Source: Sulfuritalea sp.
GTDB lineage: Bacteria > Pseudomonadota > Gammaproteobacteria > Burkholderiales > Rhodocyclaceae
NCBI RefSeq assembly: GCF_017302275.1
Contig: NZ_JAFLDR010000006.1
Coordinates: 62,001 to 126,000, forward strand
Direction: 5' to 3'
Length of the DNA stretch: 64,000 bases
The position numbers and the translations under genes are program-made. Below the pieces are notes generated by a model. It saw nothing but the letters and a program-made list of their open reading frames with translations, made no database searches and was not told where the DNA came from. Position 1 is the stretch's first letter, and every line of letters begins with the position of its first letter. This document shows positions 1 through 64,000 of this stretch, piece after piece.

Positions 1-1
1 C

Positions 2-556
<555 letters not shown>

Positions 557-585
557 GCCGCCAAAGCCCCTAGGAGAAAATACAC

Positions 586-4796
<4,211 letters not shown>

Positions 4797-4800
<4 letters not shown>

Positions 4801-4825
4801 CGCTGGTCGGCGGCCATTCTATAAT
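4797..4825 (+). promoter_or_regulatory. sigma70-type promoter of the str operon
   Basis: TTGACG (4797-4802) and TATAAT (4820-4825) are separated by 17 bp, close to the sigma70 consensus. The -35 box contains the TGA stop codon of rpoC (4798-4800), so the promoter starts inside rpoC. GGCC arms flank the -10 (4812-4815 and 4828-4831). Transcription would start near 4832, giving a leader of about 70 nt before rpsL. Confidence 0.8.
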
Positions 4826-4902
4826 CCGGCCTCTTTGCCTTTGGCAGGGGCCGACTTTTCGTAAATTTGCAGTGCATTTGGCACAGCATTCAGGACATAT
4901 AC

Positions 4903-5280
4903 ATGCCTACCATTAACCAACTTGTGCGCAAGGGTCGCCTTGCTCCGCAGTCCAAGAGCAAGGTGCCGGCGCTCGGTAGCAGCCCGGCACGGCGCGGCGT
5001 TTGTACCCGCGTGTACACCACTACCCCGAAGAAGCCGAATTCTGCTTTGCGGAAGGTGGCCAAGGTGCGCTTGACCAACGGTTTCGAGGTTATCTCGTAC
5101 ATTGGCGGTGAGGGGCATAACCTGCAGGAGCACTCGGTGGTTCTGATTCGTGGCGGTCGCGTCAAAGACTTGCCCGGGGTGCGTTATCACATTGTGCGAG
5201 GCAGCCTTGATACCCAGGGCGTCAAGGATCGCAAGCAGAGCCGTTCCAAGTACGGCGCCAAGCGGCCCAAGGCCGCCTGA
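4903..5280 (+). CDS. rpsL: 30S ribosomal protein S12
   Basis: S12 has 125 residues and sits in the decoding centre of the small subunit. The start [12 protein letters not shown] matches the family; an upstream in-frame ATG would add a non-homologous 12-residue tail. The conserved loops [11 protein letters not shown] (residues 41-51, with the lysine at the streptomycin-sensitive position) and [13 protein letters not shown] are wild-type-like, so no classical streptomycin-resistance substitution is visible. It is the first gene of the str operon and is driven by the promoter at 4797. Confidence 0.97.
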
Positions 5281-5300
5281 TCAGGCATTTAGGAGATACC

Positions 5301-5771
5301 ATGCCCCGTCGTCGTGAAGTTCCCAAACGTGACATTCTGCCGGACCCGAAGTTCGGCAGCGTTGACCTTTCCAAATTTGTAAACGTTTTGATGGCCAGCG
5401 GCAAGAAATCTGTCGCTGAGCGCATCATTTACGGCGCCTTTTCGCAAATCCAGACGAAGAGCGGCAAGGATCCGCTGGAGGTCTTCACGCTTGCGGTGAA
5501 TAACGTCAAGCCGCTCGTCGAGGTCAAGAGCCGTCGCGTCGGCGGCGCCAACTACCAGGTCCCGGTCGAGGTTCGTCCTTCCCGCCGGATGGCCTTGTCG
5601 ATGCGTTGGCTTCGTGAAGCAGCGCGGAAGCGCAGCGAAAAATCGATGGGCCAGCGCCTCGCCGCCGAATTGCTGGAGGCGTCCGAAGGGCGCGGTGCGG
5701 CGATGAAAAAGCGGGAAGAAGTGCACCGTATGGCCGAAGCCAACAAGGCGTTCTCGCACTTCCGCTTCTAA
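5301..5771 (+). CDS. rpsG: 30S ribosomal protein S7
   Basis: S7 has 156 residues, begins [20 protein letters not shown], and organises the 3' major domain of 16S rRNA. In E. coli it is the autogenous repressor of the str operon, acting between rpsL and rpsG. Here the rpsL-rpsG spacer is only 20 bp with an AGGAG-type ribosome site (taggagat), too short to hold the E. coli-style S7 target entirely in the spacer. Length and sequence are ordinary for the family. Confidence 0.97.
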
Positions 5772-5783
5772 GTAGTAGCGCGT

Positions 5784-5815
5784 CTCGCTGGTTCTCCTGC
5801 GAGGCTTTCGTTTTT
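5784..5815 (+). terminator. Hairpin with T-run between rpsG and fusA, possible attenuator
   Basis: CTCGC (5784-5788) and GCGAG (5799-5803) can pair across a 10-nt loop. A short T-rich stretch at 5811-5815 follows after a gap. The stem is weak and the T-run is offset, so at most it would attenuate read-through from rpsG into fusA. The spacer of about 115 bp is unusually long for this operon. Confidence 0.3.
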
Positions 5816-5886
5816 CGTCCGCCGCCCTGTCGCTTCGTCCCACGAGGCGTCATGGCGGTTTGGTTTAGATAAGGCAGGTAAATCAA

Positions 5887-7980
5887 GTGGCCCGCAAGAC
5901 TCCCATCGAGCGCTATCGCAATATCGGCATATCGGCGCACATTGACGCCGGCAAGACCACCACCACCGAGCGTATTTTGTTTTACACCGGTGTCAATCAC
6001 AAAATTGGCGAGGTCCATGATGGCGCGGCCACCATGGACTGGATGGAGCAGGAACAGGAACGCGGAATCACCATTACTTCAGCCGCGACCACTTGCTTCT
6101 GGAAGGGTATGGGCGCGAACTTTCCCGAGCATCGCGTCAACATCATCGACACTCCGGGGCACGTCGACTTTACGATCGAGGTAGAGCGCTCGATGCGTGT
6201 TCTGGACGGCGCCTGCATGGTCTATTGTGCCGTGGGCGGCGTCCAGCCGCAGTCGGAAACGGTTTGGCGCCAGGCCAATCGCTACGGCGTTCCTCGCCTT
6301 GCCTTCGTGAACAAGATGGACCGCCAGGGAGCGGACTTCTTCAAGGTGCACGACCAGATGCGCCTGCGCCTGAAGGCCAACCCGATTCCCCTGCAAATCC
6401 CGATCGGCGCCGAAGAGAAGTTCGAAGGCGTAGTGGATTTGGTCAAGATGAAGGCCATCATTTGGGACGAGGCCAGTCAGGGCATCAAGTTCGCCTACGG
6501 TGATATTCCTGCCGAACTGCAGGTCAAGGCAGGGGAGTGGCGGGAAAAGATGGTCGAGGCGGCTGCCGAGGCTTCCGAGGAATTGATGAACAAGTACCTC
6601 GAATCCGGCGAACTGACCGAGGAGGAAATCAAGGCTGGACTGCGTTCACGTACCTTGAGCGCGGAAATCGTGCCGATGCTTTGCGGCTCTGCCTTCAAAA
6701 ACAAGGGCGTTCAGGCCATGCTTGACGCCGTCATTGAGTATCTGCCGGCGCCTACCGATATTCCGCCGGTCGACGGCATCCTCGAGAACGAGACGCAGGG
6801 CAACCGCGCTGCTAACGATACCGACCCCTTTGCGGCGCTGGCCTTCAAGATCATGACCGACCCCTACGTCGGCCAGCTTACCTTCTTCCGCGTCTATTCC
6901 GGAACCGTCAAGACGGGCGACACCATCTTCAATCCGATCAAGGGGCGCAAGGAACGCCTTGGACGGATTCTGCAAATGCACGCCAATCAGCGCGAAGAAA
7001 TCAAGGAAGTATTCGCGGGTGACATCGCCGCTGCGGTGGGTCTCAAGGAGGCGACCACGGGTGAGACGCTGTGTGACCCTGCTCATGTCATCACGCTGGA
7101 GCGCATGGTATTCCCGGAGCCGGTGATTCACGTGGCGGTGGAGCCGAAGACCAAGGCCGACCAGGAGAAGATGGGCATCGCCCTCAATCGCCTGGCGCAG
7201 GAAGACCCTTCGTTCCGCGTGCGAACCGACGAAGAGTCCGGTCAAACAATCATTTCCGGTATGGGCGAGCTTCATCTGGAAATTCTCGTCGACCGCATGA
7301 AACGCGAATTCGGCGTCGAGGCCAACGTCGGCGCGCCTCAGGTTGCATACCGCGAAGCCGTTCGCAAGTCGGTCGAGCAGGAAGGCAAGTTCGTCAAGCA
7401 GTCCGGCGGTCGCGGTCAGTATGGCCACGTCTGGATCAAGCTGGAGCCGAACGAGGCGGGCAAGGGGTTCGAGTTTGTCGACATGATCAAGGGCGGTTCC
7501 GTGCCGCGCGAGTTTATCCCGGCGGTTGAGAAGGGGCTCATCGACACGTTGCCGAACGGCGTTTTGGCAGGCTTCCCGGTGGTAGACGTGAAAGTCACTC
7601 TGTTCGATGGCTCCTACCACGATGTGGACTCGAACGAAAATGCCTTCAAGATGGCTGCATCGATGGCGTTCAAGGACGCTATGCGCAAGGCCAGTCCCGT
7701 GCTGCTCGAGCCGATGATGGCGGTCGAGGTCGAGACGCCCGAAGACTACATGGGTAACGTCATGGGCGACCTGTCTGGTCGTCGTGGCATCGTCCATGGC
7801 ATGGAAGATCAGGTTGGTGGCATAAAGCTGATCAAGGCGGAGGTTCCGCTTGCGGAAATGTTCGGTTACTCCACTCAGTTGCGCTCTCTGTCGCAAGGCC
7901 GGGCCACCTATTCGATGGAATTCAAGCACTACACCGAGGCGCCGAAGAATGTCGCCGAAGCAGTCATCAACAAGAAGTGA
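5887..7980 (+). CDS. fusA: Translation elongation factor G
   Basis: EF-G has 697 residues and is the GTPase that drives ribosomal translocation. The GTG start gives [15 protein letters not shown], exactly the family's N-terminus, with an AGG-type ribosome site in front. GTPase motifs are intact: G1 [16 protein letters not shown]3 DTPGHVDFT and G4 NKMDR. Domains II-V follow at normal length, including [12 protein letters not shown] in domain IV. It is the third gene of the str operon, 115 bp after rpsG and 33 bp before tuf. Confidence 0.98.
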
Positions 7981-8013
7981 TCGACTAACAATCGTTCTTT
8001 AAGGAAAGCAGAC

Positions 8014-9204
<1,191 letters not shown>

Positions 9205-9210
9205 CTTCTA

Positions 9211-9239
9211 TTGCAATACGGCGAAAAGGGCGATAAAAT
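9211..9239 (+). promoter_or_regulatory. sigma70-type promoter of the S10 operon
   Basis: TTGCAA (9211-9216) and TAAAAT (9234-9239) are separated by 17 bp, 6 bp past the tuf stop codon. The expected start is near 9246, giving a leader of about 40 nt before rpsJ, much shorter than the E. coli S10 leader that L4 regulates. The -10 box is the loop of a perfect inverted repeat, listed separately. Confidence 0.75.
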
Positions 9240-9252
9240 CTCGCCCTTTCGC
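9225..9252 (+). terminator. Inverted repeat after tuf, terminator-like, with a -10 box in its loop
   Basis: Arms AAAGGGCGA (9225-9233) and TCGCCCTTT (9241-9249) are a perfect 9-bp inverted repeat around the 7-nt loop TAAAATC. In tuf read-through RNA this makes a GC-rich hairpin ending in UUU, as in a weak intrinsic terminator. The loop is also the -10 box of the S10 promoter, so one element could end the str transcript and start the next. Confidence 0.55.
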
Positions 9253-9283
9253 GATTTGCGACCCCGCTCTTTAAGGATTCTAA

Positions 9284-9595
9284 ATGCAAAGCCAAAAAAT
9301 ACGCATTAGGCTCAAGGCCTTTGACTATCGCCTTATCGATCAGTCGGCGCTTGAGATTGTCGAGACGGCCAAGCGTACCGGCGCGGTAGTTCGGGGTCCG
9401 GTGCCATTGCCGACGCGTATTGAGCGATTTGACGTACTGCGCTCTCCGCATGTCAACAAGACTTCGCGCGACCAGTTCGAGATTCGCACCCACCTTCGGC
9501 TGATGGATATCATAGATCCGACCGACAAGACGGTGGATGCATTGATGAAGCTGGACCTTCCGGCCGGTGTGGATGTCGAAATCAAGCTGCAATAA
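9284..9595 (+). CDS. rpsJ: 30S ribosomal protein S10
   Basis: S10 (NusE) has 103 residues and begins [20 protein letters not shown], a canonical N-terminus. Besides its role in the 30S head it partners NusB/NusG in antitermination. It is the first gene of the S10 operon, with a promoter just upstream (9211-9239) and a TAAGGA ribosome site 8 nt before the ATG. The 110-bp spacer to rplC is longer than any other spacer in this operon. Confidence 0.97.
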
Positions 9596-9611
9596 TTTCT
9601 GTTGGTGATTC

Positions 9612-9654
9612 GGGCACAGTCTTTTTCCTGCCCTCCATGGCGGCGTATGCCGCC
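9612..9654 (+). other. Tandem hairpins in the rpsJ-rplC spacer
   Basis: Two inverted repeats lie in the 110-bp spacer: GGGCA/TGCCC (9612-9616 and 9629-9633) and GGCGGC-GTAT-GCCGCC (9639-9654). Neither is followed by a T-run, so they are not intrinsic terminators. They could be a processing or regulatory structure for the rest of the operon. The spacer holds nothing else recognisable. Confidence 0.4.
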
Positions 9655-9705
9655 GAATTCTGCAAGTGGGCCCGGCCAATCGTAGCTGGGGTTTAGGAGA
9701 ATAAA

Positions 9706-10359
9706 ATGAGTCTAGGCCTTGTTGGACGCAAGGTCGGCATGACGCGCATTTTTGCCGAAGATGGATCCTCCATCCCGGTGACGGTGCTTGACGTGTCGAA
9801 CAATCGCGTCACACAAATTAAGACGCCTGAAGTGGATGGGTATTCCGCAGTTCAGGTGACCTTCGGCAAGCGTCGCGCCAGTCGTGTAAGTAAGCCGGCT
9901 GCGGGGCACCTTGCGAAGGCTGGCGTTGAAGCCGGCGAAATATTTAAAGAATTCCGTGTTTCGCAGGATCAGTTGGCGGGCTTTAAGCCTGGTGACGTGG
10001 TTGCTGCAAGCATTTTCTCCATTGGCCAAAAAGTCGATGTCAGCGGAACGACAATCGGCAAAGGATACGCTGGTGCCATTACCCGGCATCACTTTTCATC
10101 GAACCGCGCCTCGCATGGCAATTCGGTGTCGCACAACTCGGCGGGCTCCATCGGTATGGCCCAGGATCCGGGTCGGGTGTTTCCGGGCAAGAAAATGGCG
10201 GGCCATCTCGGTGATGTGGCGCGTACCACCCAGAATCTGGAAGTCGTTCGCATTGACGAGGCACGCCAGCTCCTTTTGATCAGGGGTGCGGTGCCTGGGG
10301 CCACCGGTGGAGATGTCGTCGTTGCCCCGGCTGTCAAGGCATCCATGGAGCGGGGATGA
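9706..10359 (+). CDS. rplC: 50S ribosomal protein L3
   Basis: L3 has 217 residues, in the normal range, and begins [20 protein letters not shown]. It contains the conserved central loop near [20 protein letters not shown] that reaches the peptidyl-transferase region, and a glutamine at the position methylated by PrmB in E. coli is plausible there (inference). A TTTAGGAGA ribosome site precedes the ATG. One base separates its stop from rplD. Confidence 0.97.
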
Positions 10360-10360
10360 C

Positions 10361-10981
10361 ATGGAACTTAAATTAATTAATGACCAAGGGCAAGCGGCGT
10401 CGACAGTGACGGCATCAGATGTCCTTTTCGGCCGCGACTTCAATGAAGCCCTGGTGCATCAGGTGGTTGTCGCCTACCAGGCGAATGCCCGTGCTGGCAA
10501 TCGTAAGCAGAAGGATCGCGAAGAGGTCCACCACAGCACCAAGAAGCCGTTTCGGCAAAAAGGCACCGGCCGTGCTCGTGCCGGTATGACCTCGTCGCCG
10601 ATCTGGCGAGGCGGCGGCCGCATATTCCCGAACACCCCCGAGGAAAACTTCACCCAGAAAGTTAACCGGAAGATGTACCGCGCTGGCGTGGCAACGATTC
10701 TTTCGCAGTTGGCTCGTGAGGACCGGTTGGCGGTGATCGAGGATTTCTCCATGGAGGCCCCCAAGACCCGGTTGTTCGCTCAGAAGCTGAAGGCGATGGG
10801 CCTTGAGTCGGTATTGCTTGTGACGGACAACCTGGATGAGAACCTGGCTCTGGCGTCCCGCAACCTGCCAAATGTTCTCGTACTTGAAGCGCAGCAAGCT
10901 GATCCAGTCTCTCTGGTTCGTTTTCCCAAAGTGGTTTTCACCAAGGGTGCAGTCGCCAAGATCGAGGAGATGCTGGGATGA
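10361..10981 (+). CDS. rplD: 50S ribosomal protein L4
   Basis: L4 has 206 residues. The ATG at 10361 gives [11 protein letters not shown], matching the family; the reading frame stays open upstream into rplC but that part is not homologous. The RNA-binding loop [19 protein letters not shown] is intact. In E. coli L4 also represses the S10 operon through its leader and RNase E interaction, but the leader here is short. The 3' end overlaps rplW by 4 bp (ATGA). Confidence 0.97.
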
Positions 10982-11292
10982 TCAAGACCTTCAATCAGGA
11001 ACGTCTGCTGCAGGTGCTGGTGGCCCCACAGATCTCTGAAAAGGCGACCTATATCGCCGACAAGAATGAGCAGGTGGTCTTCATCGTGACGCCCGACGCG
11101 ACCAAACCGGAAGTAAAGGCGGCTGTCGAGTTGCTGTTCAAGGTCGAGGTCAAGTCGGTGCAGATCGCAAATCTTAAAGGCAAGATCAAGCGCGCCGGAC
11201 GCAATGCCGGTCGTCGCAGCGACGTCCGGAAGGCTTTCGTCTGCCTCAAACCCGGCCAGGAAATCAATTTTGCGGAAGGGGGGGTGGCTTAA
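10978..11292 (+). CDS. rplW: 50S ribosomal protein L23
   Basis: L23 has 104 residues. It lies at the polypeptide exit and is the docking site for trigger factor and SRP. The sequence [20 protein letters not shown] and the conserved [15 protein letters not shown] segment are typical. It starts inside the rplD stop (ATGA overlap), implying translational coupling, and its TAA is followed directly by the rplB ATG with no spacer. Confidence 0.96.
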
Positions 11293-12126
11293 ATGGCTCT
11301 CGTAAAGGTCAAGCCGACTTCACCGGGTCGTCGTGGGGTCGTCAAGGTTGTCAACGCGAATTTGCACAAGGGTCGGCCGCACGCTGCGCTGATTGAGCGG
11401 AAGACAAAGACCGCTGGTCGCAATACTCACGGTCACATCACCACCCGCCACATGGGTGGCGGCCACAAGCAGCACTATCGTGTCGTTGATTTTCGTCGCG
11501 ACAAGGACGGGATACCGGGCAAGGTGGAGAATCTCCAGTTCGATCCGAACCGTTCAGCCAATATTGCCTTGATTTTGTACGCGGACGGCGAGCGTCGTTA
11601 CATTATTGCGACGAAGGGCATGGTCATCGGCCAGTCCGTGCTCAGCGGCCCCGAGGCGCCGATCAAGCCAGGTAACACGTTGCCGATTAGAAGCATCCCG
11701 GTTGGTACGACCGTTCACTGCGTCGAGATGATGCCGGGCAAGGGCGCTCAGATCGCTCGATCGGCAGGCACTTCGGCGCAATTGCTTGCTCGCGAAGGCA
11801 CCTATGCGCAGCTGCGTTTGCGTTCCGGTGAGATTCGCCGTATTCATGTCGAATGCCGGGCCACAATCGGCGAAGTCGGCAATGAGGAGCATAGCCTGCG
11901 CAAGATCGGCAAGGCTGGCGCGATGCGCTGGCGAGGAATTCGTCCGACCGTGCGCGGGGTGGCAATGAATCCTGTGGATCACCCGCATGGCGGTGGTGAG
12001 GGGCGGACCGGTGAAGGGCGTGTTCCCGTCAGCCCTTGGGGCCAGCCGACCAAAGGCTATCGGACCCGCAACAACAAGCGCACTGACGTCATGATTGTCC
12101 AGCGCAGACCAAAAGGTAAGAGGTAA
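11293..12126 (+). CDS. rplB: 50S ribosomal protein L2
   Basis: L2 has 277 residues, the usual size is about 275. It is needed for subunit joining and the peptidyl-transferase centre. The conserved C-terminal region with the essential histidine ([14 protein letters not shown]) is intact. The gene abuts rplW directly and its ribosome site (gaaggggggg) lies in the rplW coding end, so translation is probably coupled. Two bases separate it from rpsS. Confidence 0.97.
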
Positions 12127-12128
12127 AC

Positions 12129-12410
12129 ATGGCACGCTCTATCAAGAAGGGTCCGTTCATCGATGCACACCTGTTAAAGCGTGTGGACGCAGCGCGTGCA
12201 TCAAATGACAAACGCCCGATCAAGACCTGGTCGCGTCGTTCGACCATCCTTCCGGACTTCGTGGGATTGACTATCGCCGTGCATAACGGGAAGCAGCATA
12301 TTCCGGTTTATGTCTCGGAAAATATGGTCGGACACAAGCTTGGCGAGTTCGCGTTGACGCGAACCTTCAAGGGCCACACCGGCGGCAAGAAAGCCGTCGC
12401 CAAGAAGTAA
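12129..12410 (+). CDS. rpsS: 30S ribosomal protein S19
   Basis: S19 has 93 residues and begins [20 protein letters not shown]. It forms the 30S head with S13 and contacts the A-site finger. The conserved stretch [20 protein letters not shown] is intact and the C-terminus is the ordinary lysine-rich tail. It lies in the S10 operon between rplB and rplV with very short spacers. Confidence 0.97.
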
Positions 12411-12419
12411 GGAGCGATG

Positions 12420-12749
12420 ATGGAAACCAATGCAAACTTGCGCGGTGTCCGACTCTCCGCCCAAAAAGGCCGTCTTGTGGCCGATCTAGTGCGTGGCAAG
12501 CCGGTTGATCAGGCGTTGAGCATCCTGGCATTTTCACCGAAGAAGGGTGCCGGAATTATCAAAAAGGTACTTGAGTCGGCGATTGCCAATGCGGAGCACA
12601 ACGATGGCGCTGACATAGATGCGCTGAAGATCACGCGCATTTATGTTGAAAAAGGCACGGTGCTCAAGCGTTTTACGGCGCGAGCCAAGGGACGCGGAAA
12701 CCGCATCCTCAAGCCTACCTGTCACATTTTCGTGACTGTCGGCGACTAA
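12420..12749 (+). CDS. rplV: 50S ribosomal protein L22
   Basis: L22 has 109 residues from the second of two tandem ATGs (12417, 12420). The second gives [18 protein letters not shown], aligning with the E. coli start, and puts the GGAG site (12411-12414) 5 nt away rather than 2. L22 lines the exit tunnel. [20 protein letters not shown] is a conserved block, and the tunnel loop shows no deletion of the type linked to macrolide resistance. Confidence 0.96.
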
Positions 12750-12758
12750 GGGGGACAC

Positions 12759-13655
12759 ATGGGACAAAAGATTCATCCGACCGGATTCCGTCTTTCGGTC
12801 ACACGTAACTGGACTTCGCGTTGGTATTCGAATAGCAAATCGTTTCCCCAGATGCTCAAGGAAGACATCGAGGTCCGCGATTACCTGAAGAAGAAGCTGG
12901 CACATGCCTCCGTTGGTCGTGTGGTGATTGAACGCCCCGCAAAGAACGCGCGCGTAACGGTCTATAGCGCACGCCCGGGGGTGGTTATCGGGAAAAAGGG
13001 CGAGGATATTGAACACCTCAAGGCCGAGCTTCAGCGCAAGATGGGGGTGCCGGTTCACGTCAATATCGAGGAAATTCGCAAACCCGAGATCGACGCTCAA
13101 TTGATCGCCGATTCAATCGCGCAGCAGCTCGAAAAGCGCATCATGTTCCGCCGCGCCATGAAGCGCGCCATGCAGAACGCGATGAGACTGGGTGCCCAAG
13201 GAATCAAGATCATGAGCTCCGGGCGACTGAACGGCGCAGAGATTGCGCGCCGCGAATGGTATCGCGAGGGCCGGGTTCCCTTGCACACCTTGCGTGCAGA
13301 TATCGACTACGGAACCTCCGAGGCCAAGACGACCTACGGCATCATCGGAATCAAGGTTTGGGTGTTCAAGGGGGAAAGTCTGTCGCGCAGCGATGCCCTG
13401 CTGGCTCCACCGGAGCCGGCTGTCGATGATCAGAGGAAGCCTCGGCGAGCCCCTCCAGGCAAGCCGCGAACTGACGGTGAGGGAGATGCCAAACCGGTGC
13501 GCAGAGGTGCCGCGAAGGCAGCCGAGGGCGCAACAAAGCCGGAAGTGAAGCCGGAGGCCGCGGCAGCTACCCCCAAGCCCCCCGTCAAGCGTGTCCGCAA
13601 GGCTCCGGTGAAAGTTGATGGCGCGGATAGTGCGTCGAAAGAAGGCAAGGAGTAA
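12759..13655 (+). CDS. rpsC: 30S ribosomal protein S3 with long C-terminal tail
   Basis: S3 has 298 residues, against about 233 in E. coli. Residues 1 to about 208 are the normal KH-domain and C-terminal core, with [14 protein letters not shown] as the KH GXXG region. From about residue 210 to the end is a low-complexity, Lys/Pro/Ala-rich, basic tail likely to be disordered and solvent-exposed. S3 lies at the mRNA entry tunnel and helps unwind mRNA. Shorter extensions of this kind are known in other betaproteobacteria; the length here is at the high end by my recollection. Confidence 0.96.
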
Positions 13656-13658
13656 AAC

Positions 13659-14072
13659 ATGCTGCAACCCGCCCGTAGAAAATATCGCAAGGAACAAAAA
13701 GGTCGAAACACCGGGCTCGCCACGCGTGGCGCGAAGGTAAGTTTTGGCGAGTACGGTCTGAAAGCGATCGGTCGCGGTCGTCTGACCGCACGACAAATTG
13801 AGGCTGCTCGCCGTGCCATGACCCGTCATATCAAGCGCGGCGGTCGCATTTGGATTCGGATCTTCCCGGATAAGCCGATTTCGAAGAAGCCGCTTGAAGT
13901 TCGAATGGGTAATGGCAAGGGGTCTCCGGAGTATTGGGTCGCCGAGATCCAGCCAGGGAAGGTGTTGTACGAAATGGACGGTGTGGATGAGACACTGGCT
14001 CGTGAGGCATTTCGCCTTGCAGCTGCCAAGCTTCCCCTCGAGACCACCTTTGTTATCCGTCATTTGGGATAG
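13659..14072 (+). CDS. rplP: 50S ribosomal protein L16
   Basis: L16 has 137 residues and begins [19 protein letters not shown]. It binds near the A- and P-site tRNA elbows and is needed late in 50S assembly. The conserved arginine-rich segments [20 protein letters not shown] and [13 protein letters not shown] are present; the latter contains the position hydroxylated by RoxA in E. coli. Spacing to rpsC and rpmC is 3 bp on each side. Confidence 0.97.
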
Positions 14073-14075
14073 GCC

Positions 14076-14270
14076 ATGAAGACTAGTGAGTTGAGAGCAA
14101 AGAGTACCGACGAACTGCAAAAGGAGTTGCTGGATCTTCGCAAGGCGCAATTCGGCCTCAGAATGCAGATCGCGACTCAGCAACTGACGAATACCAGCCA
14201 GGTCGGGAAGGTGCGTAAAGACATAGCACGAGTAAAAACCATACAGCGTGAAAAGGCGGCTGCGAAATGA
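14076..14270 (+). CDS. rpmC: 50S ribosomal protein L29
   Basis: L29 has 64 residues, two helices, and sits near L23 at the tunnel exit. The start [19 protein letters not shown] and the family signature [12 protein letters not shown] are recognisable. Its stop overlaps the rpsQ start by 4 bp (ATGA). Length and content are ordinary. Confidence 0.96.
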
Positions 14271-14539
14271 CGGATGCGACCACACAAACGGTACGACGCA
14301 CGCTCCAGGGGCGTGTTGTTTCTGACAGGATGCAGAAAACCATCACTGTTCTCATTGAGCGCAAGGTCAAGCATCCGGTGATCGGCAAGATCATGACCCG
14401 GTCAAAGAAATATCACGCGCATAGCGAGGGATTTGAAGCAGTGACTGGCGACCTCGTGCAGATCGAAGAATGCGCTCCGATATCGAAAACCAAGGCGTGG
14501 CGTGTAGCCAAGATCCTGGAGAAGGCCCGCGTCGTTTGA
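14267..14539 (+). CDS. rpsQ: 30S ribosomal protein S17
   Basis: S17 has 90 residues, is an OB-fold protein, and is one of the primary binders of 16S rRNA. The conserved [20 protein letters not shown] and [17 protein letters not shown] blocks are intact. It ends the first transcriptional block of the S10 operon here: a 181-bp spacer with its own promoter separates it from rplN, matching the classical S10/spc boundary. Confidence 0.97.
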
Positions 14540-14579
14540 CTCGTTGGCTGCTTCTTGATTCGATAATGCTAGTTAGTAC

Positions 14580-14607
14580 TTGACATCTTGGTGGCGGGAT
14601 GTAAAAT
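14580..14607 (+). promoter_or_regulatory. sigma70-type promoter of the spc operon
   Basis: A consensus TTGACA (14580-14585) and TAAAAT (14602-14607) are separated by 16 bp. The expected start is near 14614, giving a leader of about 107 nt before rplN. The -10 overlaps a perfect inverted repeat. The initially transcribed region (CCGCCTCTTTGCC) closely resembles that after the rpsL promoter (CCGGCCTCTTTGCC), suggesting shared start-site control such as by ppGpp/DksA (inference). Confidence 0.8.
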
Positions 14608-14613
14608 CCCGCC
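14593..14613 (+). terminator. Inverted repeat between rpsQ and rplN overlapping a -10 box
   Basis: GGCGGGAT (14593-14600) and ATCCCGCC (14606-14613) form a perfect 8-bp inverted repeat with loop GTAAA. In rpsQ read-through RNA this is a strong hairpin, followed by UCUUUG, a poor U-tract. It could terminate or attenuate the S10 transcript at the very point where the spc promoter lies. Confidence 0.45.
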
Positions 14614-14720
14614 TCTTTGCCCCGCCGGGTAGATGGTTTGGCCCGGCATTCCAGCCCCTAGCGGGCTCCAAGACTGATCGCGATGTTCAATTCGTTCGCG
14701 GATTAAGTTGGAGATGAAAA

Positions 14721-15089
14721 ATGATTCAAATGCAGTCTCTGCTGGATGTCGCCGATAACACTGGCGCGCGTTCGGTCATGTGCATCAAGGTGCTCGGCGG
14801 GTCCAAGCGTCGCTACGCCGGTATCGGCGATGTGATCAAGGTCAGCATCAAGGATGCTGCACCTCGCGGTCGCGTCAAAAAAGGCGAAGTCTACAGCGCC
14901 GTAGTGGTACGCACGGCCAAGGGCGTGCGCCGGTCCGATGGATCGCTGGTCAAGTTCGATGGCAACGCGGCCGTGTTGCTGAATAACAAGCTGGAACCGA
15001 TCGGCACGCGCATTTTTGGCCCGGTCACGCGCGAGTTGCGCACCGAGCGATTCATGAAGATCGTCTCGCTGGCTCCAGAGGTTCTTTGA
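14721..15089 (+). CDS. rplN: 50S ribosomal protein L14
   Basis: L14 has 122 residues and begins [20 protein letters not shown], nearly identical across bacteria. It forms an intersubunit bridge and is the docking site of the silencing factor RsfS. It is the first gene of the spc operon, with its own promoter and a GGAGATG ribosome site. In E. coli the spc repressor S8 acts between rplX and rplE; no equivalent can be judged by eye here. Confidence 0.97.
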
Positions 15090-15111
15090 ACCGGCAATCG
15101 AGGAATCAACA

Positions 15112-15429
15112 ATGAACAAGATTCGCAAGGGTGACGACGTCGTCGTGACAACCGGCAAGGACAAGGGCAAGCGCGGCGTCGTGCTAAATTGTCTCGACGC
15201 CGATCGGTTGCTCGTCGAGGGCATCAATCGTGTCAAGAAGCACACCAAGCCCAACCCCCTCAAGGGCAATCAGGGTGGCATTGTCGAGAAGGAAATGCCG
15301 ATCAATATCTCCAATGTGGCGCTGTTCAATTCGGCCACCCAGAAGGCGGATCGCGTCGGTTTCAAGCAACTCGATGACGGCCGCAAGGTTCGGGTGTTCC
15401 GGTCGAACGGCGAAGTCGTTGACGCGTAA
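15112..15429 (+). CDS. rplX: 50S ribosomal protein L24
   Basis: L24 has 105 residues with the KOW motif [19 protein letters not shown] near the N-terminus. It initiates 50S assembly and lies by the exit tunnel. The spacer to rplE is 9 bp with a TAAGGATC ribosome site. In E. coli the S8 repressor target sits at this junction; here there is little room for such a structure outside the coding sequence. Confidence 0.97.
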
Positions 15430-15438
15430 GGATCAGTC

Positions 15439-15978
15439 ATGGCGCGCTTGCAGGAATACTACAAACAAACGGTTGTCCCCGAATTGCTCCAGAAATTCGG
15501 CTACAAATCTATCATGGAGGTCCCGCGTATCACCAAGATCACCCTGAACATGGGTGTCGGTGAGGCGGTTGGCGACAAGAAGATCCTGGATCACGCCGTG
15601 AGCGACATGATCAAGATCGCCGGGCAGAAGCCGGTTGTCACGAAAGCAAGAAAGGCTATTGCCGGGTTCAAGATTCGCGAGGGTTATCCGATCGGGTGCA
15701 TGCTCACCTTGCGCGGGAATCACATGTTCGAGTTTCTCGACCGATTGATCACGATTGCCATGCCGCGCATTCGTGACTTTCGCGGTATCTCCGGAAAAGG
15801 GTTCGACGGGCGTGGCAACTACAACGTAGGTGTCAAGGAGCAGATCATTTTCCCCGAGATCGAGTACGACAAGATCGATGCGCTACGTGGAATGAACATC
15901 AGCATTACCACCACGGCGAAGAACGACGAGGAAGCGAAAGCGCTTCTCGCCGCATTCAAGTTCCCCTTCAAGAACTGA
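15439..15978 (+). CDS. rplE: 50S ribosomal protein L5
   Basis: L5 has 179 residues, binds 5S rRNA and contacts P-site tRNA and S13 across the subunit interface. The start [20 protein letters not shown] and the motif [19 protein letters not shown] are canonical. The sequence is of full length. Its position in the spc operon, between rplX and rpsN, is standard. Confidence 0.97.
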
Positions 15979-15985
15979 GGGACGT

Positions 15986-16291
15986 ATGGCGAAACTAGCT
16001 CTAATCAACCGCGAAGAGAAGCGCGCTAAAACGGTGGCGAAGTACGCTGCCAAGCGTGCCGAACTCTTCGCCATCATCAACGATGTCAAGCTGTCGGACG
16101 AGGAGCGCATGGATGCGCGCCAGAAGCTCCAGCAACTGCCACGCAATTCCAGTCCGTCCCGTCAGCGCAACCGATGCACATTGACCGGACGTCCCCGCGG
16201 AGTGTTCCGCAAGTTTGGTCTGTGTCGCAACAAGCTGCGCGAAATTGCCATGCGCGGCGAGGTGCCTGGCATGACCAAGGCAAGCTGGTAA
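15986..16291 (+). CDS. rpsN: 30S ribosomal protein S14 (zinc-free form)
   Basis: S14 has 101 residues, the long form lacking the CXXC pairs of zinc-binding S14. The C-terminal signature [20 protein letters not shown] is intact, with only isolated cysteines. It is part of the 30S head. A GGGACG ribosome site lies in the 7-bp spacer after rplE. Nothing is unusual. Confidence 0.97.
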
Positions 16292-16301
16292 GGAGAGCGC
16301 T

Positions 16302-16697
16302 ATGAGCATGACCGATCCGGTTGCCGACATGTTGACCCGCATCCGCAATGCGCAGATGGCGGAAAAGCTGTCTGTTTCGATGCCGTCTTCCAAGTTGAAG
16401 GTGGCAATCGCCAAGGTATTGAAGGACGAGGGTTACATTGACGACTTCGCCATCCGTGAAAGCGGTGCAAAGCCTGAGCTCGACCTGGCGCTGAAGTACT
16501 ATGCCGGTCGCCCCGTCATCGAGCGAATCGAGCGCGTTTCAAAACCTGGTCTGCGCGTCTACAAAGGCAAGGACGATTTGCCCCGCGTGATGAACGGACT
16601 CGGTGTTGCCATTGTCTCCACGCCCAAGGGTGTGATGACAGACCGCCGCGCGCGGGCCGGCAACATGGGCGGCGAAGTCCTCTGCATCGTCGCCTAA
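16302..16697 (+). CDS. rpsH: 30S ribosomal protein S8
   Basis: S8 has 131 residues, a central organiser of the 16S platform and the autogenous repressor of the spc operon in E. coli. The N-terminal [18 protein letters not shown] and the C-terminal stretch [20 protein letters not shown] are typical. The start could be at 16302 or the second ATG at 16308. The AAGGAGAG site fits the first. Confidence 0.97.
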
Positions 16698-16709
16698 GGA
16701 GCTGCTGCC

Positions 16710-17243
16710 ATGTCACGTATTGCAAAATATCCGGTCGAAGTGCCGAAAGGTGTCGAGGTAACGCTCTCGGATTCCGAAATCGCCGTCAAGGGACCTCTTG
16801 GTACGCTTAAGCAGTTCATGTTGCCAGCCGTCACGATCGAGCGGGACGGTGAAAAGCTCCTGTGCCGTGCGGTTGAGGGTGCGCCGAATGCAGGAGCGAT
16901 GTCCGGCACCATGCGTGCGCTGCTCAACAACATGGTTACCGGCGTAACCAAGGGCTTTGAGAAGAAATTGACCCTGGTGGGCGTCGGTTACCGGGCCCAG
17001 GCGCAGGGGGCAAAGCTCAACCTTACGCTGGGTTTCTCCCATCCGGTTGTGCATGAGATGCCAAATGGGATCAAGGTTGAAACTCCGACCCAGACTGAGA
17101 TTCTCATCAAGGGGATCGACAAGCAGGTGGTTGGTCAGGTGGCTGCGGAAGTTCGTGCCTATCGGTCCCCCGAGCCCTATAAGGGCAAAGGCGTCCGTTA
17201 TGCCGACGAAGTTGTCGCGATCAAGGAAACCAAGAAGAAATAA
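16710..17243 (+). CDS. rplF: 50S ribosomal protein L6
   Basis: L6 has 177 residues with two related alpha/beta domains and binds helix 97 near the sarcin-ricin loop, where the elongation factors act. [19 protein letters not shown] and the C-terminal [16 protein letters not shown] signature are intact. A TAAGGAGC ribosome site precedes it. It is of ordinary length. Confidence 0.97.
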
Positions 17244-17258
17244 TCGAGGCGCCGAATC

Positions 17259-17612
17259 ATGGAAAAGAAACAAGCTCGACTGCGCAGGGCGCGCAAAACC
17301 CGCGCCAAAATTGCAGAGCTCAAGGTGGTGCGCCTCGCCGTGCATCGAAGCAATTTGCATATTTCCGCCCAGATCTTCTCGGGCTGTGGCACTCGGGTGC
17401 TGGCTGCGGCTTCCACCATGGAACCGGAAGTCCGGAGCCAGGTGCCGAACGGTGGCAACGTCAATGCTGCCAAGACGATCGGCAAGCTTATCGCCGAACG
17501 CGCCAAGGCAGCCGGTATCGAGCAGGTAGCGTTTGACCGCTCCGGTTTTCATTATCACGGCCGCGTCAAGGCGCTGGCTGAAGCCGCCCGTGAGGGCGGA
17601 CTCAAGTTCTAA
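17259..17612 (+). CDS. rplR: 50S ribosomal protein L18
   Basis: L18 has 117 residues and binds 5S rRNA with L5. The arginine-rich N-terminus [20 protein letters not shown] is the RNA-binding tail, and the C-terminal [20 protein letters not shown] is strongly conserved. It lies 15 bp after rplF and 11 bp before rpsE in the standard spc order. Confidence 0.97.
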
Positions 17613-17623
17613 GCGAGACGGAC

Positions 17624-18151
17624 ATGGCTAAACCACAAGGCAGGAAACAGCAGCAGGCCCAGGAAGAGCGCGACGATGGCATGCGCGAAAAGATGGTGTC
17701 CATCAATCGCGTTACCAAGGTGGTCAAGGGCGGCCGGATTCTCGGCTTTGCCGCGCTGACCGTCGTTGGTGACGGTGATGGCGGCGTCGGCATGGGCAAG
17801 GGCAAGTCCCGTGAAGTTCCGGTCGCCGTGCAAAAGGCCATGGAAGAAGCCCGCCGCAAGATGGCCAAGATCAGCCTGAAGGATGGGACTCTTCACCACT
17901 CGGTAACCGGCAAGCATGGCGCAACCACCGTACTGATGTCGCCGGCGTCCCCCGGAACCGGCGTCATTGCCGGTGGTCCGATGCGCGCGGTATTTGAAGT
18001 GATGGGCGTTACCGATGTGGTCGCCAAGACCATCGGTTCGACCAATCCCTATAACGTGGTGCGAGCCACGCTGCATGGTTTGCTGGCCATGAGCACACCG
18101 GCTGAAATTGCTGCGAAGCGCGGCAAGGCCATAGCTGAAATTCTGGAGTGA
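17624..18151 (+). CDS. rpsE: 30S ribosomal protein S5
   Basis: S5 has 175 residues and is a translational-fidelity and mRNA-entry protein. The double-stranded-RNA-binding-like N-terminal domain ([20 protein letters not shown]) is followed by a C-terminal domain with the G-rich loop [18 protein letters not shown]. The loop where spectinomycin-resistance changes occur in E. coli (around VVKGGR) appears intact. Three bases separate it from rpmD. Confidence 0.97.
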
Positions 18152-18154
18152 ACC

Positions 18155-18337
18155 ATGGCTGAAAAGACTATTAAGGTCACGCTGGTAAAAAGCATCATCG
18201 GCACCAAGCAGGATCACCGCGCTACCGTGCGCGGCCTTGGCTTGCGGAAGCTCAACAGTTCAGCAGTGCTCGAGGATACTCCGGCGGTTCGCGGCATGAT
18301 CCGTAAGGTGGCTTATCTGGTCAAGTGCGAAGGCTAA
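18155..18337 (+). CDS. rpmD: 50S ribosomal protein L30
   Basis: L30 is a 60-residue single-domain protein. The motif [20 protein letters not shown] is the family signature. It lies between rpsE and rplO as in other proteobacteria. The gene is short but complete, with an ATG start 3 bp after the rpsE stop. Confidence 0.95.
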
Positions 18338-18347
18338 GGGGAAACTG

Positions 18348-18803
18348 ATGGGCATGGAACTCAATAAAATCAAGCCGGGAGCCGGCTCCAAGCACGCGGC
18401 GAAGCGTGTCGGGCGCGGGATCGGCAGCGGTCTCGGCAAGACTGCGGGCCGTGGCCACAAGGGACAGAAGTCCCGTGCAGGCGGCTTTCACAAAGTCGGT
18501 TTCGAAGGCGGTCAGATGCCGTTGCAGCGGCGCCTTCCCAAGCGTGGCTTCGTCTCCCTGACGGCAAGCCGCAACGTTGAGGTGCGTCTTTCCGAACTGG
18601 ACAAGTTGCCGGTGGAAGATGTCGATCTGCTCGTGTTGAAGCAGGCAGGTATTGTTGCTGCGGATGCGTTGTCCGCCAAGGTAATTCTGTCCGGCAAACT
18701 CAATCGCAAGATCGCTTTGAAGGGTGTGGGCGCGACCAAGGGCGCGCGCGCCGCCATCGAAGCCGCCGGCGGCTCAGTGGCTGCCATTGCCGCCGCTGCC
18801 TGA
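18348..18803 (+). CDS. rplO: 50S ribosomal protein L15
   Basis: L15 has 151 residues. ATG codons at 18348 and 18354 are both in frame. The second gives [20 protein letters not shown], aligning with E. coli, while the GGGG site at 18338 is better spaced for the first, so the start is uncertain by two codons. The glycine/arginine-rich N-terminus ([20 protein letters not shown]) threads into 23S rRNA. The gene is followed 22 bp later by secY. Confidence 0.95.
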
Positions 18804-18825
18804 CCGCGGACGAGGACAGGCGCAA

Positions 18826-20154
18826 GTGGCAACTCCCCAGGCAGCGGCTCTAGGCAAGGCAGGCAAGTTCGGCGACCTCTGGCGCCGGCTATGGTTCCTG
18901 CTTGGTGCCTTGGTCGTATTCCGGATTGGGGCGCATATTCCGGTACCAGGAATTGATCCGGTAAAACTCGCGGAGTTGTTTCAAACTCAGCAGGGTGGGA
19001 TTCTCGGCGTATTCAACCTGTTTTCCGGTGGTGCTCTATCGCGCTTCACGTTGTTTGCCTTGGGCATAATGCCTTACATTTCAGCGTCGATCATCATGCA
19101 ATTGATGACGGTCGCTGTCCCTACGCTTGAGGCACTGAAGAAGGAAGGTGAGGCCGGGCGTCGCAAGATCACGCAGTACACCCGCTATGGCACGGTCGGC
19201 CTGGCGCTGTTCCAGGGGCTGGGAATGGCTGTCGCTCTTGAGTCGCAGGCCGGGCTGGTACTTGATCCAGGTCTGATGTTTCGCTTCGTCACCGTTTTGA
19301 CGCTCCTGACCGGAACCATGTTCCTGATGTGGCTGGGCGAGCAGATCACGGAGCGCGGCTTGGGCAATGGCATTTCGATCATCATTTTTGCCGGCATTGT
19401 GGCGGGTCTACCCAGCGCCTTGGGCGGACTTTTCGAACTGGTTCGTACTGGTTCGATGCATGCACTCTCTGCCTTGTTCATCTGTGGCGTGGCGGTCTTG
19501 GTGACGGGCTTTGTGGTATTCGTTGAAAAGGGCCAGCGCAAGATACTGGTGAACTACGCCAAGCGACAGGTCGGCAACAAAGTTTACGGTGGCCAGAGTT
19601 CCCATCTTCCCCTGAAGCTGAACATGTCGGGCGTCATTCCGCCCATCTTCGCCTCGTCGATCATATTGTTCCCTGCGACCGCCGCCGGCTGGTTTGGAGC
19701 CGGCGAGGGCATGACCTGGCTCAAGGACATAGCGGCGACGCTTTCCCCGGGGCAGCCGATATACGTGATCCTTTACGCAGTAGCGATCGTGTTCTTCTGC
19801 TTTTTCTATACAGCACTGGTGTTCAACTCAAAGGAAACGGCAGACAACTTGAAGAAGAGCGGCGCATTCGTCCCGGGCATTCGACCGGGCGATCAAACCA
19901 GTCGCTATATCGACAAGATCCTGACCCGTTTGACTCTGGCAGGTGCGATTTACATCACGGCAGTCTGCCTGCTTCCCGAGTTTCTGATTTTGAAATGGAA
20001 CGTTCCGTTCTACTTCGGCGGCACTAGCTTGTTGATCATCGTCGTCGTGACGATGGACTTCATGTCCCAGGTCCAGGCCTACGTCATGTCGCACCAGTAT
20101 GAGAGTCTTCTGAAAAAGGCCAATTTCAAGGGGGCCGGTTTTCCGGCTCGCTGA
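18826..20154 (+). CDS. secY: Preprotein translocase subunit SecY
   Basis: SecY has 442 residues from a GTG start at 18826 ([20 protein letters not shown]). The frame is open further upstream inside rplO, but an AGG site at 18818-18820 and homology favour this start. It forms the ten-helix protein-conducting channel in the inner membrane with SecE and SecG. The plug and first-helix region ([19 protein letters not shown]) and the cytoplasmic loop [20 protein letters not shown] are recognisable. It ends 3 bp before infA. Confidence 0.97.
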
Positions 20155-20157
20155 ATC

Positions 20158-20376
20158 ATGTCCAAGGAAGACGTAATTGAAATGCAGGGAGAAGTCGTCG
20201 AAAACCTCCCGAATGCCACGTTTCGGATCAAACTCGAAAACGGGCATGTGGTTCTTGGCCACATCTCCGGAAAAATGCGCATGCACTATATTCGCATCCT
20301 TCCAGGAGACAAGGTCACCGTGCAGCTCACGCCTTACGATCTTTCCAAGGGTCGTATCGTGTTTCGCGCCAAGTAG
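20158..20376 (+). CDS. infA: Translation initiation factor IF-1
   Basis: IF-1 is a 72-residue OB-fold protein that binds the A site during initiation. [20 protein letters not shown] and [19 protein letters not shown] are nearly invariant. In betaproteobacteria infA commonly lies between secY and rpmJ in the spc operon, as here, unlike in E. coli where it is elsewhere. Confidence 0.97.
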
Positions 20377-20402
20377 TTTGGCAATATTTCCGGAGAACTC
20401 CA

Positions 20403-20516
20403 ATGAAAGTTCTGGCTTCGGTCAAGCGTATATGTCGTCATTGCAAAGTCATCCGCCGCAAGGGCGTGGTCAGGATCATCTGTACCGATCCTCGCCACAA
20501 GCAGCGTCAGGGTTGA
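20403..20516 (+). CDS. rpmJ: 50S ribosomal protein L36
   Basis: L36 is a 37-residue protein with the zinc-ribbon ligands C-X2-C...C...H ([22 protein letters not shown]). It is the zinc-binding form. A GGAG site precedes the ATG by 8 nt. The TGA stop (20514-20516) lies inside the -35 box of the rpsM promoter. It is the last gene of the spc operon. Confidence 0.95.
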
Positions 20517-20541
20517 TGGAGCGATTCAGATCAGATAGAAT
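20513..20541 (+). promoter_or_regulatory. sigma70-type promoter of the alpha operon
   Basis: TTGATG (20513-20518) and TAGAAT (20536-20541) are 17 bp apart. The -35 contains the rpmJ TGA stop codon, the same arrangement as at rpoC/rpsL. The -10 is inside a short inverted repeat AGAT-AGA-ATCT (20533-20543). The leader to rpsM is about 60 nt. Confidence 0.65.
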
Positions 20542-20609
20542 CTACGGTTTCGCGTTTTTCAGCAAGCCCACCCTACCGCATTCACTAACGGCGACGAACA
20601 GGTAAGCAC

Positions 20610-20975
20610 ATGGCTCGTATTGCAGGCGTCAACATCCCGAACCACCAGCACGCGGAAATCGCTCTCACGGCGATCTACGGCATCGGCCGTACCCGCGCAC
20701 GCAAAATCTGCGACGCTGTCGGCGTCAAGCGTTCGGTCAAGATCAAGGAACTCACGGACAGCGAGATGGATCGCCTGCGTGAGGAGGTAGGCAAGTTCAC
20801 CGTCGAGGGCGATCTGCGCCGCGAGACGACGATGAACATCAAGCGCCTGATGGATCTTGGCTGCTACCGCGGTGTGCGTCATCGCCGCGGCCTTCCCGTC
20901 CGCGGTCAGCGCACCCGCACCAACGCGCGAACCCGCAAGGGCCCGCGCAAGGCAATTTCGATGGGCAAGAAGTAA
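20610..20975 (+). CDS. rpsM: 30S ribosomal protein S13
   Basis: S13 has 121 residues, lies in the 30S head, and makes bridges to L5. [20 protein letters not shown] and the C-terminal block [20 protein letters not shown] are canonical. It is the first gene of the alpha operon, behind the promoter at 20513. In E. coli the alpha operon is repressed by S4 at the rpsM leader. I see no obvious pseudoknot by eye in the short leader. Confidence 0.97.
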
Positions 20976-20990
20976 ACCAGGAACCATTAC

Positions 20991-21380
20991 ATGGCTAAGA
21001 CTGCAACCAAAGTTCGCAAGAAGGTCAAGAAGAACGTCGCGGAGGGTATCGCCCACGTTCACGCTTCCTTCAACAACACCATCATCACCATCACCGACAG
21101 GCAGGGTAACGCCCTGTCATGGGCGACCTCCGGCGGCGCCGGCTTCAAGGGTTCGCGCAAGTCGACTCCGTTCGCCGCACAGATTGCCGCGGAAGCGGCT
21201 GGCAAAGCTGCTCAGGAGTGTGGTGTGAAGAATCTCGAGGTTCGCATCAAGGGCCCCGGCCCCGGGCGCGAATCGGCCGTACGGGCACTCAATGCGCTCG
21301 GCATGAAGATCACCAGCATCACCGACATTACCCCGATTCCCCACAACGGATGCCGGCCGCCCAAGCGCCGCCGCATCTAA
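20991..21380 (+). CDS. rpsK: 30S ribosomal protein S11
   Basis: S11 has 129 residues and lies on the platform near the Shine-Dalgarno helix. [20 protein letters not shown] and the C-terminal [17 protein letters not shown] are family signatures. The N-terminus has the usual basic tail ([11 protein letters not shown]). The order rpsM-rpsK-rpsD-rpoA-rplQ is the standard alpha operon. Confidence 0.97.
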
Positions 21381-21395
21381 GGCAGATACGACACC

Positions 21396-22025
21396 ATGGC
21401 CCGAAATCTAGATGCAAAATGCCGCCAGTGCCGCCGCGAGGGCGAAAAGCTCTTCCTCAAAGGCGAGAAGTGCTTCACTGACAAGTGCTCCGTCGAGCGT
21501 CGCGCCTACGCGCCGGGCCAGCATGGCCAGAAGTCCGGCCAGCGCCTGTCCGGATACGGCACCCAGCTGCGCGAAAAGCAGAAGATCCGCCGTATCTATG
21601 GCGTTCTCGAGCGGCAATTCCGCAAGGTATTCTTCGAAGCCGAGCGCAAGAAGGGCCAAACCGGTGAGAACCTGCTCAAGCTTCTCGAATCGCGGCTCGA
21701 TACCGTTGCCTATCGCATGGGGTTTGGCGTTTCGCGCGCGGAAGCTCGTCAGGTCGTGCGCCACAATGGCGTGCTGATCAACGGCAAGCGGGTCAACATT
21801 CCTTCCTACAGCGTGCGTCCTGGCGACGTCATTCAGTTGCTGGATGGCACCCGTGGCCATCTGCGCACCAAGGCTGCGCTTGATGCCGCCGAATCGCGCG
21901 GCTTTCCCGCATGGCTCGAAGTCGACGTCAAGGCCGGCAAGGGTGTGTTCAAGTCCTATCCGGCACGTGAAGACCTGCCGCCCTCGATCAACGAAGGTCT
22001 GGTCGTCGAACTGTATTCGCGCTAA
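21396..22025 (+). CDS. rpsD: 30S ribosomal protein S4
   Basis: S4 has 209 residues and is a primary 16S binder and fidelity protein. The N-terminal zinc-type cluster has four cysteines ([19 protein letters not shown] and DKCS), so it is the C+ form. The S4 RNA-binding domain ([20 protein letters not shown]) is intact. It is the autogenous repressor of the alpha operon in E. coli. A strong hairpin lies between it and rpoA. Confidence 0.97.
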
Positions 22026-22037
22026 CCGGTAGTTTTG

Positions 22038-22064
22038 CGCCTGGCGTCCTTCGGACGCCAGGCG
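22038..22064 (+). other. Strong intercistronic hairpin between rpsD and rpoA
   Basis: CGCCTGGCGTCC (22038-22049), loop TTC, GGACGCCAGGCG (22053-22064): a perfect 12-bp stem. No T-run follows, so it should not terminate. It occupies half of the 61-bp spacer. Likely roles are mRNA processing or protection, or adjusting the ratio of RpoA to S4 (inference). Confidence 0.7.
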
Positions 22065-22086
22065 TCGTCCATTTGAAGGAATGCAC

Positions 22087-23064
22087 ATGCACACACTTCT
22101 GAAACCCCGCAGTATCGACGTCCAGCAGCTTTCGCCGGTTCATGCCCGCGTGGTCATGGAGCCGTTCGAACGCGGTTATGGCCATACCCTTGGCAACGCG
22201 CTGCGCCGTATCCTGCTGTCATCCATGGAAGGTGTCGCGCCGACCGAGGTATCGATCGAAGGCGTGCTGCACGAGTACTCGACGCTTGACGGTGTGCGTG
22301 AAGACGTGGTCGACGTGCTGCTGAACTTGAAAGGCGTCGTGCTGAAGATGCACAACCGCCGTGAAGCGACCTTGACACTCTCCCGCGATGGTGAAGGCGT
22401 GGTCACCGCGCGCGACATCGAAACCACCCATGATGTCGAGATCGTGAATCCGGACCACGTCATTGCCCATATCGCGCCGGGCGGCAAGCTCAATATGCAG
22501 ATTCGTGTCGAATCGGGTCGTGGCTATGTTCCCGCCAACCAGCGCGAGATCGCTCGCGAGAACCGCGCCATTGGCCAGATCATGCTCGATGCGTCGTTCA
22601 GCCCGGTGCGCCGCGTCAGTTACTCGGTCGAGTCCGCCCGCGTCGAGCAGCGTACCGACCTGGACAAGCTGATCCTCGACATCGAGACCAACGGCGCCAT
22701 CGACAACGCGGAAGAGGCGGTACGCACGGCGGCTCGCATCCTGATGGAACAGCTTTCGGTATTCGCCGACCTGGAAGGCACGCCACTGTCGGCCGAAGCG
22801 CCGAAGCAGACCACGGTCGATCCGGTTCTCGTGCGTCCTGTCGATGACCTGGAATTGACCGTTCGTTCGGCAAACTGCCTGAAGGCCGAGAACATCTATT
22901 ACATTGGCGACCTGATCCAGCGTACCGAAACCGAGTTGCTGAAGACGCCGAACCTGGGTCGCAAGTCGCTCAACGAAATAAAGGAAGTGCTGGCGTCGCG
23001 CGGCCTGACTCTGGGCATGAAGCTGGAAAGCTGGCCGCCGGCGGGATTGGAAAAGCTCGCATAA
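22087..23064 (+). CDS. rpoA: RNA polymerase alpha subunit
   Basis: RpoA has 325 residues from the second of two close ATGs. The GAAGGA site abuts the ATG at 22081 and is 6 nt from 22087, so [13 protein letters not shown] is preferred. The N-terminal dimerisation domain ([20 protein letters not shown]) and the C-terminal DNA- and activator-binding domain ([35 protein letters not shown]) are intact. It sits in the alpha operon between rpsD and rplQ. Its stop codon is in the loop of a perfect hairpin. Confidence 0.97.
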
Positions 23065-23073
23065 GCGAGCTTT
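23052..23073 (+). terminator. Hairpin over the rpoA stop codon
   Basis: AAAGCTCGC (23052-23060), loop ATAA holding the TAA stop (23062-23064), GCGAGCTTT (23065-23073): a perfect 9-bp stem. It ends in only three Ts, so it is a weak terminator or an attenuator before rplQ, which follows 179 bp later. A translating ribosome at the rpoA stop would melt the stem. Confidence 0.5.
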
Positions 23074-23243
23074 CAGTGGAAACTTGCCTTCAGGTTAGTT
23101 GTAACTAAAGGCTCGCCTGATAGATTCACGCCGGGCTTCGGCACGGTCGCTTCGACCGCTTCACTTAGCTGCAAACTACTACTCGATAACCATTAACCGG
23201 CCACTTGCATTGCGCGGTGGCTGCAAAAAACGAGGGAATCAAA

Positions 23244-23633
23244 ATGCGTCACGGAAACGGACTTCGCAAACTCAATCGGACCTCGGCCCATCGCCAGGCG
23301 ATGCTGCGCAACATGGCGGTTTCGCTGTTGCGCCACGAGGCCATCAAGACCACACTGCCCAAGGCCAAGGAATTGCGCCGCGTGGTGGAGCCCCTGATCA
23401 CCCTGGGCAAGAAGCCCAGCCTGGCGAATCGCCGCCTGGCCTTCGACCGCACGCGCGACCGCGATATCGTCGGCAAACTGTTCGAGGTGCTCGGCCCGCG
23501 CTATGCCGCTCGCAACGGCGGCTATCTGCGCATCCTCAAGATGGGCTTCCGTGTTGGCGACAATGCACCGATGGCCTTCGTCGAGTTGCTGGATCGTCCG
23601 GCCGGGGAAGTGGTCGACGCGACGGCCGAGTAA
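23244..23633 (+). CDS. rplQ: 50S ribosomal protein L17
   Basis: L17 has 129 residues from the ATG at 23244 ([20 protein letters not shown]), preceded by GAGGGAA. An upstream in-frame ATG would add a non-homologous leader. It binds near the exit tunnel. The spacer from rpoA is 179 bp, longer than usual, and has no clear promoter. A bidirectional terminator follows, ending the 23-kb ribosomal cluster. Confidence 0.97.
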
Positions 23634-23650
23634 GTTCATCGCGCTCACCA

Positions 23651-23678
23651 AAAAGGCCAGGCATTGCCTGGCTTTTTT
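23651..23678. terminator. Bidirectional intrinsic terminator between rplQ and cysN
   Basis: GCCAGGC (23656-23662), loop ATT, GCCTGGC (23666-23672), followed by six Ts on the + strand (23673-23678) and preceded by an A-run (23650-23654) that serves as the U-tract on the - strand. It separates the convergent rplQ and cysN genes. Confidence 0.9.
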
Positions 23679-23698
23679 GTTTCCTGCGACGGCCGCGA

Positions 23699-24997
23699 TC
23701 AGAGGATCATCCCGGCCCCGACCGTGTTGTTATTGCTTTCGTCGATCACGATGAAGGCGCCGGTGGCGCGATTCTCGGCATAGCGATCGACGACCAGCGG
23801 CTGCGCCAGCTTGAAGGCGACGCGGGCAATGTCGTTCATGCCGAGCCCTTCTGCCGCAACCTGCTGCAATGAATTGATGTCGAGCCGGTAGGCGATGCCG
23901 TCGAGCAAGGCGCGCGAGTCCCGCGTCGTCTGGCGGATCAGGTATTTGCGCTGGGCATCGAGCGGGCACTCGCCCAGCCAGCACAGCATCGCTTCGATGC
24001 GCCGTGTCACCAGCGCCGACTCTTTGGTTTCGCCACGAACAATCATGTCGCCGCGCGAGATGTCGATCTCGTCTTCCAGCAACAAGGTCACCGACTGTTC
24101 GGCGACGGCGCGCTGCAATGCGCGGCCGCCAAGCTCGATGCCCTTGACGCGGCTGCGCCGCTCGGACGGCAGCGCCACGACCTCGTTACCGACGGCAATC
24201 TCGCCCGATTCGACGCGCCCCATGAAGCCACGGTAGTCGTGCAGCAGCGGATCGTCAGCCCGCTGCGGACGGCAGACATACTGCACCGGGAAGCGGAAGC
24301 GCTCATCGCTTTCGCTGTGCGCGACAGGCGCCGACTCGAGGATGTCGATCAGGGTAGGCCCCTCGTACCAGTCGAGGTTGTCGCCGCGATCGACCAGCAT
24401 GTCGCCGTTCAGCGCCGACAGCGGAATGAAGCGCACTTCCTCGATGCCCAGCTGGCTCGCAAAGTCGAGGTAGTCGCCGCGAATGCGTTCGAAGACCGCG
24501 CGGTCGTAGCCGACCAGGTCCATCTTGTTCACCGCGACGACCAGGTGCGGAATGCCGACCAGGTGGGCCAGGTACGAGTGGCGCCGAGTCTGCGTCAGCA
24601 CGCCCTTCCTGGCGTCAATCAGGATGATCGCCAGATTGGCGGTCGAGGCGGCGGTGACCATGTTGCGCGTGTACTGCTCATGCCCCGGCGCGTCGGCGAT
24701 GATGTATTTGCGCCGGCCGGTGCTGCAGTAGCGATAGGCGACGTCGATGGTGATGCCCTGCTCGCGTTCGGCCTGCAGGCCGTCGGTCAGCAGCGACAGA
24801 TCGACCGCCTCCATGCCACGCCGCAACGAGGTCTTCTCGATGGCGTGCAGCGTGTCGGCAAGAATCGCCTTGGTGTCGTAAAGCAGGCGGCCGATCAGCG
24901 TGCTCTTGCCGTCATCGACGCTGCCGCAGGTGAGGAAGCGCAGCAAGCCGTTGTCCACCGGACTGCCAAACTCGGGAATGTGTTCGATCGCGCTCAT
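23699..24997 (-). CDS. cysN: Sulfate adenylyltransferase subunit 1 (GTPase)
   Basis: CysN has 432 residues and is the GTPase that drives the CysD-catalysed conversion of sulfate and ATP to APS. Translation-factor-like motifs are present: P-loop GSVDDGKSTLIGRLLYD, DAPGHEQYTRNM, and NKMDLVG. There is no C-terminal CysC (APS kinase) fusion, consistent with direct APS reduction by the CysH here. It overlaps cysD by 1 bp (TGATG-type junction). A degenerate R1-like 23-mer lies inside at 24000-24022 (encoding ESALVTRR). Confidence 0.96.
   Translation of the reverse strand: MSAIEHIPEFGSPVDNGLLRFLTCGSVDDGKSTLIGRLLYDTKAILADTLHAIEKTSLRRGMEAVDLSLLTDGLQAEREQGITIDVAYRYCSTGRRKYIIADAPGHEQYTRNMVTAASTANLAIILIDARKGVLTQTRRHSYLAHLVGIPHLVVAVNKMDLVGYDRAVFERIRGDYLDFASQLGIEEVRFIPLSALNGDMLVDRGDNLDWYEGPTLIDILESAPVAHSESDERFRFPVQYVCRPQRADDPLLHDYRGFMGRVESGEIAVGNEVVALPSERRSRVKGIELGGRALQRAVAEQSVTLLLEDEIDISRGDMIVRGETKESALVTRRIEAMLCWLGECPLDAQRKYLIRQTTRDSRALLDGIAYRLDINSLQQVAAEGLGMNDIARVAFKLAQPLVVDRYAENRATGAFIVIDESNNNTVGAGMIL
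24000..24022 (-). repeat. R1-like 23-mer inside cysN (copy J)
   Basis: On the + strand it reads CGCCGTGTCACC then AGCGCCGACTC, matching the intergenic R1 copy at 36406 at 21 of 23 positions. It encodes ESALVTRR in CysN, in a region that seems about two residues longer than in E. coli CysN. It may be a degenerate R1 copy or a coincidence helped by GC-rich codons. Confidence 0.4.
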
Positions 24998-25932
24998 CAG
25001 AAATACCCTTCCTTCTTGCGTTGCTCCATCGCGGCTTCGGAGGCCTGGTCATCCAGCCTTGTCGCGCCGCGCTCGGTTACGGTGGTGGTGGCGGTCTCGG
25101 CGATGATCTTGTGCACCGTGTCGGCATCCGATTCGACCGGTGCCGTGCAGGTGATGTCGCCGACGGTGCGAAAGCGCACCCGCAGCTGCTCGACCACGTC
25201 GCCGTCGCGCGCCGGCGTGAGTTCCGTCACCGGCTGCAACAGACTGCCCCTGCGGATAACCGGGCGAACGTGGGCGAAGTAGATCGACGGCAAGGCCAGG
25301 CCTTCGCGCTCGATGTACTGCCAGACGTCGAGTTCGGTCCAGTTCGAGATCGGAAAGGCGCGGATGTTCTCGCCCTTGTGCACCCGGGCGTTTAACAAAT
25401 TCCACAGCTCGGGGCGCTGATTCTTCGGATCCCATCCGCCGAATTCGTCGCGGAAGGAAAAGATGCGCTCCTTGGCGCGGGCCTTTTCCTCGTCGCGGCG
25501 GGCGCCTCCGATGCACGCATCGAAGCCGAATTCCTCGATGGCTTCGAGCAGGGTCACCGACTGGTGCTTGTTGCGCGACTCGTCGGCCGACTTGAGGCGC
25601 ACCGTGCCGCGCGACATCGAGCTTTCGACCGAACGTACGATCAGGCGCTCGTTCAATTGGCAGGCACGGGCATCGCGGAAATCGATGACTTCGGGGTAGT
25701 TGTGCCCGGTGTCGATGTGCAGCAGCGGGAAGGGGAAGCGGCCGGGACGGAAGGCCTTCTCGGCCAGGCGCAGGAGCACGATGGAATCCTTACCGCCCGA
25801 GAACAGCAGAGCCGGATTGCTGCACTGGCCTGCGACTTCGCGCAGGATGTAAATCGCTTCGGCCTCCAGCCAGTCGAGGTGGTCGAGGGCGGGACGCAGC
25901 GGCAGTAGCGGATTGAAGACAGGCGCGTTCAT
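24997..25932 (-). CDS. cysD: Sulfate adenylyltransferase subunit 2
   Basis: CysD has 311 residues and is the catalytic ATP sulfurylase subunit working with CysN. The PP-loop motif FSGGKDSIVLLRLAEKAF near residue 45 binds ATP. HIDTGHNYPEVIDFRD and the C-terminal RRGATRLDDQASEAAMEQRK are family features. It overlaps both neighbours: cysN downstream by 1 bp and cysH upstream by 4 bp (ATGA), so the three are translationally coupled. Confidence 0.97.
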   Translation of the reverse strand: MNAPVFNPLLPLRPALDHLDWLEAEAIYILREVAGQCSNPALLFSGGKDSIVLLRLAEKAFRPGRFPFPLLHIDTGHNYPEVIDFRDARACQLNERLIVRSVESSMSRGTVRLKSADESRNKHQSVTLLEAIEEFGFDACIGGARRDEEKARAKERIFSFRDEFGGWDPKNQRPELWNLLNARVHKGENIRAFPISNWTELDVWQYIEREGLALPSIYFAHVRPVIRRGSLLQPVTELTPARDGDVVEQLRVRFRTVGDITCTAPVESDADTVHKIIAETATTTVTERGATRLDDQASEAAMEQRKKEGYF

Positions 25933-26735
25933 GCCGCCGCCGTTCCGTCAGCGACCGAAGGAAGTCCCTGTGGGGCGCCGACTTTTGGCGTGGCGATGCG
26001 TTGCAGCTTGCCATCCACCAGATGCAGGCCGCATTCCTTGCTCTCCGGGGATTCCCACCACCAGCGACCCGCGCGCACGTCCTCGCCGGGCTGGATGGCT
26101 CGGGTGCAGGGGGCGCAGCCGATCGAAGGATAGTTGCGGTCGTGCAGCGCGTTGTAGGGCACCCGGTTGGCGCGCAGATAAGCCCAGACTTCGCGTTCGC
26201 TCCAGTCCGCCAGCGGGCTGATCTTTACCAGGTTGTTGGCGCTGTCGAAGCTGATGGTCTTGAGCTTTTCGCGGGTCGGCGATTGCGCCGCACGCAGGCC
26301 GGCGATCCAGGCCTGCTTGCCGGCCAGCGCGCGCTGCAGCGGTTCGATCTTGCGTGCGTGGCAGCAGGCCTTGCGCGCCTCCACCGAGTTGTAGAAGCCG
26401 TTGATGCCATGGGCAGCGACGAAGTCCTGCACGGCTTCGTGGCGCGGTGCGAATACCTCCAGGCGGCGGCCGTAGTGGCGCTCGGCGCGTGCCATCAACT
26501 CGCAGGTTTCGGCCGGCAGTCGCCCGGTGTCGAGCGAGAAAATACCGATCTCGATGCCTTCGCTCCAGATCATGTCGGTCAGCACCATGTCCTCGGCGCC
26601 CAGGCTGTTGGCGAACACGACGGGTGCGTAGTCGCGCGCGACGTCGCGCAGCAGTTGCTTGACGCCGACGGCTTTATCGGCAACGGTGGCGACCAATTCC
26701 AGGTCGGCAAGATCGGGCAGGTTTTCGCGCAGCAT
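25929..26735 (-). CDS. cysH: Adenylyl-sulfate (APS) reductase, assimilatory
   Basis: CysH has 268 residues from the ATG at 26735 (MLRENLPDLADLEL), which has an AAGGAG site 6 nt away; a TTG five codons upstream is less likely. It reduces APS to sulfite with thioredoxin. The iron-sulfur ligands CC (KACCHARKIEPL) and CXXC (GCAPCTRAI) mark the APS-using type rather than PAPS reductase. The catalytic ECGLH is near the C-terminus. The last 18 residues (VGAPQGLPSVADG region) are encoded by a full-length R1 repeat and look like an added tail. Confidence 0.95.
   Translation of the reverse strand: MLRENLPDLADLELVATVADKAVGVKQLLRDVARDYAPVVFANSLGAEDMVLTDMIWSEGIEIGIFSLDTGRLPAETCELMARAERHYGRRLEVFAPRHEAVQDFVAAHGINGFYNSVEARKACCHARKIEPLQRALAGKQAWIAGLRAAQSPTREKLKTISFDSANNLVKISPLADWSEREVWAYLRANRVPYNALHDRNYPSIGCAPCTRAIQPGEDVRAGRWWWESPESKECGLHLVDGKLQRIATPKVGAPQGLPSVADGTAAA
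25938..25984 (-). repeat. R1 full-length repeat inside the cysH 3' end (copy A)
   Basis: Read on the - strand it starts AAGTCGGCGCCCCACAGGGA and ends ACGGCG, 47 bp. The first 28 bases are identical to the copy at 37847; the right third has a few mismatches. It contains GCGCCC...GGTCGC, a weakened version of the R1 stem. It supplies the C-terminal codons of cysH, just before the cysD start. Confidence 0.8.
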
Positions 26736-26758
26736 GGCAGGCTCCTTCAAATCCGTAA

Positions 26759-27283
26759 TCAGGCGGCCCGTCGGCGGAACAGGGGCAGCGGTTGTACCGC
26801 GTCACCCTGGTAGCTTTCGGGGAAATCATCGAACGCGGCCAGCGCCTCCTCGGCGCTCTTGCCTTCGCCGATGACGAAGGCGTCGAAGCCGACGCGATTG
26901 AGGAAGAAGATCTGGTCGCGGCCGATGTCGCCGAAGGCGCGTAGCTCGCCGTCGTAGCCGTGGCGCTCGCGCAGCAATCGGCCGGTCGAATAGCCGCGGC
27001 CGTCGGCGAGTTTCGGGAAATGCACGGCGATCACGGTGAAGTCGTCGATGTCGGCCGCGATCTCGGCCAGGTCGTCCTCGGGCGCGAGCCAGATGCCCAG
27101 CGGCGTGCCATGTTCGTACTCCCGATGGATCAGGCAGGCTTTCTTCGCCTTCCATACCGCGACAGGGACCAGCAGCGGACCGACCGGCAGGCAGACGTCG
27201 AAGGGCGCCTCGCCGTCGACCAGGTTCACGACTTTCCAGGCGTCATCCTGCAGCCGACGCTCCTTGATGATTTGCTTAGCCAT
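26759..27283 (-). CDS. DUF934 family protein of the sulfite-reduction operon
   Basis: This 174-residue protein belongs to the DUF934 family, which is found next to cysI and cysH in many proteobacteria. By context it is thought to help sulfite reduction, but its reaction is not established. Recognisable family blocks are DDFTVIAVHFPKLADGRGYS, LRAFGDIGRDQIFFLNRVGF and a C-terminal YQG motif. No cofactor motif is visible. It overlaps the 3' end of cysI by 8 bp and lies 23 bp before cysH. Confidence 0.85.
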   Translation of the reverse strand: MAKQIIKERRLQDDAWKVVNLVDGEAPFDVCLPVGPLLVPVAVWKAKKACLIHREYEHGTPLGIWLAPEDDLAEIAADIDDFTVIAVHFPKLADGRGYSTGRLLRERHGYDGELRAFGDIGRDQIFFLNRVGFDAFVIGEGKSAEEALAAFDDFPESYQGDAVQPLPLFRRRAA

Positions 27284-28958
27284 TGACGGCTCTCCTTGAT
27301 TGATGGGGATGCGGATATGCAGCGTGCTGAAAGACTAGGATGCCGATGCGGTCGAAGGTATCGATGAAGCGCTCGTCGGCGTGGCGGTGCGCGAGGTAGG
27401 CTGCGATCAGGCGCTCGACGGCGTCCGGCACGTCGGCGGCGGCAAAGGCCCGGCCGATCACTTCGCCGATGCGTGCCTCACTGCCCTGGCGACCGCCCAG
27501 CGTGATCTGGTACCACTCCGCGCCGTTCTTGTCGACGCCGAGGATGCCGATCGCGCCTAGATGATGGTGGCCGCAGGAGTTCATGCAGCCGGACATGTTG
27601 AGTTCGAGTTCGCCGATGTCGTGCTGGTAGTCGAGATCCTCGAAGCGCTCCTGGATCGCGGCGGCAATCGGCAGCGAGCGGGCGTTGGCCAGCGCGCAGA
27701 AATCGCCGCCGGGGCAGGCGATCAGGTCCTGGATCAGGCCCACGGTCGGAGAAGCAAGTCCCGCCGCCTTGGCGCGATGCCAGACGGTGTAAAGCTCGCG
27801 CTGCGGCACATCGGCGAGGATCAGGTTCTGCTCGTGGGAGACACGGATCTCGCCGAAGCTGTAGCGCTCGGCCAGGTCCGCCGCCGCTTCCATCTGTTCG
27901 CTGCTTGCGTCGCCCGGCGCTGCACCCAGCTTTTTCAGCGACAGCGTAACGGCGGCGTAGCCCGCAATCTTGTGTGCCTGCACGTTGCGCGCTACCCAGC
28001 ACGCGAAAGCCTTGTCCTCGCGCAGGTGGGAGAGGTGGCAGAGGTCGTCCGCGGCCAGGGTTTCATAAGCGGGTGCGGCAAACTGCGCGGTCACGCGCGC
28101 GACTTCCGCTTGGGTCAGGGTCGCTGGGCCGCCCTGGAGGTTTGTCCACTCCGCTTCTACCTGCCGGGAAAACTCCTCACGGCCGAGTGCCTTGACCAGG
28201 ATCTTGATGCGCGCCTTGTAGGTATTGTCGCGGCGGCCATGGCGGTTGAATACCCGCACCAGCGCCTCGGTGTAGGTCAGCAGATGTTGCCAGGGCAGAA
28301 ACTCTCGAATCACCTGACCCAGCAGCGGGGTACGGCCGAGGCCGCCGCCGGCGTACACCTTGAAGCCGATCTCGCCGGCATCGTTCCGGACCACCTGCAA
28401 GCCGATGTCATGCACCTGGATCGCCGCGCGGTCTTCCGTGGCGCCGGAAATGGCGACCTTGAACTTGCGCGGCAGGTAGGAGAACTCCGGGTGGAAGGTG
28501 GACCACTGACGAAGGATCTCGGCCCAGGGGCGCGGATCGGCGATCTCGTCGGCGGCGATGCCGGCGAAATGGTCGGTGGTCACGTTGCGGATGCAGTTGC
28601 CCGAGGTCTGGATCGCGTGCAGTTCGTCCCGCGCCAGGTCGGCCAGGATATCCGGCACCTCGGCCAGCTTGACCCAGTTCAGTTGCAGGTTGTGGCGCGT
28701 GGTGAAGTGGCCGTAGCCGCGGTCAAAACGGCGCGCCACGTCAGCAAAGCGGCGCAGCTGCGCCGCCGAGATCAGGCCGTAGGGCACCGCGAGGCGCAGC
28801 ATCGGGCCGTGGCGCTGGATGTAGAGGCCGTTCTGCAGGCGCAGCGGGCGGAACTCGTCATCCGACAGTTCGCCGGCCAGGTAGCGTTCCGTCTGGCCGC
28901 GAAACTGGGCAACGCGGGCCTGGACAATGGCGTGGTCGTGGTCGTCGTATCTGTACAT
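27276..28958 (-). CDS. cysI: Sulfite reductase hemoprotein (siroheme / 4Fe-4S)
   Basis: CysI has 560 residues and makes the six-electron reduction of sulfite to sulfide. The siroheme/[4Fe-4S] ligand cysteines lie in CPGGDFC and in GCMNSCGHHHLG, separated as in the nitrite/sulfite reductase family. The duplicated ferredoxin-like halves include SGNCIRNVTTDHFAG. No cysJ flavoprotein is adjacent, so electrons may come from ferredoxin or a distant CysJ (inference). The first gene of this part of the operon is the TSUP permease, 163 bp upstream. Confidence 0.93.
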   Translation of the reverse strand: MYRYDDHDHAIVQARVAQFRGQTERYLAGELSDDEFRPLRLQNGLYIQRHGPMLRLAVPYGLISAAQLRRFADVARRFDRGYGHFTTRHNLQLNWVKLAEVPDILADLARDELHAIQTSGNCIRNVTTDHFAGIAADEIADPRPWAEILRQWSTFHPEFSYLPRKFKVAISGATEDRAAIQVHDIGLQVVRNDAGEIGFKVYAGGGLGRTPLLGQVIREFLPWQHLLTYTEALVRVFNRHGRRDNTYKARIKILVKALGREEFSRQVEAEWTNLQGGPATLTQAEVARVTAQFAAPAYETLAADDLCHLSHLREDKAFACWVARNVQAHKIAGYAAVTLSLKKLGAAPGDASSEQMEAAADLAERYSFGEIRVSHEQNLILADVPQRELYTVWHRAKAAGLASPTVGLIQDLIACPGGDFCALANARSLPIAAAIQERFEDLDYQHDIGELELNMSGCMNSCGHHHLGAIGILGVDKNGAEWYQITLGGRQGSEARIGEVIGRAFAAADVPDAVERLIAAYLAHRHADERFIDTFDRIGILVFQHAAYPHPHQSRRAVNG

Positions 28959-29006
28959 GGTGTTTCCTTAATGTGAAACAACGCGTTCGAAGCGACGGGT
29001 GATTGC

Positions 29007-29070
29007 CGAGCGAAGCGAGCCGACTGGTAGCCCCGCCCTGGGGCGGGGATGGGGGTGGGGGGCGTTCAAT
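29007..29070 (+). repeat. R2 GC-rich hairpin repeat (copy 1), TSUP-cysI spacer
   Basis: This 64-bp element begins CGAGCGAAGCGAGCC and ends GGCGTTCAAT. A 7-bp stem CCCCGCC-CTGG-GGCGGGG (29031-29048) is followed by a G-rich tail (ATGGGGGTGGGGGG). A second copy in inverted orientation is at 55427-55491. It lies on the strand opposite to the surrounding operon. Confidence 0.75.
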
Positions 29071-29121
29071 TTGCCTTTCGCGCGTTTCATCTTTCGCAGG
29101 TGGTACCGGGTGCCATGAGCG

Positions 29122-29925
29122 TTAAGTCAAGATCAATTTGCCGCCGATCAGCAGCAGCACGGAAGCGAGCAGGCCGCGCAGGGCGCGTTCGGGAACCCGG
29201 GCGGCAAAATGGGCACCGAGCGCGATGCCGGGTAGCGAACCGATCAGCAGCGAAACCAGCAGCACCACGTCGACCGTGCCCAGCCACCAGTGGCCGAGCC
29301 CGGCGACCAGGGTCAGCGGCACGGCGTGGGCGATGTCGGAGCCGACAATGCGGCGCGTAGCGAGCTGCGGATAGAGGAAGGTCAGCGCGGTGACACCGAG
29401 GGCGCCGGCGCCGACCGAGGAGATCGTCACCAGTGCGCCGACCACGACACCGACGGCGACCGTCAGGCTGGCAACATGGCGATGCGAAAAGTCGGCGCTG
29501 GCGCTACGGCGTTTTGCGAGGTCCAGCAGGCGCTGGCGGAAAAACAGGGAGAGGGCGGTCAGCAGCAGGGCGAATCCGAGCACCACCGAGATCAGGCCCG
29601 TGGCGCCGTGGCCCTGCACCCCGAGTTGCGCCAGCACCAGCAGAGTCAGCGCGGCCGCCGGCACGCTGCCCAGCGCCAGGCGTCCGGTGATCGCCCAGTC
29701 GATGTTGCCGTGGCGATGGTGCACCCAGGAACCGCCGCTCTTGGTGATCGCCGCGTAAAGCAAGTCAGTACCCACTGCGGTGGCCGGCTTGAAGCCGAAG
29801 AGCAGGACCAGCAGCGGAGTCATCAGCGAACCGCCGCCGACGCCGGTCAGGCCGACCAGAACGCCGACGGCGAAACCGGAAAAAGGGAGGGCGGGATTGA
29901 AGGCGAATTCCATGATGCAGTGCAT
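29122..29925 (-). CDS. TSUP family (TauE/SafE) sulfite/sulfur-compound permease
   Basis: This 267-residue inner-membrane protein has about eight hydrophobic segments and the paired GxxGGGS-type loops of the TauE/SafE family (VGLTGVGGGSLMTPLLVLLF and VTISSVGAGALGVTALTFLY). Such permeases move sulfite, sulfate or sulfonates. Being the first gene of the cys operon, it probably handles sulfate uptake or sulfite efflux (inference). The start is 29925 or 29913 (MEFAFNPALP); neither has a clear ribosome site. A short R1 repeat in a predicted loop encodes KRRSASADF. Confidence 0.88.
   Translation of the reverse strand: MHCIMEFAFNPALPFSGFAVGVLVGLTGVGGGSLMTPLLVLLFGFKPATAVGTDLLYAAITKSGGSWVHHRHGNIDWAITGRLALGSVPAAALTLLVLAQLGVQGHGATGLISVVLGFALLLTALSLFFRQRLLDLAKRRSASADFSHRHVASLTVAVGVVVGALVTISSVGAGALGVTALTFLYPQLATRRIVGSDIAHAVPLTLVAGLGHWWLGTVDVVLLVSLLIGSLPGIALGAHFAARVPERALRGLLASVLLLIGGKLILT
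29489..29511 (+). repeat. R1 short repeat inside the TSUP permease gene (copy B)
   Basis: It begins AAGTCGGCGCTGG and ends CGCTACGGCG, identical to the intergenic copy at 33304 over all 23 bases. It is read antisense by the permease gene and encodes RRSASADF in a hydrophilic loop between membrane segments. Confidence 0.75.
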
Positions 29926-29999
29926 CGTAGCGGCTTCATATAGTCCTGAAAAATACTTAGTAGTAATTTCAATAGAACCATTTGTTATATAATGGCCTT
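29926..29999. promoter_or_regulatory. Divergent TSUP-cysI / cysB control region
   Basis: This AT-rich 74-bp spacer lies between divergent genes. TATAAT at 29988-29993 ends 6 bp before the cysB ATG at 30000, so cysB mRNA may be leaderless. On the - strand TATATG (29937-29942) is a candidate -10 for the permease operon. A CysB site is expected here, but CysB sites are too degenerate to mark by eye. Confidence 0.5.
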
Positions 30000-30941
30000 A
30001 TGAAACTTCAGCAGCTTCGCTACCTGGTGGAAGTCGAGCAACGCGGCCTCAGCGTTTCCGCCGCGGCGGAAGCCCTGTTCACCTCCCAGCCCGGAGTCTC
30101 CAAACAAATCGGAATGCTCGAAGAGGAATTGGGCGTGACCATCTTCGAGCGCAGCGGCAAACGCCTCGTCGCCGTGACCGCGCCCGGCCGCACCGTGCTG
30201 GCCATGGCGCGCCGCATCCTTGGCGAGGCGCGGAACATGAAACGGGTGGGCGAGGATTACGCAGCGGAAGGCAGCGGCAGCCTGTCCATCGCCACTACCC
30301 ACACCCAGGCGCGGTACACGCTACCACCGGTGATCCAGCGCTTCGTGCAGCGCCACCCGGCGATCCGCCTGCACATCCAGCAGGGCAGTCCGTCGCAGGT
30401 CGCGGATTGGGTTCTTGACGGCAGCGCCGACCTCGGCATCGCCACCGAGGCGCTCGACCGCTATCCGGAATTCCTGACCCTGCCCTGTTTCCAGTGGGCC
30501 CACCTGGTCGTCACGCCGCGCGGGCATCCCCTGTTGGCGCAGCAACCGCTGACGCTGGCGGCGCTGGCCGGCTATCCGCTGATTACCTATGATGCGACTT
30601 TCACCGGCCGCTCCCGCATCGACCGCGCCTTCGAGCGACACGATCTGCGCCCCAACGTGATGCTGACCGCGATCGACTCCGACGTGATCAAGACCTACGT
30701 CGGACTGGGGCTCGGTGTCGGCATCATCGCCGAGATGGCCTTTGATCCGCAGCGCGACGATTCCCTGTCGGCAATTGCGGCAACCCACCTGTTCGAGGGC
30801 AACACCACGCGCGTGGCTTTCCGCCGCGACGCCTGGATGCGGGGCTTCGAGTATGACTTCATGGAACTGCTCGCACCCCAATTGACCCGGCCGGTGATCG
30901 AGGCCACGCAACGCGGTGAGGGCATCGACCCCGGCTTGTAG
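30000..30941 (+). CDS. cysB: LysR-type regulator CysB
   Basis: CysB has 313 residues from the ATG at 30000 (MKLQQLRYLVEVEQRGLSVS). The N-terminal winged helix with TSQPGVSKQIGMLEEELGV is typical, and the inducer domain contains the CysB-type ATTHTQARYTLPPV segment, where threonines bind sulfate or N-acetylserine in the enterobacterial protein. It is divergent from the TSUP-cysI-DUF934-cysHDN operon, which it very probably activates. There is no ribosome site upstream and a -10 box lies 6 bp before the ATG, suggesting a leaderless message. Confidence 0.93.
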   Translation: MKLQQLRYLVEVEQRGLSVSAAAEALFTSQPGVSKQIGMLEEELGVTIFERSGKRLVAVTAPGRTVLAMARRILGEARNMKRVGEDYAAEGSGSLSIATTHTQARYTLPPVIQRFVQRHPAIRLHIQQGSPSQVADWVLDGSADLGIATEALDRYPEFLTLPCFQWAHLVVTPRGHPLLAQQPLTLAALAGYPLITYDATFTGRSRIDRAFERHDLRPNVMLTAIDSDVIKTYVGLGLGVGIIAEMAFDPQRDDSLSAIAATHLFEGNTTRVAFRRDAWMRGFEYDFMELLAPQLTRPVIEATQRGEGIDPGL

Positions 30942-31054
30942 CCTGAGCTGCCGCAGATTTCGCCCGCGCCGATGACGGCATTTCCCGCGCCGGAAGCTAG
31001 AATGGACGCGTTCTCCGATGGCCCCAGCCACATTTCCTTGCGCGAGGTTCGACC

Positions 31055-31327
31055 ATGCCCTATACGCCCGATCTAGTCCATGAACTGAACACGCTGATCC
31101 GCTTCGACCTGGCGACCAGCCAGCAGGGCATCAAGGTGCACAAGACCGCCGATCCGGACGTGATCGCGGCCACCCGCCGGCTTCATGCCAAGGGATTGTT
31201 GACGCAGGCCGACGGCGGCTACCTGACGGGATTGGGGCGGGATGCGGCGGAACACGCACAGGCCATGCTGACCATACTTACTTCCAGCGCCAGTTCGTCG
31301 TCCGTGCTGCTGCGTGACCTGGCCTAG
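31055..31327 (+). CDS. TIGR02647 family small protein
   Basis: This 90-residue protein begins MPYTPDLVHELNTLIRFDLA and has the family pattern QQGIKVHKTADPDVIAATRR followed by GLLTQADGGYLTGLGRDAAE. The family (TIGR02647) is common in beta- and gammaproteobacteria and is annotated as possibly DNA-binding, with no proven function. TAGAAT at 30998-31003 could be its -10. It stands alone between cysB and the convergent darP. Confidence 0.85.
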   Translation: MPYTPDLVHELNTLIRFDLATSQQGIKVHKTADPDVIAATRRLHAKGLLTQADGGYLTGLGRDAAEHAQAMLTILTSSASSSSVLLRDLA

Positions 31328-31333
31328 CCTTCC

Positions 31334-31882
31334 CTAGTCGTCGGCACCGGCGCTTGCGGCGGCTTCCGGTGTGGCGGCGCCCTTCAGTTCGCGCAGTTCG
31401 CGGAACAGTTCGCGATAGGATCGCGGCGGCTTGCCCAGTTGCGCCTCCTTCAGCGCGTTGCGCCGCAACTGGCGCAAATGCTGCACATCGGCGCCCGGGT
31501 AATCGCGGGCCAGTTCGCTGAACGCCGATTCGTCTTCCATCAGGCGCGTGCGCAAGCGTTCCAGCTGATGCTGGCGAATGTTGGCCGCCTCCGAAACGCC
31601 GTTGATTTCATCCATCGCCGCGCGCAGCGGCGCGGCATCGACATCGCGCATGATCTTGCCGATGTACTGCATCTGGCGGCGTCGGGCTTCGTGCTTGGTG
31701 ATGCGCTGCGCTTCCAGCAGGGCATCGCGCAGGCGCTCCGGCATCTCGATTTTCGCCAGGCGCTCCTTCGATAGCGCCACCAGTTCCGCGCCCAGATCCT
31801 GCAGGGCGGTCATTTCGCGCTTCAGCTGCGATTTGCTGGGGCCGGAGTACTGCGGATCGTCGTCGTAATACGTGTCTTCCAC
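31334..31882 (-). CDS. darP: Ribosome-associated protein DarP/YjgA (DUF615)
   Basis: This 182-residue, largely helical and charged protein carries the DUF615 signature SKSQLKREMTALQDLGAELV near the N-terminus, RRQMQYIGKIMRD in the middle, and LRQLRRNALKEAQLGKPPRS near the C-terminus. In E. coli the homologue takes part in late 50S assembly. It is divergent from pmbA, the usual arrangement in proteobacteria. The N-terminal acidic stretch MEDTYYDDDP is typical. Confidence 0.92.
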   Translation of the reverse strand: MEDTYYDDDPQYSGPSKSQLKREMTALQDLGAELVALSKERLAKIEMPERLRDALLEAQRITKHEARRRQMQYIGKIMRDVDAAPLRAAMDEINGVSEAANIRQHQLERLRTRLMEDESAFSELARDYPGADVQHLRQLRRNALKEAQLGKPPRSYRELFRELRELKGAATPEAAASAGADD

Positions 31883-31914
31883 GGTCTTTTCCCCGGCGCT
31901 TGCGAAGGGGAAGG

Positions 31915-31930
31915 TATCCCCGCTGGGATA
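31915..31930. promoter_or_regulatory. Inverted repeat in the darP-pmbA divergent spacer
   Basis: TATCCC-CGCT-GGGATA is a perfect 6-bp inverted repeat in the 82-bp spacer, beside a possible pmbA -10 (TATAAC, 31935-31940). It could be an operator for both genes. No known regulator is suggested by its sequence. Confidence 0.3.
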
Positions 31931-31964
31931 TGATTATAACTTCGCCAATTGAAGGGTTCCCCGC

Positions 31965-33302
31965 ATGTCACAGGCTTTTGCACACACTCAGGAGGCGTTG
32001 CGCGCGCTGGCGCAGGATGTCCTCGACTATGCGGCGAGCCGTGGTGCGACGGCCTGCGAGGTCGATGTTTCGGAAGGGTCCGGCCAATCGGTCAGCGTGC
32101 GGCGCCAGGAAGTCGAAACCATCGAGTACAACCGTGACAAGGGGCTCGGCATTTCGGTGTATATCGGCCAGCGGCGCGGCCATGCCAGCAGCTCCGATTT
32201 CTCGTCGGCGGCGACCCGCGCCTCGGTCGATGCCGCATTGTCGATCGCCCGCTTCACCGCCGAGGACGACTGCGCCGGGCTGCCCGACGCGAAGTTGCTG
32301 CAGAAGAAGGAAATGGACCTCGACCTCTTCCACCCATGGAACATTTCCGTGGAAGATTCGATCGACCTCGCCCGGTGCTGCGAGCAGGCGGCGTTCGATG
32401 TCAGCCCGATGGTGAAGAACTCCGAAGGCGCCACCATCTCCGCACAGCAATCGCATTTCGTTTCCGCCAACAGCCTGGGCTTCATGGGCGGCTTCGCCAC
32501 GTCGCGCCACTACATCTCCTGCTCGGTGATCGCCGGCGAGGGCGACGACATGCAGCGCGACGACTGGTACGCGACGCGCCGCGACGCTGCCGGCTTCCCC
32601 GATGCCGCGCGCATCGGCGACTACGCGGCGCGGCGCGCGCTGGCGCGCCTGGGCTCGCGCAAGCTGAAGACGCGCAAATGCCCGGTGATCTTCGAGGCGC
32701 CGCTGGCATCAGGCCTGATCGGCAGCTTCGTGCACGCGATTTCCGGCGGCGCGCTGTACCGCAAGACCTCCTTCCTGCTCGACAGCCTCGGCAAGAAACT
32801 GTTTCCCGATTTCGTCGAGATCAGCGAGCGCCCCCACATTCGCGGCGGCTTCGCCTCCTCGCCCTTCGATGACGATGGCGTTGCCACGCGTGATCGCGAG
32901 GTAGTGAAGAACGGTGTGCTGCAAGGCTACTTCCTGTCCAGCTACTCGGCGCGCAAGCTGGGCATGCAGACCACCGGCAATGCCGGCGGCTCGCACAACC
33001 TGCTGGTGCAACCGGGGCGGCACGACCTCAAGGGACTGTTGCGCGAAATGGGCAGCGGCCTGCTGGTGACCGAACTGCTCGGACAGGGAGTCAACTACGT
33101 CACCGGCGACTACTCGCGCGGCGCCGCCGGCTACTGGGTGGAGAAGGGCGAGATCGCCTACCCGGTCGAGGAAATCACCATCGCCGGCAACCTGCGCGAG
33201 ATGCTGCGCGGAATCGTCGCCATCGGCAATGACATCGAGGTTCGCGGCTCGAAACAGGTCGGTTCGATCCTGGTCGAACGCATGACCATCGCCGGCAATT
33301 AG
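31965..33302 (+). CDS. pmbA: Metalloprotease PmbA/TldE
   Basis: PmbA has 445 residues and is the non-catalytic-metal partner of TldD. Together they degrade unfolded peptides and mature microcin B17 or CcdA-type substrates. The family is recognised from VRRQEVETIEYNRDKGLGIS, the central SGGALYRKTSFLLDSLGK, and the C-terminal block GVNYVTGDYSRGAAGYWVE. TldD is not in the window. The TAG stop is followed after one base by an R1 repeat. Confidence 0.95.
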   Translation: MSQAFAHTQEALRALAQDVLDYAASRGATACEVDVSEGSGQSVSVRRQEVETIEYNRDKGLGISVYIGQRRGHASSSDFSSAATRASVDAALSIARFTAEDDCAGLPDAKLLQKKEMDLDLFHPWNISVEDSIDLARCCEQAAFDVSPMVKNSEGATISAQQSHFVSANSLGFMGGFATSRHYISCSVIAGEGDDMQRDDWYATRRDAAGFPDAARIGDYAARRALARLGSRKLKTRKCPVIFEAPLASGLIGSFVHAISGGALYRKTSFLLDSLGKKLFPDFVEISERPHIRGGFASSPFDDDGVATRDREVVKNGVLQGYFLSSYSARKLGMQTTGNAGGSHNLLVQPGRHDLKGLLREMGSGLLVTELLGQGVNYVTGDYSRGAAGYWVEKGEIAYPVEEITIAGNLREMLRGIVAIGNDIEVRGSKQVGSILVERMTIAGN

Positions 33303-33303
33303 A

Positions 33304-33326
33304 AAGTCGGCGCTGGCGCTACGGCG
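33304..33326 (+). repeat. R1 short repeat at the left edge of the nuclease islet (copy C)
   Basis: It begins AAGTCGGCGCTGG and ends CGCTACGGCG, starting one base after the pmbA stop codon. It is identical to copy B and is the inverted partner of copy D (36406-36428), which lies at the other edge of the lower-GC islet. Confidence 0.8.
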
Positions 33327-33400
33327 AGATTTTATTGAGGCAGAGACAGGCCATTTCCGGTCAATGGCACCGCGCTTCCATACCGGTCATTGGTTCTGAT

Positions 33401-34963
33401 CTACTGCGCTTTCGTGAGATCGATACTCAGTGAGCCTTGCTTTTCTGCGTAACTGGCAAGGTAGAACTCAATTGTGTCGCCTTCAATTTGGAGGGAATTC
33501 TCCGTCACGAAACGGCGAAGTTTTCCCAATGCCTCGGCCGCCTTGATGTCATCCAGACTTACGGCAATCACGCATTCGATGGTCATCCTATCGGGCATCT
33601 TTCCATTGAATCCGAGAACGTCCTTGTACCAGATATGCCCCGATTCCTCTGCCCGCAGCATCTTTAGCACAGTCACGCCGTAGATGTAGGCCTGCCTGTA
33701 GGCCTGCTCAATTGCCTGCGCCTTTACTCCGGGCCGCTTCAGTTCCCAAATGGATAGTCGCGTCCGATTTCCAACGCGACGGCGCGCCATGATGTCGATA
33801 TTGCCCCTTTTCGCCTCGGGCTTACCTGTGTTTCCAGAGATCGGGACGGGCAATTGGAACGGGCAGCCGGCGAGTAGAACTGGCTGTATATTGTTCTTCA
33901 TGGTGTTATTGAATATCTTGCTTGAACTATCCGCCATCTGCTGGAGAAATATTGACTCAATGCGATGTTCCTCTGAGCGCCCTCGTGGCTCAGCGCCTAG
34001 ATTCTTGAAATGCCTTCTGAATTTCTTGGATTCCTCGCCCGTCCAATCGAAGTGGCCCTCCTGACCAACCCCGAAATATTTCTTATTTTTGTCGGCCGTA
34101 TTCTTGTCAATATGCAGTTGCGGACTGCCATCGACAAGTAGGTCGGCTACATGTTGTCCTTGGTAACGCAAAGAGAACGCAATACGCTTTTTCTTGGCTC
34201 GCGCCACGGAAAGATAGACCTTGAGCGGTTCCCACTGATGGAACGTCTTTGCCGCCTTCAGCAAAACCTCTTGGCTGCCAACCAAGTCATTAGCCCACCC
34301 GACACCCTTGTACCCCTTCGTCCGAACTTCTTCCCAACGTACTTCAATCTGTTCAAGTAAGCTCAAAGTCGAAAACTCCTGTTGATGTCGGGTCATAGCG
34401 AGATAGATTTTGGCCAACATGTGCGCATCCAGCAATGTGCCGTGATACTGGCGACGGGGAATATCCAACTGGTAGTCTGCGCAGAGCGCATTTATATTGT
34501 TCTTGAGGCCCGGTCGAATTGCCCTAGCCATTTTGAGCGTATCGACTATGCCGGCGACGATTGTCTCTAGTGGCGAAAGTTTCAATAGGGCTAGCTCGTG
34601 GTTGAGATAGGTGGCATCGAACTCCGCGTTGTGTAGGACCAGTTCGGCACCGCGGACGAAATCCATAAAGTCAAAGGCGACCTCGGCGAACTTAGGCTTG
34701 TCGGCAAGGAATTCGTCGGACAGACCGTGTATGTACTCGGAAGAGCCCACCAAACGTTCCGGATTCAGATAGTGATGGAAAGTGCGGCCTGTTCGCTTCC
34801 TCCCGATCATCTCGACGCCGCCAATTTCCGTGATGCGATCGTCAGGCTCCAATCCGGTTATTTCGAGGTCCAGTACAACTCTGCGCACATCATGTCCTGC
34901 TGTCGTCGCGCCGTGCTTTAGGTCATCGGCAGCTTTGGCGGCGACCAAACGTTTATGGTTCAT
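33401..34963 (-). CDS. DnaQ-like 3'-5' exonuclease fused to a PD-(D/E)XK-like nuclease domain
   Basis: This 520-residue protein starts at the ATG at 34963, which has AAGGA 6 nt upstream; a second ATG two codons earlier abuts that site. Residues 25-185 form a DEDDh exonuclease: Exo I DLEITG (D32, E34), HGLSDEF, Exo II HNAEFDATYL (D116), and Exo III HGTLLDA (H174, D179), laid out like DNA polymerase III epsilon. Residues about 380-450 carry NIDIM...WELKRPG (D390, E407, K409) and a following Q/Y-rich helix, as in PD-(D/E)XK nucleases. The middle (200-370) is unrecognised. Base composition is visibly lower in GC than the flanks. It lies 79 bp after the MBL gene, probably in one transcript. Confidence 0.75.
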   Translation of the reverse strand: MNHKRLVAAKAADDLKHGATTAGHDVRRVVLDLEITGLEPDDRITEIGGVEMIGRKRTGRTFHHYLNPERLVGSSEYIHGLSDEFLADKPKFAEVAFDFMDFVRGAELVLHNAEFDATYLNHELALLKLSPLETIVAGIVDTLKMARAIRPGLKNNINALCADYQLDIPRRQYHGTLLDAHMLAKIYLAMTRHQQEFSTLSLLEQIEVRWEEVRTKGYKGVGWANDLVGSQEVLLKAAKTFHQWEPLKVYLSVARAKKKRIAFSLRYQGQHVADLLVDGSPQLHIDKNTADKNKKYFGVGQEGHFDWTGEESKKFRRHFKNLGAEPRGRSEEHRIESIFLQQMADSSSKIFNNTMKNNIQPVLLAGCPFQLPVPISGNTGKPEAKRGNIDIMARRRVGNRTRLSIWELKRPGVKAQAIEQAYRQAYIYGVTVLKMLRAEESGHIWYKDVLGFNGKMPDRMTIECVIAVSLDDIKAAEALGKLRRFVTENSLQIEGDTIEFYLASYAEKQGSLSIDLTKAQ

Positions 34964-35042
34964 CTTCATTCCTTCGACATGTTTTCAACAGTATCTGCTA
35001 CTTCCAAACGAGAAAGCGTAATCCAAGGGCGTCGAGCATGAT

Positions 35043-36266
35043 TCATATTTCCCACCATTCGCCGTCAGCGTGAGCGGTGACGTAAGGATACAGTTCGCTA
35101 TACCGTTCGGGTACATCGCTATGGATGGGTACAAGCATCTTCGGATTCAGTGCTGTTACTAGTCGTTTGAGATCACCCGGGCTGGCATGGCCGGACGTGT
35201 GCACTTGATGGAATGGCATGCCGTTAGTTTTTCGCCATGCGTCGATTTTGAGAAGGCGATCTTCCTTCAAGTAACCATCCCATTGCGAATGAATCAGACA
35301 GGCACCATCCAGACAGTTCGCTCGTTCAAGGTCCCGCATCCATAGTTCCCGGAAAATCAGCGCGTAACCTCCCGGATTCTTGGCGATGGTCTTCGGAAAA
35401 ATGCGGTGGCGAGAGTGTCGTTCCAATGCCTCAAACAAACCGGCCTTCTTGATCTGTAGCCGTTGCCGCTGTGGAACACAAAGCGCAATGCGATTCCAAT
35501 CAGATTGGGGAATGTGGGGATTGCCAGTTGCCGCAAGAATTTCGGCGGTGTATAGATCAACTACCAATGTTCGGTGGGTTTTCAGGCATGCACGAAATAT
35601 TGACACCAGACGGTCGATGTTCTGGGCCGAAGCATGGATAAGAGCGATTCCCGTGGTTTCCCGGAATATTTCAGCCAACTCATCTTCAATCGCATCCTCT
35701 GGCTTTGGGGCAACGTTGCATGCTCGCCCCAAGGTGGTTCCTTCGAGAAGAAGAACATCTAGGGATGCAGGTGGGGTCGCCATCAGTCGATCGACCAGTT
35801 CGCGCTTGCGTCCATGCACCCGTATGTCGCCGCTGTAGAAAAGTCGCTTCCCATCAGCTTCGATGAGCAAGGCATAGGAATCATATGCAGAGTGATCCAC
35901 CAAATAGAGGGTAATCCGAAACGACCCAAGGCTTACTGTCTTCCGATCCACAAGACTTGGCCCATCGAGATTGAGTGACGGCTGTCGCATGAAGGGCGCG
36001 GCAGCCCGAAGAATGCGGCGAGCAGCATCCCCCATCAGTACGGGAGTTGTCGGCATCCAGGGCAGCAGGCCGTAATGATCTTGGTGTGGGTGTGAAATAA
36101 CGATGCCACGCAACGAACTTCCGTCGACTATGGGCGGAATTGGCGGAGATTCTGAGTCGCTTGTCAGCGGCATTCCAGCGTCAATTAGGATGGACTCGCC
36201 GCCAGCCTCGACCTGAACACAGGAGCCGCCGATTTCCTTGGCGCCACGATGAATGCAGATTTTCAT
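35043..36266 (-). CDS. Short RNase J-like MBL/beta-CASP hydrolase
   Basis: This protein has about 407 residues from MKICIHRGAKEIGGSC; upstream in-frame ATGs at 36275 and 36308 are also possible and none has a clear ribosome site. The metallo-beta-lactamase core has HPHQDH (59-64), VDHSAYD and FYSGDIR. The beta-CASP part has TSGHAS and VPIHSD, the His motifs B and C of RNase J. It is shorter than RNase J (about 550) and lacks its C-terminal domain. By homology it acts on RNA or DNA 5' ends. It is lower in GC than the surroundings and is paired with the exonuclease fusion downstream. Confidence 0.8.
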   Translation of the reverse strand: MKICIHRGAKEIGGSCVQVEAGGESILIDAGMPLTSDSESPPIPPIVDGSSLRGIVISHPHQDHYGLLPWMPTTPVLMGDAARRILRAAAPFMRQPSLNLDGPSLVDRKTVSLGSFRITLYLVDHSAYDSYALLIEADGKRLFYSGDIRVHGRKRELVDRLMATPPASLDVLLLEGTTLGRACNVAPKPEDAIEDELAEIFRETTGIALIHASAQNIDRLVSIFRACLKTHRTLVVDLYTAEILAATGNPHIPQSDWNRIALCVPQRQRLQIKKAGLFEALERHSRHRIFPKTIAKNPGGYALIFRELWMRDLERANCLDGACLIHSQWDGYLKEDRLLKIDAWRKTNGMPFHQVHTSGHASPGDLKRLVTALNPKMLVPIHSDVPERYSELYPYVTAHADGEWWEI

Positions 36267-36405
36267 AAGCGGCATACTGCCATGCTCGAGGCTCACCACG
36301 TGAGCCATCTTGGACGGGAGTACGCGATGAAGGTCCGCTATCTATTTCCTGCACCGGCAGCAAAGGGCACTCACGAGCCCTTGATGCTTGTCGGCAGGCG
36401 TCAAT

Positions 36406-36428
36406 CGCCGTATCACCAGCGCCGACTT
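36406..36428 (-). repeat. R1 short repeat at the right edge of the nuclease islet (copy D)
   Basis: On the + strand it reads CGCCGTATCACC then AGCGCCGACTT. It is the inverted counterpart of copy C at 33304, with two mismatches to it. The two copies face each other across 3,079 bp holding the two nuclease genes. It lies in the 200-bp spacer between the MBL gene and the 3' end of the next gene. Confidence 0.8.
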
Positions 36429-36466
36429 TCTCGTGCATCGACTTCCGGACCTGTTTCCTGCGTTGC

Positions 36467-37807
36467 TTACGGCGAGCGCGCGCTGTCAACGTCCGCCAGG
36501 TTCCGCTCGTCGACGTAGATCCCCGTCGCGTCGCCACCCTCGTTGGCAATGCAGGTGACGATCACGTTGCTGCGCGGCGCGGACTTGCGCAGCACTTCGA
36601 CCGCGCAGCGGCCGTAGGCGCTTTCGATGGTCGCCAGCAAGTTGCGCGCGTAGGGGCTGGCGAGCTGGCCGTCGAGGATCAGGTTGGCCAGCATTGCACC
36701 GCCCGGCTTCAGCGCGTGCCGCGTGTCCAGCCAGAACTCGCGCGTTACCAGGTGGCCCGGGATCGAGGTGCGCGAGCTATAGACGTCGACCACCACGGCG
36801 TCATAACGCTTCTTCGTGTCGACCACGAAGCGCCGCGCGTCGGCGGCGATGAATTCGCCGCGGATCGGTTCGCGCAGGAAGTCGCGCTCGGCGATGGCGC
36901 GGATCGCCGGGTCGATATCGACATAGGTGTAGCGATTCAGCGCTTCGCCCTGCGACAGGGTGAAGCCGCCGGCGCCGAGTACCAGGACGTCGCGCCCGAC
37001 GAAGCCGAGGTCGTCGAGCAGGATGCGCCGCATGTGCTGCACATAGCGCGCATGGTTCGGCGGCTGGCTGTCGTCGATCACCGAGGCGTGCTGGTTGTTG
37101 ACCACGAAGGCGCGGGGAGCCACCATGCCGCCACGGGTCACCGACTGCACTTCATAGTCGGCGTAGGCCGTGTCGGCGCGCTGCCGGTCGCCGAGGTTGG
37201 CGCCTAGGCTGAGCGCCGCAATGGCCGCCAACAGCGTCGCCGCGAAGGGTCGCGGGCGCTGCACCAGCGCGGCACCGGCGACCAGCATCAGGGCGCCGAG
37301 CAGCACTGCGGCCCAGACGCCGAACATCTGCATCACGACCAGCGACAGCGTGACGGAACCGAGGAAGGAACCGAGCGTCGACCAGTAGAGTGCGCGTCCC
37401 GCCGCTTCGCCGCTGCGCTGCGCCAGCGTCAGGTTGGTCAGGATGGGCACGGTCTGCCCCAGCAGCCAGGCCAGCGGGCAAAGGATGCCGCCGATGAAGA
37501 TCAGGTAGGCCAGCCCGGCCTGCGTTCCGGAGAAGATCGCATTGACGCTGCCGCCGGCCAGGCCCGCGCCCATCAAGGCCGCGGAGATCATGAAATTGCG
37601 CGCCACCACCTTGCGGTAGTCCACCGCGACGCGGCTGCCGGAGTAATAGCCTAGCGCCAGCGCCAGCAGGAACAGGCCGATGGTCGGCGCGGTGACCACG
37701 ATGGAACTGCCGACATGGGGAATCAGTCGGCGCAGGGCGATTATTTCCGCGCCGAGCGAGCAGTAACCTTCGATGAAGACGATAGCAAACAGCAGGCGAG
37801 GCGGCAT
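36467..37807 (-). CDS. Membrane-anchored spermidine synthase-like protein
   Basis: This 446-residue protein has about seven hydrophobic segments in the N-terminal half (to about residue 200; it starts MPPRLLFAIVFIEGYCSLGA), then a soluble class I methyltransferase-like domain of the SpeE fold: DVLVLGAGGFTLSQGEALNR as the AdoMet/dcAdoMet-binding loop, YVDIDPAI, and DAVVVDVYSS. Fused transporter/spermidine-synthase proteins are widespread and their substrate is often unknown. No speD lies nearby, so polyamine synthesis is only a possibility. It is unlinked to the convergent or divergent neighbours. Confidence 0.8.
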   Translation of the reverse strand: MPPRLLFAIVFIEGYCSLGAEIIALRRLIPHVGSSIVVTAPTIGLFLLALALGYYSGSRVAVDYRKVVARNFMISAALMGAGLAGGSVNAIFSGTQAGLAYLIFIGGILCPLAWLLGQTVPILTNLTLAQRSGEAAGRALYWSTLGSFLGSVTLSLVVMQMFGVWAAVLLGALMLVAGAALVQRPRPFAATLLAAIAALSLGANLGDRQRADTAYADYEVQSVTRGGMVAPRAFVVNNQHASVIDDSQPPNHARYVQHMRRILLDDLGFVGRDVLVLGAGGFTLSQGEALNRYTYVDIDPAIRAIAERDFLREPIRGEFIAADARRFVVDTKKRYDAVVVDVYSSRTSIPGHLVTREFWLDTRHALKPGGAMLANLILDGQLASPYARNLLATIESAYGRCAVEVLRKSAPRSNVIVTCIANEGGDATGIYVDERNLADVDSARSP

Positions 37808-37846
37808 GGCGAAGGTGCCGTGGGCAGGGATGGCGACTTTAACCGA

Positions 37847-37892
37847 AGAGTCGGCGCCCCACAGGGACTTCCTTCGGGCGCTGGCGATACGG
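37847..37892 (+). repeat. R1 full-length repeat (copy E)
   Basis: This 46-bp element reads AGTCGGCGCCCCACAGGGAC, then TTCCTTCGGG, then CGCTGGCGATACGGCG. GCGCCC and GGGCGC form a 6-bp stem around a 16-nt loop. GGCGC occurs at both ends of the hairpin as a direct repeat. It is the cleanest full copy. Read in the frame used by cysH it would give VGAPQGLPSGAGDTA. Confidence 0.85.
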
Positions 37893-37963
37893 CGTCACGG
37901 GGGGCAGGGCAATTGCATGAATGCCGTTGAGCTTGCAACCGGCAGCCAATGACCCATTCCATC

Positions 37964-37983
37964 ATTCCGGCGAACGCCGGAAT
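37964..37983. repeat. Interspersed hairpin ATTCCGGCG-AA-CGCCGGAAT
   Basis: This perfect 9-bp inverted repeat has a 2-base centre. Together with the next hairpin (38007) it forms a two-hairpin unit (NNATTCCGGCG...GGATCCCGGGTCAAG) that I recognise as a common interspersed repeat in proteobacterial intergenic regions. Only one copy is in this window. Confidence 0.75.
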
Positions 37984-38006
37984 CCAAACTTTCGGCGTAA
38001 AACTGG

Positions 38007-38027
38007 ATCCCGGGTCAAGCCCGGGAT
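38007..38027. repeat. Interspersed hairpin ATCCCGGG-TCAAG-CCCGGGAT
   Basis: This perfect 8-bp stem with a 5-nt loop is the second half of the two-hairpin interspersed unit. Its sequence (GGATCCCGGGTCAAGCCCGG) is a familiar element in many unrelated bacterial genomes. Confidence 0.75.
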
Positions 38028-38221
38028 GACGCTCAACACGAAAATTGAAGAGTGTTGTACTTCACAAGCTAGACGTTCGCGTTCATGCGATCGCCCTGTG
38101 GGGGGTAAGGGATCGCGCGGAAATTTACAGGCTGCCGGGTGCCGCGTACCATGCGCCCTCCGATTCCATCGAGGTTCCGACCGTGTCGATACGAGGCAGG
38201 CAGTCTGGCGGAGGTCTGGCG

Positions 38222-38256
38222 TGCGCCCTCCGCCGGGCCGCCCCAAGGAGGGCGCA
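38222..38256. repeat. Hairpin TGCGCCCTCC / GGAGGGCGCA
   Basis: A perfect 10-bp stem (38222-38231 and 38247-38256) surrounds a 15-nt GC-rich loop (GCCGGGCCGCCCCAA). It resembles repeat units seen between genes in other betaproteobacteria. No T-run follows. Confidence 0.6.
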
Positions 38257-38294
38257 GACAATTCCCGGAGCCGCACCGCGGCGAACCGCAGTCA

Positions 38295-38327
38295 CCCCCT
38301 CGCTTGGCGAGGGGGCTGGGGGGAGGG
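38295..38327 (+). repeat. Hairpin with G-rich tail before the methyltransferase
   Basis: CCCCCTCGC (38295-38303), loop TTG, GCGAGGGGG (38307-38315), then CTGGGGGGAGGG. The layout, a C-rich arm hairpin plus a G-rich tail, is like R2 though the sequence differs. The GGGAGGG at 38321-38327 lies 7 nt before the likely GTG start of the next gene and can serve as its ribosome site. Confidence 0.65.
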
Positions 38328-38334
38328 TAGTCCA

Positions 38335-39477
38335 GTGAGCGTCGATGCGCCGTCGATCACCTGGGGCGAGGACGGCATGACGCATTCGCTGCGCTGGCAG
38401 TCGGAGGCCGGCGTGACGTCACCTCGGCGCATCGTGGTGGCCGACGATCGCATGACGGCGGATGCGGCTTGGCGGCTTGCCTGCGAGGGCACGGCCCTGC
38501 TCTGGCGCGGCGACTTCCAGAACGCGCGCCAGTTGCTGCAGGCCATGGCCCGGCGCATCGAACGCAAGCCGCCCAAACAGGCTGCGGCAAACTCGGCTTC
38601 CGCGAGCTTCCATCAGTACCGGCTCGCCCAGGCGCAGCGCGCACGCACGCTGGGCATGCTGCTGTTGCCCTTCGACGACGGCTACCGGATTCCTCTGCGA
38701 CGCGCGCCCGATGTGAACGATGCCTGTGTCGAAGCCTACGGTCCCGCCAGCGGGCCGTTTGCGGCATCGCTGCGCGAACTGCTGGGCGTCATCGGCGCCC
38801 ACGAATGGCGCAAGAAAGGCGTACCGATAGGCGCGCTCGGCGCGCGGATGCACCCGCACTATGGCGTGTTCTCCCCGGTGCGCGGCGAATACGTGGCACT
38901 GGTGGCGCAGGCGCCACTGCCGCCGAACTGCGAGCGCGCCTTCGACATCGGTACCGGTACCGGCGTGCTGGCGGCCGTTCTGGCGCGGCGCGGCGTGGCA
39001 CGGGTGGTGGCGACCGACAATGATGCCCGGGCCATCGCTTGCGCTGCGGACAACATCCGGCGGCTTGGCCTGTCCGGACAGGTGGAAGTCGTCGCGGCCG
39101 ACCTGTTCCCGCCGGAGCAGGCGCAAGTCGTGGTCTGCAATCCGCCATGGCTTCCCGGACGGGCGGGGACCACGCTCGAACGCGCCGTGTATGACCCGGA
39201 CAGCCGCATGATGCAAGGATTCCTGGCGGGTCTGGCGGCTCGCCTCGCCCCCGGGGGCGAAGGCTGGCTGATCCTCTCCGACCTCGCCGAGCACCTCGGT
39301 TTGCGTTCCCGCGACGATTTGCTGGCGGCCTTCGCCAAGGCCGGACTGGCGGTGGTCGGGCGTCTCGACGCCGCACCGATCCACAGCCGCGCAAGCGATC
39401 GCAGCGACCCCTTGCATGCCGCCCGGGCACGCGAAATCACCTCCCTCTGGCGCTTGCGCCCGATCTCCACCGCGTAG
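38335..39477 (+). CDS. Class I SAM-dependent methyltransferase with NPPW motif
   Basis: This 380-residue protein starts at GTG 38335 (MSVDAPSITWGEDG), chosen for the GGGAGGG site 7 nt upstream; ATG at 38377 (MTHSLRW) is the alternative. Residues 190-350 form the methyltransferase fold: FDIGTGTGVLAAVLARRG (motif I), VVATDNDARAI, and the NPPW motif (VVVCNPPWLPGRAG) used by enzymes that methylate amide or amino nitrogens, such as PrmC/HemK and N6-adenine enzymes. The N-terminal 180 residues are not recognised. The substrate is unknown. Confidence 0.8.
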   Translation: MSVDAPSITWGEDGMTHSLRWQSEAGVTSPRRIVVADDRMTADAAWRLACEGTALLWRGDFQNARQLLQAMARRIERKPPKQAAANSASASFHQYRLAQAQRARTLGMLLLPFDDGYRIPLRRAPDVNDACVEAYGPASGPFAASLRELLGVIGAHEWRKKGVPIGALGARMHPHYGVFSPVRGEYVALVAQAPLPPNCERAFDIGTGTGVLAAVLARRGVARVVATDNDARAIACAADNIRRLGLSGQVEVVAADLFPPEQAQVVVCNPPWLPGRAGTTLERAVYDPDSRMMQGFLAGLAARLAPGGEGWLILSDLAEHLGLRSRDDLLAAFAKAGLAVVGRLDAAPIHSRASDRSDPLHAARAREITSLWRLRPISTA

Positions 39478-39532
39478 CGAGGTCCTCAGTATTTGCCGCA
39501 GAAGCGAGACATCGCTCTAATATTTGTGCAAC

Positions 39533-39552
39533 GCAGCAATATAATAATCTGC
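39533..39552 (+). promoter_or_regulatory. Candidate promoter of the AckA fusion gene
   Basis: TATAAT (39540-39545) lies in the loop of a short inverted repeat GCAG...CTGC (39533-39536, 39549-39552). No good -35 is at the expected distance, so it may need an activator. The ATG is at 39583. Confidence 0.45.
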
Positions 39553-39582
39553 AAGTTGTCCGAATTCCGTTGAAAGCAAGCC

Positions 39583-41910
39583 ATGACCCATGATGAACTG
39601 ATTCCCTTTCTGCTAGACAAGGCGCCGCTGTTCGAGAGCTTCGGGCGGGACAGCATCGAGGCGATCGTCGAAGGATCCGAGTTGCGCACCTTCGAGGGCA
39701 ACGAGTCGATCATCCAGTGCGGCGACGAGGGGCGCTTCATCGGCGTCTTGCTGGACGGCCACGGCGAGATTTCGGTGGCCGACAATACGGGCGGCCGCAT
39801 CGTCATGAGCCCGCTGGAAGTGGGTGACGTGTTCGGGGAAATGTCGGTGCTGACCGGCGATCGCACCGTTGCCGACGTCATCGCGGGCAATCGTTGCCTG
39901 GTGCTTCTGATTCCCCAGGACGTGGTCAGCAGCCTCATCCTGGTCTATCCCAAGGCCATCCTGTATCTCTCGAAATTGCTCGCGGATCGCGCTCGTGCCC
40001 AGGCCGTCGATGTCACCAGCAGCCAGCTGCGCGCCCGCGCCCTGGCGCAATCCGACGACCCCTATGCGCTGAGCCTGAAGAAGGACGTGCACGGCAAGAT
40101 CCTCTCAATCAATGCCGGTCTCTCCCAGATCCGCTTCGGTATCTACGACACGCATGACGAGGCGCTGGATGTGCACGGCGTGGTCGATTGTGCCGGCTGC
40201 GAGTCGGTGCACATCACCATGACCGCCGCCGGCAAGGCGGTGCGCCGCGAACGGCCGCCCTTCGCCATCGGCGAGTTCTTCAACGTCCTGTTCGAGTCCA
40301 TGCTCGAGCTCGACAACCGCTTCCTGTTTACGCCGCTGGACGTCATCGCCGTCGGCCACCGCGTGGTCCATGGCGGCAGCAAGTTCTCCAGCGCCACGGT
40401 TATCACGCCGCAGGTGCTGGCCGACATCGAAGCCCTTGCGACGTTGGCGCCGCTGCACAACCCGCACAACCTCGAAGGCATGCGCGAGGCGATGAAGTTC
40501 TTTCCCGGCGTGCCGCATGTCGCCGTGTTCGACACCGCCTTCCACCAGACGCTGCCGACCTATGCCTACCTCTACGGCCTGCCCTACGAGTGGTACAAGA
40601 AGGAGGGCATACGCCGCTACGGTTTCCACGGCACATCGCATCGCTACGTGTCGCTGAAGGCGGCGGAAGTCCTCAAGCGGCCGCTCGGCGAACTGGAGAT
40701 CATTTCCTGCCACCTCGGTGTCGGCGCCTCGATGTGCGCCATCGACCACGGCCGCTCGGTGGACACCACGATGGGCATGACGCCTTCGGACGGGCTGATC
40801 ATGCCCAGCCGATCCGGCAGCCTCGACCCGGCGATCATGATCCAGCTCATGGAGCGCTACAAGCTCGGTCCGGACGAACTCAACAAGCTGATCAATTCGG
40901 AAAGCGGCCTCAAGGGCATTTCCGGGATTTCCAGCGACATCCACGAGATCGAAGCCGCCGCCGCCGAGGGCCACCATCGCGCGCTGCTGGCGCACAAGGC
41001 CTTCTGCTACCAGATCCGCAAGAACATCGGCGCCTACGTCGCCGCGATGGGCGGCGTCAGCGTCCTGGCCTTCACGGGCGACATCGGCGAGACCAGTCCC
41101 GCCGTGCGCAGCCTCGCCTGCCAGGGCCTGGCCTACATGGGCATCAAGCTCGACGAAGACAAGAACAGCAGCCTGGGCGCGGTGAGCGACTATGCGGTCA
41201 TCTCCGCCGACGACTCGCCGGTCACCATCATCGTCGTCGCCAACAATGACGAACGTCTGCTGGCATGGGAAGCCTTGCGTGCCATCGAGCGCAACCAGAT
41301 CACCCTGGCGATTCGCGACGAGGCGGCGTCGCCGATTCCGATCGAGGTCTCGGCGCACCACGTGCATCTGGCCCAAGCCGATGTCGAGAAACTCTTTGGC
41401 CCCGGCCACCAGCTCACGCCGGAACATGAACTGTCGCAGCCGGGGCAGTTTGCCTGCGCCGAGAAGGTGGATCTGGTCGGCCCCAAGGGGCGCATCGCCA
41501 ATGTGCGCGTGCTCGGGCCGACGCGCAAGGAAACCCAGGTCGAGATCGCCATGACCGAGCAGTTCAAGCTGGGCGTGCAACCGCCGATACGCGAGTCCGG
41601 CGACCTTGCCAATACGCCGGGAATCCGCCTCGAAGGTCCCGCCGGGAGTACACAGCTCGACCGGGGCGTGATCTGTGCCCAGCGTCATATCCACATGTCT
41701 CCCGAGGATGCCATGCGCCTGCGCCTGCGCGATCGCTACGTGGTGCGCGTGCGCATCGAGGGCGAGCGCGAAGTGACCTACGGCGACGTCGTGGTGCGGG
41801 TAAATCCCAACTACCGTTTGGCCATGCACATCGACACCGATGAAGGCAATGCCGGCAACATCACCACGGGCATGCAGGGCTTCATCGAGGAAATCCAGAG
41901 TCGCGCCTGA
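39583..41910 (+). CDS. Fusion: cyclic-nucleotide-binding domain + acetate kinase + PduL phosphotransacylase
   Basis: This 775-residue protein has three parts. Residues about 10-130 are a CRP-type cyclic-nucleotide-binding domain (GEISVADN, PLEVGDVFGEMSVLTGDRTV). Residues about 170-560 are acetate/propionate kinase (GHRVVHGG, FDTAFHQTLPTYAYLYGLP, YGFHGTSHRYVS, DTTMGMTPSDGLIMPSRSGS). Residues about 583-775 are a PduL-type phosphate acyltransferase (EVSAHHVHLAQADVEKL and RGVICAQRHIHMSPEDA). Together these could convert acetyl-CoA or propionyl-CoA to the acid plus ATP, or the reverse, in one chain gated by a nucleotide. Some kinase signature residues differ (SINAGLSQIRF, HLGVGAS, TGDIGET). It is convergent with the CoA-transferase gene. 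Confidence 0.85.
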   Translation: MTHDELIPFLLDKAPLFESFGRDSIEAIVEGSELRTFEGNESIIQCGDEGRFIGVLLDGHGEISVADNTGGRIVMSPLEVGDVFGEMSVLTGDRTVADVIAGNRCLVLLIPQDVVSSLILVYPKAILYLSKLLADRARAQAVDVTSSQLRARALAQSDDPYALSLKKDVHGKILSINAGLSQIRFGIYDTHDEALDVHGVVDCAGCESVHITMTAAGKAVRRERPPFAIGEFFNVLFESMLELDNRFLFTPLDVIAVGHRVVHGGSKFSSATVITPQVLADIEALATLAPLHNPHNLEGMREAMKFFPGVPHVAVFDTAFHQTLPTYAYLYGLPYEWYKKEGIRRYGFHGTSHRYVSLKAAEVLKRPLGELEIISCHLGVGASMCAIDHGRSVDTTMGMTPSDGLIMPSRSGSLDPAIMIQLMERYKLGPDELNKLINSESGLKGISGISSDIHEIEAAAAEGHHRALLAHKAFCYQIRKNIGAYVAAMGGVSVLAFTGDIGETSPAVRSLACQGLAYMGIKLDEDKNSSLGAVSDYAVISADDSPVTIIVVANNDERLLAWEALRAIERNQITLAIRDEAASPIPIEVSAHHVHLAQADVEKLFGPGHQLTPEHELSQPGQFACAEKVDLVGPKGRIANVRVLGPTRKETQVEIAMTEQFKLGVQPPIRESGDLANTPGIRLEGPAGSTQLDRGVICAQRHIHMSPEDAMRLRLRDRYVVRVRIEGEREVTYGDVVVRVNPNYRLAMHIDTDEGNAGNITTGMQGFIEEIQSRA

Positions 41911-41926
41911 GGGCGCGGCCGGCGCA

Positions 41927-43939
41927 TCAGCCGCCTGCGGACTTCAAGCGTTCCTGCGCCTCGTCGCGGCTGCCGAAGATCTGCGGGTCGGCGACGCGCT
42001 TGCCGAAGGATTCGCCGAGTCTGGCGCGCAGGAAGGTACTCGAGGTATAGCGCGTCACGTCCGTGTAGTGCCGGTCCATGATGCCCTTGACCATGGCCGT
42101 GTAATCATCGATCAGTTCCGGCGCGATGCTGAAGCGGTCGTAGTTGACGATGGCCGCCACCCTGTGGCCGATCGGCGCCAGGCGTGATTCCACGGCGGCG
42201 AGGATGCGGTCGATGTCGGCGCGGGAGCGTACCGAGAGGCCCTCGAAATTGACGAAGAACACGTTCTGCGCCGCGTCGTAGCTCAGGCGTTGTTCGAGCG
42301 GCATTTCCAGCAGGCCGGGGCGCAGGCCCATCGGCTCCGCGCTGAAAACGCGCGCGTCCATCAGCGCTGGCGGCTGGCGCATGAGCGGAGCGAATTCCAT
42401 GCGGTCCAGAATGTCGCGCCGCAGATCGACGCCGGGCGCGATCTCGATCAGTTCCAGTCCCTCGGCGCAAAGGCGGAAGACGCAGCGCTCGGTGACGTAG
42501 AGCACGGTCTTCCCGCTCGCGGCGGCAACCGGGCCGCTGAACGTGCGGTGTTCGACCTCGTTCACGAACTTCATCGCCTTGCCGTCGGCAAGAATCTTTA
42601 GGACGCCGGCTTCAAGTGCGAGTTCGAGCTTGCCGGCGGTGAAAGTGCCGACGAAGACCACCTTCTTTGCGCTCTGGCTGATGTTGATGAAGCCGCCGGC
42701 GCCGGCAAGCTTGGGGCCGAACTTCGAGACGTTCAGGTTGCCTTCCCGGTCGGCCTGGGCGAGGCCGAGAAAAGCGATGTCGAGGCCGCCGCCGTCGTAG
42801 AAATCGAACTGGCTGGGCTGGTCGACGATGGCTTGGGTATTGATTGCCGCGCCAAAGTTCAGGCCGCCGGCCGGAACGCCGCCGATCACGCCAGGCTCGG
42901 CGGTGAGGGTGATGAGGTCGAGGATCTTTTCCTCCGTCGCAACGCTGGCGATGCCTTCCGGCATGCCGATGCCGAGGTTAACCACGTCGTTTGCGGTGAG
43001 TTCCATCGCCGCGCGGCGGGCAATGATCTTGCGCTCGTCGAGCCCCATCGGTGCCACGGCCGAGATCGGTACCCGTATCTCGCCGGAAAACGCGGCACTG
43101 TAGGGTTCGATGAAGGTCTGCATGTGGTATTCGGGCTTTTCCGCCACCACCACGCAATCCACCAGCACGCCGGGAATCTTCACCTGGCGCGGGTTCAGGG
43201 TATTGCGATCGGCGATGCGCTCGACCTGGGCGATGACGATGCCGCCGGAGTTGTGCGCCGCCATGGCGATCGCCTGTGCTTCGAGCGTCAGGGCTTCGCG
43301 CTCCATGCTGACATTGCCGTCGGAATCCGCCGTGGTGCCGCGGATGATGCCGACATGGATCGGGAAGGCCTTGTAAAACAGAAAATCCTCGCCGTCGATC
43401 GGCATCAGGCGCACCAGGTCGACACCGCTGGCAAGGGTCCGCTGGTTGAGCTTGCCGCCGCCATGGCGCGGATCGACGAAGGTGCCGAGCCCGATCCGGG
43501 TCAAGGTTCCGGGCTTGCCGGCGGCGATATCGCGGAACAGGTGACAGATCACGCCCTGCGGCAGGTTCCAGGCCTCGATGCGGTTGGCGACCGCGAGCTG
43601 CTGCAGCGTCGGCACCAGTCCCCAATGCCCGCCAACGACTCGCCTGACCAGGCCGTCGTGGCCCAGGTGATTGAGGCCGCGCGCCTTGCCGTCGCCCTGG
43701 CCGGCGGCATACACCAGCGTGAGATCACGCGGATGGCCCAGGCCGTGGGCATCGGCCTCTTGCGTCTCGAGAAATCGCGTCTCGAGCGCGACGGCGATGT
43801 TCTCGGCAAAGCCGATGCCGACGAAGCCGCCGGTGGCGATCGTGTCGCCGTCGCGGATCAGCTTCACGGCCTGGGCGGCGCTCATGACCTTGCCGGTGTC
43901 GCCACCGCGTAGGGACGCGATCAGGGGATGCTGGGACAT
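41927..43939 (-). CDS. Acyl-CoA:acetate/3-ketoacid CoA-transferase (propionate CoA-transferase-like), extended
   Basis: This 670-residue protein starts at ATG 43939 ([13 protein letters not shown]) with AAGGAG 6 nt upstream; the open frame further upstream is not supported. Two Rossmann-like CoA-transferase halves are joined: [20 protein letters not shown], then [19 protein letters not shown] and [14 protein letters not shown], which holds the likely catalytic glutamate. This is the Pct/YdiF type, which moves CoA between short-chain acids. The family is usually about 520-530 residues, so roughly the last 140 are an added domain ([13 protein letters not shown]). It is convergent with the AckA-PduL fusion, 16 bp apart. 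Confidence 0.88.
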
Positions 43940-44032
43940 GGGTTGCTCCTTGCGTGCTGTTGCGGACGTCGTGGATGGACGATTATCGCGCCATGCCGGA
44001 TCACGGGAGTGTGACCGAAACACCGATGCCAG

Positions 44033-44060
44033 AAAAACAAACCCCGCCGGAGCGGGGTTT
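44033..44060 (-). terminator. Intrinsic terminator of the TRAP transporter operon
   Basis: AAACCCCGC (44039-44047), loop CGGA, GCGGGGTTT (44052-44060): a perfect 9-bp stem. On the - strand it is followed by a U-rich run (TTTGTTTTT, 44033-44041). It lies 38 bp past the dctP stop codon. Confidence 0.9.
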
Positions 44061-44098
44061 GCAGTATCCGTCCGCTGCCGCGAGCGGCAGCATGGAAT

Positions 44099-45211
44099 TT
44101 ACTTCTTCTTCGGCGCTGCCTTGGCCGGCGCGCTGCGGCCGGTCTGCATGAAGTTGTCGAACGTGGCCTCGGTGAAGCGGAACCAGAGGTTCTGCTCGTC
44201 GCGGAAGGCCGCGTAGTCGGCATACACCTTCTTCCAGTTCGGGTTCTTCGCCGACAACTCGTCGTACAGCTGCATCGCCGCGTCGTGCGCCGCCTTGAGG
44301 ATGCTCTTGTCGAAGGCGGCGAGCTTGGCGCCGTTGGCCACCAGGCGCTTCAGCGCCGCCGGGTTCTTGGCGTCGTAGCGTGCCTGCATCTCGACGTGGG
44401 CGTGCGAGGCGGCGGCGGTGACGATGGCCTTGTAGTCTGCCGGCAGCCCTTCCCAGGCCTTGTTGTTGACGTACAGGGACAGCTGCGGGCCGCCTTCCCA
44501 CCAGCCAGGGTAATAGTAGTGCTTGGCGACCTTGTAGAAGCCCAGTTTCTCGTCGTCATAGGGGCCGACCCACTCGGTGGCGTCGATGGTGCCCTTTTCC
44601 AGCGCCTGGTAGATTTCACCGCCGGGGATGTTCTGCGGCACGCCGCCGATCGCCGCCAGTACCTTGCCGCCGAAGCCGCCGATGCGCATCTTGAGGCCCT
44701 TGATGTCGGCCACCGACTTGATCGGCTTGCGGTACCAGCCGCCCATCTGGGCGCCGGTGTTGCCCATCGGGAAGTTGACGATGTTGTAGCCGGCATAGAA
44801 CTCGCGCAGCAGCTTCATGCCGTTGCCTTCGTACATCCAGGCCGTCATCTGGCGGCTGTTGAGGCCGAAGGGAATCGCGCAGTCGATGGCGAAGGTTTCA
44901 TCCTTGCCGAAGAAGTAGTAAGGCGCGGTGTGCGCGCATTCGACCGTGCCCTGCTGCACGCCGTCGACCACGCCGAAGGGGGGCATCAGTTCGCCGCCGG
45001 CATGGACGGAAATCGTGAACTTGCCGCCGGTGGACTCGCTCACCGACTTCGAGAACACCTCGGCGGCACCGTAAATGGTGTCGAGCGCCTTGGGGAAGCT
45101 CGAGGCCAGGCGCCAGCGGATGGTCGGGGACTGGGCGTGGACCGCCGGCGCGGCGCCGGCAGCCAGGATGCCGGCGATACCGGCGTTTTGCAGAAACTTG
45201 CGACGTTCCAT
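44099..45211 (-). CDS. TRAP transporter solute-binding protein (DctP family, 2-oxo-acid type)
   Basis: This 370-residue protein starts at ATG 45211 (MERRKFLQNAGIAGILAAG), with GAGGAG upstream. The N-terminus is a twin-arginine-like signal (RRKFLQ) ending AVHAQS, so the mature protein is periplasmic. KMRIGGFGG and the WVGPYDDEKLGFYKVAKHYY region resemble TakP, the DctP-type protein that binds 2-oxo acids such as pyruvate, so a keto- or hydroxy-acid ligand is inferred. The C-terminal AKAAPKKK tail is unusual but short. It is the last gene of the operon, behind dctQ and dctM, with a hairpin in the 71-bp spacer. Confidence 0.9.
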   Translation of the reverse strand: MERRKFLQNAGIAGILAAGAAPAVHAQSPTIRWRLASSFPKALDTIYGAAEVFSKSVSESTGGKFTISVHAGGELMPPFGVVDGVQQGTVECAHTAPYYFFGKDETFAIDCAIPFGLNSRQMTAWMYEGNGMKLLREFYAGYNIVNFPMGNTGAQMGGWYRKPIKSVADIKGLKMRIGGFGGKVLAAIGGVPQNIPGGEIYQALEKGTIDATEWVGPYDDEKLGFYKVAKHYYYPGWWEGGPQLSLYVNNKAWEGLPADYKAIVTAAASHAHVEMQARYDAKNPAALKRLVANGAKLAAFDKSILKAAHDAAMQLYDELSAKNPNWKKVYADYAAFRDEQNLWFRFTEATFDNFMQTGRSAPAKAAPKKK

Positions 45212-45245
45212 GTATGAGATCTCCTCGTTGTGGTTCAACCAGACA

Positions 45246-45269
45246 GGCGGCCCCAGGCTGGGTGCCGCC
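45246..45269 (-). other. Hairpin in the dctM-dctP spacer
   Basis: GGCGGC and GCCGCC arms with an inner CCCA/TGGG pair form a 10-bp stem with a one-base bulge and a 3-nt loop. No T-run follows. Placed between the permease and the binding-protein genes, it could stabilise a processed dctP message, since binding proteins are usually needed in excess (inference). Confidence 0.55.
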
Positions 45270-45282
45270 GGATACTACACCA

Positions 45283-47085
45283 TCACTTCTTGCCCTGTTT
45301 CAAGGACTGTTCGAGCGCTTTGCCCGGATCGTCCGCCTCGTCTTCCTTGTCGGCCTTGCCGTCCGCGCCTTCCTTGTCCTTTTCGCCATCGTCCTCCTCG
45401 GCCTCCGGCGCCATGGACTCCAGGCTACCGGGAGCCTCGATCTGGACATCCTGGGTGCTTGCCGCGGCCGGCTTGTCCAGGCTGTCGAGCACCAGGTTCG
45501 GGTAGATCACCACGGCAGAGACCATGATCAGCTGCAGGATGATGAAGGCGATCGCGCCCTTGTAGATCTGCGTCGTGGTCACCGCCGGGATGCGCTCGTT
45601 GGTGACGCGGTCGTTGTAGTCGGACTTCGCCGCCACGCTGCGCAGGTAGAACAGGGCGAAGCCGAAGGGCGGGGTGAGGAAGGAGGTCTGCAGGTTCATG
45701 GCGACGATGACGCCGAACCAGATCAGGGCATCGCTGCCGGCCGGCAGCAGGGCCGGCAGGATCTTCTCCGCCACCGGCGCCAGGATGGGCACGACGATGA
45801 AGGCGATTTCGAAGAAGTCGATGAACATGCCGAGGATGAAGATCAGCAGATTCACGATAATCAGGAAACCCATGGCGCCGCCGGGCAGCTTGTCGAACAG
45901 GTGCTCGACGAACTTGTGGCCGTCGGCGGCGTTGAAAGTGAAGGAGAACACCGTCGAGCCGATCAGGATGAAAAGCACGAACACCGAAAGCTTGGTGGTG
46001 TTCTCCAGCGCCTGCACCAGCAGGTCCTTCGACAACTGGCGGCGAGCGATCGCCATCACCAGCGCGCCGAGCGCGCCCATCGCGCCGCCCTCGGTCGGCG
46101 TCGCCAGGCCGAGGAAGATGGTGCCCAGCACCAGGAAGATCAGCACCAGCGGCGGGATCAGAACGAAGGTCACGCGTTCGGAGAGCTTGGAGAGCAGACC
46201 CATGCCGGTGAGTTTGTTGATCAGCGCGAGGCCCAGCGCGACGAACGAGGAGATAGTCATCGACAGGATCAGGATTTCGTCGCCGGGCGCCGCGTTTTCG
46301 CGGCCGGTCCAGCCCTTGATCAGGCCGTCGTGCACCTGGGACCAGGCGATGCCGGCCGCCGCCGCGACCAGCAGCAGCAGCAGCAGCGAAATGTGGCCCG
46401 AGGACCCATTGGCTTCCTTGTAGATGCGCGCCTCGGCGGGCAGGGCCGGCACCCAGGCCGGCTTGACGAAGGCCACCACGATGACGAACAAGGCATAAAG
46501 GCAGACCAGCAGCACGCCGGGGACCAGGGCGCCGGCATACAGGTCGCCGACCGAGCGGCCGAGCTGGTCGGCCATCACGATCAGCACCAGCGAGGGCGGG
46601 ATGGCCTGGGCCAGGGTGCCCGAGGCGGTGATCACGCCGGTGGCGATGGCGCGGTTGTAGCCGTAGCGCAGCATGATCGGCAGCGAGATCAGGCCCATCG
46701 AGATCACCGCCGCGGCGACCACGCCGGTGGTGGCGGCGAGCAGGGCGCCGACGAAGATCACGGCAAGGGCGAGGCCGCCGCGCAGCGGGCCGAACACCTG
46801 GCCGACGGTCTCCAGCAGGTCCTCGGCCATGCCGCTGCGCTCGAGGATGATGCCCATGAAGGTGAAGAAGGGGATGGCCAGCAGCGTGTCGTTCTGCATG
46901 ATGCCGAAGATGCGCAACGGCAGCGCCTGGAACAGCGAGGGTGGGAACATGCTCGCTTCCATGCCGAGGAAGCCGAAAAAAAGCCCCGTCGAGGCGAGCG
47001 CAAACGCCACCGGAAAGCCGGTGAGGAGAAAGAACAGCAGGCCGCAAAACATCAGCGGCACGAAGTTTTGGGCGATGAATTCCAT
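45283..47085 (-). CDS. TRAP transporter large permease (DctM)
   Basis: This 600-residue inner-membrane protein has about 13-15 hydrophobic segments and is the channel-forming subunit of a tripartite ATP-independent periplasmic transporter. FFTFMGIILERSGMAEDLLE and PLRGGLALAVIFVGALLAAT are DctM signatures, and ATPTEGGAMGALGALVMA is the second conserved loop. It is longer than the classic DctM (about 430) and ends in an acidic/lysine-rich cytoplasmic tail (residues about 555-600). It overlaps dctQ by 1 bp. Confidence 0.92.
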   Translation of the reverse strand: MEFIAQNFVPLMFCGLLFFLLTGFPVAFALASTGLFFGFLGMEASMFPPSLFQALPLRIFGIMQNDTLLAIPFFTFMGIILERSGMAEDLLETVGQVFGPLRGGLALAVIFVGALLAATTGVVAAAVISMGLISLPIMLRYGYNRAIATGVITASGTLAQAIPPSLVLIVMADQLGRSVGDLYAGALVPGVLLVCLYALFVIVVAFVKPAWVPALPAEARIYKEANGSSGHISLLLLLLVAAAAGIAWSQVHDGLIKGWTGRENAAPGDEILILSMTISSFVALGLALINKLTGMGLLSKLSERVTFVLIPPLVLIFLVLGTIFLGLATPTEGGAMGALGALVMAIARRQLSKDLLVQALENTTKLSVFVLFILIGSTVFSFTFNAADGHKFVEHLFDKLPGGAMGFLIIVNLLIFILGMFIDFFEIAFIVVPILAPVAEKILPALLPAGSDALIWFGVIVAMNLQTSFLTPPFGFALFYLRSVAAKSDYNDRVTNERIPAVTTTQIYKGAIAFIILQLIMVSAVVIYPNLVLDSLDKPAAASTQDVQIEAPGSLESMAPEAEEDDGEKDKEGADGKADKEDEADDPGKALEQSLKQGKK

Positions 47086-47684
47086 CAGCGGACTTCCTCT
47101 CGTACGTGTGCGGCGTGTTCCTCGATCTCGTGGCCGATCTCATCCTTGGCCGCGGTTGCTTCATGGCCGATGGCATCGGGTGCAGCGCCGGCGAGAAAGG
47201 CCGCGCGCTTGATCAGTTCGGAGGCGCCCTGCAGCCCCAGCAGCGTGAAGCCGAGCGGGATCAGTGCATACATCGGCCAGCGAATCAGGCCGCCGGCGTT
47301 CTGCGACATCTCGCCGCTGTTCCAGGCATTCACGAACAGGGGCCAGGAGATCACGACCAGCATGTAGCACAGCGGGAACAGGAAGACGACGATGCCGACG
47401 ATGTCGATGATGTTGCGTGTCTTTGCCGAGAGGTGGTTGGAAATGAAGTCGATGCGCACGTGGGCGTTCTTGAGGAAGGCGAAGCCGGCGCCGAGCATGA
47501 AGACGGAGGCAAACAGGTACCACTGGATTTCCAGCAGCGCGTTCGAACTGGTGTCGAAGGCCTTGCGCACGATGGCGTTGCCGGCGGAGATCAGCACGGC
47601 GGCGAGGATCAGCCAGATCAGACTGCGGCCGAGCCGGTCGTTCATCCAGTCGACCCCGCGGGAGAATTTCAACATGGCGTTCAT
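47085..47684 (-). CDS. TRAP transporter small permease (DctQ)
   Basis: This 199-residue protein has four predicted membrane helices (first SLIWLILAAVLISAGNAIVR). The DctQ pattern LEIQWYLFASVFMLGAGFAF with KNAHVRIDFI is clear. The C-terminal tail is charged (AAKDEIGHEIEEH). It is the first gene of the operon dctQ-dctM-dctP, after a leader of about 200 nt from the promoter at 47888-47916. It is divergent from the GntR-type regulator. Confidence 0.92.
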   Translation of the reverse strand: MNAMLKFSRGVDWMNDRLGRSLIWLILAAVLISAGNAIVRKAFDTSSNALLEIQWYLFASVFMLGAGFAFLKNAHVRIDFISNHLSAKTRNIIDIVGIVVFLFPLCYMLVVISWPLFVNAWNSGEMSQNAGGLIRWPMYALIPLGFTLLGLQGASELIKRAAFLAGAAPDAIGHEATAAKDEIGHEIEEHAAHVREEVR

Positions 47685-47865
47685 CGGTGCGACTCCAGGG
47701 TGGCGTTGCGCAGGCCGCGGCGATTCAAGGGAATGCCGGAGAATGGAAGGGGCATCATAACCTGAGGTTTCAATATTCGTCGAATCGAAAGCCTGCCGGC
47801 ACCGGGTGCGTCAGCAGGTGTGCGGTGCAGCAAGCGATTCCCGTGATATCGGTGGATTGGATCAA

Positions 47866-47876
47866 TGGTAAGACCA
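47866..47876. promoter_or_regulatory. GntR/FCD operator O1 downstream of the dct promoter
   Basis: TGGT-AAG-ACCA is a perfect palindrome of the TGGTnnnACCA type used by PdhR/LldR-like FCD regulators. It is about 5-15 bp downstream of the expected dctQ transcription start, a position that would block RNA polymerase. Confidence 0.7.
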
Positions 47877-47887
47877 AAACGTTCGGC

Positions 47888-47916
47888 ATGATATCGATGC
47901 CAACCTACATTGTCAA
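47888..47916 (-). promoter_or_regulatory. Promoter of the dctQMP operon
   Basis: On the - strand TTGACA (47911-47916) and TATCAT (47888-47893) are 17 bp apart, a near-consensus sigma70 promoter. Transcription would start near 47881, giving a leader of almost 200 nt before dctQ. I see no riboswitch-like pattern in this leader. Confidence 0.75.
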
Positions 47917-47954
47917 TTGAAATATTTTCATGGCCCCGGTTTATTTCAGGGCAA

Positions 47955-47984
47955 TTGATCTTTTGGTCAGACCAATGATATATT
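47955..47984 (+). promoter_or_regulatory. Promoter of the GntR-type regulator, with operator O2 in its spacer
   Basis: TTGATC (47955-47960) and TATATT (47979-47984) are 18 bp apart. The palindrome TTGGT-CAG-ACCAA (47963-47975) fills the spacer, so the regulator should repress itself. The -10 ends 6 bp before the ATG at 47991 and there is no ribosome site, so the mRNA may be leaderless. Confidence 0.65.
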
Positions 47985-47990
47985 GAGTCA

Positions 47991-48722
47991 ATGGATACCA
48001 GAATGACCGCTCCCCGACTCGCCGACGTCGTTGCGCGCGAGATCGAACAGCGCGTGCTCGAGGGCCGCCTGAAACCCGGCGACCGCTTGCCGTCCGAGCG
48101 GGAACTGTCGGTCCAGCTCGGCGTTTCGCGCGCTTCGCTACGTGAAGCCATCCAGAAGCTTGCCGCGCGCGGCTTGCTGGAAAGCAGGCAGGGCGGGGGA
48201 ACCTTCGTCACCGACCGGCTGGATTCGAGCTTCGGCAATCCGTGGGAGGAAATCCTGCGCGATCATCCGGGTGTCCATGAGGACATGCTGGAGTTCCGCC
48301 ACATGCTGGAAGCGCGTGCCGCCGAATGCGCGGCGACGCGGGCCACGACCGTCGACCGCGAACGTGTGAGGCAGTGCCTCGCAGCACTCGAGGATTCATT
48401 TCGCGGCCAGGACCTCGACCTGCAGGTGGATAGCGACCTGGCCTTCCATCAGGCCATCGCCGAGGCCTCGCACAACGTCATCGTCGGCCACCTCACGGCC
48501 AGCCTGTTGCGCCTGATGCGCGACAACCTGCGCCGCAACCTCTCCGAACTGATGCAGGTGCCGGCGGCCCGCGAAGCCTTGCTCGACCAGCACCGGGCGG
48601 TGTGGCATGCCATTGAGCAGGGGGATGCCGGCCAGGCGCTGGATGCGGCTGCCAGCCATATCGGCTACGTGCGCCAGAACCTGACGCGCATGCTGCGCAG
48701 CGACGCCCGCCACAAGCCGTAA
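47991..48722 (+). CDS. GntR/FCD-family regulator, PdhR/LldR-like
   Basis: This 243-residue protein has an N-terminal winged helix (LKPGDRLPSERELSVQLGVS) and SRASLREAIQKLAARGLLES, then an FCD ligand domain with the metal-binding pattern D...H (DLAFHQAIAEASHN) and further histidines (DQHRAVWHAIEQGD, AASHIGYV). FCD regulators of this kind respond to lactate, pyruvate or related acids. Its own promoter and the divergent dct promoter each have a TGGTnnnACCA operator. It probably represses the TRAP operon until substrate is present (inference). Confidence 0.9.
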   Translation: MDTRMTAPRLADVVAREIEQRVLEGRLKPGDRLPSERELSVQLGVSRASLREAIQKLAARGLLESRQGGGTFVTDRLDSSFGNPWEEILRDHPGVHEDMLEFRHMLEARAAECAATRATTVDRERVRQCLAALEDSFRGQDLDLQVDSDLAFHQAIAEASHNVIVGHLTASLLRLMRDNLRRNLSELMQVPAAREALLDQHRAVWHAIEQGDAGQALDAAASHIGYVRQNLTRMLRSDARHKP

Positions 48723-48732
48723 AATACGCCGC

Positions 48733-49377
48733 ATGACGGCAACACGCATCACCCGCTTCTGCCTGATTCGCCATGGCGAGACCGACTGGAACGGCGAAAA
48801 GCGCATCCAGGGGCAGATCGACATCGACCTCAATGCCCGCGGCGAAGCCCAGGCACGGGCCGTCGCCGACGGCCTGCAAGGGCAGTCTTTTGCCGCCATC
48901 TACAGCAGCGACCTGCGCCGCGCCTGGCATACGGCGAGCATTGCCGCCGCAGGGCTCGGTCTCGCCGTCTCGCCGGCGCCGACTTTGCGCGAGCGGCATT
49001 TCGGCGTGCTGCAGGGCGTCACCGCGAGCGAGGCGCGCGAGCAGCTGCCGCATGCCCACCATCACCACCTGGCGCGCACGCCGGACTACGATTTCGACAG
49101 CGGCGAATCCCTGGTCGTGTTCGCCGAGCGGGTGATGAGCGGGCTCGATGCGCTGGCGGAGTGTCACCTCGGGCAAAGTGTGCTCGCCTTCACCCACGGC
49201 GGCGTGCTCGACATTGCCTATCGCGCCGCGACGCGCCGCGCGCTCGATGCGCCGCGCGATTTCATGCTGCCCAATGCTGCCTTCAACTGGCTGGAACGCG
49301 ATGACGTCGGCTGGCGATTGATTTCCTGGGCCGATTGCGGGCATCTGCAGCGCGCGCTGGACGAAGTGCCCGGCTAG
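48733..49377 (+). CDS. Histidine phosphatase family protein (GpmB/CobC-like)
   Basis: This 214-residue protein has the catalytic RHGE (residues 13-16, [17 protein letters not shown]) and a second histidine in FTHGGVLDI, the two phosphohistidine-family active-site elements. The ERHFGVLQG segment carries the catalytic acid. Members include cofactor-dependent phosphoglycerate-mutase-like phosphatases and cobalamin phosphatases; the substrate is not clear here. A degenerate R1-like sequence (48963-48985) encodes AVSPAPTL without changing the usual length. It lies 10 bp after the regulator. Confidence 0.85.
48963..48985 (-). repeat. R1-like 23-mer inside the histidine phosphatase gene (copy I)
   Basis: On the + strand CGCCGTCTCGCC then GGCGCCGACTT, 21 of 23 identical to the short R1 consensus. 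There is no extra length in the protein at this point, so it may be a coincidence in GC-rich codons or an adapted copy. Confidence 0.35.
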
Positions 49378-49409
49378 CCGCCGCTTGGCGGCCGGACCGG
49401 GGCGGATGC

Positions 49410-49415
49410 TAAAAT
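49410..49415 (+). promoter_or_regulatory. Candidate -10 box for glyA
   Basis: TAAAAT lies 32 bp before the glyA ATG and resembles the -10 boxes of the ribosomal promoters here. No convincing -35 is visible 17 bp upstream. glyA may also be read from the upstream gene. Confidence 0.4.
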
Positions 49416-49447
49416 TCGATGTTTCCCACCCCTCTCCGGATCCCGCC

Positions 49448-50692
49448 ATGTTCCAGAAGCAAAACGCCCTCGCCAAGACCGATCCCGAACTCTGGACCGC
49501 GATCCAGAACGAGAACCGCCGCCAGGAAGACCACATCGAGTTGATCGCCTCGGAGAACTATGTGTCCTGGCCGGTGATGGAAGCCCAGGGCTCGCAACTG
49601 ACAAACAAGTATGCCGAGGGTTATCCGGGCAAGCGCTACTATGGTGGCTGCGAGAACGTGGACGTGGTCGAGCAGCTGGCCATCGACCGGGCGAAGCAGC
49701 TGTTCGGCGCCGATTGCGCCAACGTGCAGCCCAATTCCGGCTCGCAGGCCAACCAGGCGGTGTTCTTCGCCTTCCTCAAGCCGGGCGACACCATCCTCGG
49801 CATGAATCTGTCGATGGGCGGTCACCTGACCCACGGCATGCCGCTCAACATCAGCGGCAAGTGGTTCAACATCGTGCCCTACGGCCTCGACCAGAACGAG
49901 GAAATCGACTACGCCGAGATGGAGCGGCTGGCGCACGAGCACAAGCCCAAACTGATCATCGCCGGTGCTTCCGCCTACGCGCTGCGGATCGACTTCGAGC
50001 GTTTCGCCAGGGTGGCCAAGGCCGTCGGCGCCATTTTCATGGTGGATATGGCGCACTACGCCGGTCTGGTCGCTGCCGGCTGCTACCCGAATCCGGTACC
50101 CCACGCCGATGTCGTCACCACGACCACGCACAAGACCCTGCGCGGTCCGCGCGGCGGCCTGATCCTGATGCGCGCCGAGCACGAAAAGGCGATCAACTCG
50201 GCGATCTTCCCCGGCATTCAGGGCGGACCGCTGGAGCATGTGATAGCCGCCAAGGCGGTGGCGCTGAAGGAGGCGATGACGCAGGAATTCAAGGACTACC
50301 AGAGGCTGGTGATCGACAATGCCCAGGTGATGGCCAGGGTATTGAAGAGCCGCGGCCTGCGCATCGTCTCGGGACGTACCGAGTCGCATGTATTCCTGGT
50401 CGATCTGCAGGCCAAGAACATCACCGGCAAGGATGCCGAGGCCGCGCTGGGCCGCGCCCACTTGACGGTGAACAAGAACGCCATCCCCAATGATCCGCAA
50501 AAGCCCTTCGTCACCTCCGGCATCCGCCTCGGCACGCCGGCGATGACCACGCGCGGCTTCACCTCGGTCGAGGCCGAACGGGTCGCCAACCTGATCGCCG
50601 ACGTGCTCGACGCGCCGAACGACGAGGCGGTGCTGGCGCGGGTGCGCGGCGAGGTGTCCGTTATGTGCAAGAAGTTTCCGGTGTATGGCTGA
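49448..50692 (+). CDS. glyA: Serine hydroxymethyltransferase
   Basis: GlyA has 414 residues from the ATG at 49448 ([15 protein letters not shown]); the frame is open upstream but not homologous. It interconverts serine and glycine with tetrahydrofolate, using PLP. The PLP lysine is in [13 protein letters not shown], and [12 protein letters not shown] and [13 protein letters not shown] are invariant. The order glyA-nrdR-ribD is common in betaproteobacteria. Only 5 bp separate its stop from nrdR. Confidence 0.97.
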
Positions 50693-50697
50693 CCGTC

Positions 50698-51171
50698 ATG
50701 AAGTGCCCGTATTGCGCCGAGCCTAATACCCAGGTCGTCGATACACGGGAAAACGAGGACGGTGACACGGTTCGTCGTCGTCGTCGCTGTTTGTCCTGCG
50801 ACAAGCGCTTCACCACCTACGAGCGCGTCGAGTTGCAGTTGCCCCAGGTGGTGAAGAAAAACGGCAGCCGTACCGACTACGACCGCGACAAGCTCAAGGC
50901 CAGCATGATGCTGGCGATGAGGAAGCGCCCGGTTACCACGGAAAGCATCGACCTCGCGCTCGATCGTATCGAGGAAAAGCTGGTGCAGCTGGCGCTGCGC
51001 GAAGTGGCCTCGGACCGCATCGGCGAGCTGGTGATGCGCGAACTGAAGAAACTCGACAAGGTGGCCTATATCCGTTTCGCCTCGGTGTACCGCAACTTCG
51101 AGGACGTGGACGAGTTCTCGGACGCCATCCGCGAAATCAAGAAGCCGCGGCAGCCCCGCGCCAGGTCCTGA
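50698..51171 (+). CDS. nrdR: Ribonucleotide reductase regulator NrdR
   Basis: NrdR has 157 residues from ATG 50698 ([20 protein letters not shown]). The N-terminal zinc ribbon has CPYC and CLSC pairs, followed by an ATP-cone ([20 protein letters not shown]). It represses ribonucleotide reductase genes when dATP is high; none of those genes is in the window. An unlikely upstream GTG within glyA is in frame. The gene is normal in length. Confidence 0.96.
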
Positions 51172-51195
51172 CGGGTTGCGGCTGATGGGCGCCGC

Positions 51196-52299
51196 ATGAG
51201 TTTTTCCGCTGCCGACCATGGTTTCATGACGCGTGCGCTGCAACTGGCGCAGCGCGGCCTGAATACCGCGACCCCCAATCCCCGCGTCGGCTGCGTCATG
51301 GTCCGCGACGGCAAAGCCATCGGCGAAGGCTGGCATGAAAAGGCGGGCGGACCGCATGCCGAGGCCGCCGCGCTGGCGCAAATAGTCGGCGCTGGCGATA
51401 CGGCGGTCGGTGCCACGGCCTACGTCACGCTGGAACCCTGCAGCCATTTCGGGCGCACGCCGCCCTGCGCAGATGCGCTGATCGAGGCCGGTGTGGCGCG
51501 GGTCGTTGCCGCGATGCAGGATCCGAATCCGCTGGTCGCCGGGCAGGGCCTGGCGCGGATTTCCGCCGCGGGCATCGAAGTAGCCAGCGGATTGCTGGTA
51601 GCCGAGGCGAGGGAGCTCAACATCGGCTTCGTCTCGCGCATGACGCGCGGGCGACCCTGGCTGCGGCTGAAAGTCGCTGCCAGCCTTGATGGCAAGACCG
51701 CGCTAAACAACGGTGTATCGCAGTGGATCACCGGGCCGGATGCCCGGCGCGATGCCCACGCCTGGCGCGCGCGCTCCTGCGCGGTGCTGACCGGCATCGG
51801 TACGGTGAAGGACGACAATCCCCGGCTCACCGTGCGCGAGGTTGCTGCTCCGCGCCAGCCGCTCAAGGTGGTGATCGACAGCCGGCTCGAAACGCCGGCC
51901 GATGCCGCCGTGCTCGATGGCGGCAACGTGCTGATCGTCGCGGCGCAGGACGATCCCGCGCGCAGTGCGGCCCTGCGCGCGCGCGGTGCCGAGATCGTGT
52001 TTTTGCCCAATGCGCAGGGCAAGGTCGAGCTCCCGGCCCTGCTGCAGGAACTCGGGCGGCGTGGCATCAACGAAGTGCTCGCCGAAGCCGGCACGCGACT
52101 CAACGGTTCCCTGCTGCGCGAAGGCTGTGTCGATGAACTGCTGATCTACCAGGCGCCGATGCTGATCGGCGATGCCGCGCGCGGCATGTTCGGGCTCGCC
52201 GAACTGACCGAGCTGGCCGGGGTGTGCCGCTTGAACATCATCGAGCGCCGTAGCGTGGGCGCCGACTTTCGCATCCGGGCACGCCTTGGCCAGGCGTGA
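51196..52299 (+). CDS. ribD: Riboflavin biosynthesis deaminase/reductase RibD
   Basis: RibD has 367 residues and catalyses steps two and three of riboflavin synthesis. The N-terminal deaminase has the zinc site HAE (GGPHAEAAAL) and PC...C (EPCSHFGRTPPCADAL). The C-terminal reductase has KVAASLDGKTALNNGVSQWI. Between HAE and the cysteine site the chain reads AQIVGAGDTAVGA, where relatives have about three residues fewer; this is an in-frame short R1 repeat. The gene probably leads into the rib operon, but no other rib gene follows here. Confidence 0.95.
   Translation: MSFSAADHGFMTRALQLAQRGLNTATPNPRVGCVMVRDGKAIGEGWHEKAGGPHAEAAALAQIVGAGDTAVGATAYVTLEPCSHFGRTPPCADALIEAGVARVVAAMQDPNPLVAGQGLARISAAGIEVASGLLVAEARELNIGFVSRMTRGRPWLRLKVAASLDGKTALNNGVSQWITGPDARRDAHAWRARSCAVLTGIGTVKDDNPRLTVREVAAPRQPLKVVIDSRLETPADAAVLDGGNVLIVAAQDDPARSAALRARGAEIVFLPNAQGKVELPALLQELGRRGINEVLAEAGTRLNGSLLREGCVDELLIYQAPMLIGDAARGMFGLAELTELAGVCRLNIIERRSVGADFRIRARLGQA
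51383..51405 (+). repeat. R1 short repeat inside ribD (copy F)
   Basis: TAGTCGGCGCTGG then CGATACGGCG, 22 of 23 identical to the right-hand and left-hand pieces of the full R1 copy E. It is read in the same strand and frame as the R1 in cysH, giving VGAGDTA. It lies between the two zinc motifs of the deaminase. Confidence 0.7.
52246..52268 (-). repeat. R1-like 23-mer at the ribD 3' end (copy G)
   Basis: CGCCGTAGCGTG then GGCGCCGACTT on the + strand, 20 of 23 identical to the short R1 form. It encodes RRSVGADF of RibD, close to the natural C-terminal strand VGADxRI of the family, so it may be coincidental. Confidence 0.3.
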
Positions 52300-52663
52300 C
52301 AGGGACGAGGAGGAGGGGCGGCGCGATTTTCGCGGCCGCAGCCTGCTGATCAACATCCTGCGCGTGTTCCACATCGTCGGGCTGGCCGGCATTTCCGCCG
52401 CGGTGCTGGCCGGTGCGGCGGGCGCCGAACAGTGGGGCGGCGTGATGCTGGTTTCCGGCATCGGCATCATCGCGCTCGATGCCTGGGCCAATCCGCTCTA
52501 TTTTCGCCAGGCCAAGGGAATCGGTACGCTGCTCAAGATCGCCCTGGTGGTGCTGATGGTGGTTTGGGACAGCGGGCGCCAGCCGCTGTTCTGGTTCGTG
52601 CTGGCGTTTTCCGTCGCGCTCAGCCACGCACCGGGGCGGATTCGCCACCGGCAGTTGTTCTGA
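52286..52663 (+). CDS. Small membrane protein of unknown function
   Basis: This 125-residue protein has a basic/acidic start (RRDRDEEEGRRDFRGR) and three to four hydrophobic segments (INILRVFHIVGLAGISAAVL, GVMLVSGIGIIALDAWA, LLKIALVVLMVVW, LFWFVLAFSVAL). The start is uncertain: a TTG at 52286 overlaps the ribD end, and there is no early ATG. I do not recognise the family. It probably shares the ribD transcript. Confidence 0.65.
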   Translation: MARRDRDEEEGRRDFRGRSLLINILRVFHIVGLAGISAAVLAGAAGAEQWGGVMLVSGIGIIALDAWANPLYFRQAKGIGTLLKIALVVLMVVWDSGRQPLFWFVLAFSVALSHAPGRIRHRQLF

Positions 52664-52675
52664 CCAGCCGAAGGC

Positions 52676-53431
52676 TCAGTTCGCGGCCGCGCCGCAGACC
52701 GTGCAGCCCGGATCACGCGGCAGGCGGATCTCGCGCCACTCCATGCCGAGGCCATCGAGCAGCAACAAGCGACCGGCGAGGCTGGTGCCGCAGCCGATCA
52801 GCAATTTCAGTGCTTCGGCGGCCTGCACCGTGCCGATGATGCCGGTCAGCGGCGCGAAGACGCCCATCACCGCGCAGCGCACTTCCTCGACCTCCTGACC
52901 TTCGGGAAACAGGCAGTGGTAGCAAGGGGCGTCCGCCTGGCGCGAATCGAACACCGCCACCTGGCCGTCGAAGCGGATTGCCGCACCGGAGACCAAAGGC
53001 TTGCGGAACTTGACGCAGGCTCGATTCACGGCGTGGCGCGTGGCGAAGTTGTCGCAGCAGTCGAGCACGATGTCGGCCTGCGCCACTTCCGCGTCCAGGC
53101 GCTCGCCGGAAAGCCGCTCGGCCAGCGCGACGACCCGGCATTCGGGATTGATCTCGCCCAGGGTGCGCTTGCCGGAGGCTGACTTGCTCATGCCGACCGC
53201 ATCGGTGCGATGCAGGATCTGGCGTTGCAGGTTCGTCATGTCCACCGTATCGCCATCGGCCAGCACCAGCGTGCCGACGCCGGCCGAGGCGAGGTAGTAG
53301 GCGGCGGGCGAACCGAGACCGCCGGCGCCGATCACCAGGGCGCGCGCATTGACGATGTTTTCCTGCCCTTCGATGCCGATCTGCGGCAGCAGGATGTGGC
53401 GGCTGTAGCGCAGCAGCTGTTCGTCGTTCAT
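52676..53431 (-). CDS. moeB: Adenylyltransferase of the MoeB/ThiF/HesA family
   Basis: This 251-residue E1-like enzyme adenylates the C-terminus of a small sulfur carrier (MoaD or ThiS). The nucleotide loop ALVIGAGGLGSPAAYYLASA, the conserved DMTNLQRQILH and the CXXC zinc pairs (CYHC, CTVC) are present. There is no C-terminal rhodanese domain. MoeB and ThiF cannot be told apart by sequence alone; no mo- or thi- partner is adjacent. The next gene upstream on the same strand is 14 bp away. Confidence 0.88.
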   Translation of the reverse strand: MNDEQLLRYSRHILLPQIGIEGQENIVNARALVIGAGGLGSPAAYYLASAGVGTLVLADGDTVDMTNLQRQILHRTDAVGMSKSASGKRTLGEINPECRVVALAERLSGERLDAEVAQADIVLDCCDNFATRHAVNRACVKFRKPLVSGAAIRFDGQVAVFDSRQADAPCYHCLFPEGQEVEEVRCAVMGVFAPLTGIIGTVQAAEALKLLIGCGTSLAGRLLLLDGLGMEWREIRLPRDPGCTVCGAAAN

Positions 53432-53445
53432 TGGGCCGTCGGGGC

Positions 53446-53928
53446 TCAGCGTTCCTGACGCAGCTCGGGCGGAGTCTCGTCGTGATCGCCGTGGGGATGG
53501 TGTTCCCAGGCCTTGGAATAGACCTCGTGCGATTTCTTGATCAGGCGTTCCGGCACGCGCATGTTGCGCATCTGGGTTTCCTCGCAGAAATACACTACGG
53601 TTCGCACCAGCTTGCTATAGACGCTATTGTCGAGATGGAAGCCCTGGCGCACCAGCGCGGCTTCCAGTCCCTCCAGCGAGTAGTCGCTGATCTCGTACCA
53701 GATCGAGAGGCTGCAGGGAACGAGGCCGCTGTCGATTTCCATGCCGTCCAGCCCGGCAAGCAGCCTGCGCGCTTCTTCCACATGTTCCGGATGGTTCGGG
53801 TCGAAGCGCAGTTCGCGGTGCTTGCGCGTACCGGGTTGCGGCACGAACGCGGCGGGACGCTGGCGCGGCTTGCCATCGCGCTTTTCGTCCCGCAATTCGC
53901 GAGCCTTCTCCGGGGTCATCCTGCTCAT
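53446..53928 (-). CDS. Conserved hypothetical protein
   Basis: This 160-residue soluble protein has a basic, low-complexity N-terminus (EKARELRDEKRDGKPRQRPA) and a folded part with IWYEISDYSLEGLEAALVRQ and SKLVRTVVYFCEETQMRNMR, then an acidic, histidine-containing tail (HHPHGDHDETPPELRQER). It probably belongs to a betaproteobacterial family of unknown role, judged only by the feel of the conserved pattern. The pairing with moeB and ctpA gives no firm clue. Confidence 0.75.
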   Translation of the reverse strand: MSRMTPEKARELRDEKRDGKPRQRPAAFVPQPGTRKHRELRFDPNHPEHVEEARRLLAGLDGMEIDSGLVPCSLSIWYEISDYSLEGLEAALVRQGFHLDNSVYSKLVRTVVYFCEETQMRNMRVPERLIKKSHEVYSKAWEHHPHGDHDETPPELRQER

Positions 53929-53992
53929 CGTTCGCCTCCCGATGAAAAAGCTTGTGAAGACATTATCGAGCGGAACAACTGTTCATGTGGCT

Positions 53993-55396
53993 TCAGCGCT
54001 TGATGATCTGCCAGGCCTTGAGCAGATTGACCGCCTGGTTGAGCTGGTAGTCCTTCTTCGAGGCGAACTCGATGGGCGCTTGCGGCGAATCGTCGGCGTC
54101 GTCCTTGCCCTTCTTTTCGTCCTTCTTGGTCTGCGGCTTGGGTGCCGGCTCGGCGGCCTTTTCGTTTTCGCCGCCGAGATGGCGTTCCAGGTCGGCCTCG
54201 CGCACGCGTTCGCGCGATCCACCATTGGCGCTTTCCTCGACGATGATGTCGGGTGTAATGCCCTTGGCCTGGATCGAACGGCCCGAGGGCGTGAAATAGC
54301 GCGCCGTGGTGAGCTTGATCGCCGCATTGTTGGACAGTGGCAGCACCGTCTGCACGGAGCCCTTGCCGAAGGTCTGGGTGCCCATCACGATGGCACGCTT
54401 GTGGTCCTGCAAGGCCCCGGCGACGATCTCCGACGCCGACGCGGAACCGCCATTGACCAGCACCACCATCGGCGTGGTCCGCGCCCAGGCCGGCAGGCCT
54501 TTCATGATGTCTTCCTTGTTGCCGCGCTGGTAGTCCTCCGGGCTGGCCACGTAGCGTCGCTTGGCATCGTCGGTGCGGCCGTCGGTCGAGGTAACCAGGG
54601 TTTGTGGCGGCAGGAAGGCGGCGGAAACGCCCACCGCGCCGTTGAGCAACCCGCCTGGATCGTTGCGCAGGTCGAGCACCAGTCCCTTGATGCCGTCGCC
54701 CTTGGCCTCCTTGTCCGCCTTGGCCAGTTTGTCGAGGTGCTTAACCACGTCAGGCGCGGTTTCTTCCTGGAACTGGGTGACTCGCAGGTAGCCATAGCCG
54801 TTGTCGAGCAGCTTCGACTTGACGCTTTGCACCTTGATCTTTTCTCGCGTCAGGGTGACCTCGAAGGGTTTGCCTTCGCCCTTGCGCACGACGGTAAGCC
54901 GGATTTGGGTCTTTGGCTTGCCACGCATCTTCTTGACGGCGTCGCTGAGCGTGAGTCCTTTCACCGGAGTATCGTCAAGCTTGATGATCAAGTCGCCGGA
55001 TTTCAAGCCGGCCCTTTGCGCCGGGGTGTCGTCGATCGGCGCCACCACCTTGACGAAGCCGTCTTCCATGCCGACCTCGATGCCGAGGCCACCGAACTCG
55101 CCCTGGGTGCTGACCTGCAGGTCCTTGAAGGAATCGGGATCAAGGTAGGCCGAGTGCGGATCGAGGTTGGCCAGCATGCCGCTGATGGCGTGGGTGATCA
55201 GCTTCTTGTCATCGACCGGTTCCACATAGCCCTGCTTGATTGCGTTGTAGACATCGGCAAAGCTGCGCAGCTCCTCGATCGGCAGCGCCGAACTGGCGGC
55301 ATCCTTGTTCGCGCTGGCGGAAAAATTCAGGCTGATGAAGACGCCGGCGATCAGGCCGGTCACTACCAGACTCGCTTGCTGCAGCTTGCTGCTCAT
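53993..55396 (-). CDS. ctpA: Carboxy-terminal processing protease (S41)
   Basis: CtpA has 467 residues from ATG 55396 (MSSKLQQASLVVTGLIAGVF), preceded by GGAG 7 nt away; a longer open frame upstream crosses an R2 repeat and is not supported. It has a signal or anchor segment, a PDZ domain (FGGLGIEVGMEDGFVKVVAP), and the S41 catalytic Ser (GGSASASEIVAG) and Lys (GTQTFGKGSVQT). It is a periplasmic protease that trims or degrades cell-wall-related proteins. A glutamate/lysine-rich tail follows (KPQTKKDEKKGKDDADD). It follows the EnvC-like gene on the same strand. Confidence 0.94.
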   Translation of the reverse strand: MSSKLQQASLVVTGLIAGVFISLNFSASANKDAASSALPIEELRSFADVYNAIKQGYVEPVDDKKLITHAISGMLANLDPHSAYLDPDSFKDLQVSTQGEFGGLGIEVGMEDGFVKVVAPIDDTPAQRAGLKSGDLIIKLDDTPVKGLTLSDAVKKMRGKPKTQIRLTVVRKGEGKPFEVTLTREKIKVQSVKSKLLDNGYGYLRVTQFQEETAPDVVKHLDKLAKADKEAKGDGIKGLVLDLRNDPGGLLNGAVGVSAAFLPPQTLVTSTDGRTDDAKRRYVASPEDYQRGNKEDIMKGLPAWARTTPMVVLVNGGSASASEIVAGALQDHKRAIVMGTQTFGKGSVQTVLPLSNNAAIKLTTARYFTPSGRSIQAKGITPDIIVEESANGGSRERVREADLERHLGGENEKAAEPAPKPQTKKDEKKGKDDADDSPQAPIEFASKKDYQLNQAVNLLKAWQIIKR

Positions 55397-55426
55397 AGGT
55401 ACTCCGAAGAAGAAAGGCAAAGCCAC

Positions 55427-55491
55427 ATTGAACGCCCCCACCGCCCCATCCCCCGCCCACGCGGGGGCAACTGGTTGGCTCGCAGCGCTCG
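55427..55491 (-). repeat. R2 GC-rich hairpin repeat (copy 2), between the EnvC-like gene and ctpA
   Basis: On the - strand it begins CGAGCGCTGCGAGCC and ends GGGGGCGTTCAAT, 65 bp, aligning end to end with the copy at 29007. The stem is CCCCCGC-GTGG-GCGGGGG, where copy 1 has CCCCGCC-CTGG-GGCGGGG: the arms differ but remain paired. Confidence 0.75.
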
Positions 55492-55523
55492 AATACCAGA
55501 GGACGCCCCTCTGTTGTTGAACG

Positions 55524-56768
55524 CTAGCGAATGCCGACCCACTTGAGGGGGTCAAAGGGCTGGCCCCGATGCCTGAGTTCAAAGTATAAACCCGAGTCGG
55601 CATTGCCGCCGCTGTTTCCCACGGTGGCGACGGAATCACCATTTTTTACAACTGAGCCGACCGCCGCCAGCAGCGATTCGTTGTTGCCGTAAACGGACAG
55701 GAAGTCGTCACCGTGGTCGATCACCAGCAGGTTGCCAAAGCCGCGCAACCAGTCCGCGAACACCACCGTGCCCGGTGCCACGGCCCTGACCTCAAGGCCT
55801 TCGGCCGCGCGAATGAAGACGCCCTTCCAGAGTGCCCCTCCTTCCGCGCGCGGGGAGCCGAAGCGACCGGCGACCGTGCCCCTGGTCGGCAGGCGCAGCT
55901 TGCCGCGCAGGGCGGCGAAAGCGCCCGTGACGTCACCGGGATCGTGATTCTTCAGTCGTGGGGCCCCGGCCGTTACCGACCCGCCGGCATTGGGTGCCGC
56001 TTGGGCAACTCGTGGCCTGGCCTTGCGCGTCGCGGCGATCCGCGCCAGGCCATCTATCAGCTTTGCCAGGCGCTGCTCATCCTTCTTCAGCGTGGCAATT
56101 TCCCGGCGTTGCGCCTTGAGCCGATCCCCGATCGCCGCCAGCATGCCGGCACGCTGCTTTCCGCGTTCGAGTAACTGGGCGCGACTTTCCTGCTGCCGCT
56201 GCTCGTTCTCCGCCACCTGCGCCTGCCGTTCGCGCGTAGCGTCGGCGAGCCGCTTTTTCTCGGCGGCGATGCTGCGCAACTGCTGTATCAGGTCGGCCTT
56301 GGCGCGCGAGAGTTGGGTCAGGAAATACCGGTCGCGCGTCGACTGGTTGGGATCGGTGCCGGCAAGCAGAAGTGTCAGTGCGTCGGAATTGCCGCCGACG
56401 AACTGGCTGCGCAGTAGGTGCGCGAGGTGGTTCTGCTGCATTCCGGTCTGGCGGTCGAGACGCTGGTTCTGGGCATCGAGGTCGGCAATCTGGGCCTTCA
56501 GCCCGGCACGCTGGGTGCCAAGTTCATGCAAGCGCCGGTTGGCGTCGGATATCGCCGATTCGGTATCGCGCAACTGATCGGTGATGTGGCCTTTTGACTC
56601 CTCGGCCGCCGCCATTTCGCGTCGAAGCGCTTCGATGCGGCCCTTCAGGTCGTGGAGTTCGCCCTTCTTCGAATCCGCGTTGGCCGCGAATGCCGAAGAA
56701 AGGAAAACTGCTGTAACGAAGAATGAACAGTGGAACGCGAATGGTGCGAGGCGGTGCGGAATGCTCAC
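55524..56768 (-). CDS. EnvC-like murein hydrolase activator (degenerate M23/LytM)
   Basis: This 414-residue protein has a signal peptide (AFHCSFFVTAVFLSSAFAAN), a long coiled coil (residues about 35-260, e.g. LHDLKGRIEALRREMAAAEE) and a C-terminal LytM/M23 domain (APGTVVFADWLRGFGNLLVI, LYFELRHRGQPFDPLKWV). The metal-binding H-x3-D and H-x-H of active M23 peptidases are not seen, as in EnvC, so it probably activates amidases during division rather than cutting itself. It is followed by ctpA in the same direction, 127 bp away. Confidence 0.9.
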   Translation of the reverse strand: MSIPHRLAPFAFHCSFFVTAVFLSSAFAANADSKKGELHDLKGRIEALRREMAAAEESKGHITDQLRDTESAISDANRRLHELGTQRAGLKAQIADLDAQNQRLDRQTGMQQNHLAHLLRSQFVGGNSDALTLLLAGTDPNQSTRDRYFLTQLSRAKADLIQQLRSIAAEKKRLADATRERQAQVAENEQRQQESRAQLLERGKQRAGMLAAIGDRLKAQRREIATLKKDEQRLAKLIDGLARIAATRKARPRVAQAAPNAGGSVTAGAPRLKNHDPGDVTGAFAALRGKLRLPTRGTVAGRFGSPRAEGGALWKGVFIRAAEGLEVRAVAPGTVVFADWLRGFGNLLVIDHGDDFLSVYGNNESLLAAVGSVVKNGDSVATVGNSGGNADSGLYFELRHRGQPFDPLKWVGIR

Positions 56769-56785
56769 TGTTCACATTTCGTGTT

Positions 56786-57535
56786 TCACGCCTTGGCCTT
56801 GCCCTGGTTGGCCACGGCCTGCATAGCCGCCTTGATGGCGTCTGCATCGCCGAGGTAGTAGTTGCGAATCGGCTTCAGGTCGGCGTCGAGTTCGTAAACC
56901 AGCGGCTGCGCGGTCGGGATGTTGAGGCCGACGATGTCGGCGTCTGAAACCTTGTCCAGGTACTTGATCAGGGCGCGCAGGCTGTTGCCGTGTGCCGCGA
57001 TGACGACCTTCTTGCCGGACCTGACGGCCGGCGCGATGGATTCGTGCCAGTAGGGCAGGAAGCGTTCCACGGTGTCCTTGAGGCATTCCGTGCGCGGAAA
57101 CTGGGCAGGCGGCAGGTTCGCATAGCGCGGGTTGCCGGTTTCCAGGCGCGGGTCGTCCTCGGCCAGTGGCGGCGGCGGCGTGTCGTAGGCACGGCGCCAG
57201 ACCAGCACCTGCTCGTCGCCATATTTTGCGGCGGTTTCCGCCTTGTTGAGCCCCTGCAAGGCTCCGTAATGGCGTTCGTTGAGGCGCCAGGAATGTTGCA
57301 CCGGGATCCACATCCGGTCCATTTCTTCCAGCACCGTCCACAAGGTCTTGATGGCGCGGCGCAGCACCGAGGTGTAGGCGATGTCGAAGGCGAAGCCTTC
57401 CTTCTTCAGCAGCTGGCCGGCGGCCACGGCCTCGGCCAGACCCTTTTCGGTGAGTCCGACGTCGGTCCAGCCGGTGAATCGGTTTTCCTGGTTCCAGGTG
57501 GATTCGCCGTGGCGGAGCAGAACTATCTTGTACAT
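56786..57535 (-). CDS. gpmA: 2,3-bisphosphoglycerate-dependent phosphoglycerate mutase
   Basis: GpmA has 249 residues from ATG 57535 ([20 protein letters not shown]), the standard start and length. It interconverts 3- and 2-phosphoglycerate. RHGE is the phosphorylated histidine, [20 protein letters not shown] holds the second acid, and [15 protein letters not shown] the second histidine. It is divergent from the ArsR-type regulator. Its promoter and the regulator's promoter overlap in an AT-rich spacer. Confidence 0.96.
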
Positions 57536-57649
57536 GGCTGGCCTCAAAGCTTTGCAATAGCAGTATTCTATAATATTGTCGATTGCCGACAGCAAAAGCA
57601 GAATAAGCAAAGACACAATCAACGCGTTACATCGAGGAAGCCTTCCGGC
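57536..57649. promoter_or_regulatory. Divergent gpmA / ArsR-type regulator control region
   Basis: TATAAT (57569-57574) on the + strand overlaps TATTAT on the - strand. CAATA (57555-57559) and TATTG (57574-57578) form an imperfect operator-like inverted repeat across them, a reasonable ArsR-family site (inference). The remaining 70 bp up to the regulator ATG show nothing else. Confidence 0.4.
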
Positions 57650-57976
57650 ATGAATCCAGCAATCAGCGAACTCATCGGCAAGCAGGAACACATCGAAACC
57701 GCGGCGCGGGCGCTTAAGGCGATTTCGCATCCGTTGCGCCTGAAAATACTTTGCGTGGTGGGTGGCGACGAAACCTGCGTGCAGGACATCGTTGAGGCTG
57801 TCGGTACCTCGCAAAGCAATATCTCGCAGCACCTCGCCATTTTGCGCGACAAGGGCGTCCTGCAGACCCGCAAGGATGCCAACCGGGTTTTTTATCGCAT
57901 CGCCGACCAGCGCACGCTGCAACTCATCGCCCTCATGCGCGAAGTGTTCTGCGGCGTTCCGGCACACAGGGAATAG
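57650..57976 (+). CDS. ArsR-family transcriptional regulator
   Basis: This 108-residue winged-helix protein has [20 protein letters not shown] and [20 protein letters not shown] with a [11 protein letters not shown] wing. The classic metal-binding ELCVCD motif is absent; two cysteines (C-x7-C) lie in the helix region, as in thiol- or persulfide-sensing ArsR proteins such as BigR. With a rhodanese and glutaredoxin following, a sulfur/redox role is plausible (inference). It starts the rhodanese-grxC-secB run, which it may control. Confidence 0.85.
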
Positions 57977-57982
57977 ACAACA

Positions 57983-58393
57983 ATGGAATTCGTGCAACAG
58001 AACATCATGTGGGTTGCCCTGGCAGCAGTCAGTGGCGGAATGTTGCTGTGGCCGATGATCGCGGGCGGTACCGTGGCGCATCTCAGCCCGGCCGAGGCCA
58101 CGCTGCTGATGAATCGCGAAGATGCGTTGGTACTCGACGTGCGCGAAACCGGCGAATGGAGCACGGGCCACATTACCGGTGCCCGCCACATCACGCTGGG
58201 CCAGCTCGACAAGCGCCTGTCGGAACTGGAGAAGTTCAAGGAGAAGCCGATCATCGTGGTTTGCGCCACGGGCAATCGTTCCTCGTCGGCCTGTGGCCAA
58301 CTGAAGAAGCATGGCTTCGACAAGGTCTATAGCCTTGGCGGCGGAATTTCCTCCTGGCGCGACTCCAGTCTGCCGCTCACCACCAAGTCCTGA
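57983..58393 (+). CDS. Membrane-anchored rhodanese-domain protein
   Basis: This 136-residue protein has an N-terminal membrane segment ([20 protein letters not shown]) and a single rhodanese domain with catalytic cysteine in [12 protein letters not shown], and [16 protein letters not shown]. It transfers or detoxifies sulfane sulfur. It lies 6 bp after the ArsR-type gene and 14 bp before grxC, so one operon is likely. Confidence 0.9.
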
Positions 58394-58407
58394 ACAGAGA
58401 GAAAGTC

Positions 58408-58665
58408 ATGTCCAAGGTCCTGATGTACTCCACAGCAGTATGTCCCTACTGCGTACGCGCGGAACAATTGCTGACGCGGAAGGGCGTCACCGATATCGAG
58501 AAGGTCCGTGTCGACCTCGATCCGCAGCGGCGCGAGGAAATGATGCAGAAGACCGGCCAGCGCACGGTGCCGCAGATCTTCATCGGCGAAACCCATGTCG
58601 GCGGCTGTGACGACCTTTACGAACTCGAGCACCAGGGCAAACTTGATTCCCTGCTGGCCGCGTAG
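58408..58665 (+). CDS. grxC: Glutaredoxin 3
   Basis: Grx3 has 85 residues with the dithiol active site CPYC (residues 14-17, TAVCPYCVRAEQLL), the cis-proline TVPQIFIGETHVGG, and DLYELEHQGKLDSLL at the end. It reduces disulfides with glutathione. It lies between the rhodanese and secB genes, the usual place in many proteobacteria. Confidence 0.96.
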   Translation: MSKVLMYSTAVCPYCVRAEQLLTRKGVTDIEKVRVDLDPQRREEMMQKTGQRTVPQIFIGETHVGGCDDLYELEHQGKLDSLLAA

Positions 58666-58698
58666 AATCAGCCCTTTTCCCTAACCATCGAATTCATC

Positions 58699-59154
58699 AT
58701 GAGCGACCAGCAGCCGGTATTCAGCATCGAAAAGATTTACGTCAAGGACCTCTCCATCGAAGTGCCCAACGCGCCGCAGATCTTCCTGGTGCGCGAGACG
58801 CCGAGCATCGAAGTGCAGATCCAGAGCGGCGCGACCACCATCGGCGACGGCATGTACGAAGTGGCCCTGACCGTTACCGTGAATGCCAAGGAGGGCGAAA
58901 AGGCCTTCTTTCTGGTCGAGGTGATCAAGGCCGGCATTTTCCAGATCCGCAACGTACCCGAGCAGGACATGGAGCCAATACTTGCCGTGGCCTGCCCCAA
59001 CATCCTTTTCCCCTATGCGCGGGAAACGATCTCGGACGCCATCAATCGCGCCGGCTTCCCGCCCGTGATCCTTGCCCCGGTGAATTTCGAGTCGCTCTAC
59101 CAGCAGCGGCTGATGGAGCAGCAGCAGAACGAAAGCAAGATCCAGCTGCAATAA
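58699..59154 (+). CDS. secB: Protein-export chaperone SecB
   Basis: SecB has 151 residues and is a tetrameric cytosolic chaperone that brings unfolded precursors to SecA. QPVFSIEKIYVKDLSIEVPN at the N-terminus and CPNILFPYARETISDAINRA are signatures. A TAGAAT near 58662 may be a -10 for secB. It is followed 19 bp later by a secreted SH3 protein and then gpsA, as in many proteobacteria. Confidence 0.97.
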   Translation: MSDQQPVFSIEKIYVKDLSIEVPNAPQIFLVRETPSIEVQIQSGATTIGDGMYEVALTVTVNAKEGEKAFFLVEVIKAGIFQIRNVPEQDMEPILAVACPNILFPYARETISDAINRAGFPPVILAPVNFESLYQQRLMEQQQNESKIQLQ

Positions 59155-59173
59155 CGGGCGACGCGAGACCACG

Positions 59174-59635
59174 ATGCCGGCACTCGCTGCGCCACGGCGC
59201 CTTCCCTCCCTCGCTCTGATGCTCGCGACGCTGTTTTCCGCACCGGCGGCGCTCGCGCTGGATTACCGAACGGTGACCGAGGCGGCAGCCGTCTACGATG
59301 CCCCCTCGGCCAAGGCCAAGCCGCTGTTCGTGGTTCTTGCCGGCACCCCGGTCGAACTCGTCGTCGGCCTCGAAGGCTGGTCCAAGGTGCGCGACAGCAA
59401 GGGCGACCTGACCTGGATCGAGAAGAAGCACCTGTCCGAAAAGCGCAACGTCATCGTGCGCGCCGAGCGCGCGCAGGTGCGGGCCGCCGCGGAAGACAAG
59501 GCCGCGCTGGTGTTCGAAGCCGAGCGCGACGTGGTGCTGGAACTGCTTGAAGTCCAGCCCGGCGGCTGGGCCAGGGTACGCCATCGCGACGGTCAGGACG
59601 GGTTTCTCAAGGTGACGCAGGTCTGGGGTCATTGA
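59174..59635 (+). CDS. Secreted SH3-domain protein
   Basis: This 153-residue protein has a signal peptide (SLALMLATLFSAPAALAL) and then one or two bacterial SH3 (SH3_3) modules (VTEAAAVYDAPSAKAKPLFV with VVGLEGWSKVRDSKGDLTWI, and a second half near VQPGGWARVRHRDGQDGFLK). Such proteins bind cell wall or act as periplasmic scaffolds. The order secB-SH3-gpsA is typical of Rhodocyclales and relatives by my recollection. The function is unknown. Confidence 0.82.
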   Translation: MPALAAPRRLPSLALMLATLFSAPAALALDYRTVTEAAAVYDAPSAKAKPLFVVLAGTPVELVVGLEGWSKVRDSKGDLTWIEKKHLSEKRNVIVRAERAQVRAAAEDKAALVFEAERDVVLELLEVQPGGWARVRHRDGQDGFLKVTQVWGH

Positions 59636-59677
59636 GTTCTGCGGCGTCGCCGATGTCGTCGCGACGGGGAGGATAGG

Positions 59678-60658
59678 ATGCGCATAGCGGTGCTCGGTGC
59701 GGGGGCCTGGGGTACGGCGCTGGCGATCGCCTTCGCTGCCCGGCACGAGGTGGTGCTCTGGGCGCGCGATGCCGCGCGGGTCGAGGATATGGCGCAGGCC
59801 AGGGAGAACCGGCGCTACCTGCCCGGGTGCGCGTTTCCCGAGGGCATGAAACTCACTTCCGATTTTTCCGCCGCGCTTGCCGGCGCCGATCTGGCGCTGC
59901 TGGCCGCGCCGCTGGCCGGCTTGCGTGCCCTGCTCGAACAACTCAAGGCCGTTGCTCCGGCAACGCCATTCCTCTGGGCATGCAAGGGCCTCGAAGCAGG
60001 CAGCGGTCTGCTGCCGCATCAGGTGGTGGTGGCGGTGATGGGCAAGGTTTCCTGCGGCGTGCTTACCGGCCCCAGCTTCGCCCTGGAAGTAGCGCGCGGC
60101 CTGCCCACCGCAATCACGCTCGCGGCGGCCGATCCCGCGTTCGCCGATGCCACCGCGCAGCAACTGCATGGCGGCAACCTGCGCATCTATGCCAATGACG
60201 ACCTGGTCGGCGCGGAGGTCGGCGGCGCGGTGAAGAACGTATTGGCCATTGCCACCGGCATCTGCGACGGCCTCGGTCTGGGCAACAATGCCCGCGCCGC
60301 GTTGATCACTCGCGGCCTGGTGGAAATCACCCGTTTTGGCGAGGCGCTCGGCGCCCGACGCGAAACCTTCATGGGCCTGGCCGGCATGGGCGACCTGCTG
60401 CTGACCTGCACCGGTGACCTGTCGCGCAACCGGCGCGTCGGCCTGCTGCTCGCCGACGGCAAGGCGCTGCCGGAGATCGCCGCGGAACTGGGCCATGTCG
60501 CCGAAGGCGTGCCGGCCGCGCGCGAGGTGGCGCGCCGCGCCGCCGAACTCGGCGTGGACATGCCGATCACGCGCGCCGTGACGGCGGTGCTCGACGGCCA
60601 CATCAGTCCGCGCGTCGCCGTGGAACAGCTGATGTCGCGCGGTGCCAAGCACGAGTAG
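59678..60658 (+). CDS. gpsA: Glycerol-3-phosphate dehydrogenase [NAD(P)+]
   Basis: GpsA has 326 residues and makes sn-glycerol-3-phosphate for phospholipids. The NAD(P) loop [14 protein letters not shown] is at the N-terminus, [20 protein letters not shown] in the middle, and the catalytic lysine region [20 protein letters not shown] is intact. It converges with trmL, the two stops lying 2 bp apart. No terminator is visible between them. Confidence 0.96.
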
Positions 60659-60660
60659 GA

Positions 60661-61125
60661 TCAGACGCCGCCGGCGAAATCCTGTTGCCGCCAGGCTTCG
60701 TAAACCATCACCGCCACGGCATTGGACAGGTTGAGGCTGCGGTTCCCCGGCAATAGCGGCAGGCGCAAGCGGTTGTCCGCGTCGATGTCCTCCAGCACCG
60801 CGTTCGGCAGTCCGCAGGATTCGGAGCCGAACACAAACGCATCGCCGGGTTGGAAGTTGGCGCTGGCGTGACGGCGAACGGCACGCGTTGTCAGGGCGAA
60901 CACGCGGGCTTCGCCCAGCGCCGCCCGGCAGGTGCTCCAGTTCGGATGCACCGTGACGCAGGTCATCTCGTGGTAATCGAGTCCGGCACGGCGCAGTTGT
61001 GCGTCGGACAGGGTGAAGCCGAGCGGCTCGACAAGATGCAGGAGGCAGCCCGTGTTGGCGCACAGACGGATTACATTGCCGGTATTGGGCGGGATTTCTG
61101 GGGTGACCAGGACGACATGGAACAC
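60661..61125 (-). CDS. trmL: tRNA (cytidine/uridine-2'-O-)-methyltransferase TrmL
   Basis: TrmL has 154 residues and is a SPOUT-fold enzyme that methylates the wobble base of certain leucine tRNAs. MFHVVLVTPEIPPNTGNVIR, FGSESCGLPNAVLEDI and PGNRSLNLSNAVAVMVYEAW are its knot and AdoMet motifs. A weak R1-like sequence (60854-60876) encodes RRHASANF without changing the family's length. The gene is convergent with gpsA. Confidence 0.94.
   Translation of the reverse strand: MFHVVLVTPEIPPNTGNVIRLCANTGCLLHLVEPLGFTLSDAQLRRAGLDYHEMTCVTVHPNWSTCRAALGEARVFALTTRAVRRHASANFQPGDAFVFGSESCGLPNAVLEDIDADNRLRLPLLPGNRSLNLSNAVAVMVYEAWRQQDFAGGV
60854..60876 (+). repeat. R1-like 23-mer inside trmL (copy H)
   Basis: AAGTTGGCGCTGG then CGTGACGGCG, 20 of 23 identical to the short R1 consensus. 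The encoded RRHASANF aligns with the usual TrmL sequence without insertion, so coincidence is a serious alternative. Confidence 0.3.
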
Positions 61126-61155
61126 TTGCAGGTATCTCCGAAAAGCGGTAGTTTC

Positions 61156-61196
61156 TGCAAAATCAGCTGATTAGCTGGTAAATTTCGTGCAAAATC
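61156..61196 (+). promoter_or_regulatory. Direct repeats upstream of the pilus/MSHA ATPase gene
   Basis: TGCAAAATC occurs at 61156-61164 and 61188-61196, exactly 32 bp apart, about three helical turns. An inverted repeat CAGCT-GATT-AGCTG (61164-61177) lies between them. This is the only gap before the operon, so it should contain its promoter and perhaps an activator site. Confidence 0.45.
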
Positions 61197-61242
61197 GCAG
61201 CAGAAAGGTTCCCGATTTTACGGGTACTGGGGAGATTGCCTG

Positions 61243-62949
61243 ATGGCACGTCCGGAAAAGATCCGTCTTGGCGACATGCTGGTGCAGCAACAGCTCGTCA
61301 CCGGCGAGCAGCTCAAGCTCGCGCTCGACGAGCAGAAGCGCTCGGGGCGCAAGCTTGGTCGCGTCCTGGTGGAAAGCGGCTACGTTACCGAAGAAGGCAT
61401 CTCGCTCGGACTCGCGCGCCAGCTCGGTGCCGACTACGTCGATCTCAAGACCTTCAAGCTGCAGCCCGAACTGATCAAGCTGTTGCCCGAAGCCCAGGCG
61501 CGCCGCCTGCGCACCCTGGTGCTGCAGGAGCGCGCCGGGATGCTGGTGGTCGGCATGGCCGATCCGACCGACCTGACAGCCTTCGACGAACTGGCGCGCA
61601 TCCTCAAGCGCGAGATCAACCTCGCCGTGGTGACGGAGAGCCAATTGCTCGCCACCGTCGATCGGGTCTATAGCCGTGCCGCCGAAATCAGCGGCCTGGC
61701 GAAGGAACTCACTGCCGACATGGGTGACGTCGCGACCGAGTTCGGCAATATCCTCGGCCTTACGGCCGGCGCCGAGGACGCGCCGGTGGTCAAGCTGCTC
61801 AACACCGTGTTCGAGGAGGCGCTCAAGATGCGCGCCTCCGACATCCATATCGAGCCGCAGGAAAAGTCGGTGGTGATCCGCTTCCGCATCGACGGCGTGC
61901 TGCACGTGCAGACCGAGGCCGATTCGAAGATTTCGACGGCGCTGGTGCTGCGCCTGAAGCTGATGTCCGGCCTCGACATTTCCGAGAAGCGCCTGCCGCA
62001 GGACGGCCGCTTCAACATCAAGCTGCGCAACACCGCGATCGACATCCGCATCTCCTCGATGCCGACCCAGCACGGCGAATCGGTCGTCATGCGCCTGCTG
62101 GCGCAGAACACCGGCCTGCTGCAGCTGGACCGTCTGCACATGCCGCCGCGCGTGCTCGAACGCTTCCGCCATTCGATCGCGCGGCCCGCCGGCATCGTCT
62201 TGGTGACCGGACCTACCGGTTCGGGCAAGACCACCACGCTGTATGCGGCGCTCAACGAGTTGAACACTCCCGAAAAAAAGATCATCACCGTCGAGGATCC
62301 CGTCGAATACCGCCTGCCCGGCCTCAACCAGGTGCAGGTGCACGAAAAGATCGACCTCTCCTTCAGCCGCGTGCTGCGTTCCGCCCTGCGCCAGGACCCG
62401 GACATCATCCTGCTGGGCGAAATGCGCGACCAGGAGACGGCCGAGATCGGCATGCGCGCCGCGATGACGGGCCACCTGGTGCTGTCCACACTGCACACCA
62501 ACGACGCGTTGTCGACGCCGATCCGCCTGCTCGACATGGGCGTGCCGCGCTACATGGTGGCCATGTCGATCCAGATGGTCCTCGCCCAGCGCCTGGTGCG
62601 CGTCACCTGCGAGAACTGCTCCGCACCCTGTGCGCCAAATCCGAACGAACGCCTGTGGCTCAAGGCTGAACTCGGCGACCAGGTGGACAGCGTCGAATTC
62701 CGCCGTGGCGCGGGCTGCAGCCACTGCGCCAACACCGGCTACCAGGGTCGCCAGGCGGTCTATGAAATCCTCGACATGAACAATGCGCTGGTCGAGGCGG
62801 TGAACCGCGGCGACCCCAACGAGTTCATGCAGATCGGTCGCGAGCAGATGGCCGGCAACACCCTGCGCCGCGATGCCGTGCGCCTGGTGGTCAGCGGTCG
62901 CACCACCATCGAGGAAGCCATGCGCATCAGTACCCAGCTTGACGAGTAG
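61243..62949 (+). CDS. Type II/IV secretion-family ATPase, MshE/GspE-like
   Basis: This 568-residue cytoplasmic motor ATPase drives pilus extension or type II secretion. The N-terminus has two MshEN-type motifs (RLGDMLVQQQLVTGEQL and KLGRVLVESGYVTEEG), which bind c-di-GMP in MshE. Walker A is GPTGSGKTTTLYAAL, the Asp box is ITVEDPVEY, Walker B is DPDIILLGEMRD, and the zinc tetracysteine is CENC...CSHC. The start is ATG 61243, with a GGGGAGA site. It is followed by a GspF/MshG-like gene. Confidence 0.9.
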   Translation: MARPEKIRLGDMLVQQQLVTGEQLKLALDEQKRSGRKLGRVLVESGYVTEEGISLGLARQLGADYVDLKTFKLQPELIKLLPEAQARRLRTLVLQERAGMLVVGMADPTDLTAFDELARILKREINLAVVTESQLLATVDRVYSRAAEISGLAKELTADMGDVATEFGNILGLTAGAEDAPVVKLLNTVFEEALKMRASDIHIEPQEKSVVIRFRIDGVLHVQTEADSKISTALVLRLKLMSGLDISEKRLPQDGRFNIKLRNTAIDIRISSMPTQHGESVVMRLLAQNTGLLQLDRLHMPPRVLERFRHSIARPAGIVLVTGPTGSGKTTTLYAALNELNTPEKKIITVEDPVEYRLPGLNQVQVHEKIDLSFSRVLRSALRQDPDIILLGEMRDQETAEIGMRAAMTGHLVLSTLHTNDALSTPIRLLDMGVPRYMVAMSIQMVLAQRLVRVTCENCSAPCAPNPNERLWLKAELGDQVDSVEFRRGAGCSHCANTGYQGRQAVYEILDMNNALVEAVNRGDPNEFMQIGREQMAGNTLRRDAVRLVVSGRTTIEEAMRISTQLDE

Positions 62950-63025
62950 GTCGCCGCACATGGACCCCAACATGACTACGTCCGGACGCGTGGCAAGCGT
63001 TTGCCGACACGGATCGCGGTAGGCC

Positions 63026-64000
63026 ATGCCCAGCTTCGCCTATCGCGGCCGCAACGGCGCCGGCGAGATCGTGCAGGGCAGCATGGACGGCGCGACCGCG
63101 GGTGCCGTGGCCGACCAACTCGTCGGTAGCGGCGTGACGCCGGTGGAAATCAAGGTGGCCGAGGGTGCCGCGGAAAAGGCCGGCACCGGGACCGGCGGCA
63201 TCCAGCTGTTCCGGCAAAAAGTAGAACACATGGATGTCCTGCTGTTCTCGCGCCAGATCCATACCCTGTTGCGTTCCGGCGTGCCCATCATGCGCGCGCT
63301 GGCCGGCCTGCAGGAATCCAGCAACAATCCGGCGATGAAGGAAGTGCTGCAGGACGTGCGCGAAAGCCTCGATTCCGGCCGCGAGCTTTCGCTGTCGCTG
63401 GCGCGGCATCCCAAGGCGTTCTCGCCCTTCTACCTGTCCATGGTGCGCGTCGGCGAAATGACCGGTCGCCTGGAAGAAGTCTTCATCCGCCTGTTCGACC
63501 ATCTCGCCTTCGAGCGCTTCATGAAGGACCAGGTCAAGTCGGCGCTGCGCTACCCATCCTTCGTCGTCGCCTCGATGGTGATTGCCGTCGTCATCGTCAA
63601 CATCTTCGTGATCCCGGCCTTCGCCCGTGTGTTCAAGGGCTTCGGCGCCGAATTGCCATTGATGACGCGCATGCTGATCGGCTTTTCCGACTTCATGCTG
63701 AACTGGTGGCCGGCATTGCTGCTGGGCGGCGTCGGCGCCGTGTTCGCCTTCAACGCCTGGCGCCGGACGCGGCGCGGACGCTACGACTGGGATCGCCTCA
63801 AGCTGAAGATCCCGATCGCCGGCAAGATCGTGCGCAAGGCGACGCTGGCGCGCTTCGCCGCGAGTTTCGCGCTGGCCTCGCGCAGCGGCGTACCGATCAT
63901 CCAGGCCCTGACCAACGTCGCCGAAACCGTAGACAACGCCTACATCGCCGACAAGGTGGAAAAAATGCGCGACGGCGTAGAGCGCGGCGAAAGCATCCTG
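63026..64000 (+). CDS. Type II/IV secretion platform protein (GspF/MshG-like), partial
   Basis: Only the first 325 residues are inside the window; the gene runs off the right edge. It begins MPSFAYRGRNGAGEIVQGSM, typical of GspF/PilC/MshG. The first GspF domain has LLFSRQIHTLLRSGVPIMRA, KSALRYPSFVVASMVIAVV begins the first membrane segment, and the second domain starts near LARFAASFALASRSGVPIIQ. It is an inner-membrane platform that couples the ATPase upstream to pilin assembly. It starts 76 bp after the ATPase gene. Confidence 0.92.
   Translation, partial: MPSFAYRGRNGAGEIVQGSMDGATAGAVADQLVGSGVTPVEIKVAEGAAEKAGTGTGGIQLFRQKVEHMDVLLFSRQIHTLLRSGVPIMRALAGLQESSNNPAMKEVLQDVRESLDSGRELSLSLARHPKAFSPFYLSMVRVGEMTGRLEEVFIRLFDHLAFERFMKDQVKSALRYPSFVVASMVIAVVIVNIFVIPAFARVFKGFGAELPLMTRMLIGFSDFMLNWWPALLLGGVGAVFAFNAWRRTRRGRYDWDRLKLKIPIAGKIVRKATLARFAASFALASRSGVPIIQALTNVAETVDNAYIADKVEKMRDGVERGESIL

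Follow-up and report, generated by a model that had tools for sequence, protein, structure and literature searches.

The feature analysed here is a nuclease islet at positions 33328-36404 of the window, by which we mean the whole 64-kb stretch of DNA that was analysed. It lies between two copies of a short repeat, R1, and contains only two called genes, P0002 and P0001, both on the minus strand. P0002 (35043-36308) encodes a 421-aa MBL/beta-CASP hydrolase of RNase J-like type, and P0001 (33401-34969) a 522-aa protein composed of a DEDDh domain and an orphan C-terminal part. A gap of 73 nt (34970-35042) separates the P0002 stop from the P0001 start, and the genes are probably transcribed together as a single unit. 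On the left, the islet is preceded by pmbA (31965-33302, plus strand; the name is taken from an earlier note on this DNA), for which the full-length proteins of sister genomes show 85-91% identity. On the right, P0004 (36467-37807, minus strand), described as spermidine-synthase-like in the same note, is convergent with pmbA. Promoter sites numbered 0, against 2.5 in shuffled sequences, and terminator sites 3, against 3.5; neither count is informative. No Rfam family matched the 64-kb window at gathering scores, and no tRNA genes were found.

From the perspective of composition, the islet is an outlier. Its GC content of 52.7% is that of the lowest 3-kb stretch sampled. Overlapping 3-kb windows (step 200) drawn from the 64-kb window and a further 356 kb of the same genome average 63.8% (sd 3.1), and none of the 2,027 windows outside the islet matches or undercuts the islet's value. 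Codon usage, which the earlier note had proposed to check, agrees with this: among 184 genes of at least 900 bp, called by a simple script, GC3 is lowest in P0002 and fourth lowest in P0001. The description given in that note, of DNA poorer in GC that carries two nuclease genes on one strand and no transposase, is thus borne out, P0002 and P0001 being the sole genes called between the R1 copies and both being nuclease-like.

P0002 displays the features of the beta-CASP group of the MBL superfamily, namely the HxHxDH motif, the His/Asp ligands and motifs A (E), B (H) and C (H), the motif C histidine being the mark of RNA-type enzymes. The predicted metal and catalytic residues (H73, H75, D77, H78, H139, D161, E189, H374 and H396) are kept in all 81 aligned sequences, except for H396, which is kept in 80. 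This near-invariance suggests that P0002 is an active RNA-type beta-CASP metallo-hydrolase. Its best solved relative, to which it was also aligned, is EF2904 (PDB 2az4). Its scores against the RNase J families are low (64.4 bits for TIGR00649, with a cut-off of 400, and 57.2 for RnjA, with a cut-off of 820), as is its score against the NCBIfam model of Type VII Cas14 (42.5 bits, cut-off 800), and it had no match in PADLOC.

In P0001, a DnaQ-like DEDDh domain occupies approximately residues 28-200. The catalytic set of DEDDh exonucleases consists of D, E, D, H and D, and alignment to E. coli epsilon identifies all of these in P0001 (D34, E36, D118, H176 and D181), with 103 bits for RNase_T against a threshold of 24. 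The match to DnaQ stops at residue 203, which corresponds to position 180 of 234 in the model, and the C-terminal region is unmatched, so that P0001 does not correspond to a whole epsilon subunit of DNA polymerase III; of two DnaQ cut-offs, it passes one (208 against 196) and fails the other (198.3 against 222.7). Phylogenetically, the exonuclease domain groups with DnaQ of the same genus (SH-aLRT 99), and its origin is nevertheless unsure because its branch measures 1.57 changes per column. A similar partial match was obtained with the PADLOC candidate PDC-S48, of which the P0001 N-terminus covers residues 7-195 of 411, the remaining positions being unmatched.

The C-terminal part contains a PD-(D/E)XK-like motif, GNIDIMARRRVGNRTRLSIWELK (residues 389-411), and QAYIY (426-430), from which a PD-(D/E)XK fold may be inferred. 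No relatives of this part were detected at E <= 0.001 in 368 other genomes of the class, and a scan of viral contigs, able to detect close relatives alone, gave none either. None of four profiles of the partner families described below matched it significantly; the nearest one, A6, lines up its motif with that of P0001 at E 0.031, below significance. A structure model of the C-terminus from its single sequence reached a pLDDT of 30.5.

Comparison with sister genomes shows where the islet entered. P0001 is absent 3' of pmbA in all 27 readable sister sites, read for up to 1.5 kb, and six of these present a direct pmbA-R1-P0004 junction. Three sister genomes hold a full-length relative of P0002, on a contig other than that of pmbA. 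Additionally, one sister (G012) carries different cargo between the same flanks, R1 copies included. The sequence shared with it on the left matches 33303-33354 at 83%, and that shared with a second sister, G020, matches 33303-33362, also at 83%; inward of the left R1 copy, 33328-33354 is thus common to both, and the cargo begins beyond. On the right, 36353-36462 matches G012 at 83%, so that 36353-36404, inward of the right R1 copy, is common and the cargo stops before it. G012 has an MBL gene of its own, whose homology with P0002 ends at the gene borders. The outlying GC and codon usage, the absence from sister sites and the exchanged cargo in G012 support the acquisition of the islet. An empty site with one R1 had been predicted, and the six direct junctions are of this kind. 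R1 follows pmbA in 16 of the 27 sister sites.

The distribution of P0002 is that of an accessory gene, sparse and extending across phyla. Its full-length relatives occur in five of 121 related genomes and in three of 369 genomes of the class (E <= 1e-60), its own genome counted in both cases, and relatives with 27-42% identity were found on nine plasmid records.

The R1 copies themselves were found as described in the earlier note, facing each other, with the left one (about 33301-33327, plus strand) directly 3' of the pmbA stop at 33302 and the right one (about 36405-36431, minus strand) past the stop of the convergent P0004. Their 27-nt arms are 93% complementary and lie 3,077 nt apart. R1 is a genus-wide interspersed repeat. 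In the 64-kb window, its 26-mer has three matches when up to 3 mismatches are allowed (the third at 29487-29512), and the expectation from shuffled sequences is 0.00; the 4.41-Mb genome contains 292+299 such matches, against 1 for a reversed-pattern control, and all 31 genus genomes searched contain R1, in 24-602 copies. The bracket around the islet is therefore real but not specific. R1 is also frequent 3' of pmbA, where 16 of the 27 sisters have a copy no more than about 120 bp away, always in one orientation; it is kept at the site where the cargo differs, and in G012 an R1-like copy occupies the corresponding right-hand place despite the other cargo. Across 420 kb of the genome, only 17 of 78 pattern matches follow a gene stop in the sense direction, as a strict 3'-end element would, and 50 of 78 fall within called ORFs, some of which are probably false.

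The pair in the islet seems to belong to a more widespread module. A single scan retrieved 416 relatives of P0002, of which the best 80 were kept; bacteria and at least one archaeon have such relatives, with changing partners. Within these 80 loci, 44 of 69 next genes contain a PD-(D/E)XK-like motif, compared with 10 of 198 control neighbours (Fisher p 6e-23); once near copies are removed, the figure is 34 of 58. The motif is absent from the vicinity in 24 of the 80. The next gene follows the MBL gene immediately, in the same orientation, and belongs to several sequence families; in 46 of 69 cases, as judged from longest-start ORFs, it adjoins the MBL stop or overlaps it. Two loci, one of them in Marinospirillum (L148), are fusions of MBL and PD-(D/E)XK parts, with nuclease parts that differ between them, and two loci have a separate DEDDh gene as well. 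When ten partner labels, including 'other' and 'none', were placed on the MBL tree, they changed 29 times, with a minimum of 9 and a shuffled mean of 52.2. TniB/TniQ and IS genes lie beside some of the relatives.

Regarding the partners, family A4 has the conserved D and ExK, with D176, E194 and K196 invariant in 14 of 14 sequences, and the model of one partner family suggests a resemblance to PD-(D/E)XK nucleases. Foldseek with the A4 model gave no match at E <= 0.001; searches of solved structures gave none for the A3 profile and, for A5, a single hit at the level of chance (E 0.74), to an unrelated protein. PDC-S48 is matched at E 7e-127 by one of 78 A2 proteins, presumably the 429-aa DEDDh neighbour at locus L195. 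Scanned with PADLOC, 125 of the 458 ORFs flanking the relatives gave matches to 118 families, and 113 of the 227 control ORFs from the islet's own genome gave matches to 54; with 25 families of each listed, these counts are not a measured enrichment.

Taken together, we consider, with a probability of about 0.5, that the islet represents the recent acquisition of a nuclease module that spreads horizontally and most likely serves for defence against foreign DNA. Its constant part would be the active RNA-type beta-CASP metallo-hydrolase (P0002), and its exchangeable part a PD-(D/E)XK nuclease, fused in P0001 to a DnaQ-like 3'-5' exonuclease. The module would have been swapped in at a variable site, with pmbA and P0004 on either side and within a pair of R1 copies that also occur there with other cargo. 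As for trigger, substrates and joint action, the PD-(D/E)XK part may sense and then cut or nick invading DNA, the DEDDh part may degrade the DNA from the 3' ends thus exposed, and cleavage by the beta-CASP enzyme may act on RNA (or processed ends) of the invader or, failing that, of the cell.

The same tight coupling and overlap of the genes, the exchangeable partners, the occurrence on plasmids and the adjoining TniB/TniQ and IS genes would also suit a selfish toxin-antitoxin or plasmid-stability module, in which one nuclease is toxic to the cell and is held in check by the other protein (or its RNA product), any anti-phage effect being secondary or absent. We regard this as unlikely, given that both parts look enzymatic and are fused in two loci; the near-invariant residues of the MBL protein would be unusual for an antitoxin. 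A comparably low probability is assigned to a cellular role, with the MBL protein as an accessory enzyme of RNA or DNA processing (repair or RNA turnover) whose nuclease neighbours reflect shared residence in mobile islands and not joint function. The resemblance of P0002 to RNase J and the 24 loci without a nearby motif favour this explanation, but the neighbour's constant strand and position, frequent overlap, several families and two fusions are against it, and so sparse an inter-phylum distribution is unlike that of a housekeeping enzyme.

The mobility of the islet raises a further alternative, in which the inverted R1 copies are the ends of a cassette moved in trans, for example by a RAYT-like Y1 transposase encoded elsewhere. 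The ends are indeed inverted and near-identical, and the genome has one Y1_Tnp gene, close to which an R1-like copy was seen by eye. Nevertheless, R1 as cassette ends is rejected in view of its retention in empty sites, which also separates it from the terminal repeats of a transposon or MITE, its spread throughout the genus and the G012-shared sequence, which continues inward of both copies and thus places the cargo breakpoints away from R1; this alternative is largely refuted and very improbable. Accordingly, of the acquired cassette between inverted repeats seen in the earlier note, the acquired, low-GC, two-nuclease cargo stands and the terminal repeats do not. This serves as a warning that inverted repeats may flank an islet by chance where a genome contains very many short interspersed repeats.

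Returning to the horizontally spreading nuclease module, we put forward, more tentatively, that it represents an undescribed class of prokaryotic immune modules, found across bacterial phyla and in archaea, with a beta-CASP core followed by an exchanged PD-(D/E)XK (sometimes DEDDh) gene, the partner in the islet being a DnaQ-like exonuclease joined to a PD-(D/E)XK domain. Should the two proteins indeed function as a pair, modular bacterial immunity, among whose cores ComEC-like MBL nucleases and Cas14 are already counted, would gain a core of RNase J-like beta-CASP type. The pair would also show clearly how a single conserved enzyme can work with a wide variety of nucleases, and the gene after the MBL would become a search handle for unannotated nucleases.

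With respect to known systems, neither PADLOC nor the openly licensed literature searched yielded a named system or paper for such a nuclease pair, in line with the earlier note. The MBL core with HxHxDH, the later metal ligands and the motif C histidine are those of RNase J and compact beta-CASP enzymes (RNase J1, EF2904, TTHA0252). P0002 is similar in length to EF2904 (429 aa) and shorter than the RNase J chains compared (553 aa or more); unlike RNase J, it is accessory, often has a nuclease gene next to it and scores far under the family cut-offs. Shedu (SduA) acts as a single gene, whereas the candidate nuclease here is coupled to an MBL gene. The likeness to PDC-S48 and to DnaQ-type DEDDh exonucleases is limited to the N-terminal domain of P0001. 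Type VII CRISPR Cas14 is, like P0002, a beta-CASP nuclease, in its case in a prokaryotic immune setting; among the 41 genes of the window that were submitted to it, PADLOC detected no Cas families apart from a generic DEDDh model. Finally, trypsin-MBL nuclease-protease pairs are described, in the sections of PMC12799240 used here, in Hachiman, AVAST, Lamassu and DRT systems. Such modules are marked by a trypsin-like protease joined to the defence enzyme next to it. No trypsin families were detected among 78 proteins scanned, mostly encoded by genes after the MBL, and the MBL of these systems, which according to the same sections cuts DNA after proteolysis by its trypsin-like partner, is compared with ComEC, unlike the RNase J-like MBL described here. 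What both share, as far as those sections describe it, is an MBL-type nuclease gene beside exchangeable, repeatedly reshuffled defence enzymes (PMC12799240).

The islet lies between the gene named pmbA in the earlier note (31965-33302, +) and P0004, called spermidine-synthase-like there (36467-37807, -), and its two nuclease-like genes do share one strand, as that note had it: the RNase J-like MBL/beta-CASP protein P0002 (35043-36308, -; 421 aa) is followed by P0001 (33401-34969, -; 522 aa), which starts 73 nt past the P0002 stop. The proposed GC deficit was borne out as well, since 33328-36404 has 52.7% GC against a mean of 63.8% (sd 3.1) for 3-kb windows across 420 kb of the same genome, where none of the 2,027 other, mutually overlapping windows is as low. 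Regarding GC3, P0002 ranks lowest and P0001 fourth lowest of 184 genes called by a simple script.

A pmbA match is present in 30 of the 31 genomes of the genus, and 27 sister loci could be read past its stop for 0.4-1.5 kb; not counted among them are the window's own locus, the partial L114 and L097, whose sequence breaks off at that point. P0001 is absent from all 27 stretches (tblastn, E 1e-5), whereas the P0002 position lies beyond the stretch read. The short repeat R1, of which two inverted copies bracket the islet, follows the stop by no more than about 120 bp in 16 of the 27, oriented like pmbA. The predicted empty site with a single R1 exists: six loci (L087, L091, L092, L095, L096 and L100) have the direct order pmbA-R1-P0004; in L095 and L096 the R1 and P0004 matches share a few bases where the latter ends. 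A P0004-like gene lies about 0.9-1.4 kb off in five further loci and was not seen within the 0.4-1.5 kb read in the other 16. In the only three sister genomes with a full-length P0002 relative (G012, G014 and G025), it is encoded on a different contig from pmbA. The pmbA-P0004 site is a variable spot, its cargo in the islet is recent, and acquisition of the islet is well supported and very probable.

The arms of R1 (AAAGTCGGCGCTGGCGNNACGGCG; left copy at 33302-33327) at the islet measure 27 nt each, are 93% complementary and stand 3,077 nt apart. The suggestion that they are the ends of a cassette is largely refuted, because R1 occurs genus-wide, is kept at empty sites and flanks other cargo in G012. 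There (L104), the left and right flanks are each 83% identical to the window (33303-33354 and 36353-36462), both with R1, and enclose a short gene with CxC motifs, as judged by eye; the exchanged part therefore starts and stops inside the R1 copies. By eye, this cargo gene (L104 / L225) sits between GTTAGGCGC and GCGCCTAAC, which resemble integron cassette (attC) ends. R1 is an interspersed repeat restricted to the genus: when as many as 3 mismatches are allowed, the 4.41-Mb genome holds 292+299 copies (reversed-pattern control, 1), and a 24-nt core with up to 2 mismatches turns up 24-602 times per genome within the genus (31/31 genomes) and 0-4 times outside it (30/30 genomes). It may be spread by a RAYT-like Y1_Tnp enzyme, a single gene for which was found in the whole genome (G000:C63:9964-10290, L115). 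An R1-like copy is visible by eye a few hundred bases from that gene (L115, about 1040-1070).

P0002 scores above the Pfam cut-offs for Lactamase_B_2, Lactamase_B and RMMBL, and its nearest solved proteins are EF2904 and RNase J proteins; its family score did not place it as an RNase J. Full-length relatives occur in five of 121 related genomes, its own included (identities of 85, 66, 64 and 51%), and in three of 369 class genomes, again with its own (E <= 1e-60). One scan of species genomes returned 416 relatives, the best 80 of which come from many phyla, with a Bathyarchaeota MAG that the tree places among Chloroflexota. All predicted catalytic positions carry the same residue in 81/81 sequences, except for one (80/81).

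Relatives are found on nine plasmid records. Within the seven regions opened, the MBL gene lies beside methylase and nuclease genes; between Tn3 transposase and TniB/TniQ genes; near DUF262, WYL and 3'-5' exonuclease genes; or with a PD-(D/E)XK family gene two genes on and a UvrD-type helicase three genes on. The other three show IS and recombinase genes, mixed genes and no annotation. In the Tn3-TniB/TniQ and DUF262/WYL regions, which are Cereibacter and Prevotella plasmids (L198 and L202), a metallophosphoesterase gene replaces the nuclease after the MBL. MBL relatives are few in viral collections, with three IMG/VR loci (46, 46 and 24% identity) and seven phage records (each < 30%). PcfJ-like proteins are encoded directly 3' of the MBL in eight loci (L117, L118, L119, L121, L140, L144, L147 and L168).

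The N-terminal domain of P0001 is DnaQ-like with a complete DEDDh set, its best match among 21 loci compared being a DnaQ of the same genus (62%). The C-terminal ~320 residues, which include GNIDIMARRRVGNRTRLSIWELK at 389-411 followed by QAYIY, found no relatives in class genomes or, at the level of close relatives, in viral contigs. In L123 a separate DEDDh gene lies after the MBL and nuclease genes, and in L195 one lies after the fusion, so the combination of MBL, PD-(D/E)XK and DEDDh recurs in these two loci at least. In the stand-alone L123 exonuclease (L123:10060-10599), 3/5 catalytic positions appear changed by eye, a hint that its role in that locus may be structural.

The pair probably belongs to a recurring MBL-nuclease module (about 0.8); support for this is good in the case of the MBL and fair in that of P0001. 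A role of the module in defence against foreign DNA, suggested by its mobility, its nuclease content, the exchange of partners and the genes found around it, is close to an even call. In the favoured mechanism, the beta-CASP enzyme would cleave RNA, the putative PD-(D/E)XK part would cut DNA and the DEDDh part would resect 3' ends.

As for known systems, PADLOC, run on 41 of the 63 window genes called, matched only the P0001 DEDDh domain and one E1-E2-type protein; P0002 had no match, and partner proteins gave weak matches or single cases. Searches of openly licensed papers yielded no description of the MBL-nuclease pair, and the earlier note likewise knew of no named defence system with it. 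The nearest described case is a trypsin-MBL pair (PMC12799240), which differs in its MBL type and in having a protease.
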